64,000 nt of DNA from Runella rosea. Lineage in GTDB: Bacteria > Bacteroidota > Bacteroidia > Cytophagales > Spirosomataceae. Positions within the stretch are counted from its first letter, which is position 1, and each line of letters opens with the position of its first letter. The notes under the pieces were generated by a model, which was not told the DNA's origin, did not search any database, and saw only the letters and a list, made by a program, of their open reading frames with translations. This document shows, one piece after another, positions 1 to 64,000 of this stretch. A program made the translations under genes and the position numbers. The stretch is taken from the NCBI RefSeq assembly GCF_003325355.1, contig NZ_CP030850.1, positions 1,674,001-1,738,000 of the forward strand. Direction: 5' to 3'.

Positions 1-30
1 CGTATTTAGACATTATTGGTGAAAGGTTTA

Positions 31-1365
31 TTAAGCAATAAACTTAAACAAACTTTCAATACCGAAATAAATACTGTATAAAAATGCCAAACCTATCATA
101 CTGAACAATCCGATTTTGTACAAAAAGGCACTTCGGGACCGCAAATAAGAAAGCCCTACGTAAAACATGGCCAATATACTGAAGAACGATTGCAGGAACA
201 GACGCCCCTGAAAACAAGACCACGCATCGTACCTAAATCCAGCCGTCAATACCAGGGCTACACTCACCACCAGAAGGCCAAGCCAGGTACTTTTTTCGAT
301 ATTTTCACGAAATTCTGAGGCCGTCAACAAAGGTATTTTTGTCAAAAAAAGAACTGTTTGACGAATTAATAACCCCAAACCCAACAAAATAATCAGCGTG
401 GGAATCATCGCTACCAAGTAAATCAAACTGCCGATGTAGCGAAAACGCGTTTTCACCCCCAACGAAAAATCATTTTCGAGGTCCGCGAATTTATACCAAA
501 AAGTACTGTAGAAAAGGACAGGATAGACATGCAATAATTTTTCATCTCCATGATAAATGACGGGCGATTTCATCAAACGTATCAAATGAAATCCGTAATA
601 GCTTTTCGGACCAGTGTACATTTTTTGGTCATTCAACGGGAAAATATCCATGTTATGAACCACGGGTTTTCCTTCATAGTACCAATTTTCGGCAAACTTA
701 TACCCTCCTGTTATCCCAGTAATAAACCCCAAAATCATCAGGCGTAGCACTATCTTTTGCCATTTGATTTTAAAGTACCACAGCGTAAGGGCGATTGCCC
801 CAAAAACGATGGGAACGAACGCCAAAAAAGTCCCCTTGGTTAAAAGTCCGATACCGAGTGCCAACGCCAACCAACGTTCGGTTTTGGGAGAGGGAGATTG
901 AAAAAAGCGAGATAACAACCAAAAACACCACGTCCCTACCGTAAACGCCAAACTGTCGTTGGTGACATATAAAGAAAAGGTAATGTATGAATGGAGGAAA
1001 ATGGCCAGTAAAAAACTTACATTGCGGGTCAAAACGTGGCTAAAGTAATGTTTTGCCAACAAATACAGTACGTATAAATTCAAACATGACAGGATAACCG
1101 ACAATAATTGAGTCACTTTCAGACTTGAAAGGGTATCAAAAGCAAAGAAAGGCTGCGCCAACAAATAATACAGCGGCGGGTGCATGGCACAAAAAATCTC
1201 GCGGGTAAGCGGGAGACGGTGCTGAGTAGCAATAAAATTGATGATTTCGCCATGCGCATCGGCGCCGTAAGGAGAAATAAAAAAATAGAGAAATACTCTC
1301 AACGCAATGCCAAACCAAAGCAAGAAGGTAAGCGCTCGTTCACGTTCAAAAAAAGAAATCAACAT
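31..1365 (-). CDS. GT39-like polytopic membrane glycosyltransferase
   Basis: This 444-residue protein is almost entirely membrane segments, roughly ten of them. An early periplasmic loop carries an acidic GADAHGE stretch (about residues 34-40), followed by the motif HPPLYYLL. Both are typical of GT-C fold transferases of the PMT_2/ArnT type, in which an acidic residue of the first loop is catalytic. By family knowledge such proteins move a sugar from a polyprenyl-phosphate carrier to a lipid or protein outside the cytoplasm. The acceptor and sugar cannot be read from the sequence. The ATG at 1365 directly precedes the hydrophobic N-terminus, and the gene runs divergently from speA. No pathway partner is adjacent. 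Confidence 0.7.
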   Translation of the reverse strand: MLISFFERERALTFLLWFGIALRVFLYFFISPYGADAHGEIINFIATQHRLPLTREIFCAMHPPLYYLLAQPFFAFDTLSSLKVTQLLSVILSCLNLYVLYLLAKHYFSHVLTRNVSFLLAIFLHSYITFSLYVTNDSLAFTVGTWCFWLLSRFFQSPSPKTERWLALALGIGLLTKGTFLAFVPIVFGAIALTLWYFKIKWQKIVLRLMILGFITGITGGYKFAENWYYEGKPVVHNMDIFPLNDQKMYTGPKSYYGFHLIRLMKSPVIYHGDEKLLHVYPVLFYSTFWYKFADLENDFSLGVKTRFRYIGSLIYLVAMIPTLIILLGLGLLIRQTVLFLTKIPLLTASEFRENIEKSTWLGLLVVSVALVLTAGFRYDAWSCFQGRLFLQSFFSILAMFYVGLSYLRSRSAFLYKIGLFSMIGLAFLYSIYFGIESLFKFIA

Positions 1366-1529
1366 CCGAGAAATTATAAATTACACAAACTACCTCCCGT
1401 ATCGGTCAACAAAAGTAAAGAATAATGGGAGGTTTTTTGCACTTTTTTCTTGCAAAAGCCGTTATTTTGGCAGACTTTCGCAGACTTTTTTTGTTTCACC
1501 AAACACACTTTTTATGCTTCTAAGGCAAA

Positions 1530-3011
1530 ATGAAAAGTTCTTACACAAACCTAATTGAGCAGACGTTTGAATTCCCCACGCTGGAGTTTAACGTCCAAAA
1601 CGATGAGCTGTCGTTTAACAATGTACCCCTTATGGACATTATCCGCCAGTATGGTACACCGCTAAAAATCACTTATTTACCCAAAATCGGCGAGCACATC
1701 GGCAACGCCAAACAGTTTTTCAAAAACGCTTTTAAACGTTTCAATTACAAGGGTTCCTACACTTATTGTTATTGCACCAAGTCTTCTCATTTTAGTTTTG
1801 TTTTAGAAGAAGCGCTAAAGCATAACATCCACATCGAAACCTCGTCGGCGTTTGATATTCCCATTATTCGGAATCTCTACAAGGAGGGAAAAATTTCCAA
1901 AAGCACCTACATTATTTGCAACGGGTATAAACTGCCGCGGTACCAAAAAGCCATCACGGAGCTTATCAACGAAGGCTTCAATGTAATGCCTGTGTTGGAT
2001 AACCTTCGCGAGATTGAATACTATGAACAAAATGTAACGGCCGAGTCGGTTAATTTCGGTATCCGAATCGCCACCGACGAAGAGCCTAATTTTGCCTTTT
2101 ATACGTCACGTCTGGGAGTGCGCTACAGCGACATTAACGACCTTTATAAAGACAAAATACAGCAGAATCCGAAGTTTAAGCTTAAAATGCTTCACTTTTT
2201 CATCAATACAGGCATGAAAGATACGGCCTACTATTGGAGCGAATTGACGCGTTTTATGTTTAAATACTGCGAACTGAAAAAGATTTGCCCTGATTTGGAC
2301 TCGATTGACATCGGCGGGGGGCTTCCCATTCAAACTTCGTTGCAGTTCAACTACGATTATCAGCAAATGATTGATGAAATCGTAGAAAACATCCAATGGA
2401 TTTGTAACAAAAACAACGTTCCAGTACCGCATCTTTTTACGGAGTTCGGTAGCTACACCGTTGGTGAAAGCGGCGCGGTTATTTATCAAATCATTGACCA
2501 AAAACTCCAAAACGACAAGGAGATGTGGTACATGATTGACGGTTCGTTCATCACTCATTTGCCCGATTCATGGGGAATGAACCAAAAATACATCATGTTG
2601 GCGGTCAATAACTGGGACAATCCTTACCAAAAGGTAAACATTGGTGGTTTGACCTGCGATTCACAGGATTTTTATAATACCGAAGCGCACAGCGCCGACT
2701 TATACCTTCCCGTTTTTGGGCTTGATACCGAAGTGCAATACGTAGGATTTTTCCACACGGGGGCGTATCAGGAGTCATTGGGAGGATACGGCGGGATTCA
2801 GCACTGTCTTATACCAGCGCCACAACATGTGCTGGTAGATCGCGACGAAAACGGCAATATAGTAACCAAACTCTTTGCTGGTCAACAAGACAGCGACAGC
2901 ATGATGACGATTTTGGGCTATACTGGAAATAATTCAGCGGCCAATGAGCTTGAAGAACAAAAGGCCACGGCGCTTGATTTGGAAGCTCAAACAGAATTAG
3001 CGCACAGCTAA
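1530..3011 (+). CDS. speA: Biosynthetic-type arginine decarboxylase (PLP fold III)
   Basis: This 493-residue protein belongs to the PLP-dependent alanine-racemase-fold decarboxylases (Orn/Lys/Arg decarboxylase class 2). The pyridoxal lysine is probably K84 in the motif YCTKSSH. A glycine-rich phosphate-binding segment, DIGGGLP, lies in the middle, and TEFGSYTVGESGA follows in the second half. It would convert arginine to agmatine for polyamine synthesis. It is shorter than E. coli SpeA (about 650 residues) and resembles the compact form usual in Bacteroidota. The substrate is inferred from family resemblance. The ATG at 1530 is used because the homologous body starts soon after it. A 38-codon lipoprotein gene follows on the same strand. 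Confidence 0.75.
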   Translation: MKSSYTNLIEQTFEFPTLEFNVQNDELSFNNVPLMDIIRQYGTPLKITYLPKIGEHIGNAKQFFKNAFKRFNYKGSYTYCYCTKSSHFSFVLEEALKHNIHIETSSAFDIPIIRNLYKEGKISKSTYIICNGYKLPRYQKAITELINEGFNVMPVLDNLREIEYYEQNVTAESVNFGIRIATDEEPNFAFYTSRLGVRYSDINDLYKDKIQQNPKFKLKMLHFFINTGMKDTAYYWSELTRFMFKYCELKKICPDLDSIDIGGGLPIQTSLQFNYDYQQMIDEIVENIQWICNKNNVPVPHLFTEFGSYTVGESGAVIYQIIDQKLQNDKEMWYMIDGSFITHLPDSWGMNQKYIMLAVNNWDNPYQKVNIGGLTCDSQDFYNTEAHSADLYLPVFGLDTEVQYVGFFHTGAYQESLGGYGGIQHCLIPAPQHVLVDRDENGNIVTKLFAGQQDSDSMMTILGYTGNNSAANELEEQKATALDLEAQTELAHS

Positions 3012-3099
3012 CAATAAAATCGGCACGATTTTCGTAGTAAAATTTTGATATACACGCAGGTAACCCTCGGGTTGCCTGCGCCAATCATCAATCCATCAT

Positions 3100-3216
3100 A
3101 TGAAAAAGTTACTTACTCTTGCTTTACTAATGGTCGTACTTGCCGCTACAAGCTGCAACCGCAAAGGATACTGCCCCGCTTATGATAGCTCGGCAAAAAC
3201 CGTCAAGAAAGCCTAA
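3100..3216 (+). CDS. 38-residue lipoprotein
   Basis: A short ORF starting with ATG encodes a basic MKK start, a hydrophobic core and the lipobox AATSC with Cys19. The mature peptide is only about 20 residues and contains the motif KGYCPAYD. The signal peptide and lipobox make a real secreted product likely. Proteins of this kind, with a CPA-containing tail, occur in other Bacteroidota but have no assigned function that I know of. It lies 88 bp downstream of speA, and its stop overlaps the end of the convergent phosphatase gene by 4 bp. No role is proposed. Confidence 0.65.
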   Translation: MKKLLTLALLMVVLAATSCNRKGYCPAYDSSAKTVKKA

Positions 3217-3731
3217 TTAGCTTCCACAACCAATTGAGTGACATCTAAGAAATTAGATGCGTAACTATCCCCAGCCGATTTTTCAGGTGCGGAGGTAAGG
3301 TGTATTGTGCGTACTCCAACACGTTTTCCTGCCTGCATATCGCGGGAGCGGTCGCCCACCATCCAAGAAGACATCACATCAATGTCGTATTTGGCAATTG
3401 CTTTTTCAAGCATAAGTGACTCGGGCTTGCGCATCAGCGAACGGCTATCATAATCAGGATGATGTGAGCAGAAATATAAATCATCCAATAAATGTCCGCA
3501 TTGCTCCTGGAAATACTGGTGACATTTCCATACCTCCTCCTTTGAGTAGAGCCCTTTGGCAATACCCGCCTGATTGGTCACAACAATCAATAAATATCCC
3601 GCATCTTTCATTTTCTTCAGTCCTTCTACCACTCCTTCTGGGATAATCATTTCTTCTACTTGATACAGATACCCTTCCGTATCTTGATTCAGAACACCGT
3701 CACGGTCTAGAAATACACACTTTTTCTTCAT
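3213..3731 (-). CDS. GmhB-like HAD-IIIA phosphatase
   Basis: HAD-superfamily phosphatase of 172 residues, related to D-glycero-D-manno-heptose-1,7-bisphosphate 7-phosphatase (LPS heptose synthesis). Visible motifs are FLDRDGVLN (nucleophile and acid/base Asp), VVTNQAG (motif II), RKPE (motif III lysine) and MVGDRSRDMQAG (motif IV). The usual GmhB zinc loop has Cys-x-His followed by two more cysteines. Here only CSHHP is present and the later pair is missing, so zinc binding is doubtful. The ATG at 3731 gives MKKKCVFLDRDG. An in-frame TTG at 3758 is less likely. No heptose-pathway neighbour is present, so the substrate is inferred. Confidence 0.75.
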   Translation of the reverse strand: MKKKCVFLDRDGVLNQDTEGYLYQVEEMIIPEGVVEGLKKMKDAGYLLIVVTNQAGIAKGLYSKEEVWKCHQYFQEQCGHLLDDLYFCSHHPDYDSRSLMRKPESLMLEKAIAKYDIDVMSSWMVGDRSRDMQAGKRVGVRTIHLTSAPEKSAGDSYASNFLDVTQLVVEAN

Positions 3732-3913
3732 TAGTCTAATCAATTCTGTCAAATTCAAATATAAAACTATTGAATGATTTTTTTGTAATTATTCGTGTTA
3801 TTTTAATAAAAAAGTTTGTTTTCGCGTTTTTGATTATTTTTTAAAAGTTATTTTTTCTTTGGTTTTATTGAATAAAATTAGCATTTTATTGTAAAATAAT
3901 TCCACAAAGTCCT

Positions 3914-3921
3914 TACATTTG
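3914..3921 (+). promoter_or_regulatory. Promoter -7 box for the Lrp gene
   Basis: TACATTTG matches the Bacteroidota -7 consensus TAnnTTTG and lies about 49 bp before the Lrp start. A possible -33 element, TATTG at 3887-3891, is 22 nt upstream. The surrounding 200 bp are very AT-rich, and no other gene was seen in the gap from 3759 to 3969. Confidence 0.5.
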
Positions 3922-3969
3922 CAGTATATTATTTGTTTACGGCCTTTTTTATAAAAATAAGCTTTTCAC

Positions 3970-4434
3970 ATGAAATTAGACCAAATAGACCGCAAGGTTT
4001 TGGACATTTTGCAAGCTAACGCAAAAATTACCAATGCACAACTTTCGAAAGAAATTGGTCTTTCTCCGGCTCCGACCCTGGAACGGGTAAAGAAACTCGA
4101 ACAGCATGGTATTATTCAAAGTTATCACGCACAGTTAGATCGCGAAAAAGTAGGGTTGGGCGTCACAACTTTTATCCAAGTATCTTTGACTGGTCACAAA
4201 AAAGATGTTACAGATTCGTTTGCCCGAAGAATAAACGAAATTCCCGAAATCATAGAGTGCCACCATATTACGGGTTCAGGAGACTTTTTATTGAAAGTGA
4301 TTTCGAAAGACATCGCGTCTTATCAGAAATTATTATTGGAGTGCATCAATGAAATTGAGGAAGTAGCCAATACCCAAACCATGGTGATTCTTTCGACTTT
4401 CAAGGAAAGCAAGGTTTTACCAATCCCTTATTAA
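3970..4434 (+). CDS. Lrp/AsnC-family transcriptional regulator
   Basis: This 154-residue protein has the standard Lrp layout. An N-terminal winged helix-turn-helix opens with LDQIDRKVLDILQ, and its recognition helix lies around IGLSPAPTLERVKKLE (residues 30-47). A RAM (amino-acid-sensing) domain fills the C-terminal half, with the hydrophobic ITGSGDFLLKV segment. Family members bind amino acids and act as local or global regulators. The ligand and targets cannot be deduced here. It is a single-gene unit with its own TAnnTTTG promoter and a perfect 15-bp terminator hairpin after it. Confidence 0.92.
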   Translation: MKLDQIDRKVLDILQANAKITNAQLSKEIGLSPAPTLERVKKLEQHGIIQSYHAQLDREKVGLGVTTFIQVSLTGHKKDVTDSFARRINEIPEIIECHHITGSGDFLLKVISKDIASYQKLLLECINEIEEVANTQTMVILSTFKESKVLPIPY

Positions 4435-4450
4435 TTTCCACTAAATTTAG

Positions 4451-4489
4451 TTGAAAAGAGGCGTGGCTTACGGTCACGCCTCTTTTCAA
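4451..4489. terminator. Perfect 15-bp terminator hairpin
   Basis: The arms 4451-4465 and 4475-4489 are exact reverse complements around a 9-nt loop. The outer part of each arm is A- or T-rich, so the hairpin can work on either strand. It lies 17 bp after the Lrp stop. Confidence 0.85.
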
Positions 4490-4571
4490 TTTGAGTTTAG
4501 GCCACCGTTCGTCACATTTTGGTTGAGATTCAACAAAAGCCCGGCTACTTTGTTCCTCAAAAAACAATCCG

Positions 4572-5351
4572 ATGACGTTCAAAGACTTCAATGCGCTTCT
4601 AATCCGCCTTTTTTTGGGCTATTTATTCACGTCTTCGGGATTATGTAAACTCACCGAAGGGCATTTTGGTCAACTGATTGGCCCACCCCTTCTCATTCAA
4701 CAACTTACCCCCCACGGTCTGCGTACATTTGGTTTTTTTATTGCCATTTCGCAGGTGATGGCGGGGGCTCTAGTTCTATCGCAACGCTACTCCGTGCTTG
4801 GCCTAATTATGCTCATTCCCATGAACTTAGGCATATTGATGGTGACCATTTCACAGAATTGGACGGGGACACCCTACGTGGATGCGGTCTTTACGACGTT
4901 GAATATTCTCGCGCTTTTATACGAATGGAATACACTAAAATTCTTACTTTTTCCAGAACAAACCTCCATTGAACTGCCGCTTCGAGTAAACAAACTTTTT
5001 CCAGATACAAAACTTCCTCTTGTGATTATTGGCATTTTCGGAATTTCGTGCGTGTTGAGCAGATACCAAATCATCTCAACCAGCGGGCTGGCTACCGTAG
5101 CCTATGCGCTGACATTTTATCACGTTTTCAAGAGTCAGCGGTTTCCGCTGTTGTATCGTTTGGTCATAATTCTGGCACTTGTTTCCATTTTAGCGGTTAC
5201 ATGGATCGGCCTGTTGCATAAATCTATGCCATTCAACCCCTTCTTTCTTATTGCCATTCCTATTATTGGAACTGCCTTGGCTTATTTTTCAACCTTGGGA
5301 TGGGTATTATTTTTTAAGAAGAACTCCTTTAAAACCACCGAAGGCATATAA
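4572..5351 (+). CDS. DoxX-like integral membrane protein
   Basis: This 259-residue protein has about eight hydrophobic segments. Its N-terminal segment RLFLGYLFTSSGLCKL resembles the start of DoxX/DoxD-type proteins, where a helix with an arginine is followed by a small-residue turn and a lysine. DoxX-family proteins are associated with thiol and quinone redox functions in the membrane, but this protein has no decisive catalytic motif. It stands alone between the Lrp gene and the convergent valS. Only a membrane location can be asserted with confidence. Confidence 0.5.
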   Translation: MTFKDFNALLIRLFLGYLFTSSGLCKLTEGHFGQLIGPPLLIQQLTPHGLRTFGFFIAISQVMAGALVLSQRYSVLGLIMLIPMNLGILMVTISQNWTGTPYVDAVFTTLNILALLYEWNTLKFLLFPEQTSIELPLRVNKLFPDTKLPLVIIGIFGISCVLSRYQIISTSGLATVAYALTFYHVFKSQRFPLLYRLVIILALVSILAVTWIGLLHKSMPFNPFFLIAIPIIGTALAYFSTLGWVLFFKKNSFKTTEGI

Positions 5352-5383
5352 AACCACATTCGTTAGTTGGTCTTATATGCCTT
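5341..5383. terminator. Inverted repeat between convergent genes
   Basis: The 11-nt arms at 5341-5351 and 5373-5383 (AAGGCATATAA and its complement) flank a 21-nt loop. The repeat begins at the stop codon of the DoxX-like gene and lies 20 bp from the valS stop. It is a plausible weak bidirectional terminator. Confidence 0.4.
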
Positions 5384-5403
5384 GTCTGTTAGAAGAATAA
5401 ATA

Positions 5404-8031
5404 CTACGCTTTCAGACGAATCAGCGATTCCTGAATCGCGACAATTTTAGCTTCGGCATCGGCGAGTTTTTGGCGTTCTTTTTCGACCACATCCGCTTTG
5501 GCGTTTTGGACGAAACGTTCGTTTGATAGCTTTGCTTCTACCGATTTTTTAAAGCCCAACGTGTATTCCAATTCCTTTTGCAGGTTTTCGATTTCTGCGG
5601 CTACGTCAAGTTCCCCCGCGAGATTCACAAAAAACTCATCGGCTTTCACCAAAAACGACATCCCATCAGCTTGGTCGGTGGTGTAATTGATTTCGGAAAT
5701 ATTGGCCAGTTTCACCAATAACCCTTCAAAAGGCTGGTAAAGGCCTTTATTTTCGGTCTTTATCGTCAAAGGCAATGCCGTTTTAGGGCTTATATTCTTG
5801 GTACTCCGTAGGTTGCGGATGTTGGTCACAATCTCAAAGAAAATCTCACCGTTAGCCAAAAGCGTGGTATCAATTGCTTTGGCCTTAGGATACTCGGCCA
5901 CGCAAAGACTTTCCTTCTCTCCTCTCGGACGAATATCCTGCCAAATTTCTTCGGTGATAAACGGCATGAAAGGATGCGTCAGCGCCATGATGCGTTCAAA
6001 GAAATCAATGGTCGCTTCAAACGTTTCTTTATCAATGGGTTGGCCGTATTCTGGTTTAATCATTTCCAGATACTGCGAGCAGAAATCATCCCAAATCAAT
6101 TTATACACTCCGTTGAGGGCATCCGAAATGCGGTATTTTGAGAACAAATCAAGGACTTCCGTAATTGTTTGGTTGAGTTTTGACTCAAACCAATTGACCG
6201 CCAATTGTGCACTAAAAACTGGAGACTGTGGGCTGTACACTTCCCATCCTTTAACCAGACGAAATGCGTTCCAAATCTTATTGCAGAAGTTGCGGCCCTG
6301 CTCGCAAAGTTTTTCGTCAAACAACAAATCATTTCCAGCGGGCGAGCTAAACAACATTCCCGTACGTACGCCATCGGCGCCGTATTGTTCAATCAAGGCC
6401 AACGGCTCAGGAGAATTCCCCAACGATTTCGACATTTTACGCCCTTTGGGGTCACGCACAATTCCCGTCAGGTAGACGTTCCGGAAAGGCAATTCACCTC
6501 GGAACTCATAACCTGCGATAATCATCCGCATAACCCAGAAAAACAGAATTTCGGGCGCCGTAACGAGGTCATTGGTAGGGTAATAATAGTTGATGTCCTC
6601 GTTGTTGGGGTCCTTGATACCGTCAAAAACCGAAATAGGCCACAGCCACGAGCTAAACCACGTATCCACCACGTCGGGGTCTTGGGTCAAGTCGGCTTCG
6701 GTCAGAGCAAACAACTGCATTTCGTGCTGGGCTTTGCGAAGAGCCTCACGCTTGTTTTTGGCCACAATCACGGTACCATCCGACAAATAATAGGCAGGAA
6801 TTTGTTGTCCCCACCACAACTGCCGGCTGATGTTCCAGTCGCGAATATTTTCAATCCAGATTCGATACGTATTTTTAAACTTAGGCGGATGAAGCTGAAT
6901 ATTGTCATTCATCACGTTTTCGAGCGCGGGTTGACACAGCTCCTTCATCCGCACAAACCACTGCAACGACAAGCGCGGCTCAATGACGGCGTTTGTTCGC
7001 TCAGAGTGACCGACGTTGCTTTTGTAGTCTTCTATTTTCTCCAAATTTCCCGATTCTTCGAGCAGTTTGATTATTTTTTTTCGGGCCACAAAACGGTCTT
7101 CGCCCACCAAAATCAGCGCTTTCTCGTTGAGTTTTCCTTCTTCGGTCAAAATGTCGATGATTTCGAGTTTGTGTTTTACACCCAAATCGTAGTCGTTTTG
7201 GTCGTGCGCAGGCGTCACCTTCAAGGCTCCCGTTCCAAAATCCATCGTTACGTATTCATCCGTAATAATCGGAATCTCACGGTTGATGAGCGGAATAAGC
7301 GCTTTTTTACCGTGCAAATGCTTAAAACGCTCATCCTCGGGGTGAACACAAATGGCAGAGTCGGCCATGATGGTTTCAGGGCGAACCGTGGCAATGATAA
7401 TTGCCTCGTTCTCTCCCACGATAGGATACCGCAAGTAGCACAGCTTCGTCATTACCTCTTTGGTGATGACTTCCTCGTCGGATACGGTGGTTTTGGCCTG
7501 TGGATCCCAATTGACCATGCGGTGCCCCCGATAAATGTAGCCTTTGTTGTAAAGGTCAATAAAAGTGTCAATGACGGCATCATAAAGTGAAGGCTCCATC
7601 GTAAACCGTGTGCGGTCCCAATCACAAGAGGCGCCCAGTTTACGCAATTGCTTCAAGATAATGCCGCCGTATTTATCGGTCCATTCCCAGGCATATTTAT
7701 AAAACTCTTCGCGGGTCAGGTCGCTTTTCTGAATGCCCTGTTCTTTAAGCATCGCCACCACTTTGGCTTCGGTCGCAATCGAAGCGTGGTCTGTGCCCGG
7801 CACCCAACATGCTTCTTTGCCTTCCATGCGTGCCTTGCGGACGAGTACATCCTGAATGGTATTGTTGAGCATGTGGCCCATGTGCAGCACCCCCGTCACA
7901 TTGGGCGGTGGAATGACGATGGTATAAGGCTCTTTATCAGGATTCGGCTTGGAATTGAAATAGCGGTTTTCAATCCAATAACTGTACCATTTGTCTTCAA
8001 TTTCACGCGGATTGTAGGTCTTCGAAATCAT
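5404..8031 (-). CDS. valS: Valyl-tRNA synthetase
   Basis: Class I aminoacyl-tRNA synthetase of 875 residues that charges tRNA-Val. Visible features in order: the HIGH-type motif HMGH (50-53) after PPPNVTGVL; the editing (CP1) domain including FGTGALKVTPAHDQNDYD (about 265-282); the KMSKS loop at 532-536; the anticodon-binding helices; and a C-terminal coiled coil starting near ELDVAAEIENLQKELE, which is diagnostic of ValRS. The length is normal. The ATG at 8031 precedes the conserved KTYNPREIEDKWY. Upstream, on the same strand, lies a valine-rich leader ORF with a terminator/antiterminator pair, so its expression is probably controlled by attenuation as well as by a nearer promoter-like box. 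Confidence 0.97.
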   Translation of the reverse strand: MISKTYNPREIEDKWYSYWIENRYFNSKPNPDKEPYTIVIPPPNVTGVLHMGHMLNNTIQDVLVRKARMEGKEACWVPGTDHASIATEAKVVAMLKEQGIQKSDLTREEFYKYAWEWTDKYGGIILKQLRKLGASCDWDRTRFTMEPSLYDAVIDTFIDLYNKGYIYRGHRMVNWDPQAKTTVSDEEVITKEVMTKLCYLRYPIVGENEAIIIATVRPETIMADSAICVHPEDERFKHLHGKKALIPLINREIPIITDEYVTMDFGTGALKVTPAHDQNDYDLGVKHKLEIIDILTEEGKLNEKALILVGEDRFVARKKIIKLLEESGNLEKIEDYKSNVGHSERTNAVIEPRLSLQWFVRMKELCQPALENVMNDNIQLHPPKFKNTYRIWIENIRDWNISRQLWWGQQIPAYYLSDGTVIVAKNKREALRKAQHEMQLFALTEADLTQDPDVVDTWFSSWLWPISVFDGIKDPNNEDINYYYPTNDLVTAPEILFFWVMRMIIAGYEFRGELPFRNVYLTGIVRDPKGRKMSKSLGNSPEPLALIEQYGADGVRTGMLFSSPAGNDLLFDEKLCEQGRNFCNKIWNAFRLVKGWEVYSPQSPVFSAQLAVNWFESKLNQTITEVLDLFSKYRISDALNGVYKLIWDDFCSQYLEMIKPEYGQPIDKETFEATIDFFERIMALTHPFMPFITEEIWQDIRPRGEKESLCVAEYPKAKAIDTTLLANGEIFFEIVTNIRNLRSTKNISPKTALPLTIKTENKGLYQPFEGLLVKLANISEINYTTDQADGMSFLVKADEFFVNLAGELDVAAEIENLQKELEYTLGFKKSVEAKLSNERFVQNAKADVVEKERQKLADAEAKIVAIQESLIRLKA

Positions 8032-8109
8032 GTTTTAGTTGTATTGACTTTGGATGTTGGGTGGTATATACTTGGTAAAATATTCGTTATTACGGTTAAA
8101 AAATGTGTG

Positions 8110-8117
8110 CAAAGATA
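8110..8117 (-). promoter_or_regulatory. Promoter-like -7 box close to valS
   Basis: On the minus strand this reads TATCTTTG, a match to TAnnTTTG, about 79 nt before the valS ATG. No good -33 TTTG is visible 19-21 nt upstream. If active, this promoter would lie downstream of the attenuator and bypass it. Confidence 0.45.
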
Positions 8118-8215
8118 GGGAATTCTCCGTGAACCCGGTCACACAAGGGCCTGAGATGCGGAGGAATACAAGTTCATCGTGTTTGAGTCATTTTGTCGTT
8201 TGAATCAATAAAAAA

Positions 8216-8237
8216 GCCCGACTCAGGCGAGTCGGGC
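8216..8237 (-). terminator. Intrinsic terminator of the valS leader and nuoH
   Basis: Read on the minus strand, a 9-bp GC-rich stem (arms 8237-8229 and 8224-8216, GCCCGACTC and its complement) with a 4-nt loop is followed immediately by six U residues. It terminates transcription coming from nuoH or from the leader promoter, 185 bp before valS. Its 5' arm can instead pair with an upstream segment at 8289-8280. Confidence 0.85.
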
Positions 8238-8289
8238 GGTATATTTTTAGGGGTTAATAGCTACCTAAAATACGACGCTCCCGACTCGC
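8227..8289 (-). promoter_or_regulatory. Antiterminator pairing of the valS attenuator
   Basis: The minus-strand segment 8289-8280 (GCGAGTCGGG) is perfectly complementary over 10 nt to 8236-8227, which is the 5' arm plus two loop bases of the terminator. The two pairings exclude each other. The upstream segment lies inside the last third of the Val-rich leader ORF. The connecting loop can form its own small stem (TTTAGG with CCTAAA), which would compact the antiterminator. Stalling at Val codons upstream of 8289 would leave the segment free and allow readthrough. Reaching the stop codon at 8265 would cover it and permit termination. The mechanism is inferred from the pairing and codon content. 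Confidence 0.65.
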
Positions 8290-8354
8290 ACACAGCCCAC
8301 CACACGAACACTCGTGACTTTGACGGACGGTATGTTACTCAGCGAGAGGTACAT
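8265..8354 (-). CDS. Valine-rich leader peptide (valS attenuator)
   Basis: A 29-codon ORF starts with ATG at 8354 and ends with TAG. Nine of its codons encode valine (GTC, GTT, GTG and GTA all occur), all within residues 11-28, including two Val-Val pairs. The first ten residues hold none. Such enrichment is what leader peptides of attenuated amino-acid operons show for the amino acid being sensed. The stop codon lies 27 nt before the terminator stem, and the coding sequence includes the antiterminator segment. It sits between nuoH and valS on their strand. No homology to a functional protein is expected. The peptide is proposed to act only through its translation. Confidence 0.72.
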   Translation of the reverse strand: MYLSLSNIPSVKVTSVRVVGCVRVGSVVF

Positions 8355-8373
8355 CGTAATTGCGTTTATTTGA

Positions 8374-8381
8374 CAAAAATA
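8374..8381 (-). promoter_or_regulatory. Promoter -7 box for the valS leader
   Basis: The minus strand reads TATTTTTG, a full match to TAnnTTTG, 19 bp before the leader ATG. No clear -33 box is present, so readthrough from nuoH is an alternative source of the leader RNA. Together with the leader ORF, attenuator and nearer promoter box this accounts for most of the 407-bp gap between valS and nuoH. Confidence 0.4.
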
Positions 8382-8438
8382 GAAAAAAGGGGCTTGATTT
8401 TTTTTATTTCAGGACGAAAATATTCTAACAAATATTTT

Positions 8439-9524
8439 TTAGACCGTCAACAAGCGCCAAATCCCGCAGAAAAGAAACAAAATCAACGCCACTGGGGTGA
8501 GCACTTTCCAGCAGAGAAACATGAGTTGATCTACGCGCAAACGCGGGAACGTCCAACGAACCCACATCTGAATGAGAATGGCAAAACCCGCTTTAAAAAT
8601 CAGCCAAAAAGCTCCCGTCACGTTGCCCCAAATGGTACCCGGGGCACCGCTCGTCCAGTCGGCAAGGCGAAGCGGGCCAATATTGGGCAACGGTGTATTC
8701 CAACTTCCTAAAAACAGAATGGCCCCCAACAACGACACCAACAGCATCATGGCGTATTCTGACAAAAACAGCAGCGCCCAGCGCATTCCAGAATATTCCG
8801 TGTGGAATCCTCCCACGAGTTCCGACTCTCCTTCGGGGATGTCGAAAGGAGCGCGGTTACATTCAGCTAATGTTGTGATAAAGAACACAATGTAGGCGAT
8901 AATCAAAAAGGGACTTCTGACGATATTCCAACTTAAAAAACCACCGACCCGCGTAATATCAACGCCCATTGATTTTAACCCAAACAGATATGTAATTTCG
9001 TCAGAATAAATCCCTTGTTGATAACTTATGGTCTGCAAATCAAGCGTCTGGGCCGTCATCACAACGCACAATATGACCAACCCCAGCGGGATTTCGTACG
9101 AGATAATTTGGGCCACGGAACGAACTGCCCCAAAAAGCGCAAATTTATTGTTGGAACCCCAGCCCGCCATCAAAATCCCGATTACATCCACGGAGATAAT
9201 CGTCATCAAATAAAATATCCCGACTGACGTAGTAGAGCCCTGTAAATCAGGACTTAACGGAAGCACGGCATAACCTGCAAAGATAGCCGTAAAAATTACT
9301 AACGGGGCCAACAGAAACAACTTTCGGTCGGCAGTGGCGGGAACGATGTCTTCTTTTTGGAGAAGTTTGAGCAAATCAGCGATGAGTTGTAGCAAGCCCC
9401 ATTTCCCTACTTCCATCGGGCCCATGCGGTCCTGAATAAAAGCGGAGACTTTACGTTCCAAATATACCCCCACCACTACGGAGGAAAGGGCCATTATCAA
9501 GAAGATGGGCAGCGTTACGGGCAT
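8439..9524 (-). CDS. nuoH: NADH-quinone oxidoreductase subunit H
   Basis: Membrane subunit H of respiratory complex I, 361 residues with about eight transmembrane helices. Diagnostic segments are YLERKVSAFIQDRMGP near the start, the quinone-chamber segment with LLQLIADLLKLLQKED, and RAPFDIPEGESELVGG in the middle, with its conserved acidic cluster. It forms part of the quinone-binding chamber and the link to the proton channels. It is unusual that no other nuo gene adjoins it: menB lies upstream and valS downstream, and it has its own promoter. All key motifs look intact, so it is probably functional with the remaining subunits encoded elsewhere. Confidence 0.95.
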   Translation of the reverse strand: MPVTLPIFLIMALSSVVVGVYLERKVSAFIQDRMGPMEVGKWGLLQLIADLLKLLQKEDIVPATADRKLFLLAPLVIFTAIFAGYAVLPLSPDLQGSTTSVGIFYLMTIISVDVIGILMAGWGSNNKFALFGAVRSVAQIISYEIPLGLVILCVVMTAQTLDLQTISYQQGIYSDEITYLFGLKSMGVDITRVGGFLSWNIVRSPFLIIAYIVFFITTLAECNRAPFDIPEGESELVGGFHTEYSGMRWALLFLSEYAMMLLVSLLGAILFLGSWNTPLPNIGPLRLADWTSGAPGTIWGNVTGAFWLIFKAGFAILIQMWVRWTFPRLRVDQLMFLCWKVLTPVALILFLFCGIWRLLTV

Positions 9525-9546
9525 GGGTACTCGCGAAAAATTTGCC

Positions 9547-9578
9547 CAAAACTACGCAAAAATCCCAAAAATTGGCAA
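9547..9578 (-). promoter_or_regulatory. nuoH promoter
   Basis: On the minus strand TTG (9578-9576) is followed after 21 nt by TAGTTTTG (9554-9547), which fits the Bacteroidota -33/-7 pattern. It lies 23 bp before the nuoH ATG and supports nuoH as a separate transcription unit. Confidence 0.55.
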
Positions 9579-9653
9579 TTTGTCAATCTTTCAGACAAAG
9601 CCAATTTCACTTTCACTATGTCTTTTGTATATAGTGCCTTCTGCGAAGTTTTA

Positions 9654-10490
9654 TTACGAGAATCGCTCAAACTTATCCCAGTTGGGTTTGCGTTTTTCTA
9701 GGAACGCATCGCGCCCCTCTTGCGCCTCTTCGGTCATGTAGCCCAAGCGCGTCGCTTCTCCTGCAAACAATTGCTGCCCGACCAAGCCGTCGTCTACGAG
9801 GTTAAAAGCAAATTTCAACATCCGGATCGCCATTGGGCTCTTTCCAAGAATTTCCTGTGCCCATTGGAAGGCCGTATCTTCCAGCTCTTCGTGCGGAACC
9901 ACGGCGTTGACCATACCCATTTCGAAGGCTTCTTGGGCCGAATAACTACGCCCCAAAAAGAAAATTTCACGGGCACGTTTCTGGCCAATCATCCGTGCCA
10001 AATAGGCCGAACCGTATCCTGCGTCATAACTAGCAACATCAGCATCGGTTTGTTTAAAAATCGCGTGTTCTTTGCTGGCTAACGTCAGGTCGCAGACAAC
10101 GTGCAAGCTATGTCCACCACCTACGGCCCAACCTGGCACAACCGCAATCACGGGTTTGGTCATAAAACGGATTTGGCGTTGTACTTCCAAAATATTGAGG
10201 CGGTCGCGGCCATCTTCGGCGCGATAGCCACCTTTTTGACGGGCTTTTTGGTCTCCTCCCGAACAAAATGCCCAAATGCCATCTTTGGGCGATGGTCCCT
10301 CACCCGACAACAACACCACCCCTACTTTGGGGTCGTGGGTAGCATCACCAAAGGCATCGAGGAGTTCGAAGGTAGTTTTGGGACGGAAGGCATTGCGCAC
10401 TTCAGGGCGGTTAAACGCGATGCGAGCTACTCCGTCGCATTTTTTGTAAGTAATATCCGTATATTCTTTGGCCGTAATCCAGTTTGGCAT
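9654..10490 (-). CDS. menB: 1,4-dihydroxy-2-naphthoyl-CoA synthase
   Basis: Crotonase-fold enzyme of 278 residues that cyclises o-succinylbenzoyl-CoA in menaquinone synthesis. The oxyanion-hole loop FCSGGDQ (75-81), the segment VVPGWAVGGGHSLH (117-130) and the catalytic SYDAGYGS (154-161) are visible. The motif QTDADV at 147-152 carries Asp149 where bicarbonate-dependent MenB enzymes have Gly. By family knowledge this marks the bicarbonate-independent class (as in Mycobacterium). No other men gene is adjacent. It links functionally, though not as an operon, with nuoH and the type II NADH dehydrogenase in this window, both of which reduce menaquinone in such organisms. Confidence 0.96.
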   Translation of the reverse strand: MPNWITAKEYTDITYKKCDGVARIAFNRPEVRNAFRPKTTFELLDAFGDATHDPKVGVVLLSGEGPSPKDGIWAFCSGGDQKARQKGGYRAEDGRDRLNILEVQRQIRFMTKPVIAVVPGWAVGGGHSLHVVCDLTLASKEHAIFKQTDADVASYDAGYGSAYLARMIGQKRAREIFFLGRSYSAQEAFEMGMVNAVVPHEELEDTAFQWAQEILGKSPMAIRMLKFAFNLVDDGLVGQQLFAGEATRLGYMTEEAQEGRDAFLEKRKPNWDKFERFS

Positions 10491-10512
10491 AGCGATGTTT
10501 TTTTTCTACAAA

Positions 10513-11040
10513 TTATCGGTTTAAAAAATAGTTTCTAAATAATTGCATCTCTTGGATTTCTATCTCCACGTATTTGTCAAATATTTTCTCTCCCACTTGC
10601 GAGCGCAACGCGGAGATGCCCACATCGATCAAGCGTAGCCCCTGCTCGGTCAGCAAAATATTGTCATACGCCAAACCGCCAATGTCCGAAGGACGTTTTA
10701 AGTCTCGATGTACGAAACCTGCCTGATGTAACTCTCGAAGTTCGTCTTCAAAAACATCCAACCATAATTCCCGCACTTCTACTTCATAAGCCCTAAAATC
10801 CATGGGACGGATACGCTCCATCACGAGCATTTCGGCTTGTATCTCATCGTTGTAGTCTAGCCGGATAAATTTGACTATCAATTCATTAACCGTATTGGCA
10901 AACTTCATCTTTTCGGCTTCAGAGCCAAGGTCAGAGCGCGTATCGCCCGTAAACAGCTTTGCTACTTCCGTATCCGAAAGCACAATCACGGTGTTGTTGG
11001 CACCCGAAGAAAGTTTACGAGGGTATTTCATGGTTATCAT
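10513..11040 (-). CDS. Minimal protein-kinase-fold protein
   Basis: Only 175 residues, but with recognisable kinase motifs: a lysine in TEVAKLF (K28), the catalytic loop HRDLK (111-115), an asparagine at 127 in YDNILL, and DVG (139-141) in place of DFG. About eleven extra residues separate HRDLK from the asparagine. No glycine-rich loop of normal form and no C-lobe beyond the DVG region are present, so it is far smaller than a eukaryotic-type kinase. It could be a small Ser/Thr or small-molecule kinase, or a degenerate one. It starts 3 bp after the yidD stop, so the two are co-transcribed. A second in-frame ATG lies at 11031. Confidence 0.6.
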   Translation of the reverse strand: MITMKYPRKLSSGANNTVIVLSDTEVAKLFTGDTRSDLGSEAEKMKFANTVNELIVKFIRLDYNDEIQAEMLVMERIRPMDFRAYEVEVRELWLDVFEDELRELHQAGFVHRDLKRPSDIGGLAYDNILLTEQGLRLIDVGISALRSQVGEKIFDKYVEIEIQEMQLFRNYFLNR

Positions 11041-11043
11041 TTT

Positions 11044-11253
11044 TTAAGGTACGGGATCATACCCATGCCCGCCCCACGGGTGGCAACTTGCAATGCGCTT
11101 GAGTCCCAACCAACCGCCTTTCAATGCGCCGTGTTTCTGAACAGCCTGAATCATGTAGTGCGAGCAGGTCGGCGTATAGCGGCACGAATTGGGCAGATAA
11201 GGCGAAAGCGCCACCTGATAAGCCCGTACAATGAAGATGAGGATAGTTTTCAT
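11044..11253 (-). CDS. yidD: Membrane protein insertion efficiency factor YidD
   Basis: This 69-residue protein has the whole YidD signature: an N-terminal amphipathic/hydrophobic helix, the [17 protein letters not shown] block with its conserved cysteines, and [13 protein letters not shown] at the end. YidD assists YidC-dependent insertion of membrane proteins. In many bacteria it lies beside rnpA and yidC. Here it is in an operon with the mini-kinase gene and 18 kb from yidC. Confidence 0.95.
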
Positions 11254-11318
11254 AGTTGGATTAAGTCCCTCTTCGATGTGGAGAGGGATTTAGGACGGTC
11301 CGCCGCGCGGTGAGGCTT

Positions 11319-12215
11319 TTACCACAATTGATTCGGGTACTTCCCCTCCTCATGCAGTTTTTTCAATGCCGCCTGCACGGTGGGTTTATCTTCTGGATAG
11401 GTGACGCCAAACCATTCGGAAGCGTTAGGAATGACTTTAAGTTTACCTAAGCCACTCTTAATCAAATGGGTAGCTACTACCGGAATATAAAACTCCGCTT
11501 TGGGTGCATTGTAGTTATTGCGGGCATAATCAGAGAAAAGTGTCTGGGTAATGGGGAAAACAGATGGCTTAAAACCCCAAAAATTCATCGAAACGGGCGT
11601 TTCGGGGCCAAGTTCGGTAAGCTCGCCGCTTTCTTCAAAATAGATTTTTCCTTCCTGCGGAAAAATTTTGGTGCGCTCAGTCACCACGTCCAAATAACCT
11701 TCATCGTTGACTTCACACACCCCCCGCGACACAGTACCGTTTTCCGACAGGGTCTTTTTGACTTCGTACGCAATCAGCGTATGCTCGCTGTCGTCTGCGC
11801 TGGTGTTGAGGAAATCCGACACGAGTTGAAAGGCTTCGAGTCCATAAAAATCATCGGCGTTGATGATAGCAAAAGGCGTTTGGGTCTGTTCCCAGCCACA
11901 CAGCATGGCATGGCCTGTTCCCCAAGGTTTGGCGCGTTCGATTTCTCCTAACTCCACGGGCACGTAGCTTTGGAAGCCCTGAATGGCGTAATCGTAGTCA
12001 ATTTTTCCTTTGAGTTTGGGACCAAATACTTCTTCAAAATCAGCACGAAGTTCTTCGCGAATAATAAAGACAACTTTGCCAAAACCAGCCCGGATGGCGT
12101 CGTAGAGAGAGTAGTCAATGATGGTTTCGCCGTTGGGGCCAAATTGGTCGAGTTGTTTGATTCCGCCGTAGCGGCTGCCCATGCCAGCGGCAAGTATTAA
12201 GAGGGTGGGTTTCAT
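11319..12215 (-). CDS. Sugar-phosphate nucleotidyltransferase
   Basis: Protein of 298 residues with the nucleotidyltransferase signature LAAGMGSRYGG at residues 8-18, a lysine-containing KQLDQFGPNGE segment and the metal-binding INADDFYG. It belongs to the NTP_transferase fold that makes NDP-sugars from NTP and sugar-1-phosphate. The exact sugar is not readable. No acetyltransferase or left-handed beta-helix domain is attached. It precedes yidD on the same strand (65-bp gap) and follows the small gene at 12239-12382. Confidence 0.8.
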   Translation of the reverse strand: MKPTLLILAAGMGSRYGGIKQLDQFGPNGETIIDYSLYDAIRAGFGKVVFIIREELRADFEEVFGPKLKGKIDYDYAIQGFQSYVPVELGEIERAKPWGTGHAMLCGWEQTQTPFAIINADDFYGLEAFQLVSDFLNTSADDSEHTLIAYEVKKTLSENGTVSRGVCEVNDEGYLDVVTERTKIFPQEGKIYFEESGELTELGPETPVSMNFWGFKPSVFPITQTLFSDYARNNYNAPKAEFYIPVVATHLIKSGLGKLKVIPNASEWFGVTYPEDKPTVQAALKKLHEEGKYPNQLW

Positions 12216-12238
12216 TGAGTTAAATTATAGTGACTGAA

Positions 12239-12382
12239 TTACTTCTTTTGAGCCTTAGGTGACACATCATTTGTTAATTTCCTCTTTTTTTCAGCTTCAA
12301 GTTCCGCAGGAATATGATGATACGCTTTTAATAAAGCTTTCTCTATCTTTTCAAATAAAGGCTCTCTTCTAATTATTTTCAT
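12239..12382 (-). CDS. 47-residue basic protein overlapping the zeta-like gene
   Basis: An ATG at 12382 opens a 47-codon ORF that overlaps the 3' end of the zeta-toxin-like gene by 14 bp. The product is charged and helical, with about 14 lysine or arginine residues and a lysine-rich tail (KAQKK at the end). The overlap argues for translational coupling. It may be an accessory or antidote partner of the zeta-like protein, but antitoxins of zeta usually lie upstream, so this is only a guess. Confidence 0.5.
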   Translation of the reverse strand: MKIIRREPLFEKIEKALLKAYHHIPAELEAEKKRKLTNDVSPKAQKK

Positions 12383-12958
12383 TGTCCTTGATTTTTAACC
12401 AAATATCAGAGTTTTCAACTATAACATTTCCATCGGGCAACTTTTCGGCAATCCTTAGAGGATGCCCTTCGGTATAATCAGAGTTATCAAAAGGTACCCA
12501 TTTATCAACAATGGGAATAAACAATTCCTTTAAATTTTTTATCCCCTTCCAATATCGCCTTATAACGACCTCATTGGGAATATAATGACCGCCCTGCCTA
12601 ACACGACGAGCCACTCTTTCAATGGCATGACTGGGTCCTTCCAACCAAAAATAAATCAATATAGCTTCGTATCCCAGTTTCTTAGCTTTATGAACGAGAT
12701 GAACATACGATTTTGTTGAAAGAGTTGTTTCTATCACAAAACTCTCTACGTTAGCAAGGCATTTCTCAATATCGCTCAGCATTTGCCTACCAGCCCAGCC
12801 TGTAAGGCCGCCGATTCGGGTGACAGGGGATTAATTGTAGCGGCGATTAAATCCGCATTTATAAAAGTTGTAACATGAAATACGTCTGGCAAAAGCACTT
12901 TAACCGCAGTCGTCTTCCCTGCCCCGTTTGGCCCAGCGATGATGTATAAATCAGGCAT
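12369..12958 (-). pseudogene. Zeta-toxin-like P-loop kinase, frameshifted
   Basis: Two reading frames together make one small zeta-toxin-family protein. The first part (12958 to about 12796) has the Walker A motif GPNGAGKTT and the INADLIA segment. The second (about 12795 to 12369) continues from RQML with FVIETTLS, a hydrophobic YEAILIYFWL strand and an arginine-rich RVARRVRQGGHYIP lid. The break coincides with a tandem 5-bp repeat, CCAGC twice at 12790-12799 on the plus strand. Removing one copy restores a continuous frame reading ...QAGRQML..., as expected for the family. As it stands the first frame stops after 60 residues. The start is 4 bp from the nadA stop. Restart at the ATG at 12782 would give a product without a P-loop. 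Confidence 0.8.
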
Positions 12959-12961
12959 CCG

Positions 12962-13960
12962 TTACAAATTCTTGCTCATCTCCAGCATTCGATTGACGGA
13001 TTCGTAGGCTTTCAGACGAATGTCTTCTGGAACGGTGATTTCGGGTTGCTCGTACAGAAGGGCGTTGTATAGTTTTTCGACCGTGTTCATCTTCATATAC
13101 GGACACTCGCTGCACGCGCAGGTATTGTTTTCGGTGGCGGGGGCGGGAATGATTTTCTTGCCCGTTCCTGCTGCTGCCTGTTTCATTTTGTGCAAAATTC
13201 CCGCTTCGGTGGCTACTATGAACTCATCATGCGGCGTTTCCGCCACGAATTTCAGAATAGCGGTGGTTGAGCCCACAAAATCGGCCTGAAGCAGGATGTT
13301 GTCTTTGCATTCAGGATGCGCTACCAGCAAGGCATTCGGGTATTTTTCACGCAGGGCTTTCAGTTTTGCTTCCGAAATATCAACGTGAACGATACAGGCG
13401 CCGTCCCACAACACCATATCACGGCCCGTTTTCTTGGCTACGTACCGCCCTAAATTGGCGTCGGGTGCAAAGATAATTTTTTGGTCTTTGGGCAATTGCT
13501 CCACAATCTTGACGGCATTGGACGAAGTCACGATGATGTCGGACAATGCCTTGATTTCGGCCGAACAGTTGATATAAGAAAGTACCAAATGATCGGGATA
13601 TTGCGCTTTGAAAGCCGCAAACTTATCAGCAGGGGCCGAGTCGGCCAATGAACAGCCCGCGTTCAGGTCAGGAATCACAACTTTTTTTTCAGGGCTAAGG
13701 ATTTTGGCCGTTTCACCCATGAAGTGTACCCCGCAAAAAACAATCATGTCGGCAGGAGTAGCAGCGGCCTGCTGTGAAAGCCCGAGGCTATCGCCGATGT
13801 AATCGGCCAAGTCTTGAATGGCACCATCGACGTAGTAATGCGCCAAAATAACGGCATTTTTTTCTTTACGAAGCCGATTGATTTCTGCCACTAAATCTAC
13901 TTCTGGCGCAACTGCTTCGCGCACGTATCCATATTTTTGTACTTGTTCAAGGATTTCCAT
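12962..13960 (-). CDS. nadA: Quinolinate synthase A
   Basis: This 332-residue enzyme condenses iminoaspartate with dihydroxyacetone phosphate to give quinolinate for NAD synthesis. The three pseudo-repeats are visible: [11 protein letters not shown] near the N-terminus, [15 protein letters not shown] with the first cluster cysteine, and [18 protein letters not shown] near the C-terminus with cysteines for the [4Fe-4S] cluster. Length and motifs are normal. nadB and nadC are not adjacent. The zeta-like pseudogene follows immediately. A TAAGTTTG promoter box lies 20 bp before the ATG. Confidence 0.96.
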
Positions 13961-13979
13961 TTTCGTCTGATATTTGGCC

Positions 13980-13987
13980 CAAACTTA
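13980..13987 (-). promoter_or_regulatory. nadA promoter -7 box
   Basis: The minus strand reads TAAGTTTG, a full match to TAnnTTTG, 20 bp before the nadA start. No clear -33 element was found. Confidence 0.5.
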
Positions 13988-14091
13988 CGCAATTTGTTGT
14001 TTGATTTTAAGCAGATTTTTGGGTTTTTGGGTTGTTCGTCCTAAGTTAATGACTACTTTGCTGATTATTTAACAAAACCACACCTCTAAAA

Positions 14092-14523
14092 ATGCCTTGG
14101 GCAAAATATATTTCAGTCGTATTGGCAAGCATGGTCAAGTTTGTAGCAGGCCCATTGGCAGGGCTGGCACTCAGCCTAAGTTGGTGGGAAACGGCCATTT
14201 GCACCGTGGTGGGCATGATGCTCAGCGTGGTTATTTTCGTATTTTTGGGCAGCGCCATTCAACAATTGATGGCCCGCTATCGGAAAACCCAACCCCGTCT
14301 TTTTAGCAAGCGTTCACGGTTGGCCGTTAGGGTATGGAAGAAATCAGGGATGACAGGCATTGCCTTGCTTACGCCTCTGCTTTTTACGCCCATCGGCGGT
14401 ACGTTGATTGCCGTGTCGTTCAAAGTACCCCGCCTGACCGTCATTGCTCAGATGCTACTCTGGGGTACAATTTGGGGCGTCATCATGTCGTTTGGCCTGT
14501 TTCAGTTTCGTAGTCTTGTCTAA
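14092..14523 (+). CDS. Small polytopic membrane protein
   Basis: This 143-residue protein has about four hydrophobic segments. A basic cytoplasmic loop (roughly 62-86, rich in Arg and Lys) separates two helical pairs. The second pair carries LTPLLFTPIGGTLIA, a proline- and glycine-bearing membrane motif reminiscent of small export or DedA-like proteins. I do not recognise a specific family with confidence. It is a single-gene unit followed by a strong hairpin. Confidence 0.65.
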   Translation: MPWAKYISVVLASMVKFVAGPLAGLALSLSWWETAICTVVGMMLSVVIFVFLGSAIQQLMARYRKTQPRLFSKRSRLAVRVWKKSGMTGIALLTPLLFTPIGGTLIAVSFKVPRLTVIAQMLLWGTIWGVIMSFGLFQFRSLV

Positions 14524-14540
14524 CAATCATTCGAAAAAAC

Positions 14541-14573
14541 AACGGTCTGGCGGTTTTGAACCGTCAGACCGTT
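14541..14573. terminator. 15-bp terminator hairpin
   Basis: The arms 14541-14555 and 14559-14573 pair with a single G-U wobble around a 3-nt loop. It lies 17 bp after the membrane-protein stop and before the convergent Uma2 gene, so it can serve both. Confidence 0.75.
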
Positions 14574-14610
14574 AGAAACCGTATGTTTCAGTTTTAGGAT
14601 TTTTTGAGGA

Positions 14611-15156
14611 TTAAGCAAAAATTGCGTTGGCACTCAACTCAAATTCGGGAAGAATCGGCTGGGCCGAACAAATATCATCATCGGTGCAGATTTGTACGTG
14701 CTTACGTGAAGTGTAGACATGAACTGTTTTATTTTCAGGATAAATCAACCACATAACTTTGACTCCTGCTTTAAAATACTCAGCCGTTTTTTCTTCGACT
14801 TTATTGGCGTTGTCGGTTCCAGAAATAATCTCTATCACAAATTCTGGTATCTCATCTTCACCTAGTTTCGTTCTTTTTATTTGCTCTTTAGAAAGATATG
14901 CTATATCGGGTCTTCTCATTTGAATACCGGTAAGCTGTACATCATATTCTGAAATCAAAGTACCTGATTTCCAAAAACCCTTTTCAATAAAAAGCTGATT
15001 CAATACCTCGTAGATAAAAACCTGTGTTTTATTCATGCCCACAAATTTGATAAGCTCGCCGTCATTCCATTCGTATTTGTAGCCATCTTCTGGCTCCCAC
15101 GCCATAAACTCTTCCAAGGTTTTGGGCAGAACTGCGGTATCTCTTGCTTCTATCAT
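14611..15156 (-). CDS. Uma2-family (DUF820) PD-(D/E)XK-like protein
   Basis: This 181-residue protein has the Uma2 layout: an EWNDGELIKF segment near the N-terminus, RRPDIAYLSK (Asp84), then EFVIEI (Glu109), which give the PD...ExE/K acid pair of the restriction-endonuclease fold. Family members are widespread in Cytophagales and cyanobacteria, and their biological role is not established. It is a single gene between unrelated neighbours. Three further paralogues lie in the window at 31756, 49368 and 54415. The subfamily resembles none of them closely. Confidence 0.85.
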   Translation of the reverse strand: MIEARDTAVLPKTLEEFMAWEPEDGYKYEWNDGELIKFVGMNKTQVFIYEVLNQLFIEKGFWKSGTLISEYDVQLTGIQMRRPDIAYLSKEQIKRTKLGEDEIPEFVIEIISGTDNANKVEEKTAEYFKAGVKVMWLIYPENKTVHVYTSRKHVQICTDDDICSAQPILPEFELSANAIFA

Positions 15157-15260
15157 TGGTTTGCCGTGATTATTTTATTCAAAAATAAAATATATTGGCC
15201 AGTTTCCAAAACATAGGAAACCAGCCAATAATTTAAACGTTCAATATAAACGATTTGGGC

Positions 15261-15289
15261 GGAGGGCAGAGGTAAACCCTGCCTCTACC
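15261..15289. repeat. Dispersed CAGAxGTAAA...CCTGCC repeat, copy 1
   Basis: An imperfect inverted-repeat element (GGCAGAGGTAAACCCTGCC plus flank) lies immediately before the stop codon of the SPFH gene. Related copies lie at 18883, 23309 and 23386. It is probably an intergenic miniature repeat. Confidence 0.5.
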
Positions 15290-15291
15290 AT

Positions 15292-16197
15292 TTATTTATC
15301 GCCTAAAATCACGGGTACATTGCCTTTGCCTCCCATGATGATAATCTTGGCGTTGGACGACGCAGCCAACTCTTTTTGGGCCTTGATTTGTTCGTATTGC
15401 AACTGACGGTCGGTCAAACTTTCGGAAATAATGCGCTGATAATCCGCAATTCCCTGCGCTTCCACACGTTTACGCTCGGCTTCCTGTTTTTCTTTGCTTA
15501 GCACAAACTGCATTTTCTGCGATTCCTGCTCGGCATTGATTTTTGACTCAATGGTTTTTTTGACCGACTCGGGCAGGTTGATATTCCGAATCAATACGTT
15601 TTCCAGAAAAATCCCACGGGCTTTAAATTCCTGTTCAATTTGCTTAGAAATACGCGCCTGAAATTCATCACGCTTGGTCGAGTACAATGCCACCGCGTCG
15701 TAATTAACGGCATTGTCACGGATGCGCGTGCGGGTAATGGGCCGTACGATTTTCTCCACGTACGTAGGTCCGATCTCGCGGTAAATTTTGGGCGCTTCAG
15801 AAGGAATAACGCGATAGAGAATCGTTAAATCTATTTCAACCTGAAGTCCGTCGGCCGTCAGAATACGGATCGCGTCGTCGCCTGTTTTATCCCCCTCATC
15901 ATGTACGGCCGACATGGTATAATTTTGGGTTTTGGTATCCAATAACGTAACATCCACGAGCGGGTTAACAAAATTCAAACCACTGCTCAATACGGTATTG
16001 CTTACCTTTCCAAACAGGGATTGAATCCCCACCGAACCCGCATCAACCTGCTTGATACACGACGTAAGAACCCCGAAAATGGCCAAAACAACACCCGCCA
16101 CCTTGACAGGACGGGAAAATTTGGCAAACGCCAACGATGGAGTATTGATCGCAAAGCCTGCTATGACCAAAATCACTCCGATAACAATCAGAAACAT
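15292..16197 (-). CDS. SPFH/prohibitin-family membrane protein
   Basis: Protein of 301 residues. Two hydrophobic segments (about 1-17 and 30-46) precede the SPFH/Band 7 domain, which starts near GSVGIQSLFG. A coiled coil rich in Glu, Arg and Lys follows (about 195-260). The C-terminal stretch NAKIIIMGGKGNVP is typical of prohibitin-like proteins. These form large membrane-associated rings that scaffold or chaperone membrane proteins. Just before the SPFH domain is the sequence LTSC. A shorter paralogue with a lipobox lies at 37279-38076. The gene is monocistronic. Confidence 0.88.
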   Translation of the reverse strand: MFLIVIGVILVIAGFAINTPSLAFAKFSRPVKVAGVVLAIFGVLTSCIKQVDAGSVGIQSLFGKVSNTVLSSGLNFVNPLVDVTLLDTKTQNYTMSAVHDEGDKTGDDAIRILTADGLQVEIDLTILYRVIPSEAPKIYREIGPTYVEKIVRPITRTRIRDNAVNYDAVALYSTKRDEFQARISKQIEQEFKARGIFLENVLIRNINLPESVKKTIESKINAEQESQKMQFVLSKEKQEAERKRVEAQGIADYQRIISESLTDRQLQYEQIKAQKELAASSNAKIIIMGGKGNVPVILGDK

Positions 16198-16318
16198 AAT
16201 AGTTTGGGTTTAAAATTCACCCATAAACGTACACGTTTTCTGGTCTGATTGTACACTATATTGAGGATAGGCTACGGCACGACAGAACTGGTAAAAAAGC
16301 AGGAAGAAAGGCAAGAGC

Positions 16319-17632
16319 CTACACGATTTCTTTTACAACATCAGGTTCTTTTTCTTTCAAAATTTTAGGTTTAATAATCAACCGAAGGGATTGGTCGTAG
16401 GTAGCGTAATTCCAGAGCCAGTTGATAAAAATTAACAGACGATTTTTAACGCCAACAATCGAGATAAGGTGCACAAACATCCAAGTCAACCACGCAAAAA
16501 ATCCCTGAAACTTCCAGAAAGGCAGGTCTACCACGGCAAGATTGCGGCCCACGGTCGCCATCGAACCTAAGTCTTTATAAACAAACGGTTTCATTTCCTG
16601 CCCCTTTAGCATTCGTACCAGATTTTTGGCGAGCAATTCGCCCTGCTGCATGGCAGGCTGCGCCAATTGAGGGTGCCCATTGGGATATTTTTCTTCAGTC
16701 ATCAAAGCCAAATCTCCCAACGCAAATATGTTTTTCGTGCCTTCAACCTGACTGAACTGGTTCACTTTTACCCGACCTCCCCGTACGATAGAAGCCACCG
16801 GAATACCCTCAATAGCGTTGGCCTTAACGCCCGCCGCCCAAATTAGGTTGTTGGTACGGATGCGGTCGCCCGTATTGGTGGTGGCGTATTTTCCGTCAAA
16901 ATCAATGATTCTAACGCCCAGACGCAGATTGACGCCCAAATCGGTCAAATACTGCTTGGCTTTTTTAGACGCTTGGTCCGACATCACTTCCAGTACTTCG
17001 GGCGATGATTCGTACAGGTAAATCTGCATCGAATCGAAGTTTAATTCGGGATAATCTTTCGGCAAAATATGCCGTTTCATTTCGGCCAATGTACCCGCCA
17101 CTTCTACGCCCGTTGGCCCACCACCCACAATCACCACGTTCATCAGGCCGTGACGTTCTTCAATGGTCTCCACACTGAGGGCATCCTCAAAATTTTGTAA
17201 CATTCGGTTACGCAGCGCCAACGCCTCCGACACCGACTTCATGGGCATGGCATTTTCGATCATGTTTTTCATGCCAAAAAAGTTGGTATCTGCGCCCGTT
17301 GCCAATACCAAAAAGTCATATTCAACGGGTCCGAGTTTTGTTTCAATGACGTTGGATTCAGTATCAATTTTCACCACTTCCGTGACCCTGATATGAACGT
17401 TATTCTTCGATTGAAATACTTTACGCAGCGGAAAAGAAATAGAACTCGGCTCTAATCCCGCCATGGCTACTTGATAAAACAGCGGCTGGAATTGGTGGTA
17501 ATTGTTTTTATCAATCAGTACAATCTGTAAATCAGAACGTTTTGAAAGCTCACGCGCAAGCACAAGCCCACCAAACCCTGCGCCCACGATTACGACGCGC
17601 TTGAGTTCAGTTTTGGGGAGATTGGGTGTCAT
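16319..17632 (-). CDS. ndh: Type II NADH:quinone oxidoreductase (NDH-2)
   Basis: FAD-dependent pyridine-nucleotide oxidoreductase of 437 residues. The N-terminal FAD fold is VVIVGAGFGGLVLARELSK (about 13-31), and YHQFQPLFYQVA is the typical NDH-2 active-site motif. The second nucleotide fold is VVIVGGGPTGVEVAG, and the third FAD motif is NIFALGDLA. The C-terminal region (about 360-410) carries hydrophobic/amphipathic helices for membrane attachment. It passes electrons from NADH to menaquinone without pumping protons, complementing complex I. The gene stands alone between purK and the SPFH gene. Confidence 0.9.
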   Translation of the reverse strand: MTPNLPKTELKRVVIVGAGFGGLVLARELSKRSDLQIVLIDKNNYHQFQPLFYQVAMAGLEPSSISFPLRKVFQSKNNVHIRVTEVVKIDTESNVIETKLGPVEYDFLVLATGADTNFFGMKNMIENAMPMKSVSEALALRNRMLQNFEDALSVETIEERHGLMNVVIVGGGPTGVEVAGTLAEMKRHILPKDYPELNFDSMQIYLYESSPEVLEVMSDQASKKAKQYLTDLGVNLRLGVRIIDFDGKYATTNTGDRIRTNNLIWAAGVKANAIEGIPVASIVRGGRVKVNQFSQVEGTKNIFALGDLALMTEEKYPNGHPQLAQPAMQQGELLAKNLVRMLKGQEMKPFVYKDLGSMATVGRNLAVVDLPFWKFQGFFAWLTWMFVHLISIVGVKNRLLIFINWLWNYATYDQSLRLIIKPKILKEKEPDVVKEIV

Positions 17633-17718
17633 TTTTAAATTGGCAGTTTATAGTCGGTATGTCACGGCAAATGTGCCGAAATCTATTTTTTAAACACATC
17701 CAATCCAACGTTGGTTCG

Positions 17719-18852
17719 TTATTTGGTCACCACTTTCAACGCCCCTCTCACCCATTCGGCTTTTTCTTTCAGCTTTGCCAAATTACTATCCGTCACGGTA
17801 ATATGGCCCATTTTACGGAAAGGCTTGGTGATTTTTTTGCCGTATAAAAACGGAAATACGCCATGGGTAGCCAGTATTTCTTCCATCCCCTCATAATGCG
17901 CCGGGCCAGTGTGGCCTTCTTCACCGAGCAAATTAACCATGGCGGCAGGCGTGTAGGCCGTAGTATCGCCCAACGGAAAGTCTAAAATAGCCCGCCAATG
18001 CTGCTCAAACTGCGAAGTAAAATTGGCGCGAATGGTGTGGTGGCCACTGTTGTGCGGGCGCGGTGCTACCTCGTTAATAAGCACTTGGCCGTCTTTGGTC
18101 AAAAACATCTCCACCGCCAAAAGCCCCACAATACCAATGGCTTGCGCGGTTTTTTTGGCCAATTCTTCAGCTTGTCTTTCGATTTCAGGTGAAATATCGG
18201 CAGGGGCAAAAAGATACTCGACTAAGTTGGCTTCAGGATGGAAAACCATTTCGACCGTTGGAAATGTAGCTACTTCTCCCCTTTCATTTCTGGCCACAAT
18301 CACGGCCAATTCTTTGTCAAAATCAACGGCTTTTTCCAGTAACCCTGGCGCGTCAAACGCCTTATCAAAATCAGCGGGCGAAGCAATTCGCTGCACACCT
18401 TTACCATCGTATCCGTCTTTGCCTAACTTGTGAAAAGCGGGCAGAAAATCGGCATAATTACGCACATCTTCGCGATTTGCTGTCAGCACAAAATCGGCGG
18501 TAGGGAGGCCATATTCACGATAAAATTGCTTTTGTAAGCGTTTGTCCTGAATCAATCGAATGACGTGCGGCTGCGGAAACACTTTTTTCCCTTCGCGTTC
18601 GAGGGCTTCCAATGCTTCCACGTTTACTTTTTCAATCTCAATGGTCAGCACTTCCACATCCTGCCCGAATTGATACACTGCGTCATAATCCTGCAACGAG
18701 CCTTCCACAAACTCAGGCGCAATGGCAGCGCAGGGCGCATCGGCAGCGTCTAAAATCTTGACGTTTAAATTCCAGTCAATCGCGGCTTGTAGCAGCATCA
18801 GGCCCAATTGGCCACCACCTAAAACGCCTACTTTTTGTTTAATGTCAAACAC
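17719..18852 (-). CDS. purK: 5-(carboxyamino)imidazole ribonucleotide synthase
   Basis: ATP-grasp enzyme of 377 residues that makes N5-CAIR from AIR, ATP and bicarbonate in purine synthesis. The N-terminus KVGVLGGGQLGLMLLQAA, the ATP-grasp segment KLGKDGYDGKGVQ and the active-site EVAPRPHNSGHHTI near the middle are diagnostic. The start is GTG at 18852. No ATG lies in frame before the conserved GGGQLG, so the GTG start is well supported. purE is not adjacent. Confidence 0.95.
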   Translation of the reverse strand: MFDIKQKVGVLGGGQLGLMLLQAAIDWNLNVKILDAADAPCAAIAPEFVEGSLQDYDAVYQFGQDVEVLTIEIEKVNVEALEALEREGKKVFPQPHVIRLIQDKRLQKQFYREYGLPTADFVLTANREDVRNYADFLPAFHKLGKDGYDGKGVQRIASPADFDKAFDAPGLLEKAVDFDKELAVIVARNERGEVATFPTVEMVFHPEANLVEYLFAPADISPEIERQAEELAKKTAQAIGIVGLLAVEMFLTKDGQVLINEVAPRPHNSGHHTIRANFTSQFEQHWRAILDFPLGDTTAYTPAAMVNLLGEEGHTGPAHYEGMEEILATHGVFPFLYGKKITKPFRKMGHITVTDSNLAKLKEKAEWVRGALKVVTK

Positions 18853-18882
18853 GTTTTTTATTATTTGTTATTTGTAAACTTT

Positions 18883-18908
18883 GGACAGAAGTAAATCCTG
18901 CCCTTACC
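18883..18908. repeat. Dispersed CAGAxGTAAA...CCTGCC repeat, copy 2
   Basis: GGACAGAAGTAAATCCTGCC and flank match the elements at 15261 and 23309. It lies between the purK start and the end of the upstream 76-residue gene. Confidence 0.45.
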
Positions 18909-18921
18909 TGCGTCCTGTAAC

Positions 18922-19152
18922 CTAATCGTCCAATTCATCCGGGTCGTTGACCTCAAACCACTCATAAATAGCCTCTTCTGCCATTTTCAGGGCTGCGTCG
19001 AGGTCTTTTACTTTTTTGGGTGATTCAAAAACCGTTCCCGTTTCATCAATACAGCGGACTGTTCCTTCGGATCCTTCCAATTTTCCAAACTCTACTTTTC
19101 CGTACGTTTCTGCCCAACGGTAGAGGTACGGATATGCTTGCTGTAAGCCCAT
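18922..19152 (-). CDS. 76-residue conserved acidic protein
   Basis: A small acidic soluble protein starting at the ATG at 19152 (MGLQQAYPYLYRW). It contains KVEFGKLEGSEGTVRCIDETG, probably a short beta sheet, and an acidic helix ending in DPDELDD. An earlier in-frame start would place the promoter box inside the gene, so the internal ATG is preferred. It precedes purK on the same strand with a 69-bp gap. I do not recognise a family function. Confidence 0.65.
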   Translation of the reverse strand: MGLQQAYPYLYRWAETYGKVEFGKLEGSEGTVRCIDETGTVFESPKKVKDLDAALKMAEEAIYEWFEVNDPDELDD

Positions 19153-19176
19153 TTTTTCTGATTTTTGGTTTGGGCG

Positions 19177-19184
19177 CAAAGATA
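19177..19184 (-). promoter_or_regulatory. Promoter -7 box for the 76-residue gene
   Basis: TATCTTTG on the minus strand, with an ATTG about 22 nt upstream as a possible -33 element, lies 24 bp before the ATG. In the remaining gap up to 19461 I see no gene. A weak plus-strand TAATCTTG at 19353 may serve the lipoprotein gene. Confidence 0.5.
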
Positions 19185-19461
19185 AGCAGATATGAACTGA
19201 AGAGAACAATTTTCGGCAAAATCTGAGCAAAGCTAGAAACGTGCAGGTGAACTAAACCAATAGCTATATTCTCTTTCAGTGTTGTAGGATAGCTAGCATA
19301 GATTTGGAATTATTTATGACAGCGTTTCTAAATATCTTTCAGAAATACTCGTTAATCTTGCAAAAATGATTGCCGTCTTTTATCATATCTTCCACAAGAC
19401 CTTCAGGATATGAATCACTTCAAAACTCGTCTCCCTGAAGGTGGGAGCACTCTCTAACATC

Positions 19462-20022
19462 ATGAAAATTTTCAATTATTTATCGCTTGCATTAGTGCTG
19501 TTTGTTGCGGCTTGCGCTGGTCCCCAAGGTGATCAAGGGCCCGTCGGGCCTCAAGGGCCTGCTGGGCCTAAAGGCGACCCAGGGACGACAGGCGGAACGG
19601 CCTTTTATTCAACCAATTGGGTGTCGGTTTCCAAACAATCTTTCATTACCAACTACAAAAAGACCGAGCGTTATTCTACCATTGGATTGCAAGGAGGCGC
19701 GATTCAGACGTACTTGACCCAAAAAACGATGGATGGCGGCATGGTATTTCTTTATAACCGCACCGCCGCCAATAAAGCGTTTGTAAACGCAGTGCCTTGG
19801 GACACGTATTTCAACGATGCCCACGTAACCTACTCTTTTGCCATGGAACCTGGCCTCATTTCTGCTTTTATTTCTTTTTCCAAGGATGTTGACGTAAACC
19901 AATTCTTTGTCGATGAAGAGTTTCGGGCGGTTATCGTTCCGCCAGCCACGGGCGCACGCCTTGGCCACGTCAATTGGAAAGATTATAATGAAGTCAAAAA
20001 AGTCCTTAACCTGAAGGATTAA
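19462..20022 (+). CDS. Lipoprotein with short collagen-like stretch
   Basis: The ATG at 19462 gives a signal peptide ending in FVAAC (Cys18 lipobox). It is followed directly by about eight Gly-X-Y triplets (GPQGDQGPVGPQGPAGPKGD), then a globular domain of about 140 residues without recognised motifs. Gly-X-Y stretches next to the lipid anchor probably act as a rigid stalk on the outer membrane. The GTG at 19441 is an alternative start but would lengthen the n-region unusually. The gene is alone and followed by a hairpin. Confidence 0.75.
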   Translation: MKIFNYLSLALVLFVAACAGPQGDQGPVGPQGPAGPKGDPGTTGGTAFYSTNWVSVSKQSFITNYKKTERYSTIGLQGGAIQTYLTQKTMDGGMVFLYNRTAANKAFVNAVPWDTYFNDAHVTYSFAMEPGLISAFISFSKDVDVNQFFVDEEFRAVIVPPATGARLGHVNWKDYNEVKKVLNLKD

Positions 20023-20029
20023 TACCCAA

Positions 20030-20067
20030 CAAGCTAGCCCGCGTTATCGACAACTCGGGCTGGCTTG
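20030..20067. terminator. 12-bp hairpin between convergent genes
   Basis: The arms 20030-20041 and 20056-20067 pair with one G-U wobble around a 14-nt loop. The hairpin covers the stop codon of the convergent minus-strand gene. It is probably a terminator for the lipoprotein gene. Confidence 0.55.
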
Positions 20068-21330
20068 TACAAAGTATTTTTTGTTGTTCAGCAACACACT
20101 CGTTCCGTTGGGTGCCGTTGCCACCGAAAACCGAGCAGTATTTCCGTTGCGGTAATTAAAAATCAAAATTACCTGATTGCCTTCCGCACCCACACGCCAC
20201 GTACCCGAGCCACCGCCTTGCGTCACGGCCGAGAAATCACCCCCGAAGCCGCCCGAACTACTCGCCGACGTATCTCCCCCCGAAATAAAAGTGCCGTTGG
20301 AACATAAATCAAAGGTTTGTTTTTCGGAATAACCACTTGCCGTATAGAAATACAATAACTGCTTACCATTGAGCCGATTACGCCATTGCTCGGCGGCGGG
20401 AGAGGTTTGTGGTTTGCTGAAGGCCGCACTCGCCGCCATGGACTTGAGCGTTTGCGGCAATTCGGTTGTGTGCTCAGAACGCGGTGCAATGGTTGTGAAG
20501 GTGACCCCACCCCCGTAGGGTGACAACAAGGAGAGGATTGTCAACACAGCGGGCGTACCCTGCATGGTTCCGTCGTAGGTGGCCAACACGCCGTTGGATC
20601 CATAACGCTCTTTTCGAACCTTCAAATAGGTATTGGAAGCGGCATCATTTTGATCATAAATGTCATTTAAAATGGCCTGAATCGTTGGATACGCATGAGG
20701 AGAAACCGACAAAACAGTCTGTTGCCCCGAGCGTAAGAAAGAGTACCCACCGTTTTCTTGCCCCTGCAAATTCCAGCCAGCAGGGCTATTAAAGCTGTAT
20801 CCTGAAGCACTCGTGTACATTTTCCCAGAAGCTCTTGCGGCCGTTGGCGTGGTGACCTGAGGCTGAGCAGGTTGCGCCGCTGCCGTCGAAGGGCTGGTAC
20901 TTGGGGCATTGGAAAAAGAAGGCGTCACCGAAGTCCGTTTCATTGGAATGGTCACTCCCTGCGTAGTGATAAAATATTCTCCCAACAATTTTCCAAGCGA
21001 AAACTCAATGTCTTGTCCGTTATCAGAATAGGTCCCAGATACCCCCGCCACTACTCGATTGGCCACACAGTTATAGCGTTTTCCCTCGGCAACAAACACG
21101 CCTTCATAGCGATTGTTGCGCTGTGTAATGTTGAGTAAAATATCGGCCTGTTCGGCCTTGAAAGTTCCAACGTACGGGTCTGGATTTTGCGCAAAAGTCA
21201 GGAATTGAATACTTCCTCCACAAACTAATATAAGCACCCAAATGGATACTTGGACGGAAAAACGTTGAATGAACGCGTATTTATTCATCGGGTAGAAAGA
21301 TTTAGTTCTGCTTTTAAATATATACCTCAT
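20044..21330 (-). CDS. Secreted protein with low-complexity linker
   Basis: Protein of 428 residues (414 if started at the ATG at 21288, which places a normal signal peptide first). After the signal segment ending near FLTFAQ comes a domain of about 90 residues (PDPYVGTFKAEQADILLNITQ onward). A Ser/Thr/Ala/Pro-rich linker follows (about 135-170), and then a beta-rich region. The C-terminal part carries an LNGKQLLYFY domain with a Gly/Ser-rich loop. The ATG at 21330 overlaps the stop of the upstream gene as ATGA, which suggests translational coupling and may favour the longer start. It is the last gene of a three-gene secreted operon led by a papain-like protease. Function unknown. Confidence 0.65.
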   Translation of the reverse strand: MRYIFKSRTKSFYPMNKYAFIQRFSVQVSIWVLILVCGGSIQFLTFAQNPDPYVGTFKAEQADILLNITQRNNRYEGVFVAEGKRYNCVANRVVAGVSGTYSDNGQDIEFSLGKLLGEYFITTQGVTIPMKRTSVTPSFSNAPSTSPSTAAAQPAQPQVTTPTAARASGKMYTSASGYSFNSPAGWNLQGQENGGYSFLRSGQQTVLSVSPHAYPTIQAILNDIYDQNDAASNTYLKVRKERYGSNGVLATYDGTMQGTPAVLTILSLLSPYGGGVTFTTIAPRSEHTTELPQTLKSMAASAAFSKPQTSPAAEQWRNRLNGKQLLYFYTASGYSEKQTFDLCSNGTFISGGDTSASSSGGFGGDFSAVTQGGGSGTWRVGAEGNQVILIFNYRNGNTARFSVATAPNGTSVLLNNKKYFVQASPSCR

Positions 21331-21983
21331 TGCACATTGATTCGAACGTGGTCAGAAGAAATTTTTTCACCGCTTCGCAGGGTCACCGTCACGCGCAGGT
21401 ATTTGTGGGCATTTTGGGCAATCATCCTCATTCCATTAGCTTTGAATCGAAACGAATAAGGCGGCTTACGTTTATTATCAGGCCAATCCAGCCGACCAAT
21501 AGGCTTTTCTCCCGGCAGCCCTGGGCGATTTTCGATGATTTCAACGGGGATTTTGAGCATTTCCTGACGCAGTTTTTTGGTAGCCGCCAATTGCGGACGA
21601 ATAAAATCAGCATCGTCCACCAACTGAGGCGGTGCAGTCGTTAACGTCGGGGCGGTATAAAGGCCCAACCACCCTAAATAAGCATCTGGGGGGCAATTAT
21701 CGGGGGTTGAAGATGCCCTCAAACAATTGGGCGACATTCGCGCCGCTTCCACATAAATGTACTGCACTTGGTCTCTAAGAAAGCGAGCGTCGTTGCTTTT
21801 CAGGACCACTTCCACCGTCAGTGGGTCGTTTTCGCTGATGGTTTCCGCGCGGGCTCTACTCAGGCAACGGTTAGGATTGTTGGTCAGACAAATGCTTACT
21901 TTCTCAAAGGGAACATCTGATTGAGCATTTAAGGATATTTGCCCAAAAGTGAGCAAAAACATCCCAAGAATGAATCTTTTCAT
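21327..21983 (-). CDS. Secreted protein of the protease operon
   Basis: The ATG at 21983 gives a signal peptide ending in SLNAQ, followed by about 195 residues. The mature part has four cysteines (in SICLTNNPNRCL, NCLRASS and NCPPDAY), which could form disulfides in the periplasm or outside. A hydrophobic strand-rich C-terminus ends in KISSDHVRINVQ. It starts 14 bp after the papain-like protease gene and overlaps the next gene by ATGA. It could be a partner or inhibitor of the protease, but nothing in the sequence proves this. Confidence 0.65.
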   Translation of the reverse strand: MKRFILGMFLLTFGQISLNAQSDVPFEKVSICLTNNPNRCLSRARAETISENDPLTVEVVLKSNDARFLRDQVQYIYVEAARMSPNCLRASSTPDNCPPDAYLGWLGLYTAPTLTTAPPQLVDDADFIRPQLAATKKLRQEMLKIPVEIIENRPGLPGEKPIGRLDWPDNKRKPPYSFRFKANGMRMIAQNAHKYLRVTVTLRSGEKISSDHVRINVQ

Positions 21984-21997
21984 TTTGGGGATTGGGG

Positions 21998-23047
21998 CTA
22001 GTTGTTGGTCCACGTTTTTTTTCCGCTTACCCAAACAGAATTAAACCCGATGCCATTGTGGCGGTATTTTACCCACGCGTAGCCGTCATTTCCCCAACCC
22101 GTTCCCCACGAATTACGAACCAACCACGCCCCTTTGTTGTTGTCCCAGCCCACAATGACCACAGCATGATTGACGTCTTCGGACTTGAAATCCTGCGGGG
22201 TAATTTCGTCAAACACTTCGTCTTCGTTACCGCCATAGCTGCAAAATGCATCCGTTGCCACAATACCGCAGGTCACTGCACCATAGCGTAGGATGGCCCT
22301 TTTGATGGCCGTGGCATCGTCCATATTAAAGGGATTTGCATCCAACCACGACCACGCCAAAAGTTTGTGTTTCCGTCGCGGCACATTGTCGCGGCAACGG
22401 TTAGTATCACGGGCATCGTATTCATAACGGGTTTCGTACAATACCCCAAACAACTGCATATAGGTCATTGCCCCTTCCGAGAAAAAACCTGAGCAACCAT
22501 CAAACGCAGGCGTAGCGCAGTCAACGAGCTGTTGTTCAGCCAAATTGGTGCTATAATTGTATTTTTTACGAAAACTTATTTCGGCTGCTCCACAGGCCGC
22601 AAAGGCCCAGCAGCTTCCGCAACTTTCCTGATTTCGGATGGCGGGGAGGTTAGGAGTTCTAAATACTGGTGGCGGCGGGGCCGACGAAAAAGTGGTCACA
22701 TTGCCCCCTTCTCCCGATTCGCTCAACGATTTATTAGCGGCCTCTATTTGCTTTTGCATTTTATCGGCCGTTAATGTTTTGTCGACTTTATAACCCGTAA
22801 TTTTGGTCAAATCGGCTCCCAAAACCGAAGTGATTCGGGGCGTAAACGAAAACTTTTTGGACTGGGCCTGCGATTTCAACTGAGTTAGTTTGTTTTTCTG
22901 CAAAGGCGAAGCATTTTGCATCAGCAGCTGTAAATTCACTTTCTTCACGGGAGTTTCTGGCTCTTGCTCTTCTTCCTCTTGGGCATAACCACCCAAAATA
23001 CTTCCCAAACAAAGTAACAGAACGGGCAACAAAACATTGAATTTCAT
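21998..23047 (-). CDS. Secreted papain-family (C1A) cysteine protease
   Basis: The ATG at 23047 gives a signal peptide ending in GGYAQ. An acidic and Lys/Gln-rich propeptide-like region follows, to about residue 125, and then a peptidase C1 domain. Catalytic residues are visible: the oxyanion Gln140 and Cys146 in QESCGSCWAFA, the histidine in VNHAVVIVGWD, and the asparagine in RNSWGTGWG. The mature domain of about 220 residues is of normal size, and the enzyme should be active outside the cytoplasm. It heads an operon with two other secreted proteins. Confidence 0.9.
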   Translation of the reverse strand: MKFNVLLPVLLLCLGSILGGYAQEEEEQEPETPVKKVNLQLLMQNASPLQKNKLTQLKSQAQSKKFSFTPRITSVLGADLTKITGYKVDKTLTADKMQKQIEAANKSLSESGEGGNVTTFSSAPPPPVFRTPNLPAIRNQESCGSCWAFAACGAAEISFRKKYNYSTNLAEQQLVDCATPAFDGCSGFFSEGAMTYMQLFGVLYETRYEYDARDTNRCRDNVPRRKHKLLAWSWLDANPFNMDDATAIKRAILRYGAVTCGIVATDAFCSYGGNEDEVFDEITPQDFKSEDVNHAVVIVGWDNNKGAWLVRNSWGTGWGNDGYAWVKYRHNGIGFNSVWVSGKKTWTNN

Positions 23048-23154
23048 AAGCAGCTTGGATTTAGAGTATTCATTAGACGATTTTGAATGACTCAAAAGTA
23101 GTGCTTTCTCTAAGCCCTGTAAACTACTAAATCAAGTAGGCAGAAGGCAGAATT

Positions 23155-23334
23155 GGGGCAGACGTAAATACAACAAGGGGCAAACGTAAATACAACAAGA
23201 GGCAAACGTAAATACAACAAGAGGCAGACGTAAATACAACAAGGGGCAGACGTAAATACAACAAGGGGCAGACGTAAATACAACAAGGGGCAGACGTAAA
23301 TACAACAAGGGGCAGACGTAAAGCCTGCCCCTAC
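23155..23334. repeat. 22-bp tandem repeat array (7.6 copies) in a dispersed element
   Basis: Seven full 22-bp units (GGGGCAGACGTAAATACAACAA, with G/A variants at two positions) run from 23155 to 23308. A partial eighth unit at 23309 continues into GCCTGCCCCTAC. The last unit forms the dispersed element also found at 15261 and 18883. The array lies between the papain protease gene and the convergently oriented end of the NarL-type regulator operon. There are no unique spacers, so it is not CRISPR. Confidence 0.9.
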
Positions 23335-23385
23335 ATAACATTTTACATTTATTATTTTTCTATTTTTCGGTTAGAAATAATATCA

Positions 23386-23400
23386 AAACCTGCCCCTACG
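23386..23400. repeat. Half copy of the dispersed element
   Basis: AAAACCTGCCCCTACG repeats the right half of the element ending at 23334 and runs into the stop codon of the response-regulator gene. The 60 bp between the two copies are AT-rich, with no gene. Confidence 0.4.
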
Positions 23401-24040
23401 AACTGGTCAGTTGCTGACGAAGAGCTTTAGAAATGGCCTCAGTGGCCGAGTTAACGTGAAGTTTACGGTAAATATTTTTGAGGTGAAAATTGACGGTAGA
23501 GATGCTTATCTTGCATTCATCCGCAATCAATTTATAGCTCAATCCCCTCACCAAACACCCCAGTACTTTTTGTTCTGTCGGGCTGAGCTCATGATATTCT
23601 TCCTTGGGAGCGGCAGTGTTTTGCCCCTGAAACATCGTCAATACTTTCCGGGCTATCACGGGTGACATGGGCGCTCCGCCCTGCGATACCTCAATGATGG
23701 CGTCCAAATAACGTTCGGGAGAGGCATCTTTTAAAATATATCCCGAAGCGCCCGCACAAATCGCCGCAAAAATGCGCGCATTGTCTTCAAAAACGGTCTG
23801 CATTAAAATCTGAATCTCTGGAAAGCTCGCCTTAATGGTGCGCACCGCCTCAATGCCCGATATGCCTGGCATTTGAATATCCATCAGCACCACATCGGGT
23901 CGGTCGCGTTTCATGACTTTCAAGGCATCATTTGCATTGGCATAAGCCCCCGTCATAAACAATCCTTCACTGTTTTCGATGGTTTCAGACAGGAGTTCCC
24001 GAATTTCTTTTATATCCTCAAATAGCGCAACACGTATCAT
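23396..24040 (-). CDS. NarL/LuxR-family response regulator
   Basis: Receiver domain followed by a LuxR-type helix-turn-helix, 214 residues from the ATG at 24040 (MIRVALFED). The phosphoacceptor is Asp54 in VVLMDIQMPG. The Lys of the receiver end is in YILKDASP. The C-terminal output domain has LSPTEQKVLGCLVRGLSYKLIADECKIS and a recognition helix around STVNFHLKNIYRKL. A second in-frame ATG at 24058 is possible. It lies directly downstream of the 7TM-DISM kinase gene (55-bp gap) and is its obvious partner. Confidence 0.92.
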   Translation of the reverse strand: MIRVALFEDIKEIRELLSETIENSEGLFMTGAYANANDALKVMKRDRPDVVLMDIQMPGISGIEAVRTIKASFPEIQILMQTVFEDNARIFAAICAGASGYILKDASPERYLDAIIEVSQGGAPMSPVIARKVLTMFQGQNTAAPKEEYHELSPTEQKVLGCLVRGLSYKLIADECKISISTVNFHLKNIYRKLHVNSATEAISKALRQQLTSS

Positions 24041-24095
24041 ATTGGGTGGGTTTATCATCGGTAAATTTGGTGATAAAACGTATGTCTGTCAACTG

Positions 24096-25886
24096 TTAAT
24101 TTAAGTAGGCCGACCCCCGAAAAGTCAATTGTATATACGTACCTGATTCGGGCGATGATTGAAGTAATAAATCGGCTCTGAGCGCTTCTGCCCTTTTTTG
24201 AAAGTTTTTAAGTCCATTGCCATCTGTGGCCTTCGCAATATCAAATCCATGCCCATTATCGCTGATTAACAGTTTCAAAACTCCATTTTTCTTTTCGAAA
24301 TGCACTTTTGCGTGCATTGCTCCTGAATGTTTGGCGATGTTGTTGACAGCTTCCTTAAAAAATAAAAACAAATTGCGACGCTGGTCGATGGGAAACTGTT
24401 CATTACGAAGATTATCATCAATCAAAAGTTCAAATTCAATCTGTCGGGCTCCGAACGTATCCTGCGCAAACGTCACCATCCGGTCCACCCACTCTTCGGA
24501 GGTATCGTTGTGGGGATTAATTTCCCAAACTGCCTCCCTGACCAAACGCATTGCTTCGCGGGAGCGCTCACTGATTCGCCCAAACATTTCGGCCAACTCG
24601 GGGTCTTGCTTCTGTGCTTTTCGCCGATTAAGTTCCGAAAGCATCGTTAAACTGCTCAACGAAGCCCCCAAATCATCGTGTAGATTGATTGAAATCTCAT
24701 CTCGCACCTGTTGCTGACGGAGTTTTTCGAGTTGCATTGACCGTAGCCGATACCCCAATGCCAGCGAAAACAAAACGATTTCAAACATAGACCCCGCCAT
24801 TAGGTAATAATCCTGGTTGTCGGCGGGAATCCATCCCAGATTTTTCATCCCCACCACCAACACCGCCACCGAAAGCGTACCCGAAGCCACCAAATACAAT
24901 TGCGCCATTTTGGAACCCGCCCACGCCAAGCCTATGGCACTGTAACACTGAATTCCAACCATGATGGCAGCGGCGGTAATAAAAACCACGTTGATGTACG
25001 AATTATACCAAAACAGGCAAGCTGCAAAACCCACGGCAAATACATAAGCCGCGGTTTTCATGAACAGTTTCAACCAAGGAAAGCGTTTGTACGGCTCCAA
25101 AAAAGAAAGTGAGAAGAACGTAAGAAATACGCCAGAGATACCCAAAAAAAAGATGTGGGAGCGGTCATTAAACACGGCGTTACTCCAAATATACTGATAG
25201 CCAAAACCGTACAAACAAAATTGAAAAGCTCCAAAAAAAAGCACATAAAGACAATAATGTCCGTAAATTAAATCACGGGTCACAAACCATAAAAAGAAAT
25301 TATACAGCGTAATGAGCAAAATAAACCCAAAATAAATCCCCCAAATAAGGTTTTTACCTGACAAATGCGCATACAGTTGGCGCTCTTCCCAAAACGTCAG
25401 CGGAAATTTTAAATCCTCGGACGAAACCGCCCGCAAATACAGGGTATAGGATTGATTTGACGCCAAAGGGAGATTGAAAATAGGGCTTCGATCAGGGATA
25501 GAATAAGCGTCAAAAGGTAATGCATCCCCTAACTTTTGGGCGTATACCATTTTTTTCTCCTGAAACACATACAAGATCACGTCGTTCAAGCGGGGGTTGT
25601 CAATTTCCAAATACCACTTGTTTTCTCCCTTTTTCAGCACATTTATTTTCACCCAAACGACCGAAGCGGTATACCCACTGTTGGGGATGGTAGACATCAC
25701 TCTTTTAAAAGGTATTTTTTGAACGGTTTGAATTGTATAAATCCCCTCCGAATCTTCCAGAACTCCGCAATTCAATCCCACTGAAACCGATACTTTTGAG
25801 GAACCTAGTTCAATACGTTCCTGAGTTAGGGCGGGTATATTGATGAGCCAAATTAAAAAAAGTAAGGTAGCAATTCTGGTATTCAT
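24096..25886 (-). CDS. 7TM-DISM sensor histidine kinase (HisKA_3 type)
   Basis: Protein of 596 residues. It has a signal sequence, an extracytoplasmic beta-sandwich sensor (7TMR-DISMED2-like, about 25-170), seven membrane helices (about 180-385), then the dimerisation box NLHDDLGASLSSL with the phosphoacceptor His403. The ATPase domain has FFKEAVNNIAKHSGA (N box) and LISDNGHGFD (G box). DISMED2 modules are thought to bind carbohydrates, so a glycan-related signal is possible but unproven. The kinase pairs with the NarL-type regulator downstream. The target genes are not known. Confidence 0.92.
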   Translation of the reverse strand: MNTRIATLLFLIWLINIPALTQERIELGSSKVSVSVGLNCGVLEDSEGIYTIQTVQKIPFKRVMSTIPNSGYTASVVWVKINVLKKGENKWYLEIDNPRLNDVILYVFQEKKMVYAQKLGDALPFDAYSIPDRSPIFNLPLASNQSYTLYLRAVSSEDLKFPLTFWEERQLYAHLSGKNLIWGIYFGFILLITLYNFFLWFVTRDLIYGHYCLYVLFFGAFQFCLYGFGYQYIWSNAVFNDRSHIFFLGISGVFLTFFSLSFLEPYKRFPWLKLFMKTAAYVFAVGFAACLFWYNSYINVVFITAAAIMVGIQCYSAIGLAWAGSKMAQLYLVASGTLSVAVLVVGMKNLGWIPADNQDYYLMAGSMFEIVLFSLALGYRLRSMQLEKLRQQQVRDEISINLHDDLGASLSSLTMLSELNRRKAQKQDPELAEMFGRISERSREAMRLVREAVWEINPHNDTSEEWVDRMVTFAQDTFGARQIEFELLIDDNLRNEQFPIDQRRNLFLFFKEAVNNIAKHSGAMHAKVHFEKKNGVLKLLISDNGHGFDIAKATDGNGLKNFQKRAEALRADLLLQSSPESGTYIQLTFRGSAYLN

Positions 25887-26025
25887 TTGTGCTAATCAAA
25901 AAGTAACTTTTCAATACTTTCCAAAAGTTACTAATTTTGTTCATATACCAATCAAATACGTTGGTTGTAGCCAATATCCCCTTTTGCGGGGATTTAGCCA
26001 GTATCACAACGATTTCACACAATCC

Positions 26026-26790
26026 ATGCAACTTTTCTTTCGTCAAGTCGGGACAGGACGTCCCATGATTATCTTGCACGGCCTCTTTGGCTCCTGCGAC
26101 AACTGGCTCACTATCAGCAAAGTAATTGCCGACCAGGGCTTTTCGGTTTACGCTATCGACCAGCGCAACCACGGGCGTTCTCCACACGCTCCTACGCATT
26201 CCTACCCTGAGTTGGCTAATGATTTACACGAATTCATCCAACAGCAGGGACTGGAAAAACCTATTTTGGTTGGACATTCCATGGGAGGAAAAACCGTTAT
26301 GCAATACGCCATGCAGTATCCAGAGGCTTTTAGTCATCTGGTGGTCGTCGATATTGCCCCGCGTTCATACCCAGTACACCACGCCGAAATCATTGCGGGT
26401 TTAAAGGCCATACCACTGGCTTCCTTGCAAAGTCGTAACGAGGCTGATGCAATTTTGAGTCAGTACGAGTCAATTCCTTCGGTACGGCAGTTCTTGCTCA
26501 AAAACCTCTACCGCAACGACGATGGCATTTTTGCCTGGCGACTCAATTTGTCGGTCATTGAAGCAAACATCGAAATCATCGGGCAAGACCTCCTCAACCC
26601 GCGCATTGTGACCGAACCCACGCTCTTTATGCGCGGAGAAAAATCTGGTTACGTTAGGGATAAAGACCTCCCCACCATTCAGCATCTTTTTCCTAACTCC
26701 ACCGTTGACACCATCGAAGGCGCAAGCCATTGGGTGCAGGCCGAAAAGCCCGAAGCATTTGTGCAATCGTTGGTTAACTTTTTACAATGA
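26026..26790 (+). CDS. Alpha/beta-hydrolase (YbfF-like esterase)
   Basis: The ATG at 26026 gives MQLFFRQVGTG, the usual start of short YbfF-type esterases (254 residues). Visible are the oxyanion segment LHGLFGSCDNW, DQRNHGRSPH, the nucleophile elbow VGHSMGGKT, and a C-terminal GASHWVQAEKP with the catalytic histidine. An in-frame ATG at 25840 would overlap the divergent kinase gene and is rejected. It overlaps the methyltransferase gene by ATGA, so the two are co-translated. The substrate is unknown. Confidence 0.88.
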   Translation: MQLFFRQVGTGRPMIILHGLFGSCDNWLTISKVIADQGFSVYAIDQRNHGRSPHAPTHSYPELANDLHEFIQQQGLEKPILVGHSMGGKTVMQYAMQYPEAFSHLVVVDIAPRSYPVHHAEIIAGLKAIPLASLQSRNEADAILSQYESIPSVRQFLLKNLYRNDDGIFAWRLNLSVIEANIEIIGQDLLNPRIVTEPTLFMRGEKSGYVRDKDLPTIQHLFPNSTVDTIEGASHWVQAEKPEAFVQSLVNFLQ

Positions 26791-27485
26791 AATTATTTCT
26801 GATTCCCACGCCCCTCGCCGACGATACCTCTGCCGATGTACTCTCTGCCCAAGTCTCCGAAAGCGTCAAAAATCTTGATGTATTTTTCGCCGAAAACCTA
26901 CGCACCGCCCGGCGTTTTATTAGTGGCCTTAAACTAGGAAAAGTCATTGATAGCCTGACTTTTTACGATCTCAACAAAGAAACCCCCGAAGCCGAAACCT
27001 TGGCCCAACTGAAAGCTTTGCTGAAAGAGGGAAAAAATGCGGGGATATTATCAGAAGCAGGCTGCCCAGGCGTGGCCGACCCCGGCGCAACCGCCGTGAA
27101 GATAGCGCATCAACTCAACATCGAAGTGGTACCGCTGGTGGGGCCATCCTCGTTGTTGCTCGCCCTGATGGCTTCTGGATTGAATGGTCAATCGTTTGTG
27201 TTCCACGGCTATTTGCCCATTGAACGTGCCCAACGGGTAAAAACGATTAAGTATTTGGAGAAAGAGGCTATGTCGCGCAAACAAACTCAACTGTTTATCG
27301 AAACGCCTTACCGTAACAATCAGGTAATGGAAGATTTACTGATTCATTGCGAGCCTACGACCCGCCTCTGTGTAGCCTGTAACCTGACGGCTCCCGACGG
27401 ATTTGTCAAAACGCTTTTCGTCAAAGACTGGAAAAATAAAACCTACGATTTGCACCGAAAACCTACGGTATTTTTGATTGGCTAA
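26787..27485 (+). CDS. RsmI-related SAM methyltransferase (tetrapyrrole-methylase fold)
   Basis: Protein of 232 residues resembling the 16S rRNA ribose methyltransferase RsmI. It starts with LFLIPTPLAD, has FFAENLRTARRFI, the SAM-binding ILSEAGCPGVADPG and VVPLVGPSSLLLALMASG, and FIETPYRN. It differs from full RsmI by lacking the C-terminal extension and by an altered N-terminal motif (TPLADD in place of TPIGNL). It may therefore be a Bacteroidota paralogue acting on another nucleoside. It is translationally coupled to the esterase and followed by a strong terminator. Confidence 0.75.
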   Translation: MKLFLIPTPLADDTSADVLSAQVSESVKNLDVFFAENLRTARRFISGLKLGKVIDSLTFYDLNKETPEAETLAQLKALLKEGKNAGILSEAGCPGVADPGATAVKIAHQLNIEVVPLVGPSSLLLALMASGLNGQSFVFHGYLPIERAQRVKTIKYLEKEAMSRKQTQLFIETPYRNNQVMEDLLIHCEPTTRLCVACNLTAPDGFVKTLFVKDWKNKTYDLHRKPTVFLIG

Positions 27486-27491
27486 AAACAC

Positions 27492-27519
27492 GCAGAGCCG
27501 CAACGTGTTGCGGCTCTGC
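27492..27519. terminator. Terminator hairpin after the methyltransferase gene
   Basis: The arms GCAGAGCCGCAA and TTGCGGCTCTGC pair perfectly around a 4-nt loop. It lies between the convergent methyltransferase and rho genes and can serve both. Confidence 0.8.
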
Positions 27520-27546
27520 TGTTAATGAAAAATCCACTTGTGTAGC

Positions 27547-29361
27547 TTATCGGTTCATCGAAACCAAAAACTCTTCGTTGCTTCGGGTACCTTTCATACG
27601 GTCGAGCAGGAAGTCCATGGCTTCGTTGGGGTTCATGTCAGACAAGTGCTTACGCAGAATCCACATACGTTGTAGGGTTTCTTTGTCAAGCAACAAATCT
27701 TCCCGGCGCGTTCCTGAAGCCATCACGTCAACGGCAGGATAAATACGTTTGTTGGCCAAACGACGGTCAAGTTGGAGTTCCATGTTACCCGTTCCTTTGA
27801 ATTCTTCAAAGATTACTTCGTCCATTTTTGAACCCGTATCAATCAAGGCCGTGGCAATGATGGTCAACGAGCCACCGTGCTCCACGTTACGGGCCGCCCC
27901 AAAAAAGCGCTTGGGTTTGTGCAATGCATTGGCATCTACCCCACCCGACAGGATTTTACCCGAAGCGGGTGTAACGGTATTGTATGCCCGTGCCAAACGC
28001 GTAATTGAGTCTAGCAAAATAACCACATCGTGGCCGCATTCTACCATTCGTTTGGCCTTTTCGAGCACCATACCCGACACTTTGACGTGACGGTCGGCCT
28101 GCTCGTCAAAGGTAGACGAAATCACTTCCGCCCGCACACTGCGCTGCATATCGGTCACTTCCTCAGGGCGCTCGTCGATGAGGAGGATAATCAAATAAAT
28201 TTCGGGGTGATTGCGCGTAATAGCGTTGGCTATCTCTTTCAACAACACGGTTTTACCCGTTTTGGGTTGGGCCACAATCATACCACGTTGGCCTTTACCG
28301 ATAGGGGCAAACAAGTCCAACACCCGTGCCGAGTAGTTGTCGGCTTTGCCACTCAACTTAATGTGTTCTTCTGGGAATAACGGCGTTAAATATTCAAACG
28401 GAATACGGTCACGGATTTCTTCGGTGGTTTTTCCGTTGACGGTTTCGACGCGAAGCAAGGCAAAATATTTTTCACCTTCTTTGGGCGGTCGCACTGACCC
28501 ACGAATGCTATCACCCGTTTTCAAACCAAAAAGTTTGATTTGTGACGGTGATACATAAATGTCATCCGGGCTGGCGAGGTAGTTATAATCGGCTGAGCGC
28601 AGAAATCCGTACCCACCATCCGACATAATTTCGAGCACTCCTTCGTTGACGATAAGTCCGTCAAATTCTTTTACGTAGTTGTTATACTGACGTTTGATTT
28701 TGTTGTGGACATCGTCGCCACGGTATTCACGCGGTCGTTCTTCGGGTTTGGGTGGGCCTACCTCCGCTACCGGCTCTACTTCGAGATTTTCCGTAATAAA
28801 AGAAGTATCTAAGAATTCTTCTTCGGGCAAATCAATTTTGAGATCGCCGAAATCTTCTCCTTCTTCCATCAACGAAGCGGGTACCATTTCTTCCGAAACA
28901 GGAGCAGGTACTTGAGGAACAGCCACTTCCGCGGGGGCATTGAAAAAGGAAAGTTCAGGCTCTTCTTCTTTTTCTTTTTGTATTCGTTGGCGCTTTGAAC
29001 GTTTATCGAAGTTGTCTGACACAAATGAATGAGATTGCGGACGTTTGTGAGCAATAGGCATCTGCTTTACTGGCTCCTCTACTTTTTTCACCACTTTTTC
29101 TTCAGCTACGGGTGCCGAAGGAATAGGCAGTTCTTCCGCTTTAGGAACAGAAGGTGCAGGGGCAGGTGTACTGCTAGCCGGTTTACGAACGCGCTTGGGC
29201 GGGATAACAGCTTCGGAAGCCGCTGATGCCGTTTGCTGTTCGAAAATTCGGTTAATGAGGTCTTTTTTAGAATACTTGTTTTGGTCTTTGATACCGAGTT
29301 GTTCGGCAAGTACCCGTAGCTCGGACAGGAGCTTGAGGTTAAGATCGTCAATGCTGAGCAT
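27547..29361 (-). CDS. rho: Transcription termination factor Rho
   Basis: Hexameric RNA helicase of 604 residues. An N-terminal Rho_N helical domain (1-42) is followed by a low-complexity insertion of about 180 residues rich in Pro, Glu and Lys (about 45-220), as is usual in Bacteroidota. Then come the cold-shock RNA-binding domain (about 230-305) and the RecA-like ATPase with Walker A QPKTGKT (365-371), the Walker B region [17 protein letters not shown], and the R loop [18 protein letters not shown]. Length and motifs are intact. It has its own promoter and a leader of about 170 nt. Confidence 0.96.
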
Positions 29362-29536
29362 AAAATAGAGGAGAGTAAAGAGAATCTTTACGCAAGAAAA
29401 TTGTTGACTATTAAGTGTTTAACAATTAGAGAGCAAACCAGGAAAATATCTGAATGTAAGCTGAAACTGAACAAGAGAGGCGGTATTTTAATGAACCGGT
29501 ATCAGATTGTAACCGCAGTACTGCCAGAAAGTTTCG

Positions 29537-29567
29537 CAATGATAACTCTTTAACGTGATTGTGTCAA
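29537..29567 (-). promoter_or_regulatory. rho promoter
   Basis: On the minus strand TTGACA (29567-29562) is followed after 17 nt by TATCAT, running on as TATCATTG. This fits the E. coli sigma-70 consensus closely, and the Bacteroidota pattern (TTG, 20 nt, TAnnTTTG) with one mismatch. It implies a leader of about 170 nt before the rho ATG. Confidence 0.55.
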
Positions 29568-29669
29568 GAAAATTTTCAGCTATTATTAATTTTTTGAAGA
29601 GATAAGTTAAATTTTTGGTAAAATATTACCGCTTATCCTTCCTTCAAGTGCTATTTCTTGAAAACTCAC

Positions 29670-29677
29670 TAACTTTG
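29670..29677 (+). promoter_or_regulatory. yidC promoter -7 box
   Basis: TAACTTTG matches TAnnTTTG, 117 bp before the yidC ATG. No convincing -33 box is seen. With the rho promoter this accounts for the regulatory content of the 433-bp divergent gap (29362-29794), in which I found no gene. Confidence 0.5.
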
Positions 29678-29794
29678 CAGCCGTTTTAAAAAAAGATAGT
29701 TAAACGTTAAAGTTTAACAGGTAATCAGAAAAAAGCAACAAGCTGATTTACTGCTAACGGACAACGTGTAACATATAACGTCAAAACCAAACAA

Positions 29795-31675
29795 ATGGAG
29801 AGAAATCAAATCATTGGATTAGCGCTGATTATGACGATGCTGATTGGGTACCAACTCTTGGCCCCAAGTCCTGAACCAACCAAGCCTAATCCTGCGGAGC
29901 AAGCCAAAAACGCACCGAGACCCGCGGCCACGGCTCCGGCCCAAAAGAAATTGGATTCCATCACCGCTCAAGCGGTCTATGGTGATTTTGCAAGTGCGGC
30001 GCAGGGAACGGCCCGCGACATTGTCGTAGAAAACGACGATGTGCGTGTGACATTCAGTACCAAGGGCGGAAATGTAAAAGAGGTATTGCTCAAGAAATAC
30101 AAAACGTATACGCTGCAACCATTGTACCTCATTGATGAGCAAAGTAGCGCTTTCAGCCTAGAACTTCCTACCAACAAAGGTACGGTCAACCTTTCGGAGT
30201 TATACTTCACCACTGATGCACAAAGCCAAACCATCACCGCTGGTAAATCCGCCAAAGTATCGTTTCGCCTGCCCATGGGCAACAATCAGTATGTAGAACA
30301 AACCTACACCGTACAAGGCAATGGTTATTTGATTGATTATGACGTGCAACTGGTCGGGCTGGATGGGCTTGTCAAAAATGAGCCTACGCGCCTAGTGTGG
30401 CAGGACAAACTCAAGCAACTCGACAACGACATGGCCGAAAACCGCAAAGTAGTGACCACCAATTACTACTCAGACGGTTCTCTCTCGGACATCGGTCGCG
30501 GCCAAAGCGAAAATGTGGAAGAAAAAATCGAACAACCTGTTTCGTGGTTTTCGCACAAAAACAAGTACTTCTTAACGGCATTCATTACCAAAGGCACGGC
30601 ACTAAGCAACGTAACCCTTAAATCACTGGTGGATGTTACGGATACGACCTACATCAAAACCATGCAAAGTGAGGGTTCGCTGGCTACGGCTGATTTGAAA
30701 GCTGGCAAAGGAAACTTCCAGTTATTCTTCGGTCCCAACGATTACCAGGTGGTAAAAGAAGTAAAAGCTGCCCCTGATTTTGGTGACAACGTGGACCTGG
30801 GCTACGCCATCCTAAAGCCGCTCAACAAGTTCTTCTTTGTACCAATGTTCAACTTTTTGGAGAAATTCTTCAGCAATTACGGAATTTTAATCATTGTTCT
30901 GGTACTGATTGTTAAGCTCGTTATGACGCCACTCGTGTACAAATCGTACGTGAGTATGGCCAAGATGCGGATGCTGGCGCCTGAGTTGGCTGTGATACGC
31001 GAAAAAGTGGGCGACGATGCCGCCAAGATGCAACAGGAGCAAATGAAACTCTATCAGCAAGTGGGCGTCAGTCCATTGAGTGGTTGTATTCCAGTACTGG
31101 CAACGATGCCGATTTTGATGTCGTTGTTCTTTTTGTTTCCTAACCTCATTGAACTTCGTCAGGAGGCTTTCTTATGGGCCAGCGACCTTTCCACCTATGA
31201 CGCACCCATCAAGCTGCCTTTCTCGATTCCTTTCTACGGTGCCCACGTGAGTATTTTCACCCTAGCCATGACGATTTCACAATTAGTGTACGCTTGGTAT
31301 AACAACCAAATTACGCCAACGCAGGTGCAACAACCGGGTATGCCCGACATGCGCATGTTGACGTACTTTATGCCGGTGATGTTTATGTTCATCATGAACT
31401 CTTTCCCTGCAGGTTTGAGCTTTTATTATTTGGTTTCCAACGTCGTAACCATTCTTCAACAGCAGATTATTCGTCGCTTTGTGAACGATGATAAAATCCG
31501 GGCGATTCTGGAAGAAAACCGTAAGAAGATCGCGTCAGGTGTGAAAAAGAAATCGAAGTTCTCCGATATTTTGGAGCGCTCGATGAAAGCCGCCGAAGAA
31601 GCAAAAAAACAAGCGGACGATGCCAAGAAACAAACCGAGGCAAAACGCCAACAATTAAAGAAGAAAAATCCCTAA
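29795..31675 (+). CDS. yidC: Membrane protein insertase YidC
   Basis: Protein of 626 residues with an N-terminal signal-anchor (QIIGLALIMTMLIGYQLLA), a Pro/Ala-rich linker, and the large periplasmic beta-supersandwich domain (about 70-350). The conserved insertase core follows: the KLVMTPLVYKSYVSMAKMR groove helix with its arginine region, the helical cytoplasmic hairpin, and FLFPNLIELR and MPVMFMFIMNSFPAGLSFYY transmembrane segments. The C-terminus is a long Lys-rich tail that may contact ribosomes. It inserts membrane proteins alone or with Sec. The partner yidD lies at 11 kb. Confidence 0.97.
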   Translation: MERNQIIGLALIMTMLIGYQLLAPSPEPTKPNPAEQAKNAPRPAATAPAQKKLDSITAQAVYGDFASAAQGTARDIVVENDDVRVTFSTKGGNVKEVLLKKYKTYTLQPLYLIDEQSSAFSLELPTNKGTVNLSELYFTTDAQSQTITAGKSAKVSFRLPMGNNQYVEQTYTVQGNGYLIDYDVQLVGLDGLVKNEPTRLVWQDKLKQLDNDMAENRKVVTTNYYSDGSLSDIGRGQSENVEEKIEQPVSWFSHKNKYFLTAFITKGTALSNVTLKSLVDVTDTTYIKTMQSEGSLATADLKAGKGNFQLFFGPNDYQVVKEVKAAPDFGDNVDLGYAILKPLNKFFFVPMFNFLEKFFSNYGILIIVLVLIVKLVMTPLVYKSYVSMAKMRMLAPELAVIREKVGDDAAKMQQEQMKLYQQVGVSPLSGCIPVLATMPILMSLFFLFPNLIELRQEAFLWASDLSTYDAPIKLPFSIPFYGAHVSIFTLAMTISQLVYAWYNNQITPTQVQQPGMPDMRMLTYFMPVMFMFIMNSFPAGLSFYYLVSNVVTILQQQIIRRFVNDDKIRAILEENRKKIASGVKKKSKFSDILERSMKAAEEAKKQADDAKKQTEAKRQQLKKKNP

Positions 31676-31700
31676 GCATTGCGTAGTAAGAATACAAATA

Positions 31701-31729
31701 AAGGCTGCGGAAGTGTACTCCGCAGCCTT
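31701..31729. terminator. Terminator hairpin after yidC
   Basis: The 11-nt arms AAGGCTGCGGA and TCCGCAGCCTT enclose a 7-nt loop. A T-rich tract follows on the plus strand and an A-rich tract precedes, so it can serve yidC and the convergent Uma2 gene. Confidence 0.85.
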
Positions 31730-31755
31730 TATTATGTTGAGAAAAACGTTATTTT

Positions 31756-32343
31756 TTAATCCAAAGGCAAATCATCTGTATTCAGATAGACATCTTCCAT
31801 CGGCAGGGTAACGTCAACGGACTCAAGATAAATACTGCCCTGTATATCAATGGCTTCTGACGCCAAAAACCATATTCCCGCTTCGTTTTTACGGTATACT
31901 TCCGCATGGATTTTTTTAGAATCCACCAAAACGTACTCTTTTAAACTCTCCAACTGCCGATACAATAAAAATTTATCTCCCCGATCGTAACCTTCAGTAC
32001 TTTTGGAAAGTACTTCCACGATAACGATGGGATTCATGACTGTATCTTTGTATAGGTCTGAAAATTGGGGCTGACCGCATACAATAACAATATCAGGGTA
32101 ACTGTAAAGTCCATCCGTGTGCCGCGTCAAAATACGCTGGTCGCTCGACATCGTACGGCACCCCTTTCTGCGGAGTGCCATATTCAGATTTGCGGAAAGA
32201 TTACCTGACACGACATTGTGCCGCGTGGTCGCCCCAGCCATGGCAAAAATCTCGCCGCGATAATACTCGCTTTTGTACGAAGCATTACGTTCTATTTCTA
32301 GGTATTGTTCTGGCGTATAATACGTTTGGGCCTGCGCACTCAT
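31756..32343 (-). CDS. Uma2-family (DUF820) PD-(D/E)XK-like protein
   Basis: This 195-residue paralogue starts with the typical YYTPEQYLEIERNASYKSEY, has GEIFAMAGATTRHN, SYPDIVIVCG (Asp84) and PIVIVEVLSKST (Glu110), then the Tyr-rich LLYRQLESLKEYVLVD. These acidic residues form the predicted nuclease-fold site. It resembles the copy at 49368 most. It lies 12 bp after hisS on the same strand and could be read through from it. The biological role of the family is not known. Confidence 0.88.
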   Translation of the reverse strand: MSAQAQTYYTPEQYLEIERNASYKSEYYRGEIFAMAGATTRHNVVSGNLSANLNMALRRKGCRTMSSDQRILTRHTDGLYSYPDIVIVCGQPQFSDLYKDTVMNPIVIVEVLSKSTEGYDRGDKFLLYRQLESLKEYVLVDSKKIHAEVYRKNEAGIWFLASEAIDIQGSIYLESVDVTLPMEDVYLNTDDLPLD

Positions 32344-32355
32344 GCTTGCTGTGTT

Positions 32356-33717
32356 TTAAACAAAATTACCCAATATCTCCGCTAAAGTCAATTTCTGTTG
32401 CTCGCCCGAATGCATGTTTTTGAGAGACAGTACCCCCGTTTGGATTTCTTCCGAACCAATGATCAACACGTACGGAATGCGTTTACGGTCGGCATAGTCA
32501 AATTGTTTTTTGAGTTTTGAGGCATCAGGATACAACTCAGCGTTGATGCCCGCTTCGCGCAGTTGGCGCAATACTCCCAATCCGTAGGCTTCGGCATCGG
32601 CGTCAAAGTTCGTAATCATCACTTGGGTAGTAATAGATTGATTTTCAGGAAAAAGCTTCAATTCTTCCATGACATCATAAATACGGTCTACACCAAACGA
32701 AATCCCCACACCCGACAGCCCAGGCATTCCGAACGTGCCCGTCAGGTTATCGTAGCGGCCGCCGCCCGAGATACTTCCCATCTGCACGCCATTGGCCTTT
32801 ACTTCAAAAATAGCCCCCGTATAGTAGCTTAAACCACGCGCCAGTGTTACGTCAAGTTGCAGTTGAGGAGACGGCAAGCCGAAGTTCGTCACTTTGGTCC
32901 AAACCTCTTCCAACTCTGCCACCCCTTTGGACCCGATTTCGGAGCCCGCCAGCCATTGACGGAGATTGTCGAAGATAGCGGTTTGATTGTTAGCTAATTC
33001 GTAAATAGGTTGCAATTTTTCAATGGCCTCGGCCGAAAAGCCGCGCTCCAAAAGTTCTTGCTCGACTTTTTCTTTGCCGATTTTATCCAATTTATCAATC
33101 GCCACGCACATCGGCCCTTCCTGTCCTGGCGCACCAATGATTTCGGCGATACCACTCAAAATCTTACGATTGTTGATTTTTACGGTAAAATCCATGACAC
33201 CTAATCCACGCAATACTTCATGAATCATCAGCACAATCTCAGCTTCACACAGCAGAGAATCCGTCCCAACAACGTCGGCATCGCACTGATAAAATTCCCG
33301 ATAACGTCCCCGCTGCGGGCGGTCGGCCCGCCATACGGGTTGGATTTGGTAGCGCTTAAAGGGCATCACCAAATCGCTGCGGTTCATCACCACAAACCGG
33401 GCAAAAGGCACCGTCAAATCATAACGCAATCCTTTTTCGGAGACTTTGAGGGTAAGTTTTTTGTAGCCTTCCTGCCATTGGGCCTCGGTGAGTCCCTCGG
33501 CAAAATTGCCCGAATTAAGAATTTTAAAGAGGAGTTGGTCTCCTTCATCTCCGTATTTACCCATCAGAACCGAAAGATTTTCAATGGCAGGCGTCTCGAT
33601 AGGCTGAAACCCATAGCGTTGAAAAATTCGGCGAATGGTATCAAAGATATAGTTACGCTTGGCCATCTGCGCGGGCCCAAAATCGCGCGTTCCACGGGCT
33701 AAAGAAGGTTTACTCAT
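32356..33717 (-). CDS. hisS: Histidyl-tRNA synthetase
   Basis: Class II aminoacyl-tRNA synthetase of 453 residues. Motif 1 is around IETPAIENL, motif 2 around RPQRGRYREFYQCD, the histidine-specific blocks are GLSYYTGAIFE and SGGGRYDNL, motif 3 is GVGISFGVDRI, and a C-terminal anticodon-binding domain follows (about 360-453). All are intact. A TACTTTTG promoter box lies 82 bp upstream, and the leader carries a 21-bp tandem duplication. No His-rich leader ORF was found, unlike the case of valS. Confidence 0.97.
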   Translation of the reverse strand: MSKPSLARGTRDFGPAQMAKRNYIFDTIRRIFQRYGFQPIETPAIENLSVLMGKYGDEGDQLLFKILNSGNFAEGLTEAQWQEGYKKLTLKVSEKGLRYDLTVPFARFVVMNRSDLVMPFKRYQIQPVWRADRPQRGRYREFYQCDADVVGTDSLLCEAEIVLMIHEVLRGLGVMDFTVKINNRKILSGIAEIIGAPGQEGPMCVAIDKLDKIGKEKVEQELLERGFSAEAIEKLQPIYELANNQTAIFDNLRQWLAGSEIGSKGVAELEEVWTKVTNFGLPSPQLQLDVTLARGLSYYTGAIFEVKANGVQMGSISGGGRYDNLTGTFGMPGLSGVGISFGVDRIYDVMEELKLFPENQSITTQVMITNFDADAEAYGLGVLRQLREAGINAELYPDASKLKKQFDYADRKRIPYVLIIGSEEIQTGVLSLKNMHSGEQQKLTLAEILGNFV

Positions 33718-33721
33718 TATT

Positions 33722-33763
33722 TTCGTGGTTGGTGATTAGCAGTTCGTGGTTGGTGAGTAATAG
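33722..33763. repeat. 21-bp tandem duplication in the hisS leader
   Basis: Two adjacent copies of TTCGTGGTTGGTGATTAGCAG differ at a few positions (33722-33742 and 33743-33763). They lie between the hisS promoter box and its ATG. Confidence 0.7.
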
Positions 33764-33798
33764 TCACTATTCACAAGCCACTCCCCACTATTAAACCG

Positions 33799-33806
33799 CA
33801 AAAGTA
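33799..33806 (-). promoter_or_regulatory. hisS promoter -7 box
   Basis: The minus strand reads TACTTTTG, a full TAnnTTTG match, 82 bp before the hisS ATG. No -33 TTTG is evident. Confidence 0.5.
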
Positions 33807-33861
33807 GCATCCTCCTTGAAAAAAATAGGCGCATGGTTTATTTTTTTCGGAAAGAAGTCCG

Positions 33862-33869
33862 TATTTTTG
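33862..33869 (+). promoter_or_regulatory. Promoter -7 box for the 49-residue basic protein
   Basis: TATTTTTG lies 41 bp before the ATG at 33910, in an AT-rich divergent gap with hisS. Confidence 0.45.
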
Positions 33870-33909
33870 CGGCTCAATTTTAGAATCAACATTAAAAGAT
33901 AATACTACA

Positions 33910-34059
33910 ATGGGCGTGACCAAACTTTTGCGCAAAGCAAAGCGCAACGTAATGATTCCACAAAACAAAGAGGCTCTTATTAAGCACCGCACGTGGAAAC
34001 CAGAAATTAAGAAAATTGACATCGAGGCAATCAAGGCAGAGTTTGCCGCCAAAGCCTAG
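33910..34059 (+). CDS. 49-residue lysine-rich conserved protein
   Basis: An ATG ORF with its own promoter box encodes MGVTKLLRKAKRNV and then a Lys-rich helix ending in IEAIKAEFAAKA. I recall small proteins with this start in many Bacteroidota, all uncharacterised. The basic composition suggests binding to RNA, ribosomes or DNA (inference). Its stop overlaps the end of the convergent membrane-protein gene by 4 bp. Confidence 0.7.
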   Translation: MGVTKLLRKAKRNVMIPQNKEALIKHRTWKPEIKKIDIEAIKAEFAAKA

Positions 34060-34412
34060 CCAATTTTGCCGCCTTGAGCGGCATTTTTCTTTTTAAGGGC
34101 AGTTTCAAAATCCTTTTGCATTTTTTTCAATTTCCGACGAACTTCCTGACGGTATTGGTATTGTACGCGGAAAATAACGGCTTGGCCAAACAGTGAAATA
34201 CCCGCATTGATGACGATTAAACTATACGTTCCCATCAAAAACCATTGTCGGAAAGGAGCGTTGGTATGTTTTAAATGCCCTGCCTCACTAAATACACACA
34301 GTCCGTACCCAATCACGACCAAACTTGTCGGGGCCAATAATAGCCACTTTGTTCGGGAGTTCATGCGTTTTACCAATTTTTGGCCGGGTGGTTTTGATGT
34401 TTTCGGAATCAT
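34056..34412 (-). CDS. Two-helix membrane protein with coiled-coil tail
   Basis: This 118-residue protein has two transmembrane segments (about 24-42 and 61-81). The cytoplasmic tail is strongly charged (RRKLKKMQKDFETALKKKN) and predicted to be a coiled coil. No family is recognised. It is convergent with the 49-residue gene and divergent from the methyltransferase gene at 34504. Confidence 0.65.
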   Translation of the reverse strand: MIPKTSKPPGQKLVKRMNSRTKWLLLAPTSLVVIGYGLCVFSEAGHLKHTNAPFRQWFLMGTYSLIVINAGISLFGQAVIFRVQYQYRQEVRRKLKKMQKDFETALKKKNAAQGGKIG

Positions 34413-34503
34413 CTTTGTGGTAGGTGTCTTTAAGTTTTGCTTTTAACCCGAAAAGTAAAAACTTTGCAGGACTTGTTGAATAAAAATCTCATAAAATTCT
34501 CGA

Positions 34504-35268
34504 ATGAAAGACATCATCAGTTGGGTGTTACGGCACGTACCGCGCAAATATTTACAATTAGTCAGTCATTTTGGCGTCAAAGTACTGTCGGTTTTTTACC
34601 GTGGTAAGGGAGTCGAATGCAGCGTATGCGGCAGTGAATTCAGAAAATTTCTACCTTACGGTCGTTCAGGAAGAGACAATGCTCTGTGTCCCAACTGTTT
34701 ATCACTGGAACGCCACCGATTGATGTATTTGTACCTACAGCGCAAAACGCCGTTTTTCAAAGCCAATCTCAAATTGCTCCACGTAGCTCCCGAGTATTGC
34801 TTCATTGACCGCTTCGAGAAGATGAAAAATCTGGATTATATCACCGCCGATATTGAGTCTCCTTTGGCAAAGGTGAAAATGGACATTCACCAGATTCCGT
34901 TTGAAGCCAATACGTTTGATGTCGCCTTTTGTAATCACGTCATGGAACACGTAGACGATGACATCAAAGCCATGTCCGAGCTTCACCGCGTGCTCAAACC
35001 CGGCGGCTGGGCTATCATTCAATCACCGCAAGATTGGTCAAGGGCCGATACGTTTGAAGATCCGACCATTACCGACCCCAAAGAGCGCGAAAAACACTAT
35101 TGGCAAGACGACCACCTTCGTCTTTTTGGGCGTGATTATGGTAAACGTCTCGAAAAGGCTGGTTTTAAAGTAACCGAAGACCGCTTCGTCATGAACGAAC
35201 TCACCCCTGAAGAAGTAAAGCGCTTTGCGTTGCCAGCCAACGAAGTAATTTATTTCTGCCAAAAATAA
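34504..35268 (+). CDS. Class I SAM methyltransferase with zinc ribbon
   Basis: Protein of 254 residues. An N-terminal four-cysteine zinc-ribbon-like element (Cys39, Cys42, Cys62, Cys65) precedes a methyltransferase domain of the Methyltransf_11 type: LLHVAPEYCFIDRF (a variant motif I), ADIESPLAKVKMDIHQIPF, and FDVAFCNHVMEHVDDD with the post-motif. SAM methylation of an unknown acceptor is expected. The combination with a zinc ribbon recurs in Bacteroidota, often near cell-surface glycan genes. It is monocistronic and followed by a strong hairpin. Confidence 0.8.
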   Translation: MKDIISWVLRHVPRKYLQLVSHFGVKVLSVFYRGKGVECSVCGSEFRKFLPYGRSGRDNALCPNCLSLERHRLMYLYLQRKTPFFKANLKLLHVAPEYCFIDRFEKMKNLDYITADIESPLAKVKMDIHQIPFEANTFDVAFCNHVMEHVDDDIKAMSELHRVLKPGGWAIIQSPQDWSRADTFEDPTITDPKEREKHYWQDDHLRLFGRDYGKRLEKAGFKVTEDRFVMNELTPEEVKRFALPANEVIYFCQK

Positions 35269-35302
35269 TGGCATTATTGATTTAGACTGACATAAATGTA
35301 AA

Positions 35303-35332
35303 AGTTCCACCGAGAATCTTCTCGGTGGAACT
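35303..35332. terminator. Terminator hairpin after the methyltransferase gene
   Basis: The arms 35303-35316 and 35319-35332 (GTTCCACCGAGAA type) are fully complementary, with the central bases forming the loop. It lies 35 bp after the stop. From there to 35430 no gene was seen. Confidence 0.8.
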
Positions 35333-35430
35333 ATGTACTACAATTCTTAATCTAAACGAAATGGTGCTTTCTTGTGCTCCCCACACCATCAGCGAGGGTT
35401 TTCATAAGGCTTACCCTTATAAAGCATGTT

Positions 35431-35835
35431 TTATCTACTTAAACTATCTGCCTGCACATTTGTTTTTTTCGCTTTACGAGCTACCCTTTCGTCCACTTGC
35501 GCAGGTTTAGCCTGGCTCTTGTAGTGATTAGGTAATACGAGCGGATTTTGGGGTTCGAGTCCAATCGTTGGCACACTCATGACCACCGTTGCCTCCTGCG
35601 CAAAATTGGTTTTGCCCTGACGCTTATAATTATGGGCTGATTGGACGTTATTTTTTAACTCAAGCGGCATGACACGCTCATTTGACGAAACGACCAACGA
35701 TGATGCACTTTCTGGCGCTTTCTGCGAAACTGGACGCTTGTAATTATGAGGCGAATTAATGGATGAGTTTTGCGCCAATACAGATGACGAACCTAACAAA
35801 ATTAAAACGATAAATGATTGAATGAACGATTTCAT
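35431..35835 (-). CDS. Secreted protein with three NYK-type repeats
   Basis: This 134-residue protein has a signal peptide cleaved near VLAQ (residue 22). The mature part has three spaced copies of a short motif: HNYKRP at 30-35, HNYKRQ at 68-73 and NHYKSQ at 103-108, about 35-38 residues apart in otherwise low-complexity polar sequence. The tail is basic. No enzyme motif is present. The promoter carries a four-unit TTAG array (35908-35951) shared with two other genes near the OmpR-type two-component system, so it is probably a regulated envelope or stress product. Confidence 0.7.
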   Translation of the reverse strand: MKSFIQSFIVLILLGSSSVLAQNSSINSPHNYKRPVSQKAPESASSLVVSSNERVMPLELKNNVQSAHNYKRQGKTNFAQEATVVMSVPTIGLEPQNPLVLPNHYKSQAKPAQVDERVARKAKKTNVQADSLSR

Positions 35836-35888
35836 GATAATTATTATGTTTTGGAATACTTAGCTAATGTTGTTGTCTTTTGACACTA

Positions 35889-35951
35889 CAAAAGTACGGC
35901 GCTGGTCTTAGAGGGATATTAGGCCAAGATTAGAATTGCCTTAGAAATCCG
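35889..35951 (-). promoter_or_regulatory. Promoter with 4 x 11-bp TTAG array (site a)
   Basis: The minus strand has TACTTTTG (35896-35889). After exactly 11 nt come four direct repeats whose plus-strand starts are TTAG at 35908, 35919, 35930 and 35941, an 11-bp period. Direct repeats at one helical turn occupying the -33 region are what OmpR/PhoB-type activators bind. Sites b (38162) and c (38545) have the same geometry. Confidence 0.75.
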
Positions 35952-36011
35952 AGTCTTCCTTACTTTTGAAGCCCAGATATTACTTTCTGCACTTAATAAA
36001 AAGCGATTCAG

Positions 36012-36668
36012 TCAAAATTTAATTTTGAGCCCTGGGCCAGATACTTGGTTTACGGGTACATCAATGGGTATATTATTTTGATTTAGCTCTAGATACTCCA
36101 ATTTTTTTAGCCCTTTAATTTCAATGGGAATATTCCGCAACTGATTATTTGCCAAATACAACTGTTCTAGTTGGCTTAACTTTCTAATGTTTCGGGGTAG
36201 TTTTTGAATACCGTCGTTCTCTAAGTGAAGAATTTTTAGCCTTGGAAGCTTACGTAACACATTGATATTTTTAGGCAAATCAAGGTTCTTGTCGTTGTCG
36301 AGGTATAGCTCTTCCAAATTTTGCAGTTGGGAAAACTCCGATGGCAACTCCCTAAACGTATTCCCTCCAAGATCCAATACCCTCAAATTTTGCAGCTTAA
36401 AAATTTCGGAGGGGACCCCGTTCAACTTGTCATTACGTAAGCTCAAGTAGCGCAAATTAATGAACTTAGGTAATTCGCGTTTGATATCAGTGATATCCTG
36501 ATTACTCAAATTAAGACGATATACTCTTTCAGGGGCTTTCAAGGCTTCCTCCCATTGGTTGTACTCTTTGTCAATCAGTAGAAATTCTGACGACTGGGCC
36601 ACGGCCCTGTTGTGTACATCAACCGTTAAGAAAACGGTCAAACTGTACAGTAGAACTTGAATTTTCAT
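36012..36668 (-). CDS. Secreted leucine-rich-repeat protein
   Basis: The ATG at 36668 gives a signal peptide ending near AVAQS and a protein of 218 residues. About seven leucine-rich repeats of 23 residues follow (LxxLxLxxNxLxxLP type), for example LRYLSLRNDKLNGVP, LRVLDLGGNTFRELP and LEQLYLANNQLRNIP. This makes a curved binding solenoid. The ligand is unknown. The upstream in-frame start at 36797 would remove the signal peptide and overlap the neighbour's upstream region, so it is not used. It lies downstream of the TerB-like gene. Confidence 0.85.
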   Translation of the reverse strand: MKIQVLLYSLTVFLTVDVHNRAVAQSSEFLLIDKEYNQWEEALKAPERVYRLNLSNQDITDIKRELPKFINLRYLSLRNDKLNGVPSEIFKLQNLRVLDLGGNTFRELPSEFSQLQNLEELYLDNDKNLDLPKNINVLRKLPRLKILHLENDGIQKLPRNIRKLSQLEQLYLANNQLRNIPIEIKGLKKLEYLELNQNNIPIDVPVNQVSGPGLKIKF

Positions 36669-36808
36669 TTTTGGTTGGTTAAGTGCATTTATTGAACCCT
36701 TCTGGGCAAAAAATGAAGGTAAAAACCACAAAACTTCCGCCTTCTCAGTAGCATTTTGGCCAGATCCACAATAACAAATATTCTCCCTTCCTGGCAACGG
36801 GCTTTTTT

Positions 36809-37168
36809 TCAGACCTTGCGAATATCGCGTCTGAACCGGCGAATAAATTCTGTTTCTTTTCCCGACACCCTCTCATCAGCTTGTGCTATATCGGTCATTA
36901 GCTTAATAAAATATTCGCGAGTAGAATCATCCAGGTCTTTGCTGTGCGACGCAAAGCAGCGCATGGCAAAATTGTAGGCTTCTTCTACAGGTGTCTGATA
37001 ATGTTCCCGCAATTGAAAGGATTGCATCGCCAACTCTCCGTGCGGTTCTTCAATCAGTACATTGCGGGCTTTTATGGATTCGAGTTCATGCAACTGTCCA
37101 TCTACCTTAATGAGCGCATAGACGGCGCTGCCTAAACCAATATATAAATTAGGGATGAAGGTTTTCAT
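36809..37168 (-). CDS. TerB-like all-helical protein
   Basis: Protein of 119 residues with the TerB pattern: an N-terminal helix with ALIKVDGQLHELE, a middle block, and a C-terminal helix with DIAQADERVSGKETEFIRRF. Paired acidic metal-binding-like motifs (DGxL.E and AD.xVS..E) occur in TerB/DjlA-type domains. These domains are associated with envelope stress and metal or tellurite resistance, but the precise activity is not known. It precedes the LRR gene on the same strand. Confidence 0.65.
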   Translation of the reverse strand: MKTFIPNLYIGLGSAVYALIKVDGQLHELESIKARNVLIEEPHGELAMQSFQLREHYQTPVEEAYNFAMRCFASHSKDLDDSTREYFIKLMTDIAQADERVSGKETEFIRRFRRDIRKV

Positions 37169-37278
37169 GGTATTTTAGCGGTTAAAGTGTGTTTAAAATT
37201 TACTTTTTGGGAACTTTAAGACAAAAAAAGACAGGACAAACCAATTATTTATCCTGTCTAACGTCACTACAGCCATTA

Positions 37279-38076
37279 CTACTCTACCTTATCTGGAGAG
37301 ATCAAAAGAGGGGCACCGCCACCAGTAATGATCACTTTACTGTTTGAGGAGGCCGCCAGTTTATTGAATGCTTCAATCGACTTAAATTGAATGAGCATCG
37401 GCGTCAGTCCTTCATTTATTATTTTCTGGGCATCTCTAACTCCCGTAGCTTCGATGATTCGGCGCTGGGCTTCTTGGCGTTCTTTGTCTAGCACAAACTG
37501 CATACGCTGTGAATCCTGCTCTGCTTCCAGTTTTTCTTCAATTGCTTTGGTCAATCCTGATGGTAAAACGATACTTTTCAGCAATACGGACTCAACAATA
37601 AATCCACGGTCTTTGAGTTGAGACATCATTTGCTCTCGAATCGAATTCTCGATTGCAGTGCGTTGACCGGTATGCATATCTTTGGCAAAATAGCGCGCCG
37701 ATACATCGGCCACTGCCGAACGAAAAACGGGAAGTATCACGACTTGATCATAGTTCTTACCCAAATTTTCGATTATCTGTGGGGCCTGACCGCCCACCAC
37801 TCGATATAAAATAGACACATCTGACTGCACCGTAAGACCTTCTTTGGAAGGCAAAGGCAATCGTACTTCGATATTTGTGGTTCGGGTAGGCATTTTTATG
37901 ATGCGAGTCACAAACGGGTTAAACACTTTTACGCCTTCTCTGAGTGGCTCAGGTCTGATTTTTCCGAGGGTTCGTTTTACGCCTACTTCGCCCTGACGCA
38001 CAACAGTACAACTACTCAAAAAAAGGATTACAGCTAAAAAGGCCAAAGGATTCATTACACGTTTCATGGTTGTCAT
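37279..38076 (-). CDS. SPFH/prohibitin-family lipoprotein-like protein
   Basis: This 265-residue protein has an N-terminal hydrophobic segment ending in the lipobox-like FLSSC (Cys23). The SPFH/Band 7 domain starts at QGEVGVKRTLGK, and a charged coiled coil follows (about 160-215). The C-terminal SNSKVIITGGGAPLLI resembles the tail of the paralogue at 15292. If lipidated, it would face the periplasm, which would be unusual for SPFH scaffolds. The promoter carries TTAG array b (38181-38224). It belongs to the gene group around the OmpR-type two-component system. Confidence 0.85.
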   Translation of the reverse strand: MTTMKRVMNPLAFLAVILFLSSCTVVRQGEVGVKRTLGKIRPEPLREGVKVFNPFVTRIIKMPTRTTNIEVRLPLPSKEGLTVQSDVSILYRVVGGQAPQIIENLGKNYDQVVILPVFRSAVADVSARYFAKDMHTGQRTAIENSIREQMMSQLKDRGFIVESVLLKSIVLPSGLTKAIEEKLEAEQDSQRMQFVLDKERQEAQRRIIEATGVRDAQKIINEGLTPMLIQFKSIEAFNKLAASSNSKVIITGGGAPLLISPDKVE

Positions 38077-38161
38077 AGGTTTAACTGTTAATGAAAAAGG
38101 GAATCAAAACTAAGTCTTCGCCGTTTGTTTTGACGCTGTTAATTGTCTTGTTTTGACAGTA

Positions 38162-38224
38162 CAAAGTTGTTACCTCAATATTAGACGAATGTTATAACCA
38201 AATTAGAAGTACCTTAGAAAACTA
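38162..38224 (-). promoter_or_regulatory. Promoter with 4 x 11-bp TTAG array (site b)
   Basis: The minus strand has CAACTTTG (38169-38162), one mismatch from TAnnTTTG. After exactly 11 nt come four 11-bp units starting at 38181 (TTAG), 38192 (TTAT), 38203 (TTAG) and 38214 (TTAG). The gene controlled is the SPFH lipoprotein at 37279-38076. The array touches the 3' end of the upstream gene. Confidence 0.72.
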
Positions 38225-38521
38225 CTGTTTTGACTTTTGTAACAACTCCAATTGCTTGCGAATCGTGGCGAGCTGCTTATCGGTTTGCAGTTTAGCCGCG
38301 TAGAGCGAGTCATAACGCAGCCGAAGGGCATCGTGCTGCTGCTGGAGGCTTTGGTGCTGTCCACGATAGCGAAAAGCTGTGTCCAAACCGCCAAAAAACA
38401 ACATGGCAAAGGTCAAAAAGACAATCCCCCCCACGAAGGTAGCCGCCCATCGACGACTACGCTTACGCACAGTGGCTTGGGGATTGGGTGTGGAAAAATA
38501 ATCTAGTTTGTAGCGTGTCAT
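38222..38521 (-). CDS. Single-pass membrane protein with coiled coil
   Basis: Protein of 99 residues: a basic cytoplasmic N-terminus (RKRSRRWAAT), one transmembrane helix (about 27-45), and a C-terminal Gln/Leu-rich coiled coil (about 55-97). The topology resembles small divisome or envelope-stress membrane proteins, but no family is recognised. The promoter carries TTAG array c, and the two-component system gene ends 75 bp upstream. Confidence 0.65.
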   Translation of the reverse strand: MTRYKLDYFSTPNPQATVRKRSRRWAATFVGGIVFLTFAMLFFGGLDTAFRYRGQHQSLQQQHDALRLRYDSLYAAKLQTDKQLATIRKQLELLQKSKQ

Positions 38522-38544
38522 GATTTTGCCCTATTTTAAGTGGG

Positions 38545-38607
38545 CAAAACTAATACTGCTACCTTGGAAGAAACTTAGAAGAATATTAGAAAACCATTAG
38601 GATTTTT
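38545..38607 (-). promoter_or_regulatory. Promoter with 4 x 11-bp TTAG array (site c)
   Basis: The minus strand has TAGTTTTG (38552-38545). After exactly 11 nt come units at 38564 (TTGG), 38575, 38586 and 38597 (all TTAG). The last unit covers the stop codon of the histidine kinase gene. It precedes the membrane coiled-coil gene (ATG at 38521), leaving a very short leader. Confidence 0.75.
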
Positions 38608-39961
38608 GAGGAAGCGTAATCACAAAGGTCGTACCGATGCCCGATTCCGATTCTACCGATAGGCTACCATGGTGTAACTTGATGATTCGGGCAGTTAATG
38701 AAAGTCCAATACCATGCCCAGCAATATTGCGTGCGTTTGAACCACGCCGAAACGGTTTAAAGATAAGCGGTAATTCCTCCTTCGGAATGGCTGGCCCATT
38801 GTTATGAAAATGGATTTCAAAAGCCCTCGGCAACTTGTTGAAACGAACCTCCACTGTGTTGTCAGGGGAGAATTTAGCTCCGTTTTCCAACAAGTTGATG
38901 AGCGCAATCTGAAGAAGGGCTTCATTGCCCAACACATTGAAATGAGTAGTGTCTTTAGAAAAATTTGCCAGATTTACTTTAACCGTATACGCTGGGTATG
39001 CTCTGAGCAACTCACTACGAACCTGCCAAAAAATTTCGTCAAGGTACACCTCCGACAATTTAACGGCCGACTCTTCCATGCTGACCTTTGCCAGCGACAA
39101 CAATCCGTTTGAGAGCCGATTCAGCTGGCGAGCGTCGTCGAGCACGGAGCGGAGCGTATCGTGCCATTCCTGCGGGTTATCGTCCATAAGCGCTACCTCA
39201 ATTTGGCCCGTAATGGCCGTAAGCGGGGTTCGGAGCTCGTGCGAAGCATTGGAGACAAACGCCCGCTGCAATTGGAAGGCTTCTTCCAAACGGTCGAGCA
39301 TCCGGTTAAAGCGTTCGGCCAACTGACCGATTTCATCGGGGGTATTTCCTACATCAACCCGCAAATCCAGCCGTGAAGCCGTGATGGCATCTACCCGACC
39401 AATTAGTTTTTTGAGCGGCAATAAAGCGCGGTATGCATAAAACCACCCCACCAAAAAGACAATAAACCCAGAAATAAACCACCCCACCCCCATCACCAAA
39501 AGCAGGTTACTAACTTCGCTGTGACCGTATTTATCAACGGCAGAGGCAAAGACCACAAAGCGGTTATATTCATCTGCAAACAATACACCTACTACCTCTC
39601 TTTTTCCTTCGTCCCAACGAAACTCCTTCTCAAGGCGTACTTGATTCAGGATTGTCTTATCCACTTTTAGATAATCGGTACCGCTTTCATACACGAGTGA
39701 ATCGCGGTAATTGTAGATAATAATTTCTTCTTCGTTGAGAACCGTTAAATGATTCTTATCAAGCCACTTATAAAGTTCTGGACTGAACGTTTCTTTTCCA
39801 AAAAGCAACTCTACGTTGGTATTGGCCTCGGCTTTCAGTTGTTCGTAGAATTGCGCTTTACGGTGCCGCTCTGCGAGCAAATAAATAACAATGCAAAACA
39901 ACAGTAATAAAATCGAAACGACCGCCGTAAAAAGCAGCGTTAATCGGGTACGAATCGTCAT
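38597..39961 (-). CDS. HAMP-type sensor histidine kinase
   Basis: Protein of 454 residues. A first membrane helix (about 8-30) is followed by a periplasmic sensor of about 120 residues, a second helix (about 152-175) and a HAMP linker (about 176-230). The HisKA box is FVSNASHELRTPLTAI with His241. The ATPase domain has LLENGAKFSP (N box), FHNNGPAIPKEE and HGIGLSLTARII (G boxes). It overlaps the response-regulator gene by 4 bp. It resembles CusS-type kinases, but the ligand is not readable. Confidence 0.94.
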   Translation of the reverse strand: MTIRTRLTLLFTAVVSILLLLFCIVIYLLAERHRKAQFYEQLKAEANTNVELLFGKETFSPELYKWLDKNHLTVLNEEEIIIYNYRDSLVYESGTDYLKVDKTILNQVRLEKEFRWDEGKREVVGVLFADEYNRFVVFASAVDKYGHSEVSNLLLVMGVGWFISGFIVFLVGWFYAYRALLPLKKLIGRVDAITASRLDLRVDVGNTPDEIGQLAERFNRMLDRLEEAFQLQRAFVSNASHELRTPLTAITGQIEVALMDDNPQEWHDTLRSVLDDARQLNRLSNGLLSLAKVSMEESAVKLSEVYLDEIFWQVRSELLRAYPAYTVKVNLANFSKDTTHFNVLGNEALLQIALINLLENGAKFSPDNTVEVRFNKLPRAFEIHFHNNGPAIPKEELPLIFKPFRRGSNARNIAGHGIGLSLTARIIKLHHGSLSVESESGIGTTFVITLPQKS

Positions 39962-40647
39962 TTTTCTTTGAGCGTATAACCCATCCCCACTACCGTATGA
40001 ATGAGCTTGTTAGCGGTATCTTTGTCGATTTTTTTTCGCAAATAATTGATATAGACCTCAATAAAATTGGTACCTGTATCAAAATCAATGTCCCATACTT
40101 TTTCGGCAATATCTACTTTTGAAACCACCCTTCCACGGTTCCGCATCAGGTATTCTAGCAAGGCAAACTCCTTAGCAGTCAAGTCAATGGTTTGTCCGCC
40201 CCGTCGGGCCAGTTTTTGGTCCAAATCCAATTCCAAGTCTGCCACCCGCAGCACGTTGGTCTGCTCGATGGTTTTTATAGCTCGTTTTAGCAATGCCTTC
40301 AATCGAGCCACCAGCTCCATAAAATCAAACGGTTTGACCAGATAATCGTCCACTCCTGCATCAAACCCAGCCAGTTTGTCGGCGGTAGTATCCAGCGCCG
40401 TAAGCATCAAAAGCGGGATTTGGGTATTTTTGGTACGGATATAGGCGGCCAATTCTACCCCGTCCATAAGAGGTAAATTTACGTCCAGAATGATGAGATC
40501 AAACGTGCGCTCGTCAAAAAGACGCTGTCCTACTTTCCCATCTTCGGCAATTTCAACCGTAAACCCCTGTCTTTCCAAGCCTTTTTTTATAAATGCAGCG
40601 ACTTTTGTTTCGTCTTCAACTAAAAGTAAATGAGGCACAAATTCCAT
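39958..40647 (-). CDS. OmpR-family response regulator
   Basis: This 229-residue protein has a receiver domain with Asp55 in LIILDVNLPLMDG, the switch threonine in MLTALD, and Lys in YLVKPFD. The C-terminal winged helix (about 130-229) has LTAKEFALLEYLMRNRGRVVSK and FIEVYINYLRKKID as the recognition helix. Family members bind direct repeats about 10-11 bp apart, the geometry of the three TTAG arrays found at the neighbouring promoters. It is the first gene of the two-component operon. Confidence 0.95.
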   Translation of the reverse strand: MEFVPHLLLVEDETKVAAFIKKGLERQGFTVEIAEDGKVGQRLFDERTFDLIILDVNLPLMDGVELAAYIRTKNTQIPLLMLTALDTTADKLAGFDAGVDDYLVKPFDFMELVARLKALLKRAIKTIEQTNVLRVADLELDLDQKLARRGGQTIDLTAKEFALLEYLMRNRGRVVSKVDIAEKVWDIDFDTGTNFIEVYINYLRKKIDKDTANKLIHTVVGMGYTLKEK

Positions 40648-40707
40648 AAACGGTGCGATAAATAAATAAACTTTAAATTGCTGTTAAATCAATGATTTAT
40701 CAATCAT

Positions 40708-41244
40708 TCAGACGGGCATATTGCTTTTGAGTTCTTCCACCTGATTGAGGTGCCGGTCAATGTGAAACCGCAAAAATTCAAAGCGTTGACGAATATCAAT
40801 GGGGCCTGAGATAGGATGACGATGTATCAGAGACTCCAACTCATCGTCATGCAGTTCATGGCCCAAAGCGTTTAGTTCCACTTGAAGACTTTCCAACGAA
40901 GCCGCCCAAAAACCTATCGGTCCCCCCAACCGGGGAGCGGCTATTGCAGGGGCAATTTCTTTAGACTTCCAGGTTTTCGCCACAATTTCTTCAATCGATA
41001 GACCTTTGTGAATCATCTCCCCCTCCCAGATTTTTTTTCCTTCGCGGGCGGCCTGAAGTACTTTCCACATCCCGAGTATGGCGCCGTGTTCGGCCCAATA
41101 CAAATGCTCCGTGTTGTCCACCACATTCCAAACGTCGGGAGAAGGTTTCCATTGAGCCTGCGCTTCAGAAAGTTGCCTAACAGTGTCAAGGTAACGATTG
41201 CGCGCCGCCAATACTTCGCTGATTAGTTTTTTTACCTGATTCAT
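40708..41244 (-). CDS. DinB-like (DUF664-type) four-helix protein
   Basis: Protein of 178 residues predicted as a four-helix bundle of the DinB/YfiT superfamily. It has SEAQAQWKPSPDVWNVVDNTEHLYWAE at residues 22-50 with a histidine, and a C-terminal LRFHIDRHLNQVEEL with the HxxxH pair. The three histidines usually bind a metal. Some family members are thiol transferases with low-molecular-weight thiols. Function here is unknown. It is a single gene upstream of the response regulator with a 60-bp gap, so co-transcription is possible. Confidence 0.8.
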   Translation of the reverse strand: MNQVKKLISEVLAARNRYLDTVRQLSEAQAQWKPSPDVWNVVDNTEHLYWAEHGAILGMWKVLQAAREGKKIWEGEMIHKGLSIEEIVAKTWKSKEIAPAIAAPRLGGPIGFWAASLESLQVELNALGHELHDDELESLIHRHPISGPIDIRQRFEFLRFHIDRHLNQVEELKSNMPV

Positions 41245-41448
41245 GTTGAGGTTCTTTTGTGTGCATTAAAGGTAAAAAAAAGGGTTGAGAAATTGCATTC
41301 TCTCTCGTTTTTATGCCTATTCTATGAATAATTAGCGATTCTTAAACAGGCGTATTTTTCCAAACGATGATTGGGCCACTGAAAAGAAATTTCAAGCCTA
41401 AAGAAGAAAAGGCAAACCTAATAATGTATTCATTTTCGACGGTTTTTG

Positions 41449-41456
41449 TAGCTTTG
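41449..41456 (+). promoter_or_regulatory. Promoter -7 box for the PIG-L gene
   Basis: TAGCTTTG matches TAnnTTTG and lies 27 bp before the ATG at 41484, which supports that start. Nothing else was seen in the 239-bp gap from 41245. Confidence 0.5.
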
Positions 41457-41483
41457 TCAAATCACTTGCAAATTTGCCGAACT

Positions 41484-43982
41484 ATGAGAAAATTTACGTC
41501 TTACACCTTTTCCTTTCTCCTTTTATTACTTTCCACCCTTAACATTAACGCCCAGGTAAAACCATTAACCTCCAGCGAAATCCTCCTTAACCTTAAAAAA
41601 TTAAATGTATTGGGTAGCGCAATGCACATCGCCGCTCACCCCGATGACGAAAACACCTTACTCCTTACGTATTTATCCAAAGAGCGACTCGTTAAGACCC
41701 AGTACCTCGCACTCACGCGCGGCGACGGCGGTCAAAACCTCATCGGGCCTGAGCAGGGCGAATACATCGGCATCATCCGTACGCAGGAGTTGCTGGCCGC
41801 TCGGCGCATCGACGGAGCAGAGCAGCTTTTTTCGAGAGCTTATGACTTCGGCTTTTCCAAGACCCGCGAAGAAACACTCAAATTTTGGGGAGAAAACAAC
41901 ATTTTGTCCGACGTAGTGTATCACATCCGTAAAAACCAACCAGATGTACTCATTACGCGCTTTCCTCCAGATGCTCGAGCAGGACACGGCCACCACAATT
42001 CGTCGGCATTTTTAGCGGAATTGGCCTTCAATATGGCGGGCGACCCCACCAAATTTCCAGAACAACTCAAAGAAGTACAAACGTGGCAACCCAAACGGGT
42101 CGTTTGGAACACTTTTTCACCAGGTTTTTCTAACCAAAAACCCACCGATAAAGGCAGTTTTATCACCATCGACATTGGCGGCTACAGCCCCTACCTCGGA
42201 AAATCGCACGCTGAAATCGCCGCCGAAAGTCGCAGTTCACACAAAAGTCAGGGGTTTGGCTCGGGGGCTAACCGCAACGCCCGCATTGATTTTATGATGC
42301 ACAAAGACGGCGTACCCGCCGAAAAAGACCTGTTTGATGGCGTCGATATGTCATGGAACCGCGTCAAAGGAAGCGAGCAGGTAGCGCAACTTGTAGACCA
42401 AGCCATCCGCAATTACAACGTCAATTATCCCGCGTCGTCGGTACCAGTTTTGGTCAAAATTTATCAGGAATTAGGAAAGCTAGATGCTCAAAATAAATAC
42501 GTTCAGCAAAAGAAAGCCGAAATTGAAGTATTGCTTCAAAATTGCCTAGGGCTTTGGTTTGAAACCAACCCAGTCGACTACGCCGTAGCCCAAGGCGACC
42601 GCGCGGCGGTGCGGGTAAGCGTGGTAAAACGCGCCGATTATCCGCTCAAACTTACCCGCTTACAATTTTGGGGTGCTCAAAAAGATTCTACATTGTCATT
42701 GGAGTTGAAAAACAATGAACTTTCAACCTTCACTTTCAGCGCGGAGGTTCCTAAAACAATAAAAATCAGTCAGCCGTATTGGTTAGAAAAACCCATCAAA
42801 AACGGTGCTTTCCAGATTGACGACCAATCCAAACTAAGCACACCCGAAAACGTACCTTCGTTACAAACATCGTTTACATTCCTAATTGATGGTCAATCAT
42901 TTACCTTCACCAAACCTTGGGTGTACAAATCAACCGACCCCGTGGATGGTGAAGTCTACCGACCGTTTGAGATTCGGCCCGAAGTGACGGCCAACGTGAG
43001 CGAAAAAGTGTACGTTTTTGCCGACAACCAACCCAAAATGGTGGACATTGTGGTAAAAGCCCACCGTACCAACGTAAAAGGTACGTTGACGTTTGATGTA
43101 CCCGCTGGCTGGCGCGTGGAGCCGGCCCAAATCCCGTTTGAGTTGCCCGAAAAATACCAAGAACAAACTGTAAGCGTCAAGATTTTTCCTTCTGCCCAGC
43201 AGAGTGAAGTAAAACTGAAAGTAATTGCCAAAACCGAAAACGGAGAAAGTCCTTACAGCCTCAAATCGGTTGAATACAAGCACATTCCAACGCAAACGAT
43301 TTTCCCGATGGCCACCACCGCCTTGGTGAAACTCGACATCAAAAACAAAGCAAAAACCATCGGGTACATTGCGGGCGCGGGCGACGAAGTACCCGCAGCT
43401 TTGCGCCAAATGGGCTGTAACGTAACCTTGCTTGATGAGGCGGCACTTAGTAAAAATCTTGCGGTTTATGACGCCATCGTGGTGGGCGTTCGGGCCTATA
43501 ACACAGAAGAGCGCATCAAGTATTTTCAGGAGAAATTGATGGAATACGTCAAGAACGGAGGCACAATGGTGGTGCAATACGTGACGGCGGGGGGCTTCGG
43601 CAATACGCTTAAGGTAAAAGAAATAGGCCCGTATCCTTTCAAAGTAGGCCGCGACCGGGTCACGGAAGAGGACGCCGAAATGCGGATTTTACAACCCACG
43701 CACCCTATTTTGAATACCCCCAACAAAATTACGCCGAAAGACTTTGAAGGATGGATTCAGGAGCGCGGTATTTATTTTGCCGTAGAATGGGACAAAAACT
43801 ACACGCCCCTTTTCTCGGCCAACGATACCAACGAAGCCGCCAAAGAAGGTAGCCTTATTTATGCGCCCTACGGAAAAGGCCATTTTGTGTATACTGGCTT
43901 GGTGTTTTTCCGCGAGCTTCCTGGCGGAGTATCGGGCGCGTATCGGTTGTTTGCCAACCTGATTTCGTTGGGAAAGAAGTAG
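41484..43982 (+). CDS. Secreted PIG-L/LmbE-family deacetylase with C-terminal domain
   Basis: The ATG at 41484 gives a signal peptide ending in NINAQ and a protein of 832 residues. The LmbE domain starts with the zinc motif AHPDDE (51-56) and has GHGHHNSSA further on (about 170), with the other metal histidines. These enzymes remove N-acetyl groups from sugars. The middle part is beta-rich. The C-terminal 230 residues (KTIGYIAGAGDEVPAALRQ onward, with YDAIVVGVRAYNT) resemble a class I glutamine-amidotransferase-like fold. Large secreted PIG-L proteins of this form are usual in Bacteroidota. The acceptor glycan is unknown. A terminator follows. Confidence 0.88.
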   Translation: MRKFTSYTFSFLLLLLSTLNINAQVKPLTSSEILLNLKKLNVLGSAMHIAAHPDDENTLLLTYLSKERLVKTQYLALTRGDGGQNLIGPEQGEYIGIIRTQELLAARRIDGAEQLFSRAYDFGFSKTREETLKFWGENNILSDVVYHIRKNQPDVLITRFPPDARAGHGHHNSSAFLAELAFNMAGDPTKFPEQLKEVQTWQPKRVVWNTFSPGFSNQKPTDKGSFITIDIGGYSPYLGKSHAEIAAESRSSHKSQGFGSGANRNARIDFMMHKDGVPAEKDLFDGVDMSWNRVKGSEQVAQLVDQAIRNYNVNYPASSVPVLVKIYQELGKLDAQNKYVQQKKAEIEVLLQNCLGLWFETNPVDYAVAQGDRAAVRVSVVKRADYPLKLTRLQFWGAQKDSTLSLELKNNELSTFTFSAEVPKTIKISQPYWLEKPIKNGAFQIDDQSKLSTPENVPSLQTSFTFLIDGQSFTFTKPWVYKSTDPVDGEVYRPFEIRPEVTANVSEKVYVFADNQPKMVDIVVKAHRTNVKGTLTFDVPAGWRVEPAQIPFELPEKYQEQTVSVKIFPSAQQSEVKLKVIAKTENGESPYSLKSVEYKHIPTQTIFPMATTALVKLDIKNKAKTIGYIAGAGDEVPAALRQMGCNVTLLDEAALSKNLAVYDAIVVGVRAYNTEERIKYFQEKLMEYVKNGGTMVVQYVTAGGFGNTLKVKEIGPYPFKVGRDRVTEEDAEMRILQPTHPILNTPNKITPKDFEGWIQERGIYFAVEWDKNYTPLFSANDTNEAAKEGSLIYAPYGKGHFVYTGLVFFRELPGGVSGAYRLFANLISLGKK

Positions 43983-44008
43983 TTATAAAGTAAATAAATC
44001 ATAACTTC

Positions 44009-44040
44009 AAAAATGGGCTGGCTATTTGCGGCCCATTTTT
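44009..44040 (+). terminator. Terminator after the PIG-L gene
   Basis: The 10-nt arms AAAAATGGGC and GCCCATTTTT enclose a 12-nt loop, with a run of T residues continuing past 44040. It overlaps the 3' end of the convergent AsmA-like gene. Confidence 0.75.
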
Positions 44041-45701
44041 TTTAGTTGTTTCAAGCCTCTTCTTTCCAAAACACAACGCGCAATCGACTGCTTAAGACTG
44101 CGCCAAAGCGTCGCAAAATACGACTTTGTGGGATCACGTTTGTACGCAATTTGCCCAGTTCTTATGGGTTCGTTAGGCCATGGGTTGTCGTCCTGTATAA
44201 AAAGCCGGTCGGCCATTCCCGTTATCAATTTTCGTTTTTTGGCGTTACCATCGCTGTCCTGTTTGAGAAAAACAGCTTTCAAATCGTGATAAATCAGCGT
44301 TCCTTTTCCTACTATACCATATTCATTACCTTTCAACTCAAAAGTAAAACGCTGGACTTTGCCCGATTCGATTTTAGTCATCGACAACGGCTCAGTTACG
44401 GGATTAAGGATACGCAAATCAATGGCTCCTACTGCACCTTTACAAGTAAATTCGCCGCTTTTGGAGGCGATATTGAACGTAAAATCGGCCGTAAACAAGG
44501 CTTTACCCATAAAAAGACCCTTAATACGCGCCTCGCAAACAGGGTTTTTGAGCAACGAAAGCGTATCATTGGTCACGTTGACTAAATCGCCTTTGACCAA
44601 TTTAAAATTGACGCCGCCGCTGCTTTTCGTTTCGGGGCTATACTCAGCGTAAGAAACCACAAAATTTTCGACGTGCACCGTGTCTATGTTCATTTTAAAA
44701 GGCAGCTCTCGGAACATCTGTTGGGGGTATTTTCCTATTTTGGAGGACGTGGAAGGATTGCCGTCGCTAAAAATAGCAATGTTTCCGCGTTGAATAAACG
44801 CCCGTTCGGCCATCAGTTTTTTATCAAAAATCAAAGCCTTCAAATCCACCTGTTGTACCAATATATCTTCAAAAACAAACGCAATACGGTCATTGCCATT
44901 GGCCCGGGTGGTGTACTGCCGCCCTTCAAATTTTGGCATGTAATGGATTCCTTTGACTTGAATTTCTTTTTTTTCGGACGAAAAAGAAATCGTATCTAGC
45001 CTAAAATCGTGCAATGAACCGATGGAGGGAAAATAGAGATTTGATAATTTGAAGGCTGTATTTTTGGAATAATAAAAACGGGTGGTATCGAGGTAAGAAA
45101 GCGAATCAATCAGAAAGTCAGTGATGTCTACATCGAGTTTGTCTAATACAATCCGTTCGGGTTTTTGCTTGGTTTTATCCGCAAAAGCAAATTTCATTTG
45201 ATTGAATTCCACTTTTTTGACCCGGAAAGATTTTACAAATTTTGAAATAACTTTATAGGGCGACACCTCCGCATTTGGGGCTGATTTGCTTTGCTTTCGC
45301 TGCGTAATTTCGACCGTTGGGCGGTTGATTCTGATGAGGTCAATCTCCAGTTTTCGTTCCACAACCAGTTTAAACAAACCAATATTGGTAAGCAGGATTT
45401 CATCAATGTCGGTAGCGTAGATAAAATTGGACGTGTTGCTATTCTCAATCCGTTTTCGATACAAAAGCGTATCTGGAATCAATTTTATGCGGGTTAGTTC
45501 AGCTTTACCCGAAAATGGTTTGTAGAGAAGTTTCTCAAACTCAATTCGGTACATGCCATCCGATGTTTCAGAAACTGATTTTTTTAGCGTTTTGACCAAT
45601 AAAGGCCGTAAGTAATAGCGTTCGGCCACTAAAATCACGGCCACCGTAATCAATGCAGCCCCACCAATGATTAGTATCCATATCGTCCATTTTCTCGTCA
45701 T
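44022..45701 (-). CDS. AsmA-like (DUF748-type) envelope protein
   Basis: Protein of 559 residues with one N-terminal transmembrane helix (about 7-27), then a long beta-rich periplasmic part with repeated strands, for example IDEILLTNIGLFKLV and LIRINRPTVEI. This is the pattern of AsmA/TamB/DUF748 proteins, which form bridge-like lipid-transfer grooves between membranes. The C-terminus is basic (LKQLKKMGRK). The family assignment rests on topology and a strand pattern, not on a catalytic motif. It has a TAATTTTG promoter box. Confidence 0.6.
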   Translation of the reverse strand: MTRKWTIWILIIGGAALITVAVILVAERYYLRPLLVKTLKKSVSETSDGMYRIEFEKLLYKPFSGKAELTRIKLIPDTLLYRKRIENSNTSNFIYATDIDEILLTNIGLFKLVVERKLEIDLIRINRPTVEITQRKQSKSAPNAEVSPYKVISKFVKSFRVKKVEFNQMKFAFADKTKQKPERIVLDKLDVDITDFLIDSLSYLDTTRFYYSKNTAFKLSNLYFPSIGSLHDFRLDTISFSSEKKEIQVKGIHYMPKFEGRQYTTRANGNDRIAFVFEDILVQQVDLKALIFDKKLMAERAFIQRGNIAIFSDGNPSTSSKIGKYPQQMFRELPFKMNIDTVHVENFVVSYAEYSPETKSSGGVNFKLVKGDLVNVTNDTLSLLKNPVCEARIKGLFMGKALFTADFTFNIASKSGEFTCKGAVGAIDLRILNPVTEPLSMTKIESGKVQRFTFELKGNEYGIVGKGTLIYHDLKAVFLKQDSDGNAKKRKLITGMADRLFIQDDNPWPNEPIRTGQIAYKRDPTKSYFATLWRSLKQSIARCVLERRGLKQLKKMGRK

Positions 45702-45763
45702 AATCAGATTTTAGTTATTACCGGTGCGGGTTCAATTATAGACTAAAAAAGTTATGCCGGGCG

Positions 45764-45771
45764 CAAAATTA
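45764..45771 (-). promoter_or_regulatory. Promoter -7 box for the AsmA-like gene
   Basis: The minus strand reads TAATTTTG, 63 bp before the ATG at 45701. Confidence 0.45.
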
Positions 45772-45784
45772 TTTGCAAAAAAAT

Positions 45785-45809
45785 AGGCGCTTATATTACA
45801 TAAGCGCCT
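45785..45809 (-). terminator. Terminator after the gene at 45852
   Basis: The 10-bp arms AGGCGCTTAT and ATAAGCGCCT enclose a 5-nt loop. A run of at least seven T residues follows shortly on the minus strand, so it ends the transcript from 45852-46325. Confidence 0.8.
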
Positions 45810-45851
45810 GATTTATAACAACTTTTCAAAAACAACAAAAATACTAATTGA

Positions 45852-46325
45852 CTAAGAAAGTACAGTTTGGTCGTTCCACTCAAAGTGTGGAAGCTTAATG
45901 GGAGCCAACAATTGTTCTTCGAGCATATTGGCCCATTCGCTGATGTAGAGCACCACATCATCCCGAAAATTATGGCGCAAGTAGCGTTTTTCGGCGGGCA
46001 AGCGCTGCAAAATGCGTACATCCGACAACCGTTCCAACTGCTTCAAATCGTCGGGATCGAGGCCCGCCTCCATCATTTCGCCGATGAGCAAATCCATGGG
46101 TAAACCACTCGTTGGGCAATAATCATTGAGCTGCTCATTCCAATCGCCGCGCCCGTTGGCAAGGGCATGGGCATGAATTTCGGCTTTGGTCAGGCGGGTA
46201 AGCTCCTGCGCTAAGTTTCCGCAATTGCAGCTTCCCATGTGGCCCCATTGATAAGGTGAACCTTTTTCGATTTTTCGGGCCGTACGACGAAGCGCCGCAA
46301 TAAGGTCAAGATTCGGGCGTGCCAT
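45852..46325 (-). CDS. Conserved cytosolic protein of unknown function
   Basis: Protein of 157 residues without signal peptide or membrane segment. It has a helical N-terminus (ALRRTARKIEKGSPYQWG), a HMGSCNCGNLAQ motif with two close cysteines and a histidine that could bind metal, and a Leu/Glu-rich C-terminal half. I have the impression it is conserved in Bacteroidota, but I cannot name a family. Single gene with its own terminator. Confidence 0.65.
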   Translation of the reverse strand: MARPNLDLIAALRRTARKIEKGSPYQWGHMGSCNCGNLAQELTRLTKAEIHAHALANGRGDWNEQLNDYCPTSGLPMDLLIGEMMEAGLDPDDLKQLERLSDVRILQRLPAEKRYLRHNFRDDVVLYISEWANMLEEQLLAPIKLPHFEWNDQTVLS

Positions 46326-46498
46326 AATCGTAAATGTATTGATTAAGTTAATTGAATCGTTTCGATAATGAATTAATCAAAAAACACCTTGTTGCTGGTT
46401 TTTGTTTTAAAGCAATTTATGTATTTTTTTGTAAAAATTAAGGTTTTACGTTGTCAAGAATCATTTTTCTCGCCACGCAAAACGAAATGCACCACCCG

Positions 46499-47995
46499 AT
46501 GAAATTTTCCGTTCTCGCAAGTTATATCTGCCTTTGCCTGTTAACCGCCTGTAGCTCCACGTTTAACCCCAAACAAACGTATTCGGTGCAACAAATTCAG
46601 GATGATTTCAACCTTATGCAACGAGCATTGCTGGAGTCACATCCAGGAATTTATCGGTATTCTTCGCCCGATACTATTCAGTGGATTTTTAATAAAACCG
46701 CTCAGCAACTGACCCACCCCATGACCGAGCGCGAATTTAGGCGTACGGTCAATCCCGTTTTTTCGTACATCCGCTGTGGTCATACCGACATTTATCCATC
46801 AAAACAATACACAAAATACATTAAAAAAAATAAACCCAAAGAATTTCCACTTTCGGTTTTTTGGGCTGATAATCAGCTTCGTATCACTCAAAATCGCACC
46901 AAAGATTCGACCCTTGCGGTGGGTGGAGAAATCACCCGCATGGATGGCAGGCCCATCGAAAAAGTGATGAAAGAAATGTGGGATTTAATTCCATCGGATG
47001 GCTATAACCAAACCTTTAAAATTTCCGTAGCCAACACCAATTTCGGGTCATTTTATCGCTATTTGTACGGCAACGACAGCACATTTACCGTGACGGTAAA
47101 AGACAGTTTGGGGAAATCGCGTAATCTAAAAATTTCGTTTACGGCTCCTGCTAAACCCACCAAAAAGAAGGTGTCCAAGCCCGTCGGGACGCCCAAACCC
47201 AACACCGTTCCGACCACGACGCCCATTCCTCGCCCCAAAGCACCCAAAGTTGATAAGCGCCGCACGTTGAACATATCGACACGAGACAGTAGTGTAGCGA
47301 TTTTAGACATCAACACTTTCCGAGACGGTGGTCATCGAAAGTTTTACCGTAAATCTTTTCGCACCCTTAAGCAAAAAAACATTCAACACTTGGTCGTTGA
47401 CCTACGCGCCAACGGCGGCGGCCGCTCCGATGCGAGCGTCAATCTAATGTCGTACCTGTTGGACTCGACCTTTGTCGTTTATGATACCATCGACGCCGTA
47501 AAAGGACGTCCCTCTTTCAACCGCTATTACGGCGGCAAACTGCTGCGCTTTGCGGCACGTAATTTCTGGTCTAAAAAAATTGCTCCCGACCGCATTCGCA
47601 ACAGGTCAGCCGCAAAAAAAATACGCCCCAACAAAAAATACGGTTTTAAAGGAAAAGTTTACTTACTGACCAACGGCGGGTCGTTTTCGGCGGCGGCTAT
47701 TTTTCCTTCTATCATTCAGGAATATAACCCAAGGGCCGTAGTTATTGGCCGCGAAACTGGCGGCGGGCAGTACGGTTGCAACGCCTTCATCTCCCCTTAT
47801 CTTACCCTGCCAAACACAAAGGCAAAGGTCAGAATCCCGATGTACAAAATTGTGTTAAACCTTCCAGGCTACGACAAAGGCCGCGGTGTAATGCCCGACA
47901 TTCCAGTAGCATACACGTTTCTGGATGTGGTCAAAATGAAGGATTTAGACATCGAAAAAGTTTATGAATTGACAAACAGTACTAACAAACAATAA
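46499..47995 (+). CDS. S41-family C-terminal-processing-like protease, lipoprotein
   Basis: The ATG at 46499 gives a lipoprotein signal with LLTAC (Cys18). The protein has 498 residues. The helical cap region is followed by a short PDZ-like segment (TRMDGRPIEKVM). A Lys/Pro-rich insertion (about 225-260) precedes the S41 catalytic part with VVDLRANGGGRSDA, and LLTNGGSFSAAAIF supplies the nucleophilic serine. The catalytic lysine could not be pinned down. Such lipoproteins degrade or trim peptides in the periplasm. An upstream start at 46451 is less likely. The START-domain gene follows. Confidence 0.85.
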   Translation: MKFSVLASYICLCLLTACSSTFNPKQTYSVQQIQDDFNLMQRALLESHPGIYRYSSPDTIQWIFNKTAQQLTHPMTEREFRRTVNPVFSYIRCGHTDIYPSKQYTKYIKKNKPKEFPLSVFWADNQLRITQNRTKDSTLAVGGEITRMDGRPIEKVMKEMWDLIPSDGYNQTFKISVANTNFGSFYRYLYGNDSTFTVTVKDSLGKSRNLKISFTAPAKPTKKKVSKPVGTPKPNTVPTTTPIPRPKAPKVDKRRTLNISTRDSSVAILDINTFRDGGHRKFYRKSFRTLKQKNIQHLVVDLRANGGGRSDASVNLMSYLLDSTFVVYDTIDAVKGRPSFNRYYGGKLLRFAARNFWSKKIAPDRIRNRSAAKKIRPNKKYGFKGKVYLLTNGGSFSAAAIFPSIIQEYNPRAVVIGRETGGGQYGCNAFISPYLTLPNTKAKVRIPMYKIVLNLPGYDKGRGVMPDIPVAYTFLDVVKMKDLDIEKVYELTNSTNKQ

Positions 47996-48058
47996 GAAAT
48001 TGCGAACATTATTAACTTAAACTACCTACGGCCACGGCCGCTTTATTGCCGATTGCGT

Positions 48059-48721
48059 ATGCTAGTAAATTGGAACATAAACCGTTATCTCAACTTTTTT
48101 CTCCTGCTATTGCCGTTCACTTCTGCAAGTCAGGAGCAAAATACGTGGAAGTTGGAAAAGGACAAAAACGGAATCCGGGTGTACTCCCGCCACCTCATGG
48201 GAAGTAAGCTAAAAGAGGTAAAAGTAACCTGTGAACTCAACGCGACAATGTCGCAGCTAGTGGCCTTTGTATCAGATATTGACCACTACAAAGAAGCAGT
48301 GTATCGGGTGGCGGAGGCTTATGTGGTCAAACGCGTCAGCGACCAGGAGTTTTATTATTATAGCGAGACCGAAATGACATGGCCTGTGTCAAATCGTGGT
48401 CTGGTTATTCGTATGGAGTTTGACATGGACCACCCTACCCGAACACTCCGTATCCGTGGCAATAATGCCCCTGAGTTGGCTCCCCAAAAAAAGGGGGTGG
48501 TTCGAATTCCCCATTGGCATTCGCTCTGGATAGTTCAGGAAATGGACAGCAAACGGTTACGGATAGACTACACTTTTGCCGTTGACCCAGGCGGAGAACT
48601 CCCCATCTGGCTCGTTAATGCCCTGATTGCGGTGGGTCCTTATCAGTCTTTTTCAAGCATAGAAAAACTACTGGCTCGCCCCTACTACCAAAATCGTACG
48701 TTTAGTTTTCTGCAACCCTAA
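48059..48721 (+). CDS. Secreted START-domain lipid-binding protein
   Basis: The ATG at 48059 gives a hydrophobic signal segment ending near FTSAS, then a START/StAR-like domain of about 195 residues. It begins WKLEKDKNGIRVYSRHLMGSK, with FVSDIDHYKEAVYRV and YYYSETEMTWPVSNRGLVI in the middle and a long C-terminal helix. START domains hold a hydrophobic ligand such as a lipid. A TetR regulator gene follows by 36 bp and may control it, as TetR regulators often act next to lipid-related genes (inference). Confidence 0.8.
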   Translation: MLVNWNINRYLNFFLLLLPFTSASQEQNTWKLEKDKNGIRVYSRHLMGSKLKEVKVTCELNATMSQLVAFVSDIDHYKEAVYRVAEAYVVKRVSDQEFYYYSETEMTWPVSNRGLVIRMEFDMDHPTRTLRIRGNNAPELAPQKKGVVRIPHWHSLWIVQEMDSKRLRIDYTFAVDPGGELPIWLVNALIAVGPYQSFSSIEKLLARPYYQNRTFSFLQP

Positions 48722-48757
48722 ATTGAAGTAAATAACTCCGTACAACGCCCCCCAATT

Positions 48758-49336
48758 ATGCGAACAAAAGATGAAACCAAAGTACAGCTCATCCTCAAGA
48801 CTGCCCTCAAAATGGTGGCTCGGGTGGGATTGGCGGGACTCAAAATGTCGGATTTAGCCAAAGAAGCAGGCGTAGCCACGGGAACTGTTTATATTTACTT
48901 TGAAGATAAAAACCAACTCATTTTTGAGCTATATCATTACCTGATGCACGTCGGCATCAATACTCTAACAACACAAATTTTAGAGACCGACCCGCTCAAA
49001 ATCAAAATCAAGAAAATAGCCCGTAATTACCTAGACGACCACATAAACAACCCCGAATACGGCGCATTTTTGGAGCAATATTTTCGCTCTCCGTACTTTC
49101 ATAAAGGGGATGCTACCCGCGTAGAAAAAGAGATAACCAAACAACCGCTCTACCAATTGATAGTGGAAGGACAACACCAAAGCCTCATCAAAGAGGCTAA
49201 CCCAGAGCTGCTCGTTACGTTGGTATACGGAATGCTGAATGAGATGGCAAAAGTGTCTATTTATACCCAAAAGCCCGTTACTGCCGCCGAATGGGAATTG
49301 ACATTCAGCGTGCTTTGGGATGGAATACGGAGTTAA
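48758..49336 (+). CDS. TetR/AcrR-family transcriptional regulator
   Basis: This 192-residue protein has an N-terminal helix-turn-helix with MSDLAKEAGVATGTVYIYFEDKNQL (residues 26-50), which is a textbook TetR DNA-binding segment. The helical ligand-binding domain occupies the rest. The ligand is not known. It is the last gene of a plus-strand run with the START-domain gene. Confidence 0.93.
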   Translation: MRTKDETKVQLILKTALKMVARVGLAGLKMSDLAKEAGVATGTVYIYFEDKNQLIFELYHYLMHVGINTLTTQILETDPLKIKIKKIARNYLDDHINNPEYGAFLEQYFRSPYFHKGDATRVEKEITKQPLYQLIVEGQHQSLIKEANPELLVTLVYGMLNEMAKVSIYTQKPVTAAEWELTFSVLWDGIRS

Positions 49337-49367
49337 TTTAGGACAAAATAGCCCCGTTGATTAACCT

Positions 49368-49952
49368 TTATCGCGCCGACAAATCAATTCCCCGATAAAT
49401 ATCTGCGAGCTTCAACGTTACGCTAATTGACTGTAAATGAATTGTTTCTGAAAGACTGGCTACGTCGTGGGTGCGCCAATCTTTTTCATTCAGTCGGAAG
49501 TAGGCAGAAACCAAGGCGTGTTTTTGATGAACTACCACGTATTCTTTAAAGGAGGGTAACGAACGGTATAAATAGAATTTTTCGCCCCGGTCATACTCTT
49601 CCGTAGAAGGCGACAGCACCTCCACAATTAACAACGGATTCAGGATGGTATCTACCCGATTCTGATAAAACAACGGTTTTTCACAAATCACCACGGCATC
49701 TGGATATACAAAGCTCTCAATGGTTGGAATATGAATTTTAGTATCACTGTTGCTAACTTCAAAAAATGTATTCATTAAAGCTACGTTCAATGCCGTTAAG
49801 ACATTGGTAGCGATGCGGTTATGAACGTAAGAAGCGCCAGGCATTTTAGTGATTTTTCCGTCGAAGTATTCCAATTTTTCCAATGATTGCGCCTCTAGCT
49901 CAAAGTATTCTTCGATGCTGTACGTGGTCTCGGGCGAAAGTAATGCAACCAT
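49368..49952 (-). CDS. Uma2-family (DUF820) PD-(D/E)XK-like protein
   Basis: Third of four paralogues, 194 residues. It has EEYFELEAQSLEKLEYFDGKI, then FVYPDAVVICEKP (Asp85), PLLIVEVLSPSTEEYDRG (Glu111), and LYRSLPSFKEYVVV. It is most similar to the copy at 31756. It lies alone between the TetR gene and a divergent acyltransferase gene, with its own promoter box. Confidence 0.88.
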   Translation of the reverse strand: MVALLSPETTYSIEEYFELEAQSLEKLEYFDGKITKMPGASYVHNRIATNVLTALNVALMNTFFEVSNSDTKIHIPTIESFVYPDAVVICEKPLFYQNRVDTILNPLLIVEVLSPSTEEYDRGEKFYLYRSLPSFKEYVVVHQKHALVSAYFRLNEKDWRTHDVASLSETIHLQSISVTLKLADIYRGIDLSAR

Positions 49953-49969
49953 AAAATAAGCAGTTTTTA

Positions 49970-49977
49970 CAAAGTTA
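49970..49977 (-). promoter_or_regulatory. Promoter -7 box for Uma2 (49368)
   Basis: The minus strand reads TAACTTTG, 18 bp before the ATG at 49952. Confidence 0.5.
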
Positions 49978-50022
49978 AACGAAAATTCCTAATTTGAGCC
50001 AAATCTGACACTGAGGATTATC

Positions 50023-51381
50023 ATGCTCTTATACTCCTTGCTAAAGTTTGTTTTTACGGTTACGCTTCGCCTCTTTTTTCGGCGATTTCAAGTCCATGGC
50101 CTCGAAAAACTGCGAAAAACCAAGGGGCCGTTGATTCTGGCAGTCAACCACCCCAATACTTTCATGGACCCGCTCATTGTGGCTACTTTGATGCCCCAAC
50201 GGGTAGCTTTTATTGCTAACGGCGGTATTTTCAACCGATTGACCCGACCCGTTTTCAAGTATCTTCACGTCATTCCTGTGTACCGAAAAAAAGATAGCTC
50301 CGACGTGCCTCTCTCCCCCGCCCAACTCAATAAAATGACATTTCAGCGGTGTTATGATTACTTAAAAGCCAAAGGAACGATTCTTATCTTTCCCGAAGGA
50401 ACAAGCGAAATTGAGCGTCGTTTGCGCGAGCTCAAAACGGGCACCGCCCGCATTGCGTTGGGTGCTGAACACGAAAACGACTTCCAACTGGGCCTTCAAA
50501 TTTTGCCGATTGGTCTTAACTACTCGGATCCAACACGCTTTAGAAGCGACGTATTTATCAACGTTGGCAACCCGATAGCCCTCGCTGACTTCAAAGAAAA
50601 ATACAACCCAGAATCCTTTGAGACCGTTGAAGAACTAACGGGCTTAATTCAAAAGCGCATGGCCGAAACGGTCATCATTACCGAAAATGAAGAAGAAGAT
50701 ACGCTGGTAAAACAAATCGAGATTTTATACAAGAATCAGCTCTTTGAAGAATTGGTTTTGGACAGCAAAGCCCAAAAGGACGAGTTTGACCTCATTAAGC
50801 AAATCGTGACGGCGGTCAGGTATTTTGAACACCACCGCCCGACCCTCTTTAAGTCGCTACAAATCAACATGTCCAATTATTTGGATACACTGCATAAGCT
50901 CCATCTTTCAGACGAGATTTTTACCCAAACCCAACACCTCAACCGCCATCTCAGAAGCACCCTAGGTCTATTAATTCTCGGACTGCCAGTATATCTATTC
51001 GGACTGTTTTTCAATTACTTGCCCTACATTTTGCCTTCCAAAATTGCCCGCTTGATTTCAACAGATATTTCTTACCGTGCACCACTCATGATGAGCCTCG
51101 GAATCTTCACCTTTCCCCTCTTTTATGGATTTCAATTATGGGGCTTTCAGTCTATTTTCCAACAACCCTGGCTAACTTTAGGATTGGCAGTTGGTTTACC
51201 ACTGAGCGGTTTTTTTGTCTTGTGGTACTGGGGGCAGCTCACTCGCCTGAGTCATGTTTGGCAGGCGATACGGCTCTTTCGACGAAGACCTAGTTTGATG
51301 CAAACCCTTTCTAGCGAGCGCACCGCAATCTTCCAATCCCTTAGCGAAGCCAAAGCGCTTTATTTGAAGGTGGGAGAATAA
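50023..51381 (+). CDS. PlsC-type acyltransferase with C-terminal membrane domain
   Basis: Protein of 452 residues. A lysophospholipid acyltransferase domain fills the first half, with NHPNTFMDP (the HX4D motif, 42-50), GGIFNRL and the FPEGTSEIERR motif. A helical linker follows, then two to four transmembrane segments (about 310-410). It probably acylates lysophosphatidate or a related lipid at the inner membrane. The C-terminal extension is longer than in E. coli PlsC. Convergent HAD phosphatase gene 7 bp away. Confidence 0.85.
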   Translation: MLLYSLLKFVFTVTLRLFFRRFQVHGLEKLRKTKGPLILAVNHPNTFMDPLIVATLMPQRVAFIANGGIFNRLTRPVFKYLHVIPVYRKKDSSDVPLSPAQLNKMTFQRCYDYLKAKGTILIFPEGTSEIERRLRELKTGTARIALGAEHENDFQLGLQILPIGLNYSDPTRFRSDVFINVGNPIALADFKEKYNPESFETVEELTGLIQKRMAETVIITENEEEDTLVKQIEILYKNQLFEELVLDSKAQKDEFDLIKQIVTAVRYFEHHRPTLFKSLQINMSNYLDTLHKLHLSDEIFTQTQHLNRHLRSTLGLLILGLPVYLFGLFFNYLPYILPSKIARLISTDISYRAPLMMSLGIFTFPLFYGFQLWGFQSIFQQPWLTLGLAVGLPLSGFFVLWYWGQLTRLSHVWQAIRLFRRRPSLMQTLSSERTAIFQSLSEAKALYLKVGE

Positions 51382-51387
51382 AACCGA

Positions 51388-52200
51388 CTAATTCTTCACC
51401 ATTGTAAGCTCCGCAATCAATTGTTCCAATACCTTAGCCACGCCATTTTCATCGTTTGATTCGGCCCTAAAACGCGCCGCTTCTTTGATGTCGGGGTGGG
51501 CATTGTCCATGGCGTACGAAAAATAGGCCTGCTGCATCATTTCCAGGTCATTGAGGTAATCGCCAAAAGCCATGGTTTCGGCCACCGAAATCCCGTGCAA
51601 TTGCTGAAGTACGTTCATCGCTTTACCTTTATTGGCCAAGTTGTGCGACAAATCAAGCCAAATTCCCGCCGAGACCTTCACTTTTATTGCGTCTTCCCAC
51701 GCCTTAAAGTGCGGATAACTATTGGCCGCCGAGCCGTCCAAATCACAGATGCTTACTTTCAGGCATTCATCATCAACGACTTCCAGCAAATTCTCCACGA
51801 CTTCGTAGCGTTCAAAATACTTGGTCAACTGCGCCCAAAACGCGGGCTCGGTGTTTTCGACGTAGGCTTTTTTCTTACCACAAAAAATAGGATATGCGTT
51901 CGGAATGGGCCGGGAAGTCAGAATCAGAGAGTCGACAATTTCTCTTTGCAGCGGTTGGACATACAGCTCTTGGTTTTGGTACACAACATAACTACCGTTT
52001 TCGGCTACAAAAATCACGTCGTCTTTAACGGGCTCAAACTGTTTTTGAAGATTGAAATACTGGCGTCCGCTGGCCGCCACAAAACGTATCCCGTGGGCTT
52101 TAAGTGTAGCTAAAATGGAATAGATGGCGGGATTTAATTCACCTTTAGAGTTCAGCAACGTACCGTCCATGTCCGTAGCCACTAATTTTATATCTTTCAT
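51388..52200 (-). CDS. Cof-type HAD phosphatase
   Basis: The ATG at 52200 gives MKDIKLVATDMDGTLLNSKG, the usual start of Cof-family HAD-IIB phosphatases (270 residues). The nucleophile and acid/base are in TDMDGTLL, the second motif is FVAASGRQYFNL, and the third region is DYLNDLEMMQQAYFSYAMDNAHPDIK. Such enzymes dephosphorylate sugar phosphates or pyridoxal phosphate. The substrate is not determined. A start at 52233 is possible but has no support. Confidence 0.9.
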   Translation of the reverse strand: MKDIKLVATDMDGTLLNSKGELNPAIYSILATLKAHGIRFVAASGRQYFNLQKQFEPVKDDVIFVAENGSYVVYQNQELYVQPLQREIVDSLILTSRPIPNAYPIFCGKKKAYVENTEPAFWAQLTKYFERYEVVENLLEVVDDECLKVSICDLDGSAANSYPHFKAWEDAIKVKVSAGIWLDLSHNLANKGKAMNVLQQLHGISVAETMAFGDYLNDLEMMQQAYFSYAMDNAHPDIKEAARFRAESNDENGVAKVLEQLIAELTMVKN

Positions 52201-52306
52201 ATACTTGGAATGATGTATCCCAAAATTGCACATTTTCTCCCGCAGGAATGCGCTTTTAGGGAATATATACCATTTAATCCCAAGATATTTTAATTCTATT
52301 AATCCG

Positions 52307-53371
52307 TTACATCCAACCTCGCCGCCTAAAATAAATCAACAGTCCCCCCGCCAACACCGCCATACCTGCTAGGGTATAAAAATACCCGTTGGGCTGACGC
52401 AATTCTGGCATATTGTCGAAGTTCATGCCGTAGATTCCCACGATAAACGTGAGGGGCATGAAGACCGCCGAATAAATAGTGAGGGTTTTCATGACGGTAT
52501 TCATGCGTGAGCTGAGCGTAGAATAATGAATATCAATCAATCCCGTCAACAATTCACGGTTGGAGTCAATGGTTTCAATGGCATTGATGACGTGGTCGTG
52601 TACGTCGCGAAAATACGGGAACGTACTTTTGCCGATGAGTTTGGAATTTTCACGCAGGCCCTGACTCAGCATATCGCGCAGCGGCAATACGTACTTTCGC
52701 ATGAGGGTAAGCTGGCGTTTCAGGTTATAAAGTTCACTGATGGGGTCTTTGTGTTTTCCCGCCAAAATCAACCCTTCCAGTTCCTCCAACTCCTCGCTCA
52801 TTCTTTCCAGAATTTCGAGATAATTGTCCACAATCAAATCAATCAATGAAAACAGCAGATAATCCGCCCCATTTCGACGCGTTTTTCCAACTGAGGCTTT
52901 GATTCTGTCCAAAACAGGACCAAAAATATCGCCCGTACGTTTTTCCTGAAACGAAATCAGGTAATTGCTACCCAACAAAAAACTTACGTGCTCCGCTTCG
53001 ATTTCTCCCATCTCATCGTGCCAATAAAGCATTTTGAGGGACACAAACACGTAGGTTTCGTTGAAAAATTCAATCTTGGGCTTTTGCCGGGTATTCATGA
53101 TGTCTTCCAACAAAAGCGGATGAATATTGTGCAACTGCCCCACGGCCTCAATGACGCCCGACTCGTGAATCCCATCCACGTCCAGCCAACTGATGTAGGG
53201 TTTATCGCCCGAAATCTGGCAATCTTTGATTTGTTTTATGGTGTGTTGCTCGTGGTATTGCTCGTTGTATTTAACGATTTTAAGGGTGGTATCTTTTGCC
53301 ACTTCTGGCCCCACATACACCAATGTACCAGGAGAAAGGCCAAACGTAGAGGTATTGGGTGGGGGTGTCAT
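52307..53371 (-). CDS. corA: Magnesium/cobalt transporter CorA
   Basis: Protein of 354 residues. A large N-terminal cytoplasmic alpha/beta and long-helix funnel is followed by two C-terminal transmembrane helices, with YGMNFDN between them (the GMN selectivity motif). It ends in a basic RRRGWM tail. It takes up magnesium or cobalt as a pentamer. Its start overlaps nothing. The kdsB stop lies 51 bp upstream on the same strand, so the two may be co-transcribed. Confidence 0.95.
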   Translation of the reverse strand: MTPPPNTSTFGLSPGTLVYVGPEVAKDTTLKIVKYNEQYHEQHTIKQIKDCQISGDKPYISWLDVDGIHESGVIEAVGQLHNIHPLLLEDIMNTRQKPKIEFFNETYVFVSLKMLYWHDEMGEIEAEHVSFLLGSNYLISFQEKRTGDIFGPVLDRIKASVGKTRRNGADYLLFSLIDLIVDNYLEILERMSEELEELEGLILAGKHKDPISELYNLKRQLTLMRKYVLPLRDMLSQGLRENSKLIGKSTFPYFRDVHDHVINAIETIDSNRELLTGLIDIHYSTLSSRMNTVMKTLTIYSAVFMPLTFIVGIYGMNFDNMPELRQPNGYFYTLAGMAVLAGGLLIYFRRRGWM

Positions 53372-53421
53372 GGGTTGTTGATTTATGGTTTTCGGTCGCC
53401 GATTTTAGTAGGGGATTGTTA

Positions 53422-54195
53422 CTATTGAGCCATCAATCGCAGCACTTTTTCTACATCTTCGGGCGTGTCGATGCAATGACTTTCGTAGGACGTAAGCCCC
53501 ATTTTGATTTTATAACCGTTTTGAATCCAGCGCAATTGCTCCAAGGATTCGGCTTTTTCTAAACTAGAAACGGGCAATTTTGTAATTTTCTCTAAAATAT
53601 CGGACCGGTAAGCGTACATTCCCACCTGACGATAATAAGTGTGGTGCTGATGCCATTCTTTAGGGTCAACTCCTTTCAGAAATGGCAATACCTGACGACT
53701 GAAATAAATGGCCTCAAAATCCTGATTTACAATCACTTTGGCTTCGCCCACATCAAACAGTACCTCATGGTCACTCACGGGAATCATCTGCGAAGCCAAC
53801 TCAACACTCCCGTCCAAAACCGCGCCGAGCTCATCAATCTGCTCAGGTGCCACGAAGGGTTCGTCGCCTTGAATGTTTATAATATAGGAGTAAGAAGTAA
53901 TATCGCTACTCTTGACATCTACCTCTTGATTTCTGACTCCTAAACAATATGCCTCCCAACACCGATCGGTGCCGCTGGGGTGGTCGGGATGGGTCATGAC
54001 AGCCTTGCCGCCGAAGGATTGAACATGATTGAGAATGCGCTCATCGTCGGTAGCGACAATCACTTCCGACAGGCATTTGGCCTGCGACGCCTGCTCATAC
54101 ACACGCTGAATCATGCTTTTGCCTTGAATATCAATGAGGGGTTTGCCCGGAAAACGCGTCGAAGCGTAGCGAGCGGGAATAATTCCGATAATCAT
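53422..54195 (-). CDS. kdsB: 3-deoxy-manno-octulosonate cytidylyltransferase
   Basis: This 257-residue enzyme activates Kdo with CTP for lipopolysaccharide synthesis. It starts with IIGIIPARYASTRFPGKPL, the nucleotide-binding signature. It has VIVATDDERI, HPSGTDRCWEA, NIQGDEPFV and the C-terminal IDTPEDVEKVL. A small insertion (about 80-95, KSSDITSYSY) is not typical of the E. coli enzyme. The presence of Kdo activation fits an outer-membrane bacterium. Confidence 0.95.
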   Translation of the reverse strand: MIIGIIPARYASTRFPGKPLIDIQGKSMIQRVYEQASQAKCLSEVIVATDDERILNHVQSFGGKAVMTHPDHPSGTDRCWEAYCLGVRNQEVDVKSSDITSYSYIINIQGDEPFVAPEQIDELGAVLDGSVELASQMIPVSDHEVLFDVGEAKVIVNQDFEAIYFSRQVLPFLKGVDPKEWHQHHTYYRQVGMYAYRSDILEKITKLPVSSLEKAESLEQLRWIQNGYKIKMGLTSYESHCIDTPEDVEKVLRLMAQ

Positions 54196-54297
54196 TTCAC
54201 AACTTTGTTAGAAATGCGAAGTACGGGAAATTACCGCAAAATCTCTTTAAAACTTGGCCAAAATCGGTGATTGGGCATCATTAGGGGTATTTACTGC

Positions 54298-54323
54298 CCT
54301 GTTTGGTGTTATCACCAAACAGG
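54298..54323. terminator. 11-bp hairpin downstream of the fourth Uma2 gene
   Basis: The arms CCTGTTTGGTG and CACCAAACAGG enclose a 4-nt loop. No T run follows on the minus strand, so termination is uncertain. The rest of the 54196-54414 gap shows nothing else. Confidence 0.45.
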
Positions 54324-54414
54324 TAGAAGTATAAGTTTTAATTACGTAAGAAATATTAGGGGAATAACACCCACACTGGTATCGTCGGAAAATGTTTATA
54401 GAAAAACATTGCTA

Positions 54415-55002
54415 TCACTCAAAAACACTTAATTCCAATTCAAAACCCGGGAGTACCTCTTCTCCTGATACCTTTCCCGCGGCAAACGGCACTCGCTCTA
54501 CCGTTCCGTTTTGGCGATATATCCACACTTCTTGGCCCGCCAAATCAATGAGCCAACCCAGTCGTACGCCGTTTTGTATGTAGGCGTTCATTTTGAGTTG
54601 TAGCTTCTGGAGACTGTCGGTTTTGGAGCGAAGTTCGGCTACAAAATCGGGGGCGATGTGCGCAAATTGATTTTTTTCACTTTCAGGCAACGCGTCAAAA
54701 CGGTCTTTCAGAATAAAAGAAGCATCAGGGGCCCGCATAGAACCGTCAGCAAACGTGAATCCCGTCGACGAACTGAACGTGTAGCCCAAATTGGATTGAA
54801 TAGCCCAATTACCAACAAGAATAAGCAGCTTATTCTCGTAAAAACCTGAAAGTGTATTGGTTGGTGACATAATGATAATGTTCCCGTCGGCATCGCGCTC
54901 AATATTCAGTTCATCGTTCATGCGGCAAAACGCCAAAAACGTGGCATCATCCCACCGAATTTCGTCGGGAAGCCTGAGTACGTATTCATCCAATGCGACC
55001 AT
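54415..55002 (-). CDS. Uma2-family (DUF820) PD-(D/E)XK-like protein
   Basis: Fourth paralogue, 195 residues from the ATG at 55002. This is a different subfamily: LRLPDEIRWDDATFLAFCRMN at the start, NIIIMSPTN, then RAPDASFILKDRF (Asp93) and PDFVAELRSKTDSLQKLQLKM (Glu123 and a following lysine), and YIQNGVRLGWLIDL. The pattern of acids and a basic residue is close to a complete PD-(D/E)XK site. An upstream in-frame ATG at 55047 would extend toward the leuS promoter and is less likely. Confidence 0.85.
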   Translation of the reverse strand: MVALDEYVLRLPDEIRWDDATFLAFCRMNDELNIERDADGNIIIMSPTNTLSGFYENKLLILVGNWAIQSNLGYTFSSSTGFTFADGSMRAPDASFILKDRFDALPESEKNQFAHIAPDFVAELRSKTDSLQKLQLKMNAYIQNGVRLGWLIDLAGQEVWIYRQNGTVERVPFAAGKVSGEEVLPGFELELSVFE

Positions 55003-55071
55003 AATCTCTGACCGTTTTTTATTCAAAAATAACAATTTCAGCCCCAAAACCCAAAAGTCACTGAAAAGCCG

Positions 55072-55079
55072 TAATTTTG
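55072..55079 (+). promoter_or_regulatory. leuS promoter -7 box
   Basis: TAATTTTG matches TAnnTTTG, 52 bp before the leuS ATG. The leader holds a small CCCT-TTC-AGGG hairpin but no Leu-rich ORF. Confidence 0.5.
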
Positions 55080-55131
55080 CGCCCTAAATAGACCCTTTCA
55101 GGGTGACATTATTGAATTTTTACAACTAATC

Positions 55132-57924
55132 ATGGAATACAATCACCGCGAAATTGAAAAAAAATGGCAGCAGTTTTGGGAAGACAACCAAACCTACAAA
55201 ACTGATATTGACCACAATAAGCCCAAGTACTACGTCCTCGACATGTTTCCTTATCCTTCGGGAGCAGGACTGCACGTAGGGCACCCGCTGGGCTACATTG
55301 CTTCTGACATTATTTCGCGTTATAAAAGACTCAAAGGCTTTAACGTGCTGCACCCAATGGGCTTCGATAGCTTCGGCCTTCCTGCCGAGCAGTATGCCAT
55401 CCAAACGGGCCAACATCCCGCCATCACGACCGAGCAAAACATCAGTACGTTTATCAGTCAAATGAAAAACATCGGTTTCAGCTACGACTGGAGCCGCGAA
55501 GTCCGCACGTCTGACCCCAATTATTACAAATGGACACAGTGGATTTTCATGCAACTGTTCAACCATTATTACGACAAAGACGCCGACAAAGCCCTGCCCA
55601 TCAATCACTTGGTTGCGCAGTTTGAAAAAGGAGGCTCTGCCGCCGTCAATGCTGTTTGTGACGAAGAAACTCCTGACTTTACCGCCGAAGACTGGAACGC
55701 CATGAGCGAAAAAGAGCAACAAATATTGTTGTTGAAATACCGCTTTACATTCCCCGAAGAATCGTACGTCAACTGGTGCCCGGGCTTAGGAACGGTATTA
55801 TCCAACGACGAAGTAAAAGACGGTGTTTCGGAGCGCGGAGGCTTTCCCGTAGAGCGCAAATTGATGAAACAGTGGGCCATGCGCATCACCGCCTACGCCG
55901 ACCGTCTGTTGACTGGCTTAGACACCATCGACTGGCCCGAACCCTTGAAAGAGCAACAACGCAACTGGATTGGAAAAAGCGTAGGGGCAAGTGTGAAGTT
56001 TAAAGTAGCCAGCGAAAATAAAGAGGGCCTTAACATCGAGGTATTCACCACCCGCGTTGACACCATCTACGGCGTTAGCTTCATGGTGTTGGCTCCCGAG
56101 CACGAATGGGCGTTGGAATTGACCACTCCTGAGCAAAAGGAGGCCGTCGAAACCTACATCAAATGGGCCGCGAGCCGCAGCGAGGTAGACCGCATGGCCG
56201 AAAAGAAAGTAACGGGCGTGTTTACGGGCAGCTATTGCATCAATCCGCTGAGTGAAGAAAAAGTACCTATTTTCTTGGCCGATTACGTGTTGGCCGGCTA
56301 CGGAACGGGGGCCGTCATGGGCGTACCTTCGGGCGACCAGCGCGACTGGAACTTTGCCACAAACTTTGGGTTGCCGATTGTCCCCATTTTGGACAGCCAG
56401 AAAGACATTGACCAACAAGCCGATAACACCAAAGAAGGGACTTACATCAACTCGGGCATCATCAACGGCATGACCTACAAAGAGGCCACCGATACGTTGA
56501 TTGGCTGGTTGGAAGAGCGCAAATTGGGCAAAGGGAAAATACAGTATCGCCTCCGCAATGCCGTTTTCAGCCGTCAGCGCTACTGGGGTGAGCCCGTCCC
56601 CGTTTATTTTAAAGATGATGTTCCTTATCTGATTGATGAAAGTGAATTGCCTTTAGAATTGCCAAAAATCGATAAATATCTCCCCACCGAAACGGGCGAG
56701 CCACCACTGGGCCGCGCCGAAGGTTGGAAATATAAAAATGAATATGAATACGAATTGAGCACCATGCCCGGCTGGGCTGGCTCCTCGTGGTATTGGTACC
56801 GCTACATGGACCCGCAAAACAACGGCGCTTTTGCCTCCAAAGAAGCCATCGACTATTGGCAGCGCGTTGACTTCTACTTGGGCGGCTCTGAGCACGCCAC
56901 GGGCCACTTGCTATACAGCCGTTTTTGGAATAAATTCCTGAAAGATTTGGGTGTCGTACCGCAGGAAGAATTTGCCGCAAAGTTGTTGAATCAGGGCATG
57001 ATTCAGGGACGAAGCAACTTTGTGTATCGTTTGAAATCAAGTGAAAGCGGACACCCCGTTTTTGTTTCTCACGGTTTAAAAGACCAATACGAAACCACCA
57101 AATTACACGTCGATGTAAACATTGTTGATAATGACGTTCTTGATGTAGCCGCTTTCAAAAACTGGCGTGAAGATTTCATCAATGCTGAATTCATTTTGGA
57201 AGATGGAAAATACGTCTGCGGCTGGGAAGTGGAAAAAATGTCAAAATCGAAGTTCAACGTTGTTAATCCCGATAATATCGTTGAAAAATACGGGGCCGAT
57301 ACGCTGCGTATGTACGAAATGTTTTTAGGGCCATTGACCGATGCCAAACCCTGGAACATGAACGGCATCAGCGGTACGTTCAACTTCCTGCGTAAATTCT
57401 GGCGGTTGTTTTATGAAGACCAAAGCGGCAAACAAAAATGGACCGATGCCGAGCCGACCGCCGAGGAATTGAAAGTACTGCACCGCACCATCAAACGCGT
57501 GGAAGAGGACATCGAGCGGCTTTCGTTCAATACCGTTGTGTCTACGTTTATGATAGCAGTCAATGATTTGAGCGACTTGAAATGCCACAAAAAGGCCATT
57601 TTGCAGGACATGCTTATTTTGTTAGCGCCGTATGCCCCGCACATTACGGAAGAGTTGTGGGTAGCGTTGGGCAATGAAGCAGGTACTATTTCGTCGGCGT
57701 CATTCCCCGTTTTCAATCCTAAATACCTAGAAGAAAGCGCATTTGAATATCCGATTCAGATCAACGGCAAAGTACGCGCGAACATTCCATTCCCGATTGA
57801 TATGTCGAAGGAAGATATTGAGCAGGGCGTATTGGCCAACGAAACGGTTCAGAAATGGCTGGAAGGCAAAGAACCAAAAAAAGTGGTAGTAGTCCCCAAA
57901 CGCATTGTGAACGTAGTACTGTAA
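55132..57924 (+). CDS. leuS: Leucyl-tRNA synthetase
   Basis: Class I synthetase of 930 residues. The HIGH-type motif HVGH is at 48-51 within GAGLHVGHPLGY. The editing domain with TRVDTIYGVSFMVLAPEH and GTGAVMGVPSGDQRDWNFA lies in the middle, YWGEPVPVYF follows, and the KMSKS loop is at 702-706. The C-terminal domain ends in the Val-rich VVVVPKRIVNVVL. It is intact and of normal length. The last 26 codons and the following terminator are duplicated about 813 bp downstream. Confidence 0.97.
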   Translation: MEYNHREIEKKWQQFWEDNQTYKTDIDHNKPKYYVLDMFPYPSGAGLHVGHPLGYIASDIISRYKRLKGFNVLHPMGFDSFGLPAEQYAIQTGQHPAITTEQNISTFISQMKNIGFSYDWSREVRTSDPNYYKWTQWIFMQLFNHYYDKDADKALPINHLVAQFEKGGSAAVNAVCDEETPDFTAEDWNAMSEKEQQILLLKYRFTFPEESYVNWCPGLGTVLSNDEVKDGVSERGGFPVERKLMKQWAMRITAYADRLLTGLDTIDWPEPLKEQQRNWIGKSVGASVKFKVASENKEGLNIEVFTTRVDTIYGVSFMVLAPEHEWALELTTPEQKEAVETYIKWAASRSEVDRMAEKKVTGVFTGSYCINPLSEEKVPIFLADYVLAGYGTGAVMGVPSGDQRDWNFATNFGLPIVPILDSQKDIDQQADNTKEGTYINSGIINGMTYKEATDTLIGWLEERKLGKGKIQYRLRNAVFSRQRYWGEPVPVYFKDDVPYLIDESELPLELPKIDKYLPTETGEPPLGRAEGWKYKNEYEYELSTMPGWAGSSWYWYRYMDPQNNGAFASKEAIDYWQRVDFYLGGSEHATGHLLYSRFWNKFLKDLGVVPQEEFAAKLLNQGMIQGRSNFVYRLKSSESGHPVFVSHGLKDQYETTKLHVDVNIVDNDVLDVAAFKNWREDFINAEFILEDGKYVCGWEVEKMSKSKFNVVNPDNIVEKYGADTLRMYEMFLGPLTDAKPWNMNGISGTFNFLRKFWRLFYEDQSGKQKWTDAEPTAEELKVLHRTIKRVEEDIERLSFNTVVSTFMIAVNDLSDLKCHKKAILQDMLILLAPYAPHITEELWVALGNEAGTISSASFPVFNPKYLEESAFEYPIQINGKVRANIPFPIDMSKEDIEQGVLANETVQKWLEGKEPKKVVVVPKRIVNVVL

Positions 57925-57929
57925 ACCTA

Positions 57930-57963
57930 AAGCCGCCCGAAAATGATGATTTTCGGGCGGCTT
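57930..57963. terminator. Perfect 15-bp terminator after leuS
   Basis: The arms 57930-57944 and 57949-57963 are exact complements around the loop GATG. It follows the leuS stop by 5 bp. A close variant of this hairpin occurs at 58744-58777. Confidence 0.85.
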
Positions 57964-57990
57964 TGTATAGAATTTCATAAATGGCAAACG

Positions 57991-58452
57991 ATGAATTTAG
58001 ACGTTTACCCTCTCAAGGACACCTCTCAAGAACATACACATTTTGCATTTATCAGCGAAGGAAAACAGGGGCAGATCATAAAAATCATAGCGTATCAAAA
58101 TACAGGAGAATTAAGTAATGACAGGCCTATTTATAATTTGGGATTTGGTGACTACAATCTGCTGACAAAAGAGGTAGACGATAAAGTTGTTACTGATAAT
58201 GGCGATATGGAAAAGGTATTAGCAACCATTACCCACACTGTTCCGTTGTTTTTTTCTCACCATCCCAATGCCATCCTTGAAGTTTCCGGAAGCACAAAAG
58301 GACGTACCCGTTTATATCAAATGCTTATCACTAAATATATGGCAGAACTTGCCGACTTTGTAATTATTTATGGTCTAAATGATGAAGTTGGTGAGTTGGA
58401 GTTATTCATCCCCGATAAAAAGTATTCGCGCTTCTTTGCCATTAAGAAATAG
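57991..58452 (+). CDS. DUF6934-like protein
   Basis: The ATG at 57991 gives MNLDVYPLKD and a protein of 153 residues. The upstream in-frame ATG at 57943 lies inside the terminator hairpin and is rejected. The pattern of YNLGFGDYNLLTKEVDD, VTDNGDMEKVLATI and SGSTKGRTRLYQMLI agrees with my memory of the DUF6934 family, common in Cytophagales and of unknown function. It is followed by a 52-residue gene in the same orientation, a pairing I recall from relatives. Together they sit between the two copies of the leuS 3' end. Confidence 0.75.
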   Translation: MNLDVYPLKDTSQEHTHFAFISEGKQGQIIKIIAYQNTGELSNDRPIYNLGFGDYNLLTKEVDDKVVTDNGDMEKVLATITHTVPLFFSHHPNAILEVSGSTKGRTRLYQMLITKYMAELADFVIIYGLNDEVGELELFIPDKKYSRFFAIKK

Positions 58453-58486
58453 TTCATTAACTTAGCTTAGCTTATTCCCAATCAAA

Positions 58487-58645
58487 ATGCTGAAGATAAA
58501 AAAAACAACGGTTGAAGCTCATTTTGAAGCCCTTGACTTGAATCAATTTAAGGACAGGGAAGTATTTCCTGAAAAAATAGCTGATAGCCGAAAGGCCATT
58601 CGTGAATTGAAAGAAAAAGGTAAACTGAAATTTCCGACAAAATAA
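58487..58645 (+). CDS. 52-residue partner of the DUF6934-like gene
   Basis: The ATG at 58487 opens a 52-codon ORF for a highly charged helical protein (Lys, Glu and Asp rich; ends GKLKFPTK). It lies 34 bp after the DUF6934-like gene. The pair could be a toxin-antitoxin-like unit because of gene sizes and charge, but there is no direct evidence for that. Confidence 0.65.
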   Translation: MLKIKKTTVEAHFEALDLNQFKDREVFPEKIADSRKAIRELKEKGKLKFPTK

Positions 58646-58659
58646 TGCCTATCTACCCC

Positions 58660-58737
58660 GTTCAGCGATAGCTTGAAGGCAAAGAACCAAAAAAAGTGGT
58701 AGTAGTCCCCAAACGCATCGTCAACGTAGTGTTGTAA
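58660..58737 (+). pseudogene. Displaced duplicate of the leuS 3' end
   Basis: The 78 bp from 58660 to 58737 align without gaps to the end of leuS (57847-57924), offset 813 bp, and end in the same TAA stop. The last 20 residues are the same (VVVVPKRIVNVVL at the end), and the differences over these codons are synonymous. A TGG codon has become TAG near the start of the copy, and one Lys is Arg. It is not translated on its own. Confidence 0.88.
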
Positions 58738-58743
58738 AAATGT

Positions 58744-58777
58744 AAGCGGCCCGAAAATCATCATTTTCGGGCCGCTT
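58744..58777. terminator. Duplicate of the leuS terminator
   Basis: The 15-bp arms are complementary, like the hairpin at 57930. One C-to-G change in the left arm is matched by a G-to-C change in the right arm, and the loop is CATC instead of GATG. It lies 14 bp before the convergent BlaR1-type gene end and can serve both. Confidence 0.85.
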
Positions 58778-58791
58778 ATTTTATAGCTCAT

Positions 58792-60246
58792 CTACTTTTT
58801 TTGATTCTCTAGGCGGAATTTCTCCCTATTAGAACCTAACCAGTATCTTTTATCAGCTAATCGCTCATCACGATACTTTTCGTAGTAATCGTTCGTCATT
58901 AAATCAAGTTGAAATTTGTACTTAAAACCAATAGTCGCTTGGGCATTTTTGTACAATTTACTTAGAAATACCTGAGAAAAATCTGACGCTTTGTATTTAT
59001 TCAATACTGTATTAGGGACTTTTTTTTCGTCAATCCATACCCCATAAACCTTTGCATTTTTGTAAGCTTCGAATTCTTTTTCGGTAGGAGTAATACGAGG
59101 TAAAGGGCTTAAAGGCGGATTCATTGCCCAATTCTGTTTTAGCTGTTGCTCTTTACTCATCGCTCTAAAAATTACCTCCAAACGTGCTCGGTCCGGTTCA
59201 GACGGCCTATCTAAACGATAAATTTCTTTCCCGTCTTTTCCCCCTCTTATTAAATATTTGTCCACAATTTTCTCATACTCTTCCACCATAGCCTGCGAAA
59301 CCCCATCTTTAACAAAATCAGCCTCAGTCGTTGATTGGGGAACAACTTTAGGCGCATTTTGCGCTAAACTGATGTCGCTAAAGACAAAGACCAACGCTGA
59401 AAAAACGCATAAAGCTATCGTTTGAAGCAAGTATGCACGCTTCCTTGAAGTGAATTTATTCATCATTTTAAACCGTTTTTTGGTGAGGAGATAATTGAAA
59501 GAGCTGGCCAATGTCATACCACTATGCCGACTTATTTTATGCAGCAATAAATACTGATACGCAGGCGGATTTTGGTGGGTTTTGATCACCCAATCATCGG
59601 CCAAAAATTCGTGATTAAGCCTGATAGCCCTGCGATATAGCCACACGGAAGGATTCCACCAGCAAAATGCCAGAACAAGTTCGATAAACAACACATCCAA
59701 CGTATGACGCTGACGGATGTGCGCCTGCTCATGCTGCAAAATTTCAGGTTCTATATCGTCCTGTTCAAATGCTTGACGACTAACAAAAACATACTTGCCA
59801 AAACTGTAAGGGGTATTATTCTGCGGTATTAATACCAAGTTCATTGCACAATTTTCCACGACTGGATTGGTACGAATCATTTGCCAAAAAGAATACAGAT
59901 TTTTACTGAAACGAATTAAAAATACAAGGGTAATTAGGCTGTATATGACCCACATATACATCGACCAAGACAGTGTATCCGTGACCGCTGAGACTGAAAC
60001 AGGGTTGTTGGGAGTAAATGATTCAGAAAGGTTGATGGGCGATAGTGTTTGCGTATTTTCAACAATCGCTGGCAGCGTTTCAACGGGTACTTCATACGTA
60101 ATAAGCGGAACCAATCCCGAAAATAAAAGGCCAAATAACAGGTAGAAGCGATTAAAAAAGGGCATTTTTTCTTTTTCCAATACCCAATGATACAGTATCA
60201 GTAACAATGCCGAGCAGACGGCAAACTTGAAGAGATAAATGCTCAT
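58792..60246 (-). CDS. BlaR1/MecR1-type M56 metalloprotease sensor
   Basis: Protein of 484 residues with four membrane helices in the first 300 residues (about 5-22, 33-50, 95-112, 268-290). A cytoplasmic zinc-protease loop contains HEQAH (172-176). The C-terminal extracytoplasmic part of about 190 residues is not a penicillin-binding sensor domain as in BlaR1, so the signal may not be a beta-lactam. By family knowledge it cleaves or inactivates the BlaI-type repressor after sensing a ligand. It overlaps the repressor gene by 4 bp. Confidence 0.88.
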   Translation of the reverse strand: MSIYLFKFAVCSALLLILYHWVLEKEKMPFFNRFYLLFGLLFSGLVPLITYEVPVETLPAIVENTQTLSPINLSESFTPNNPVSVSAVTDTLSWSMYMWVIYSLITLVFLIRFSKNLYSFWQMIRTNPVVENCAMNLVLIPQNNTPYSFGKYVFVSRQAFEQDDIEPEILQHEQAHIRQRHTLDVLFIELVLAFCWWNPSVWLYRRAIRLNHEFLADDWVIKTHQNPPAYQYLLLHKISRHSGMTLASSFNYLLTKKRFKMMNKFTSRKRAYLLQTIALCVFSALVFVFSDISLAQNAPKVVPQSTTEADFVKDGVSQAMVEEYEKIVDKYLIRGGKDGKEIYRLDRPSEPDRARLEVIFRAMSKEQQLKQNWAMNPPLSPLPRITPTEKEFEAYKNAKVYGVWIDEKKVPNTVLNKYKASDFSQVFLSKLYKNAQATIGFKYKFQLDLMTNDYYEKYRDERLADKRYWLGSNREKFRLENQKK

Positions 60247-60614
60247 GGCTTTTTATGTTTAAGTTGTTCATCAATCACCCGTTTCAAGTCCTCCAACTCT
60301 TCTTTGGAAAGGTCGGCAGCATTTGTAAAAAAGGAGGCAAATTGCGCCACCGAATTCCCGAAGAAATTCTTGATAATGCCGCGAACGTGTTTGGAAAAAT
60401 AATCATCCTTAGAAACCAAAGCATAATACTGCCGCGAATTGCCAAAAATAGTATACCCGACAAATCCTTTTTCCTGCATTCGCTTGAGCAAAGTAGCCAC
60501 GGTGGTGGATGCAGGTTTAGGGTCGGGCGAGGCATCGATTAGGTCTTTCATAAAGACCGTTCCCTGCTGCCAGATTACCTCCATCAATTGTTCTTCAGAT
60601 TTAGAAAGTTGCAT
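60243..60614 (-). CDS. BlaI/MecI-family transcriptional repressor
   Basis: This 123-residue protein has a winged-helix N-terminal half (LSKSEEQLMEVIWQQGTVFMKDLIDA, then PKPASTTVATLLKRMQEKGF as recognition helix) and a C-terminal dimerisation helix pair. It should repress its own operon at the perfect TACA-AA-TGTA palindrome 23 bp upstream. The cognate protease-sensor gene overlaps its end. Confidence 0.94.
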   Translation of the reverse strand: MQLSKSEEQLMEVIWQQGTVFMKDLIDASPDPKPASTTVATLLKRMQEKGFVGYTIFGNSRQYYALVSKDDYFSKHVRGIIKNFFGNSVAQFASFFTNAADLSKEELEDLKRVIDEQLKHKKP

Positions 60615-60636
60615 ACACTCTACATTTTGATACTTT

Positions 60637-60673
60637 ATTCTACAAATGTAGAATATAAAAAATTCAAAGCAAA
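60637..60673 (-). promoter_or_regulatory. BlaI-type operator overlapping a consensus promoter
   Basis: The 18-bp sequence 60637-60654 is a perfect dyad (ATTCTACA-AA-TGTAGAAT) containing TACAnnTGTA, the known BlaI/MecI half-site pair. On the minus strand TTTG (60673-60670), 19 nt, then TACATTTG (60650-60643) form an exact Bacteroidota promoter. The -7 box lies inside the dyad, so repressor binding would block transcription. The divergent lipoprotein gene lies 79 bp away. Confidence 0.85.
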
Positions 60674-60703
60674 TTTTAGATAAACTATTTTGAGATTATT
60701 TTA

Positions 60704-60711
60704 TATTTTTG
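60704..60711 (+). promoter_or_regulatory. Promoter -7 box for the lipoprotein gene at 60733
   Basis: TATTTTTG lies 21 bp before the ATG at 60733. The BlaI-type operator lies about 50 bp upstream of it. Confidence 0.45.
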
Positions 60712-60732
60712 ATTGAATAAAACAGCGAAGCC

Positions 60733-61245
60733 ATGAACAATTTTGCAAATAACAAAGGCTTCAAATTGTCATTTTTCGTCTTATTAGCCGCTTTGATCGT
60801 GGCAGGTTGCAAAGAGAAGGATATTTGGCCCAAAGAATCGTATGAAATGTTGAATAAACGCTCCATCAAATTAGTTACTTATAGCAATTCCAGCTTGAGT
60901 CAGTTCAGCTTTGAAGAAAGCGCCAATAGACACGTAGCAGTTTATACAAATCAGTTCATGGATTTGAGTCAATGCAATGACTGCGGCTCCCCTTTCATTG
61001 CCTTTGAAGTGAATCCTTTTCTTTCAGAATTTAACTATACATCACGGGAGGAATTAGAAAGTGTCAAGGCTATCAAGGGCCAAACGAGCAGTTTCTTTGG
61101 CCCCTATGCTTCTCCTCTTCGTTCGGGCAGTATCTCCGGAAAGAAAACCACTGATTATTCATGGATCATCACCATTGATTTGCCGGCCGACAGTACCAAG
61201 CCAAATGAATCCCGTAAAATAAAAGGCGTATTTACCCTGAAGTAA
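60733..61245 (+). CDS. Lipoprotein of unknown function
   Basis: This 170-residue protein has a signal peptide ending in LIVAGC (Cys26). The mature part is hydrophilic, with a close cysteine pair in QCNDCGSPF that could form a disulfide or bind metal. No domain is recognised. It is divergent from the BlaI/BlaR1-type operon across a 118-bp gap and could be controlled by the same operator. Confidence 0.7.
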   Translation: MNNFANNKGFKLSFFVLLAALIVAGCKEKDIWPKESYEMLNKRSIKLVTYSNSSLSQFSFEESANRHVAVYTNQFMDLSQCNDCGSPFIAFEVNPFLSEFNYTSREELESVKAIKGQTSSFFGPYASPLRSGSISGKKTTDYSWIITIDLPADSTKPNESRKIKGVFTLK

Positions 61246-61271
61246 TTATAGTTGAAGCATAGAGTAGAGCC

Positions 61272-61736
61272 TCACCTGTTATAAAAAAGCTTTTCACTCC
61301 ATTTCAATGAATCTGGAAAAGGCAGATTATATTTTGAAAAATCGGACCAAAAAATCAAAATCTGGTGTTTTGATGGGTCTTTTGAAGAAAGGATGACGGG
61401 AAATTTTTTATGCTTTATCAGTTCTCTTTTATCCCTTGTAAATTCAACAAAATAGCGTTTGTATTTATAATCAACATTGTCTCTGAATAGCCTATTTTTA
61501 TGTTGATAGTGGTAATGAAATCTCAAATACATCGTCCCCGTTTTGGTATGATATTTTTCTTCAACACCATCTATCGTTGCTATTTCAAAACTCTGATTAT
61601 GAGCAATTTCTTTCTTCTCACGAGATTTCATTATACCCATAAAAAGAGCAGGAAGTGCTATTAACACCCCCACCCAAATCCCGAAAAACAGTGCCCATTC
61701 AAAGTTCCACTTCTGTTCTTTGGGTACACCTTCCAT
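61272..61736 (-). CDS. Single-pass membrane protein (DUF3592-like pattern)
   Basis: Protein of 154 residues. A short N-terminus is followed by one or two hydrophobic segments (about 14-34), then a hydrophilic beta-rich domain with HTKTGTMYLRFHYHY, FRDNVDYKYKRYFVEF and KKFPVILSSKDPSKHQIL. The last segment, where a strand ends in a statement-like SxxDPxxH pattern, resembles DUF3592-type proteins. The family match is weak. It lies 23 bp after the stop of the CstB-like gene on the same strand. Confidence 0.55.
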   Translation of the reverse strand: MEGVPKEQKWNFEWALFFGIWVGVLIALPALFMGIMKSREKKEIAHNQSFEIATIDGVEEKYHTKTGTMYLRFHYHYQHKNRLFRDNVDYKYKRYFVEFTRDKRELIKHKKFPVILSSKDPSKHQILIFWSDFSKYNLPFPDSLKWSEKLFYNR

Positions 61737-61759
61737 TTATTTGTAGCTCAATATTATTT

Positions 61760-63190
61760 TTATTCATCCACCGATTTTTTCAAGGTCGAGGGGCACACAA
61801 AATCAGTGGTGGTGATACGGCCCAACTTCTGAATAGCGGCAAAGCCGCCGTCAATGTCTACAAGGTTGTCATAGCCTCTGGATTTGAGAATCGAAGCGGC
61901 CATCATGGAGCGATAGCCACCTGCGCAGTGGATATACATCGTTTCATTTTTGGGAAATTCAGCCATCAAATCATTGATATTATCCAACGGTAAATTTTTA
62001 GCACCGTCTACGTGCTCGGCAGCAAACTCACTAGGTTTACGAACGTCGATTATGGGCAAATTTTTATCTTTTTCAAGGCGACTCGCCAATTCATCGGCCG
62101 AAATTGAGCTAATTTCATCCACCTCATTGCCGCTTTCTCGCCAAGCGTCAAAGCCGCCCTCCAAGAAGCCAATCACATTATCGTAGCCCACCCGTGCCAA
62201 ACGCAGAATGGATTCCTGTGCTTTTCCTTTTTCAGTGACCAACAATAATTCTTGCTTTACGTCGGGAATCAACGCGCCTACCCACGGCGCAAATTGGCCG
62301 CCCAGACCGATATTGATGGAATTAGGAATAAATCCTTTGCTGAAAAGCTGGGCGCCGCGTGTGTCCAATACCACCGCACCCGTTTCGTTGGCGGCGGCCT
62401 CAAAAGCCGACGGCGACAAGGCCTGCGCCGCGCGTTTCATCACGGTATCCATGCTTTCATAGCCTTCTCTGTTCATCTGAACATTCTGCGGAAAGTACTG
62501 CGGCGGCTTCGCCAAACCAGCGGTCACTTCCTTGATAAACTCCGCCTTCGTCATATCGGCACGGAGGGCGTAATTGAACATTTTCTGGTTACCGAGCGTG
62601 TCAGTAGTTTCTTTACTCATGTTTTTGCCGCAGGCAGAGCCCGCTCCGTGGGCGGGATACACGATGACTTCGTTGGGCAAAGTCATGATTTTATTGCGGA
62701 GAGAATCATACAAAAAACCCGCCAAATCGTCCATTGTCAGGTCTGATTTTTGGGCTAAATCGGGCCGCCCTACATCGCCAATAAAGAGCGTATCACCACT
62801 AAAAAGGGCTTTTTCTTGTCCCTGTTCATCCAATAACAAGTAACAAGTTGATTCTAAGGTATGCCCCGGCGTATGAATGGCTTTCAAGGTGATTTTTCCT
62901 ACCAAAAAAAGTTCTCCGTCATTGGCAATGTGCGCCTCAAAACCCGTTTTGGCATTGGGCCCATAGACAATCGGAGCGCCCGTTTTTTTGGATAAATCCA
63001 AGTGCCCCGACACAAAATCGGCGTGAAAGTGGGTTTCAAAAACATACTTGATTTTGGCCCCGTCGCGGGAGGCGCGTTCGATGTAGGGCGTTACTTCGCG
63101 GAGAGGATCAATGACCGCTACTTCACCTTCACTTTCAATATAATACGCCCCCTGCGCCAGACAACCAGTATAAATTTGTTCGATTTTCAT
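61760..63190 (-). CDS. CstB-like persulfide dioxygenase with two rhodanese domains
   Basis: The ATG at 63190 gives MKIEQIYTGCLAQ and a protein of 476 residues. The N-terminal metallo-beta-lactamase domain has THFHADFVSGH (53-63), HTPGHTLES and FSGDTLFIGDVGRPDL, typical of ETHE1-like persulfide dioxygenases that oxidise glutathione or related persulfides to sulfite. A first rhodanese domain (about 260-345) lacks the active cysteine. The second (about 365-460) keeps it in HCAGGYRS. The same three-domain layout occurs in staphylococcal CstB for sulfide detoxification. No sulfide regulator is visible nearby. Confidence 0.9.
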   Translation of the reverse strand: MKIEQIYTGCLAQGAYYIESEGEVAVIDPLREVTPYIERASRDGAKIKYVFETHFHADFVSGHLDLSKKTGAPIVYGPNAKTGFEAHIANDGELFLVGKITLKAIHTPGHTLESTCYLLLDEQGQEKALFSGDTLFIGDVGRPDLAQKSDLTMDDLAGFLYDSLRNKIMTLPNEVIVYPAHGAGSACGKNMSKETTDTLGNQKMFNYALRADMTKAEFIKEVTAGLAKPPQYFPQNVQMNREGYESMDTVMKRAAQALSPSAFEAAANETGAVVLDTRGAQLFSKGFIPNSINIGLGGQFAPWVGALIPDVKQELLLVTEKGKAQESILRLARVGYDNVIGFLEGGFDAWRESGNEVDEISSISADELASRLEKDKNLPIIDVRKPSEFAAEHVDGAKNLPLDNINDLMAEFPKNETMYIHCAGGYRSMMAASILKSRGYDNLVDIDGGFAAIQKLGRITTTDFVCPSTLKKSVDE

Positions 63191-63285
63191 CTTCGTATGA
63201 ATTATATTCCATGAGGAGTCTTTTCTCCGTTTCACTACTCAATGAATCAAATTTAAAAGGGCTTAGTTCCGCACAATCCCCAAAC

Positions 63286-64000
63286 TCACATCGAAGCCTC
63301 TTTTACGTTAGCATCAAAAATCCCCGTCAACACCTGACCATTTCGTTTGATTTGCAGAAAAATCCGGTACTGCCCCGCTTTCGGGAACGCGTACGGGAAC
63401 ACAATTCGGTTTTCGTGTTTCATTCCTTCCATATCGTGCGTACTCATGCCGCTCATGCTTGCCATCAACAGCCTGTCACGCTCAGCAGGGGCCAGCAGTT
63501 TCAGGCCTGCAATGTAGCGGTCAATGCTATCACGAAACGCTTTGGCATCGGTGGTATACCGAAAAATTTTGGTGGTATCGGCAAGGCGGTTTTGCATGAT
63601 TTGCTGCGCCGCCATCGAATACGTACCTACTGGATGTAAATGAATGTAGACCGAGCCATCGGAGCGCACAATGGCCGCGTGGCCATTCATGCCCAGATAG
63701 GGTTCCAATACCGCTGGTTTTCCGTCGGGGCCGAAGACTTCAAAAGCCAGTTGGTAAGGTTTTCCTGCCTCAAACGAAACTTCTGGTTTGCCCTCCCACA
63801 CGATGGAGGTGCCATCTTTTAGTTTGGTTTTGGTGCCTGGTTTTCCGCAAATAACCACATTTTCATCAACGGGGATTTGCTTTGGATTGTTGAGCGGGTC
63901 GGTCACCACGTATGTATCTTCGGGGTCGGTTTTCAATGCTGCATTACCGTATATTTCTGGAATATCAATGGTATCCGTAATGGTTTCGGCAAAGCCAGAG
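63286..64000 (-). CDS. Partial secreted-type protein, 5' end beyond the window
   Basis: The reading frame stays open to the right edge, so the start is missing. About 237 residues are visible. The part contains EPYLGMNGHAAIVRSDGSVYIHLHPVGTYSMAAQ, a histidine-rich segment, then a beta-rich C-terminus with FPYAFPKAGQYRIFLQIKRNG, an FixH- or copper-protein-like fold pattern. Met- and His-rich stretches (MSGMSTHDMEGMKHEN) suggest metal binding, possibly copper. The family is not identified with confidence. The CstB-like gene follows on the same strand after 95 bp. Confidence 0.55.
   Translation of the reverse strand, partial: SGFAETITDTIDIPEIYGNAALKTDPEDTYVVTDPLNNPKQIPVDENVVICGKPGTKTKLKDGTSIVWEGKPEVSFEAGKPYQLAFEVFGPDGKPAVLEPYLGMNGHAAIVRSDGSVYIHLHPVGTYSMAAQQIMQNRLADTTKIFRYTTDAKAFRDSIDRYIAGLKLLAPAERDRLLMASMSGMSTHDMEGMKHENRIVFPYAFPKAGQYRIFLQIKRNGQVLTGIFDANVKEASM

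Follow-up and report, generated by a model that had tools for sequence, protein, structure and literature searches.

Between nuoH and valS, the window (the whole stretch of 64,000 nucleotides of Runella rosea DNA analysed here) carries on its minus strand what is probably a leader-ORF transcription attenuator. Its ancestral target in Runella would be rtcB, switched on when translation of the leader fails, and the clade of the window would have lost rtcB and kept the attenuator beside valS. This reading draws directly on the anatomy of the element, its alternative predicted folds, its conservation, its association with rtcB, the absence of rtcB from the clade and the constraint that still acts on the element there.

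All features described here are read on the minus strand. The gene upstream, outside the device, is nuoH (8439..9524; its name is that of the preliminary description). It is followed by the promoter-like -7 box TATTTTTG (8381-8374), which we take to be a putative promoter by the Bacteroidota consensus TAnnTTTG. The leader ORF (8354-8265) consists of 29 codons, MYLSLSNIPSVKVTSVRVVGCVRVGSVVF, and ends in a TAG stop at 8267-8265. Nine of its residues, all between positions 11 and 28, are valines (p about 5e-5 for at least nine in 28 codons, assuming 6.5% Val). Within leader codons 22-25 lies the antiterminator 5' arm GCGAGTCGGG (8289-8280), the exact complement of a segment (8227..8236) that is shared between the antiterminator, as its 3' arm, and the terminator, as its 5' arm. 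The antiterminator also has a predicted inner hairpin (GTATTTTAGG ... CCTAAAAATATAC, 8239..8273), within which the leader stop codon lies. The intrinsic terminator (8237-8216) has 9 bp and a 4-nt loop and is followed by six T (8215-8210). Past the terminator, a spacer (8118..8209) leads to a promoter-like box of valS, TATCTTTG (8117-8110), and to valS itself (5404..8031), the next gene downstream, which encodes a valyl-tRNA synthetase (NF004349 and TIGR00422 above cut-off). The ORF with its nine valines, the perfect complementarity of 8289-8280 to 8236-8227 and the 9-bp terminator with six U (8237-8210) had all been reported in the preliminary description and are confirmed. It was mistaken in placing the terminator inside the 3' region of nuoH, as the terminator lies ~200 nt beyond the end of that gene (8439) and the element has a promoter-like box of its own after nuoH.

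The predicted fold of 8306-8211, which includes the whole terminator, favours the antiterminator form (-35.3 kcal/mol, z -2.4), and so does that of 8354-8221, a segment in which the terminator is cut short (-45.4 kcal/mol, z -3.0). When the 64 kb were scanned on both strands for a terminator with a complementary upstream segment and a short ORF ending there, 2 of 26 terminator-like hairpins passed, this site with a 10-nt match and the other with a 7-nt match. Among dinucleotide-shuffled stretches of 700 nt, which were derived from phylum rtcB upstream regions and not from the window, 1 of 350 passed the same scan. A search for known leaders and T-boxes gave no Rfam match at the gathering cut-off in the window or in 11 related loci.

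The element (box, ORF of 29-31 codons, antiterminator and terminator) is present in 10 of the 13 Runella genomes searched. The preliminary description had proposed valine-sensing control of valS, but the gene order in relatives rules out valS as a conserved target: the element adjoins valS only in the window's own genome (G000, 7.16 Mb) and in its sisters G001, G006 and G010, whereas in the six others rtcB lies downstream, alone or at the end of a cluster. In three of these six (G004, G011 and G012) the element directly follows nuoH, and valS is found 3.4 to 6.8 kb farther on. In G004 the element is followed by a PcfJ-like gene and then rtcB, and in G012 a DRB0094-type RNA ligase gene is placed between these two; G011 has the PcfJ-like gene and then rtcB, with DNA resembling the G012 ligase gene just before rtcB. 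In the other three (G002, G003 and G005) the end of the terminator stem is 89-90 nt from the rtcB ATG. Protein and profile searches agree on an intact rtcB (RNA ligase RtcB) in 6 of the 13 genomes, and in all six the element is ahead of it, with one or two intervening genes in three of them. The same searches found no rtcB in G000, G001, G006, G008, G009 or G010. G007 retains a 29-residue remnant of rtcB, and the element beside it is reduced to its terminator, having lost the promoter-like box, the leader ORF and the arm. No element was found in G008 and G009 by searches of the 13 genomes with a model of the element (R1) and with the G003 element. Thus, among the 13, the whole element occurs without an intact rtcB only in the four sisters, where it faces valS. 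These four group together in an unrooted valS tree, in which G007 and G009 are placed elsewhere and from which G008, having given no close valS match, is missing.

Some further features of these loci may be mentioned. The DRB0094-type ligase gene of G012 (L063:4845-5906), between the PcfJ-like gene and rtcB, brings two RNA ligases into one apparent operon. G011 has a second, shorter RtcB-family gene (C21:40044-40853, 70.5 bits to PF01139). A short ORF follows the terminator in G004 (MNTLFIHIP, L062:2976-3107) and in G012 (MNNLFIHIP, L063 from 3154), and a similar but diverged ORF start, MNLYSSAS..., remains at position 8177 of the window.

The location of the element directly 3' of nuoH in seven genomes could also be explained by a terminator of the nuo transcript next to a chance ORF, and G009 does have a different terminator-like hairpin after nuoH (by eye). 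Yet, the element is away from nuoH in G002, G003 and G005 (the G003 copy follows a photolyase-related gene), and a plain terminator leaves both the antiterminator and the constraint on the ORF unexplained. This explanation seems very improbable.

The ten leader ORFs contain gaps of 3 nt only, and a TAnnTTTG box is found 18-28 nt before each ATG. Their peptides, such as MYFTLCNIPADQRTTIRVAGDRRVECVVF in G004, MLFTSYDILSTTATARTRGCRGHIGVDCDVF in G012 and MLRYSQNIAIGQFADVCVCDAMRVGKYVF in G003, have in common Asn or Asp at residue 7, an ATA codon (Ile) at position 8 and a C-terminal Val-Phe. The valine run is not conserved with the element: each of the four sisters has nine Val, whereas there are four in G003 and G004, two in G011 and G012, and five in G002 and G005. 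Conservation in relatives, offered in the preliminary description as a check on its proposal, thus extends to three sister genomes and no further for the Val codons, and to all ten genomes for the alternative pairing. The arm overlaps the ORF everywhere, and the mutually exclusive antiterminator and terminator that had been described in the window are predicted in 10 of 10 elements. Ribosome-mediated attenuation, also proposed there, is well supported by this anatomy and by the retention of ORF, antiterminator and terminator in 10 of 13 genomes. Six core antiterminator pairs are kept in all ten elements (one of them once as G-U), and the adjoining pair varies, being C-G in some elements, G-C in G011 and G012, with changes on both sides, and unpaired in four. 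Of the outer antiterminator cells 83% are paired, compared with 29-49% on sliding. The arms vary so little that shuffles reach the observed covariation values, 220 of 500 for the paired cells and 322 of 500 for the covariation score. The inner hairpin is predicted in all ten elements, although a different sequence builds it in G002, G003 and G005.

The element was also looked for outside these loci. Over 222 family genomes, R1 gave 7 strong matches (E 1.3e-17 or better), all in Runella, and weaker matches in 36 other genomes. R1 is not fully sensitive, as it missed the G002 element at E 0.01, and for this reason the G003 element served as an additional query. Among the weaker matches that were inspected, those in G003 and G005 are real elements, and by eye the single matches read in G000, G025, G204 and G133, as well as two from G011, are ordinary terminators. 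A second copy in the window's own genome can be rejected, since the sole other R1 match there (C1:4901478-4901583) resembles, by eye, coding DNA and a terminator. An exact pattern run over the genome contigs returned at least 7 records, all from Runella, in a list that is not exhaustive: G004 and G005 fit the pattern and their DNA was not recognised in it.

From these features we infer how transcription, leader translation and readthrough may be coupled. A promoter at ~8380 would give rise to a short transcript. A ribosome finishing the leader would sit over the stop codon and cover the antiterminator 5' arm, so that the terminator would form and the transcript would end near 8210. If translation were halted early or never begun, the arm would be free to pair with the terminator 5' arm, leading to readthrough; as estimated from the size of a ribosome footprint, a stall within about the first 16 codons, or the absence of a ribosome, would free it. 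RtcB would in that case be made upon failed leader translation, as might follow from damage to tRNAs or a block of the ribosomes. That no amino acid dominates the leaders of the rtcB-bearing species fits a sensor that responds to translation failure in general, tRNA damage included. In the clade of the window, the rtcB cluster would have been lost, leaving an attenuator beside valS that is still maintained.

The sequences of the four rtcB-less genomes are informative about this last step. The junction region is gap-free among them, which fits a single loss of rtcB, and the PcfJ-rtcB cluster was probably lost from the region 8118..8209, since its first ~60 nt resemble the G004 post-terminator DNA by eye. 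The element itself is constrained. Taking fourfold sites of nuoH and of the first 620 nt of valS in the four genomes as a reference (101 of 256 variable) together with the spacer (44 of 144), the ORF has 8 variable sites in 90 (p 1e-8 and 8e-5, respectively), the stretch from arm to terminator 2 in 52 (p 4e-8 and 4e-5) and the terminator 2 in 28 (p 3e-4 and 0.01). The changes in the leader are not clearly protein-like, with four variable codons changing the amino acid and three silent. The constraint on ORF, arm and terminator rules out that the element is a relic, and with variable sites so far below fourfold and spacer levels the device is very probably still in use. Its survival in a clade devoid of rtcB implies that rtcB cannot be its only role. 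The clade thus provides a natural experiment on the fate of a sensor after gene loss: it decayed together with rtcB in G007 and was kept here.

One possibility is that the attenuator took over valS after the loss of rtcB and accumulated Val codons, so that a shortage of Val-tRNA would raise readthrough into valS, in addition to transcription from its own promoter. The absence of rtcB from the four genomes and the constraint on the ORF and arm region agree with this, as does the persistence, among the 13 genomes, of whole rtcB-less elements only where they face valS. The nine valines of these leaders exceed the two to five of the other six; residues 11, 19 and 22 are Val solely in this clade among 29-codon leaders, and no Val codon has changed its amino acid within it. 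Nevertheless, 9 of 28 residues against 4-5 of 28 is a small excess, two of the Val codons fall within the conserved RNA arms, the clade represents a single lineage and hence one event, and G010 is 83% complete. Moreover, a conserved promoter-like box of valS lies downstream of the terminator. The 17 nt around it are identical throughout the clade, and the box itself is also present in four genomes in which no element adjoins valS; of 12 Runella valS loci, 8 have CCCTATCTTTGCACACATTTTT ahead of the gene, four of these with unrelated DNA further upstream. Since this box is still conserved, any effect of the element on valS would be additive. We regard the takeover of valS as quite possible, if not the outcome that we would expect. 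In that case, the preliminary description may be right for the clade of the window, by way of the re-use of an rtcB switch. The full sequence of events, in which the deletion of rtcB left an RNA-repair gene's sensor of translation failure isolated beside valS, and the gain of Val codons re-tuned it to sense valine-tRNA on behalf of valS, is proposed tentatively.

The preferred reading, an attenuator of ancestral rtcB, gains a parallel from a second group of the same family. In G175-G180, which are all six g32 genomes listed with rtcB, this gene is preceded by an attenuator unrelated in sequence to that of Runella. It has the same layout, with an ORF of 34 codons such as MQNFAPAYRQEMSLRQNPASDFGRKDRDGSGRMR, an arm GGTTCCGGGC and a terminator, and both the leader sequence and its peptide differ from those of Runella. 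Start, stop and frame of the short ORF are conserved in the six elements as in the ten of Runella, the arm likewise overlaps the ORF, and antiterminator and terminator are again mutually exclusive in the predicted folds. The end of the stem is 29-31 nt from the rtcB ATG in five genomes and 97 nt in G175. The most divergent g32 leader, that of G175 (L225), has a post-stop hairpin changed on both sides, GGATGACTTAGG/CCTAAGTATCC versus GGGATGACTTAA/TTAAGTACCC (by eye).

The element could alternatively be an independent small RNA or micropeptide gene, whose ~160-nt transcript or peptide would act in trans and whose place before rtcB or valS would be incidental. The promoter-like box and terminator of the element and its maintenance without rtcB are compatible with such a gene. 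Yet, the leader peptides are strongly divergent between lineages save for a few residues, the element precedes rtcB in 6 of 6 rtcB-bearing Runella, an attenuator unrelated in sequence precedes rtcB in g32, and the alternative pairing is most readily understood as acting in cis. A gene acting in trans is therefore improbable, and control of rtcB in cis remains the favoured interpretation.

The attenuator is, to judge from the genomes compared, not a general feature of rtcB. RtcB is found in 108 of 222 family genomes and in 94 of 395 phylum genomes, and the 90 family and 70 phylum regions that were scanned are part of the listed rtcB places, fragments and weaker places being excluded. In the family, 6 of 84 non-Runella regions passed, all from g32, and the scan found no convincing attenuator in the remaining 78; in the phylum sample 4 of 70 passed and none is convincing. 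L251, L269 and L271 were rejected for their A/T-rich arms and L285 because it lies 1,189 nt upstream; L238 of the phylum set and L196 of the family set are one locus. Of seven control elements the scanner missed that of G011, whose pairing requires a G-U pair, and it also missed three rtcB regions of Runella whose element is farther upstream than the stretch supplied. In many other genera, rtcB comes after a gene that is, by eye, of the slipin type, and the scan found no attenuator in these genera. Matches to the Y RNA-like YrlA family of Rfam, with scores below gathering, occur just upstream of rtcB in g3 (L219:102-208 (-), E 3.7e-8) and g12 (L223:837-931 (+), E 5.3e-7), and L227-L229 have similar stretches by eye; ARAGORN detected no tRNA in the Y RNA-like stretches upstream of rtcB.

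To our knowledge, little is known of how RtcB is switched in bacteria that have no RtcR activator. Where RtcR/CARF control exists, the rtcBA operon is regulated by damaged tRNAs, according to PMC7790460, through an activator protein instead of leader translation. For the Bacteroidota, the portions consulted of two reports describe strong clues of attenuation upstream of amino-acid biosynthesis operons in Flavobacterium psychrophilum and leader-like short ORFs in B. thetaiotaomicron (PMC9723704, PMC7366714), as well as structured 5' UTRs of aminoacyl-tRNA synthetases that are not named (PMC9723704); these portions name neither rtcB nor valS. Literature searches on leader-peptide attenuation of rtcB returned a MexXY/armZ review among the matches and no case from the Bacteroidota, and none on an rtcB leader or terminator in Bacteroidetes was found. 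For leader-peptide attenuation of valS the matches were a paper on S. aureus and a book of conference abstracts, and for that of aminoacyl-tRNA synthetases in Bacteroidetes they included a paper whose main text does not contain 'valS'.

The classical amino-acid attenuators, such as those of trp, his, ilv and pheST, share with the Runella element a leader ORF, an antiterminator, a terminator and mutually exclusive folds. They differ from it in that the leaders of the rtcB-bearing species have no dominant amino acid and the target is RNA repair and not biosynthesis; a separate protector helix, moreover, is not established for the Runella element. Closer in its target is PA5471.1, a leader of 13 codons in Pseudomonas aeruginosa, short in comparison with the 29-34 codons of the Runella and g32 leaders. 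PA5471.1 controls the RtcB-like armZ and is induced by ribosome stalling and when the CCA-adding enzyme is mutated, as stated in the available sections of PMC12057347 and PMC13041342; its full translation leads to the terminator, in an attenuation that the same sections of PMC12057347 term proposed and awaiting confirmation. The likeness consists in a leader-peptide attenuator placed before an RtcB-like gene, whereas the phylum is another and ArmZ is an anti-repressor of MexZ. Two rtcB attenuators of unrelated sequence within one family, taken together with PA5471.1-armZ, suggest that the readout of failed translation is a repeated solution for the control of RtcB-type genes.
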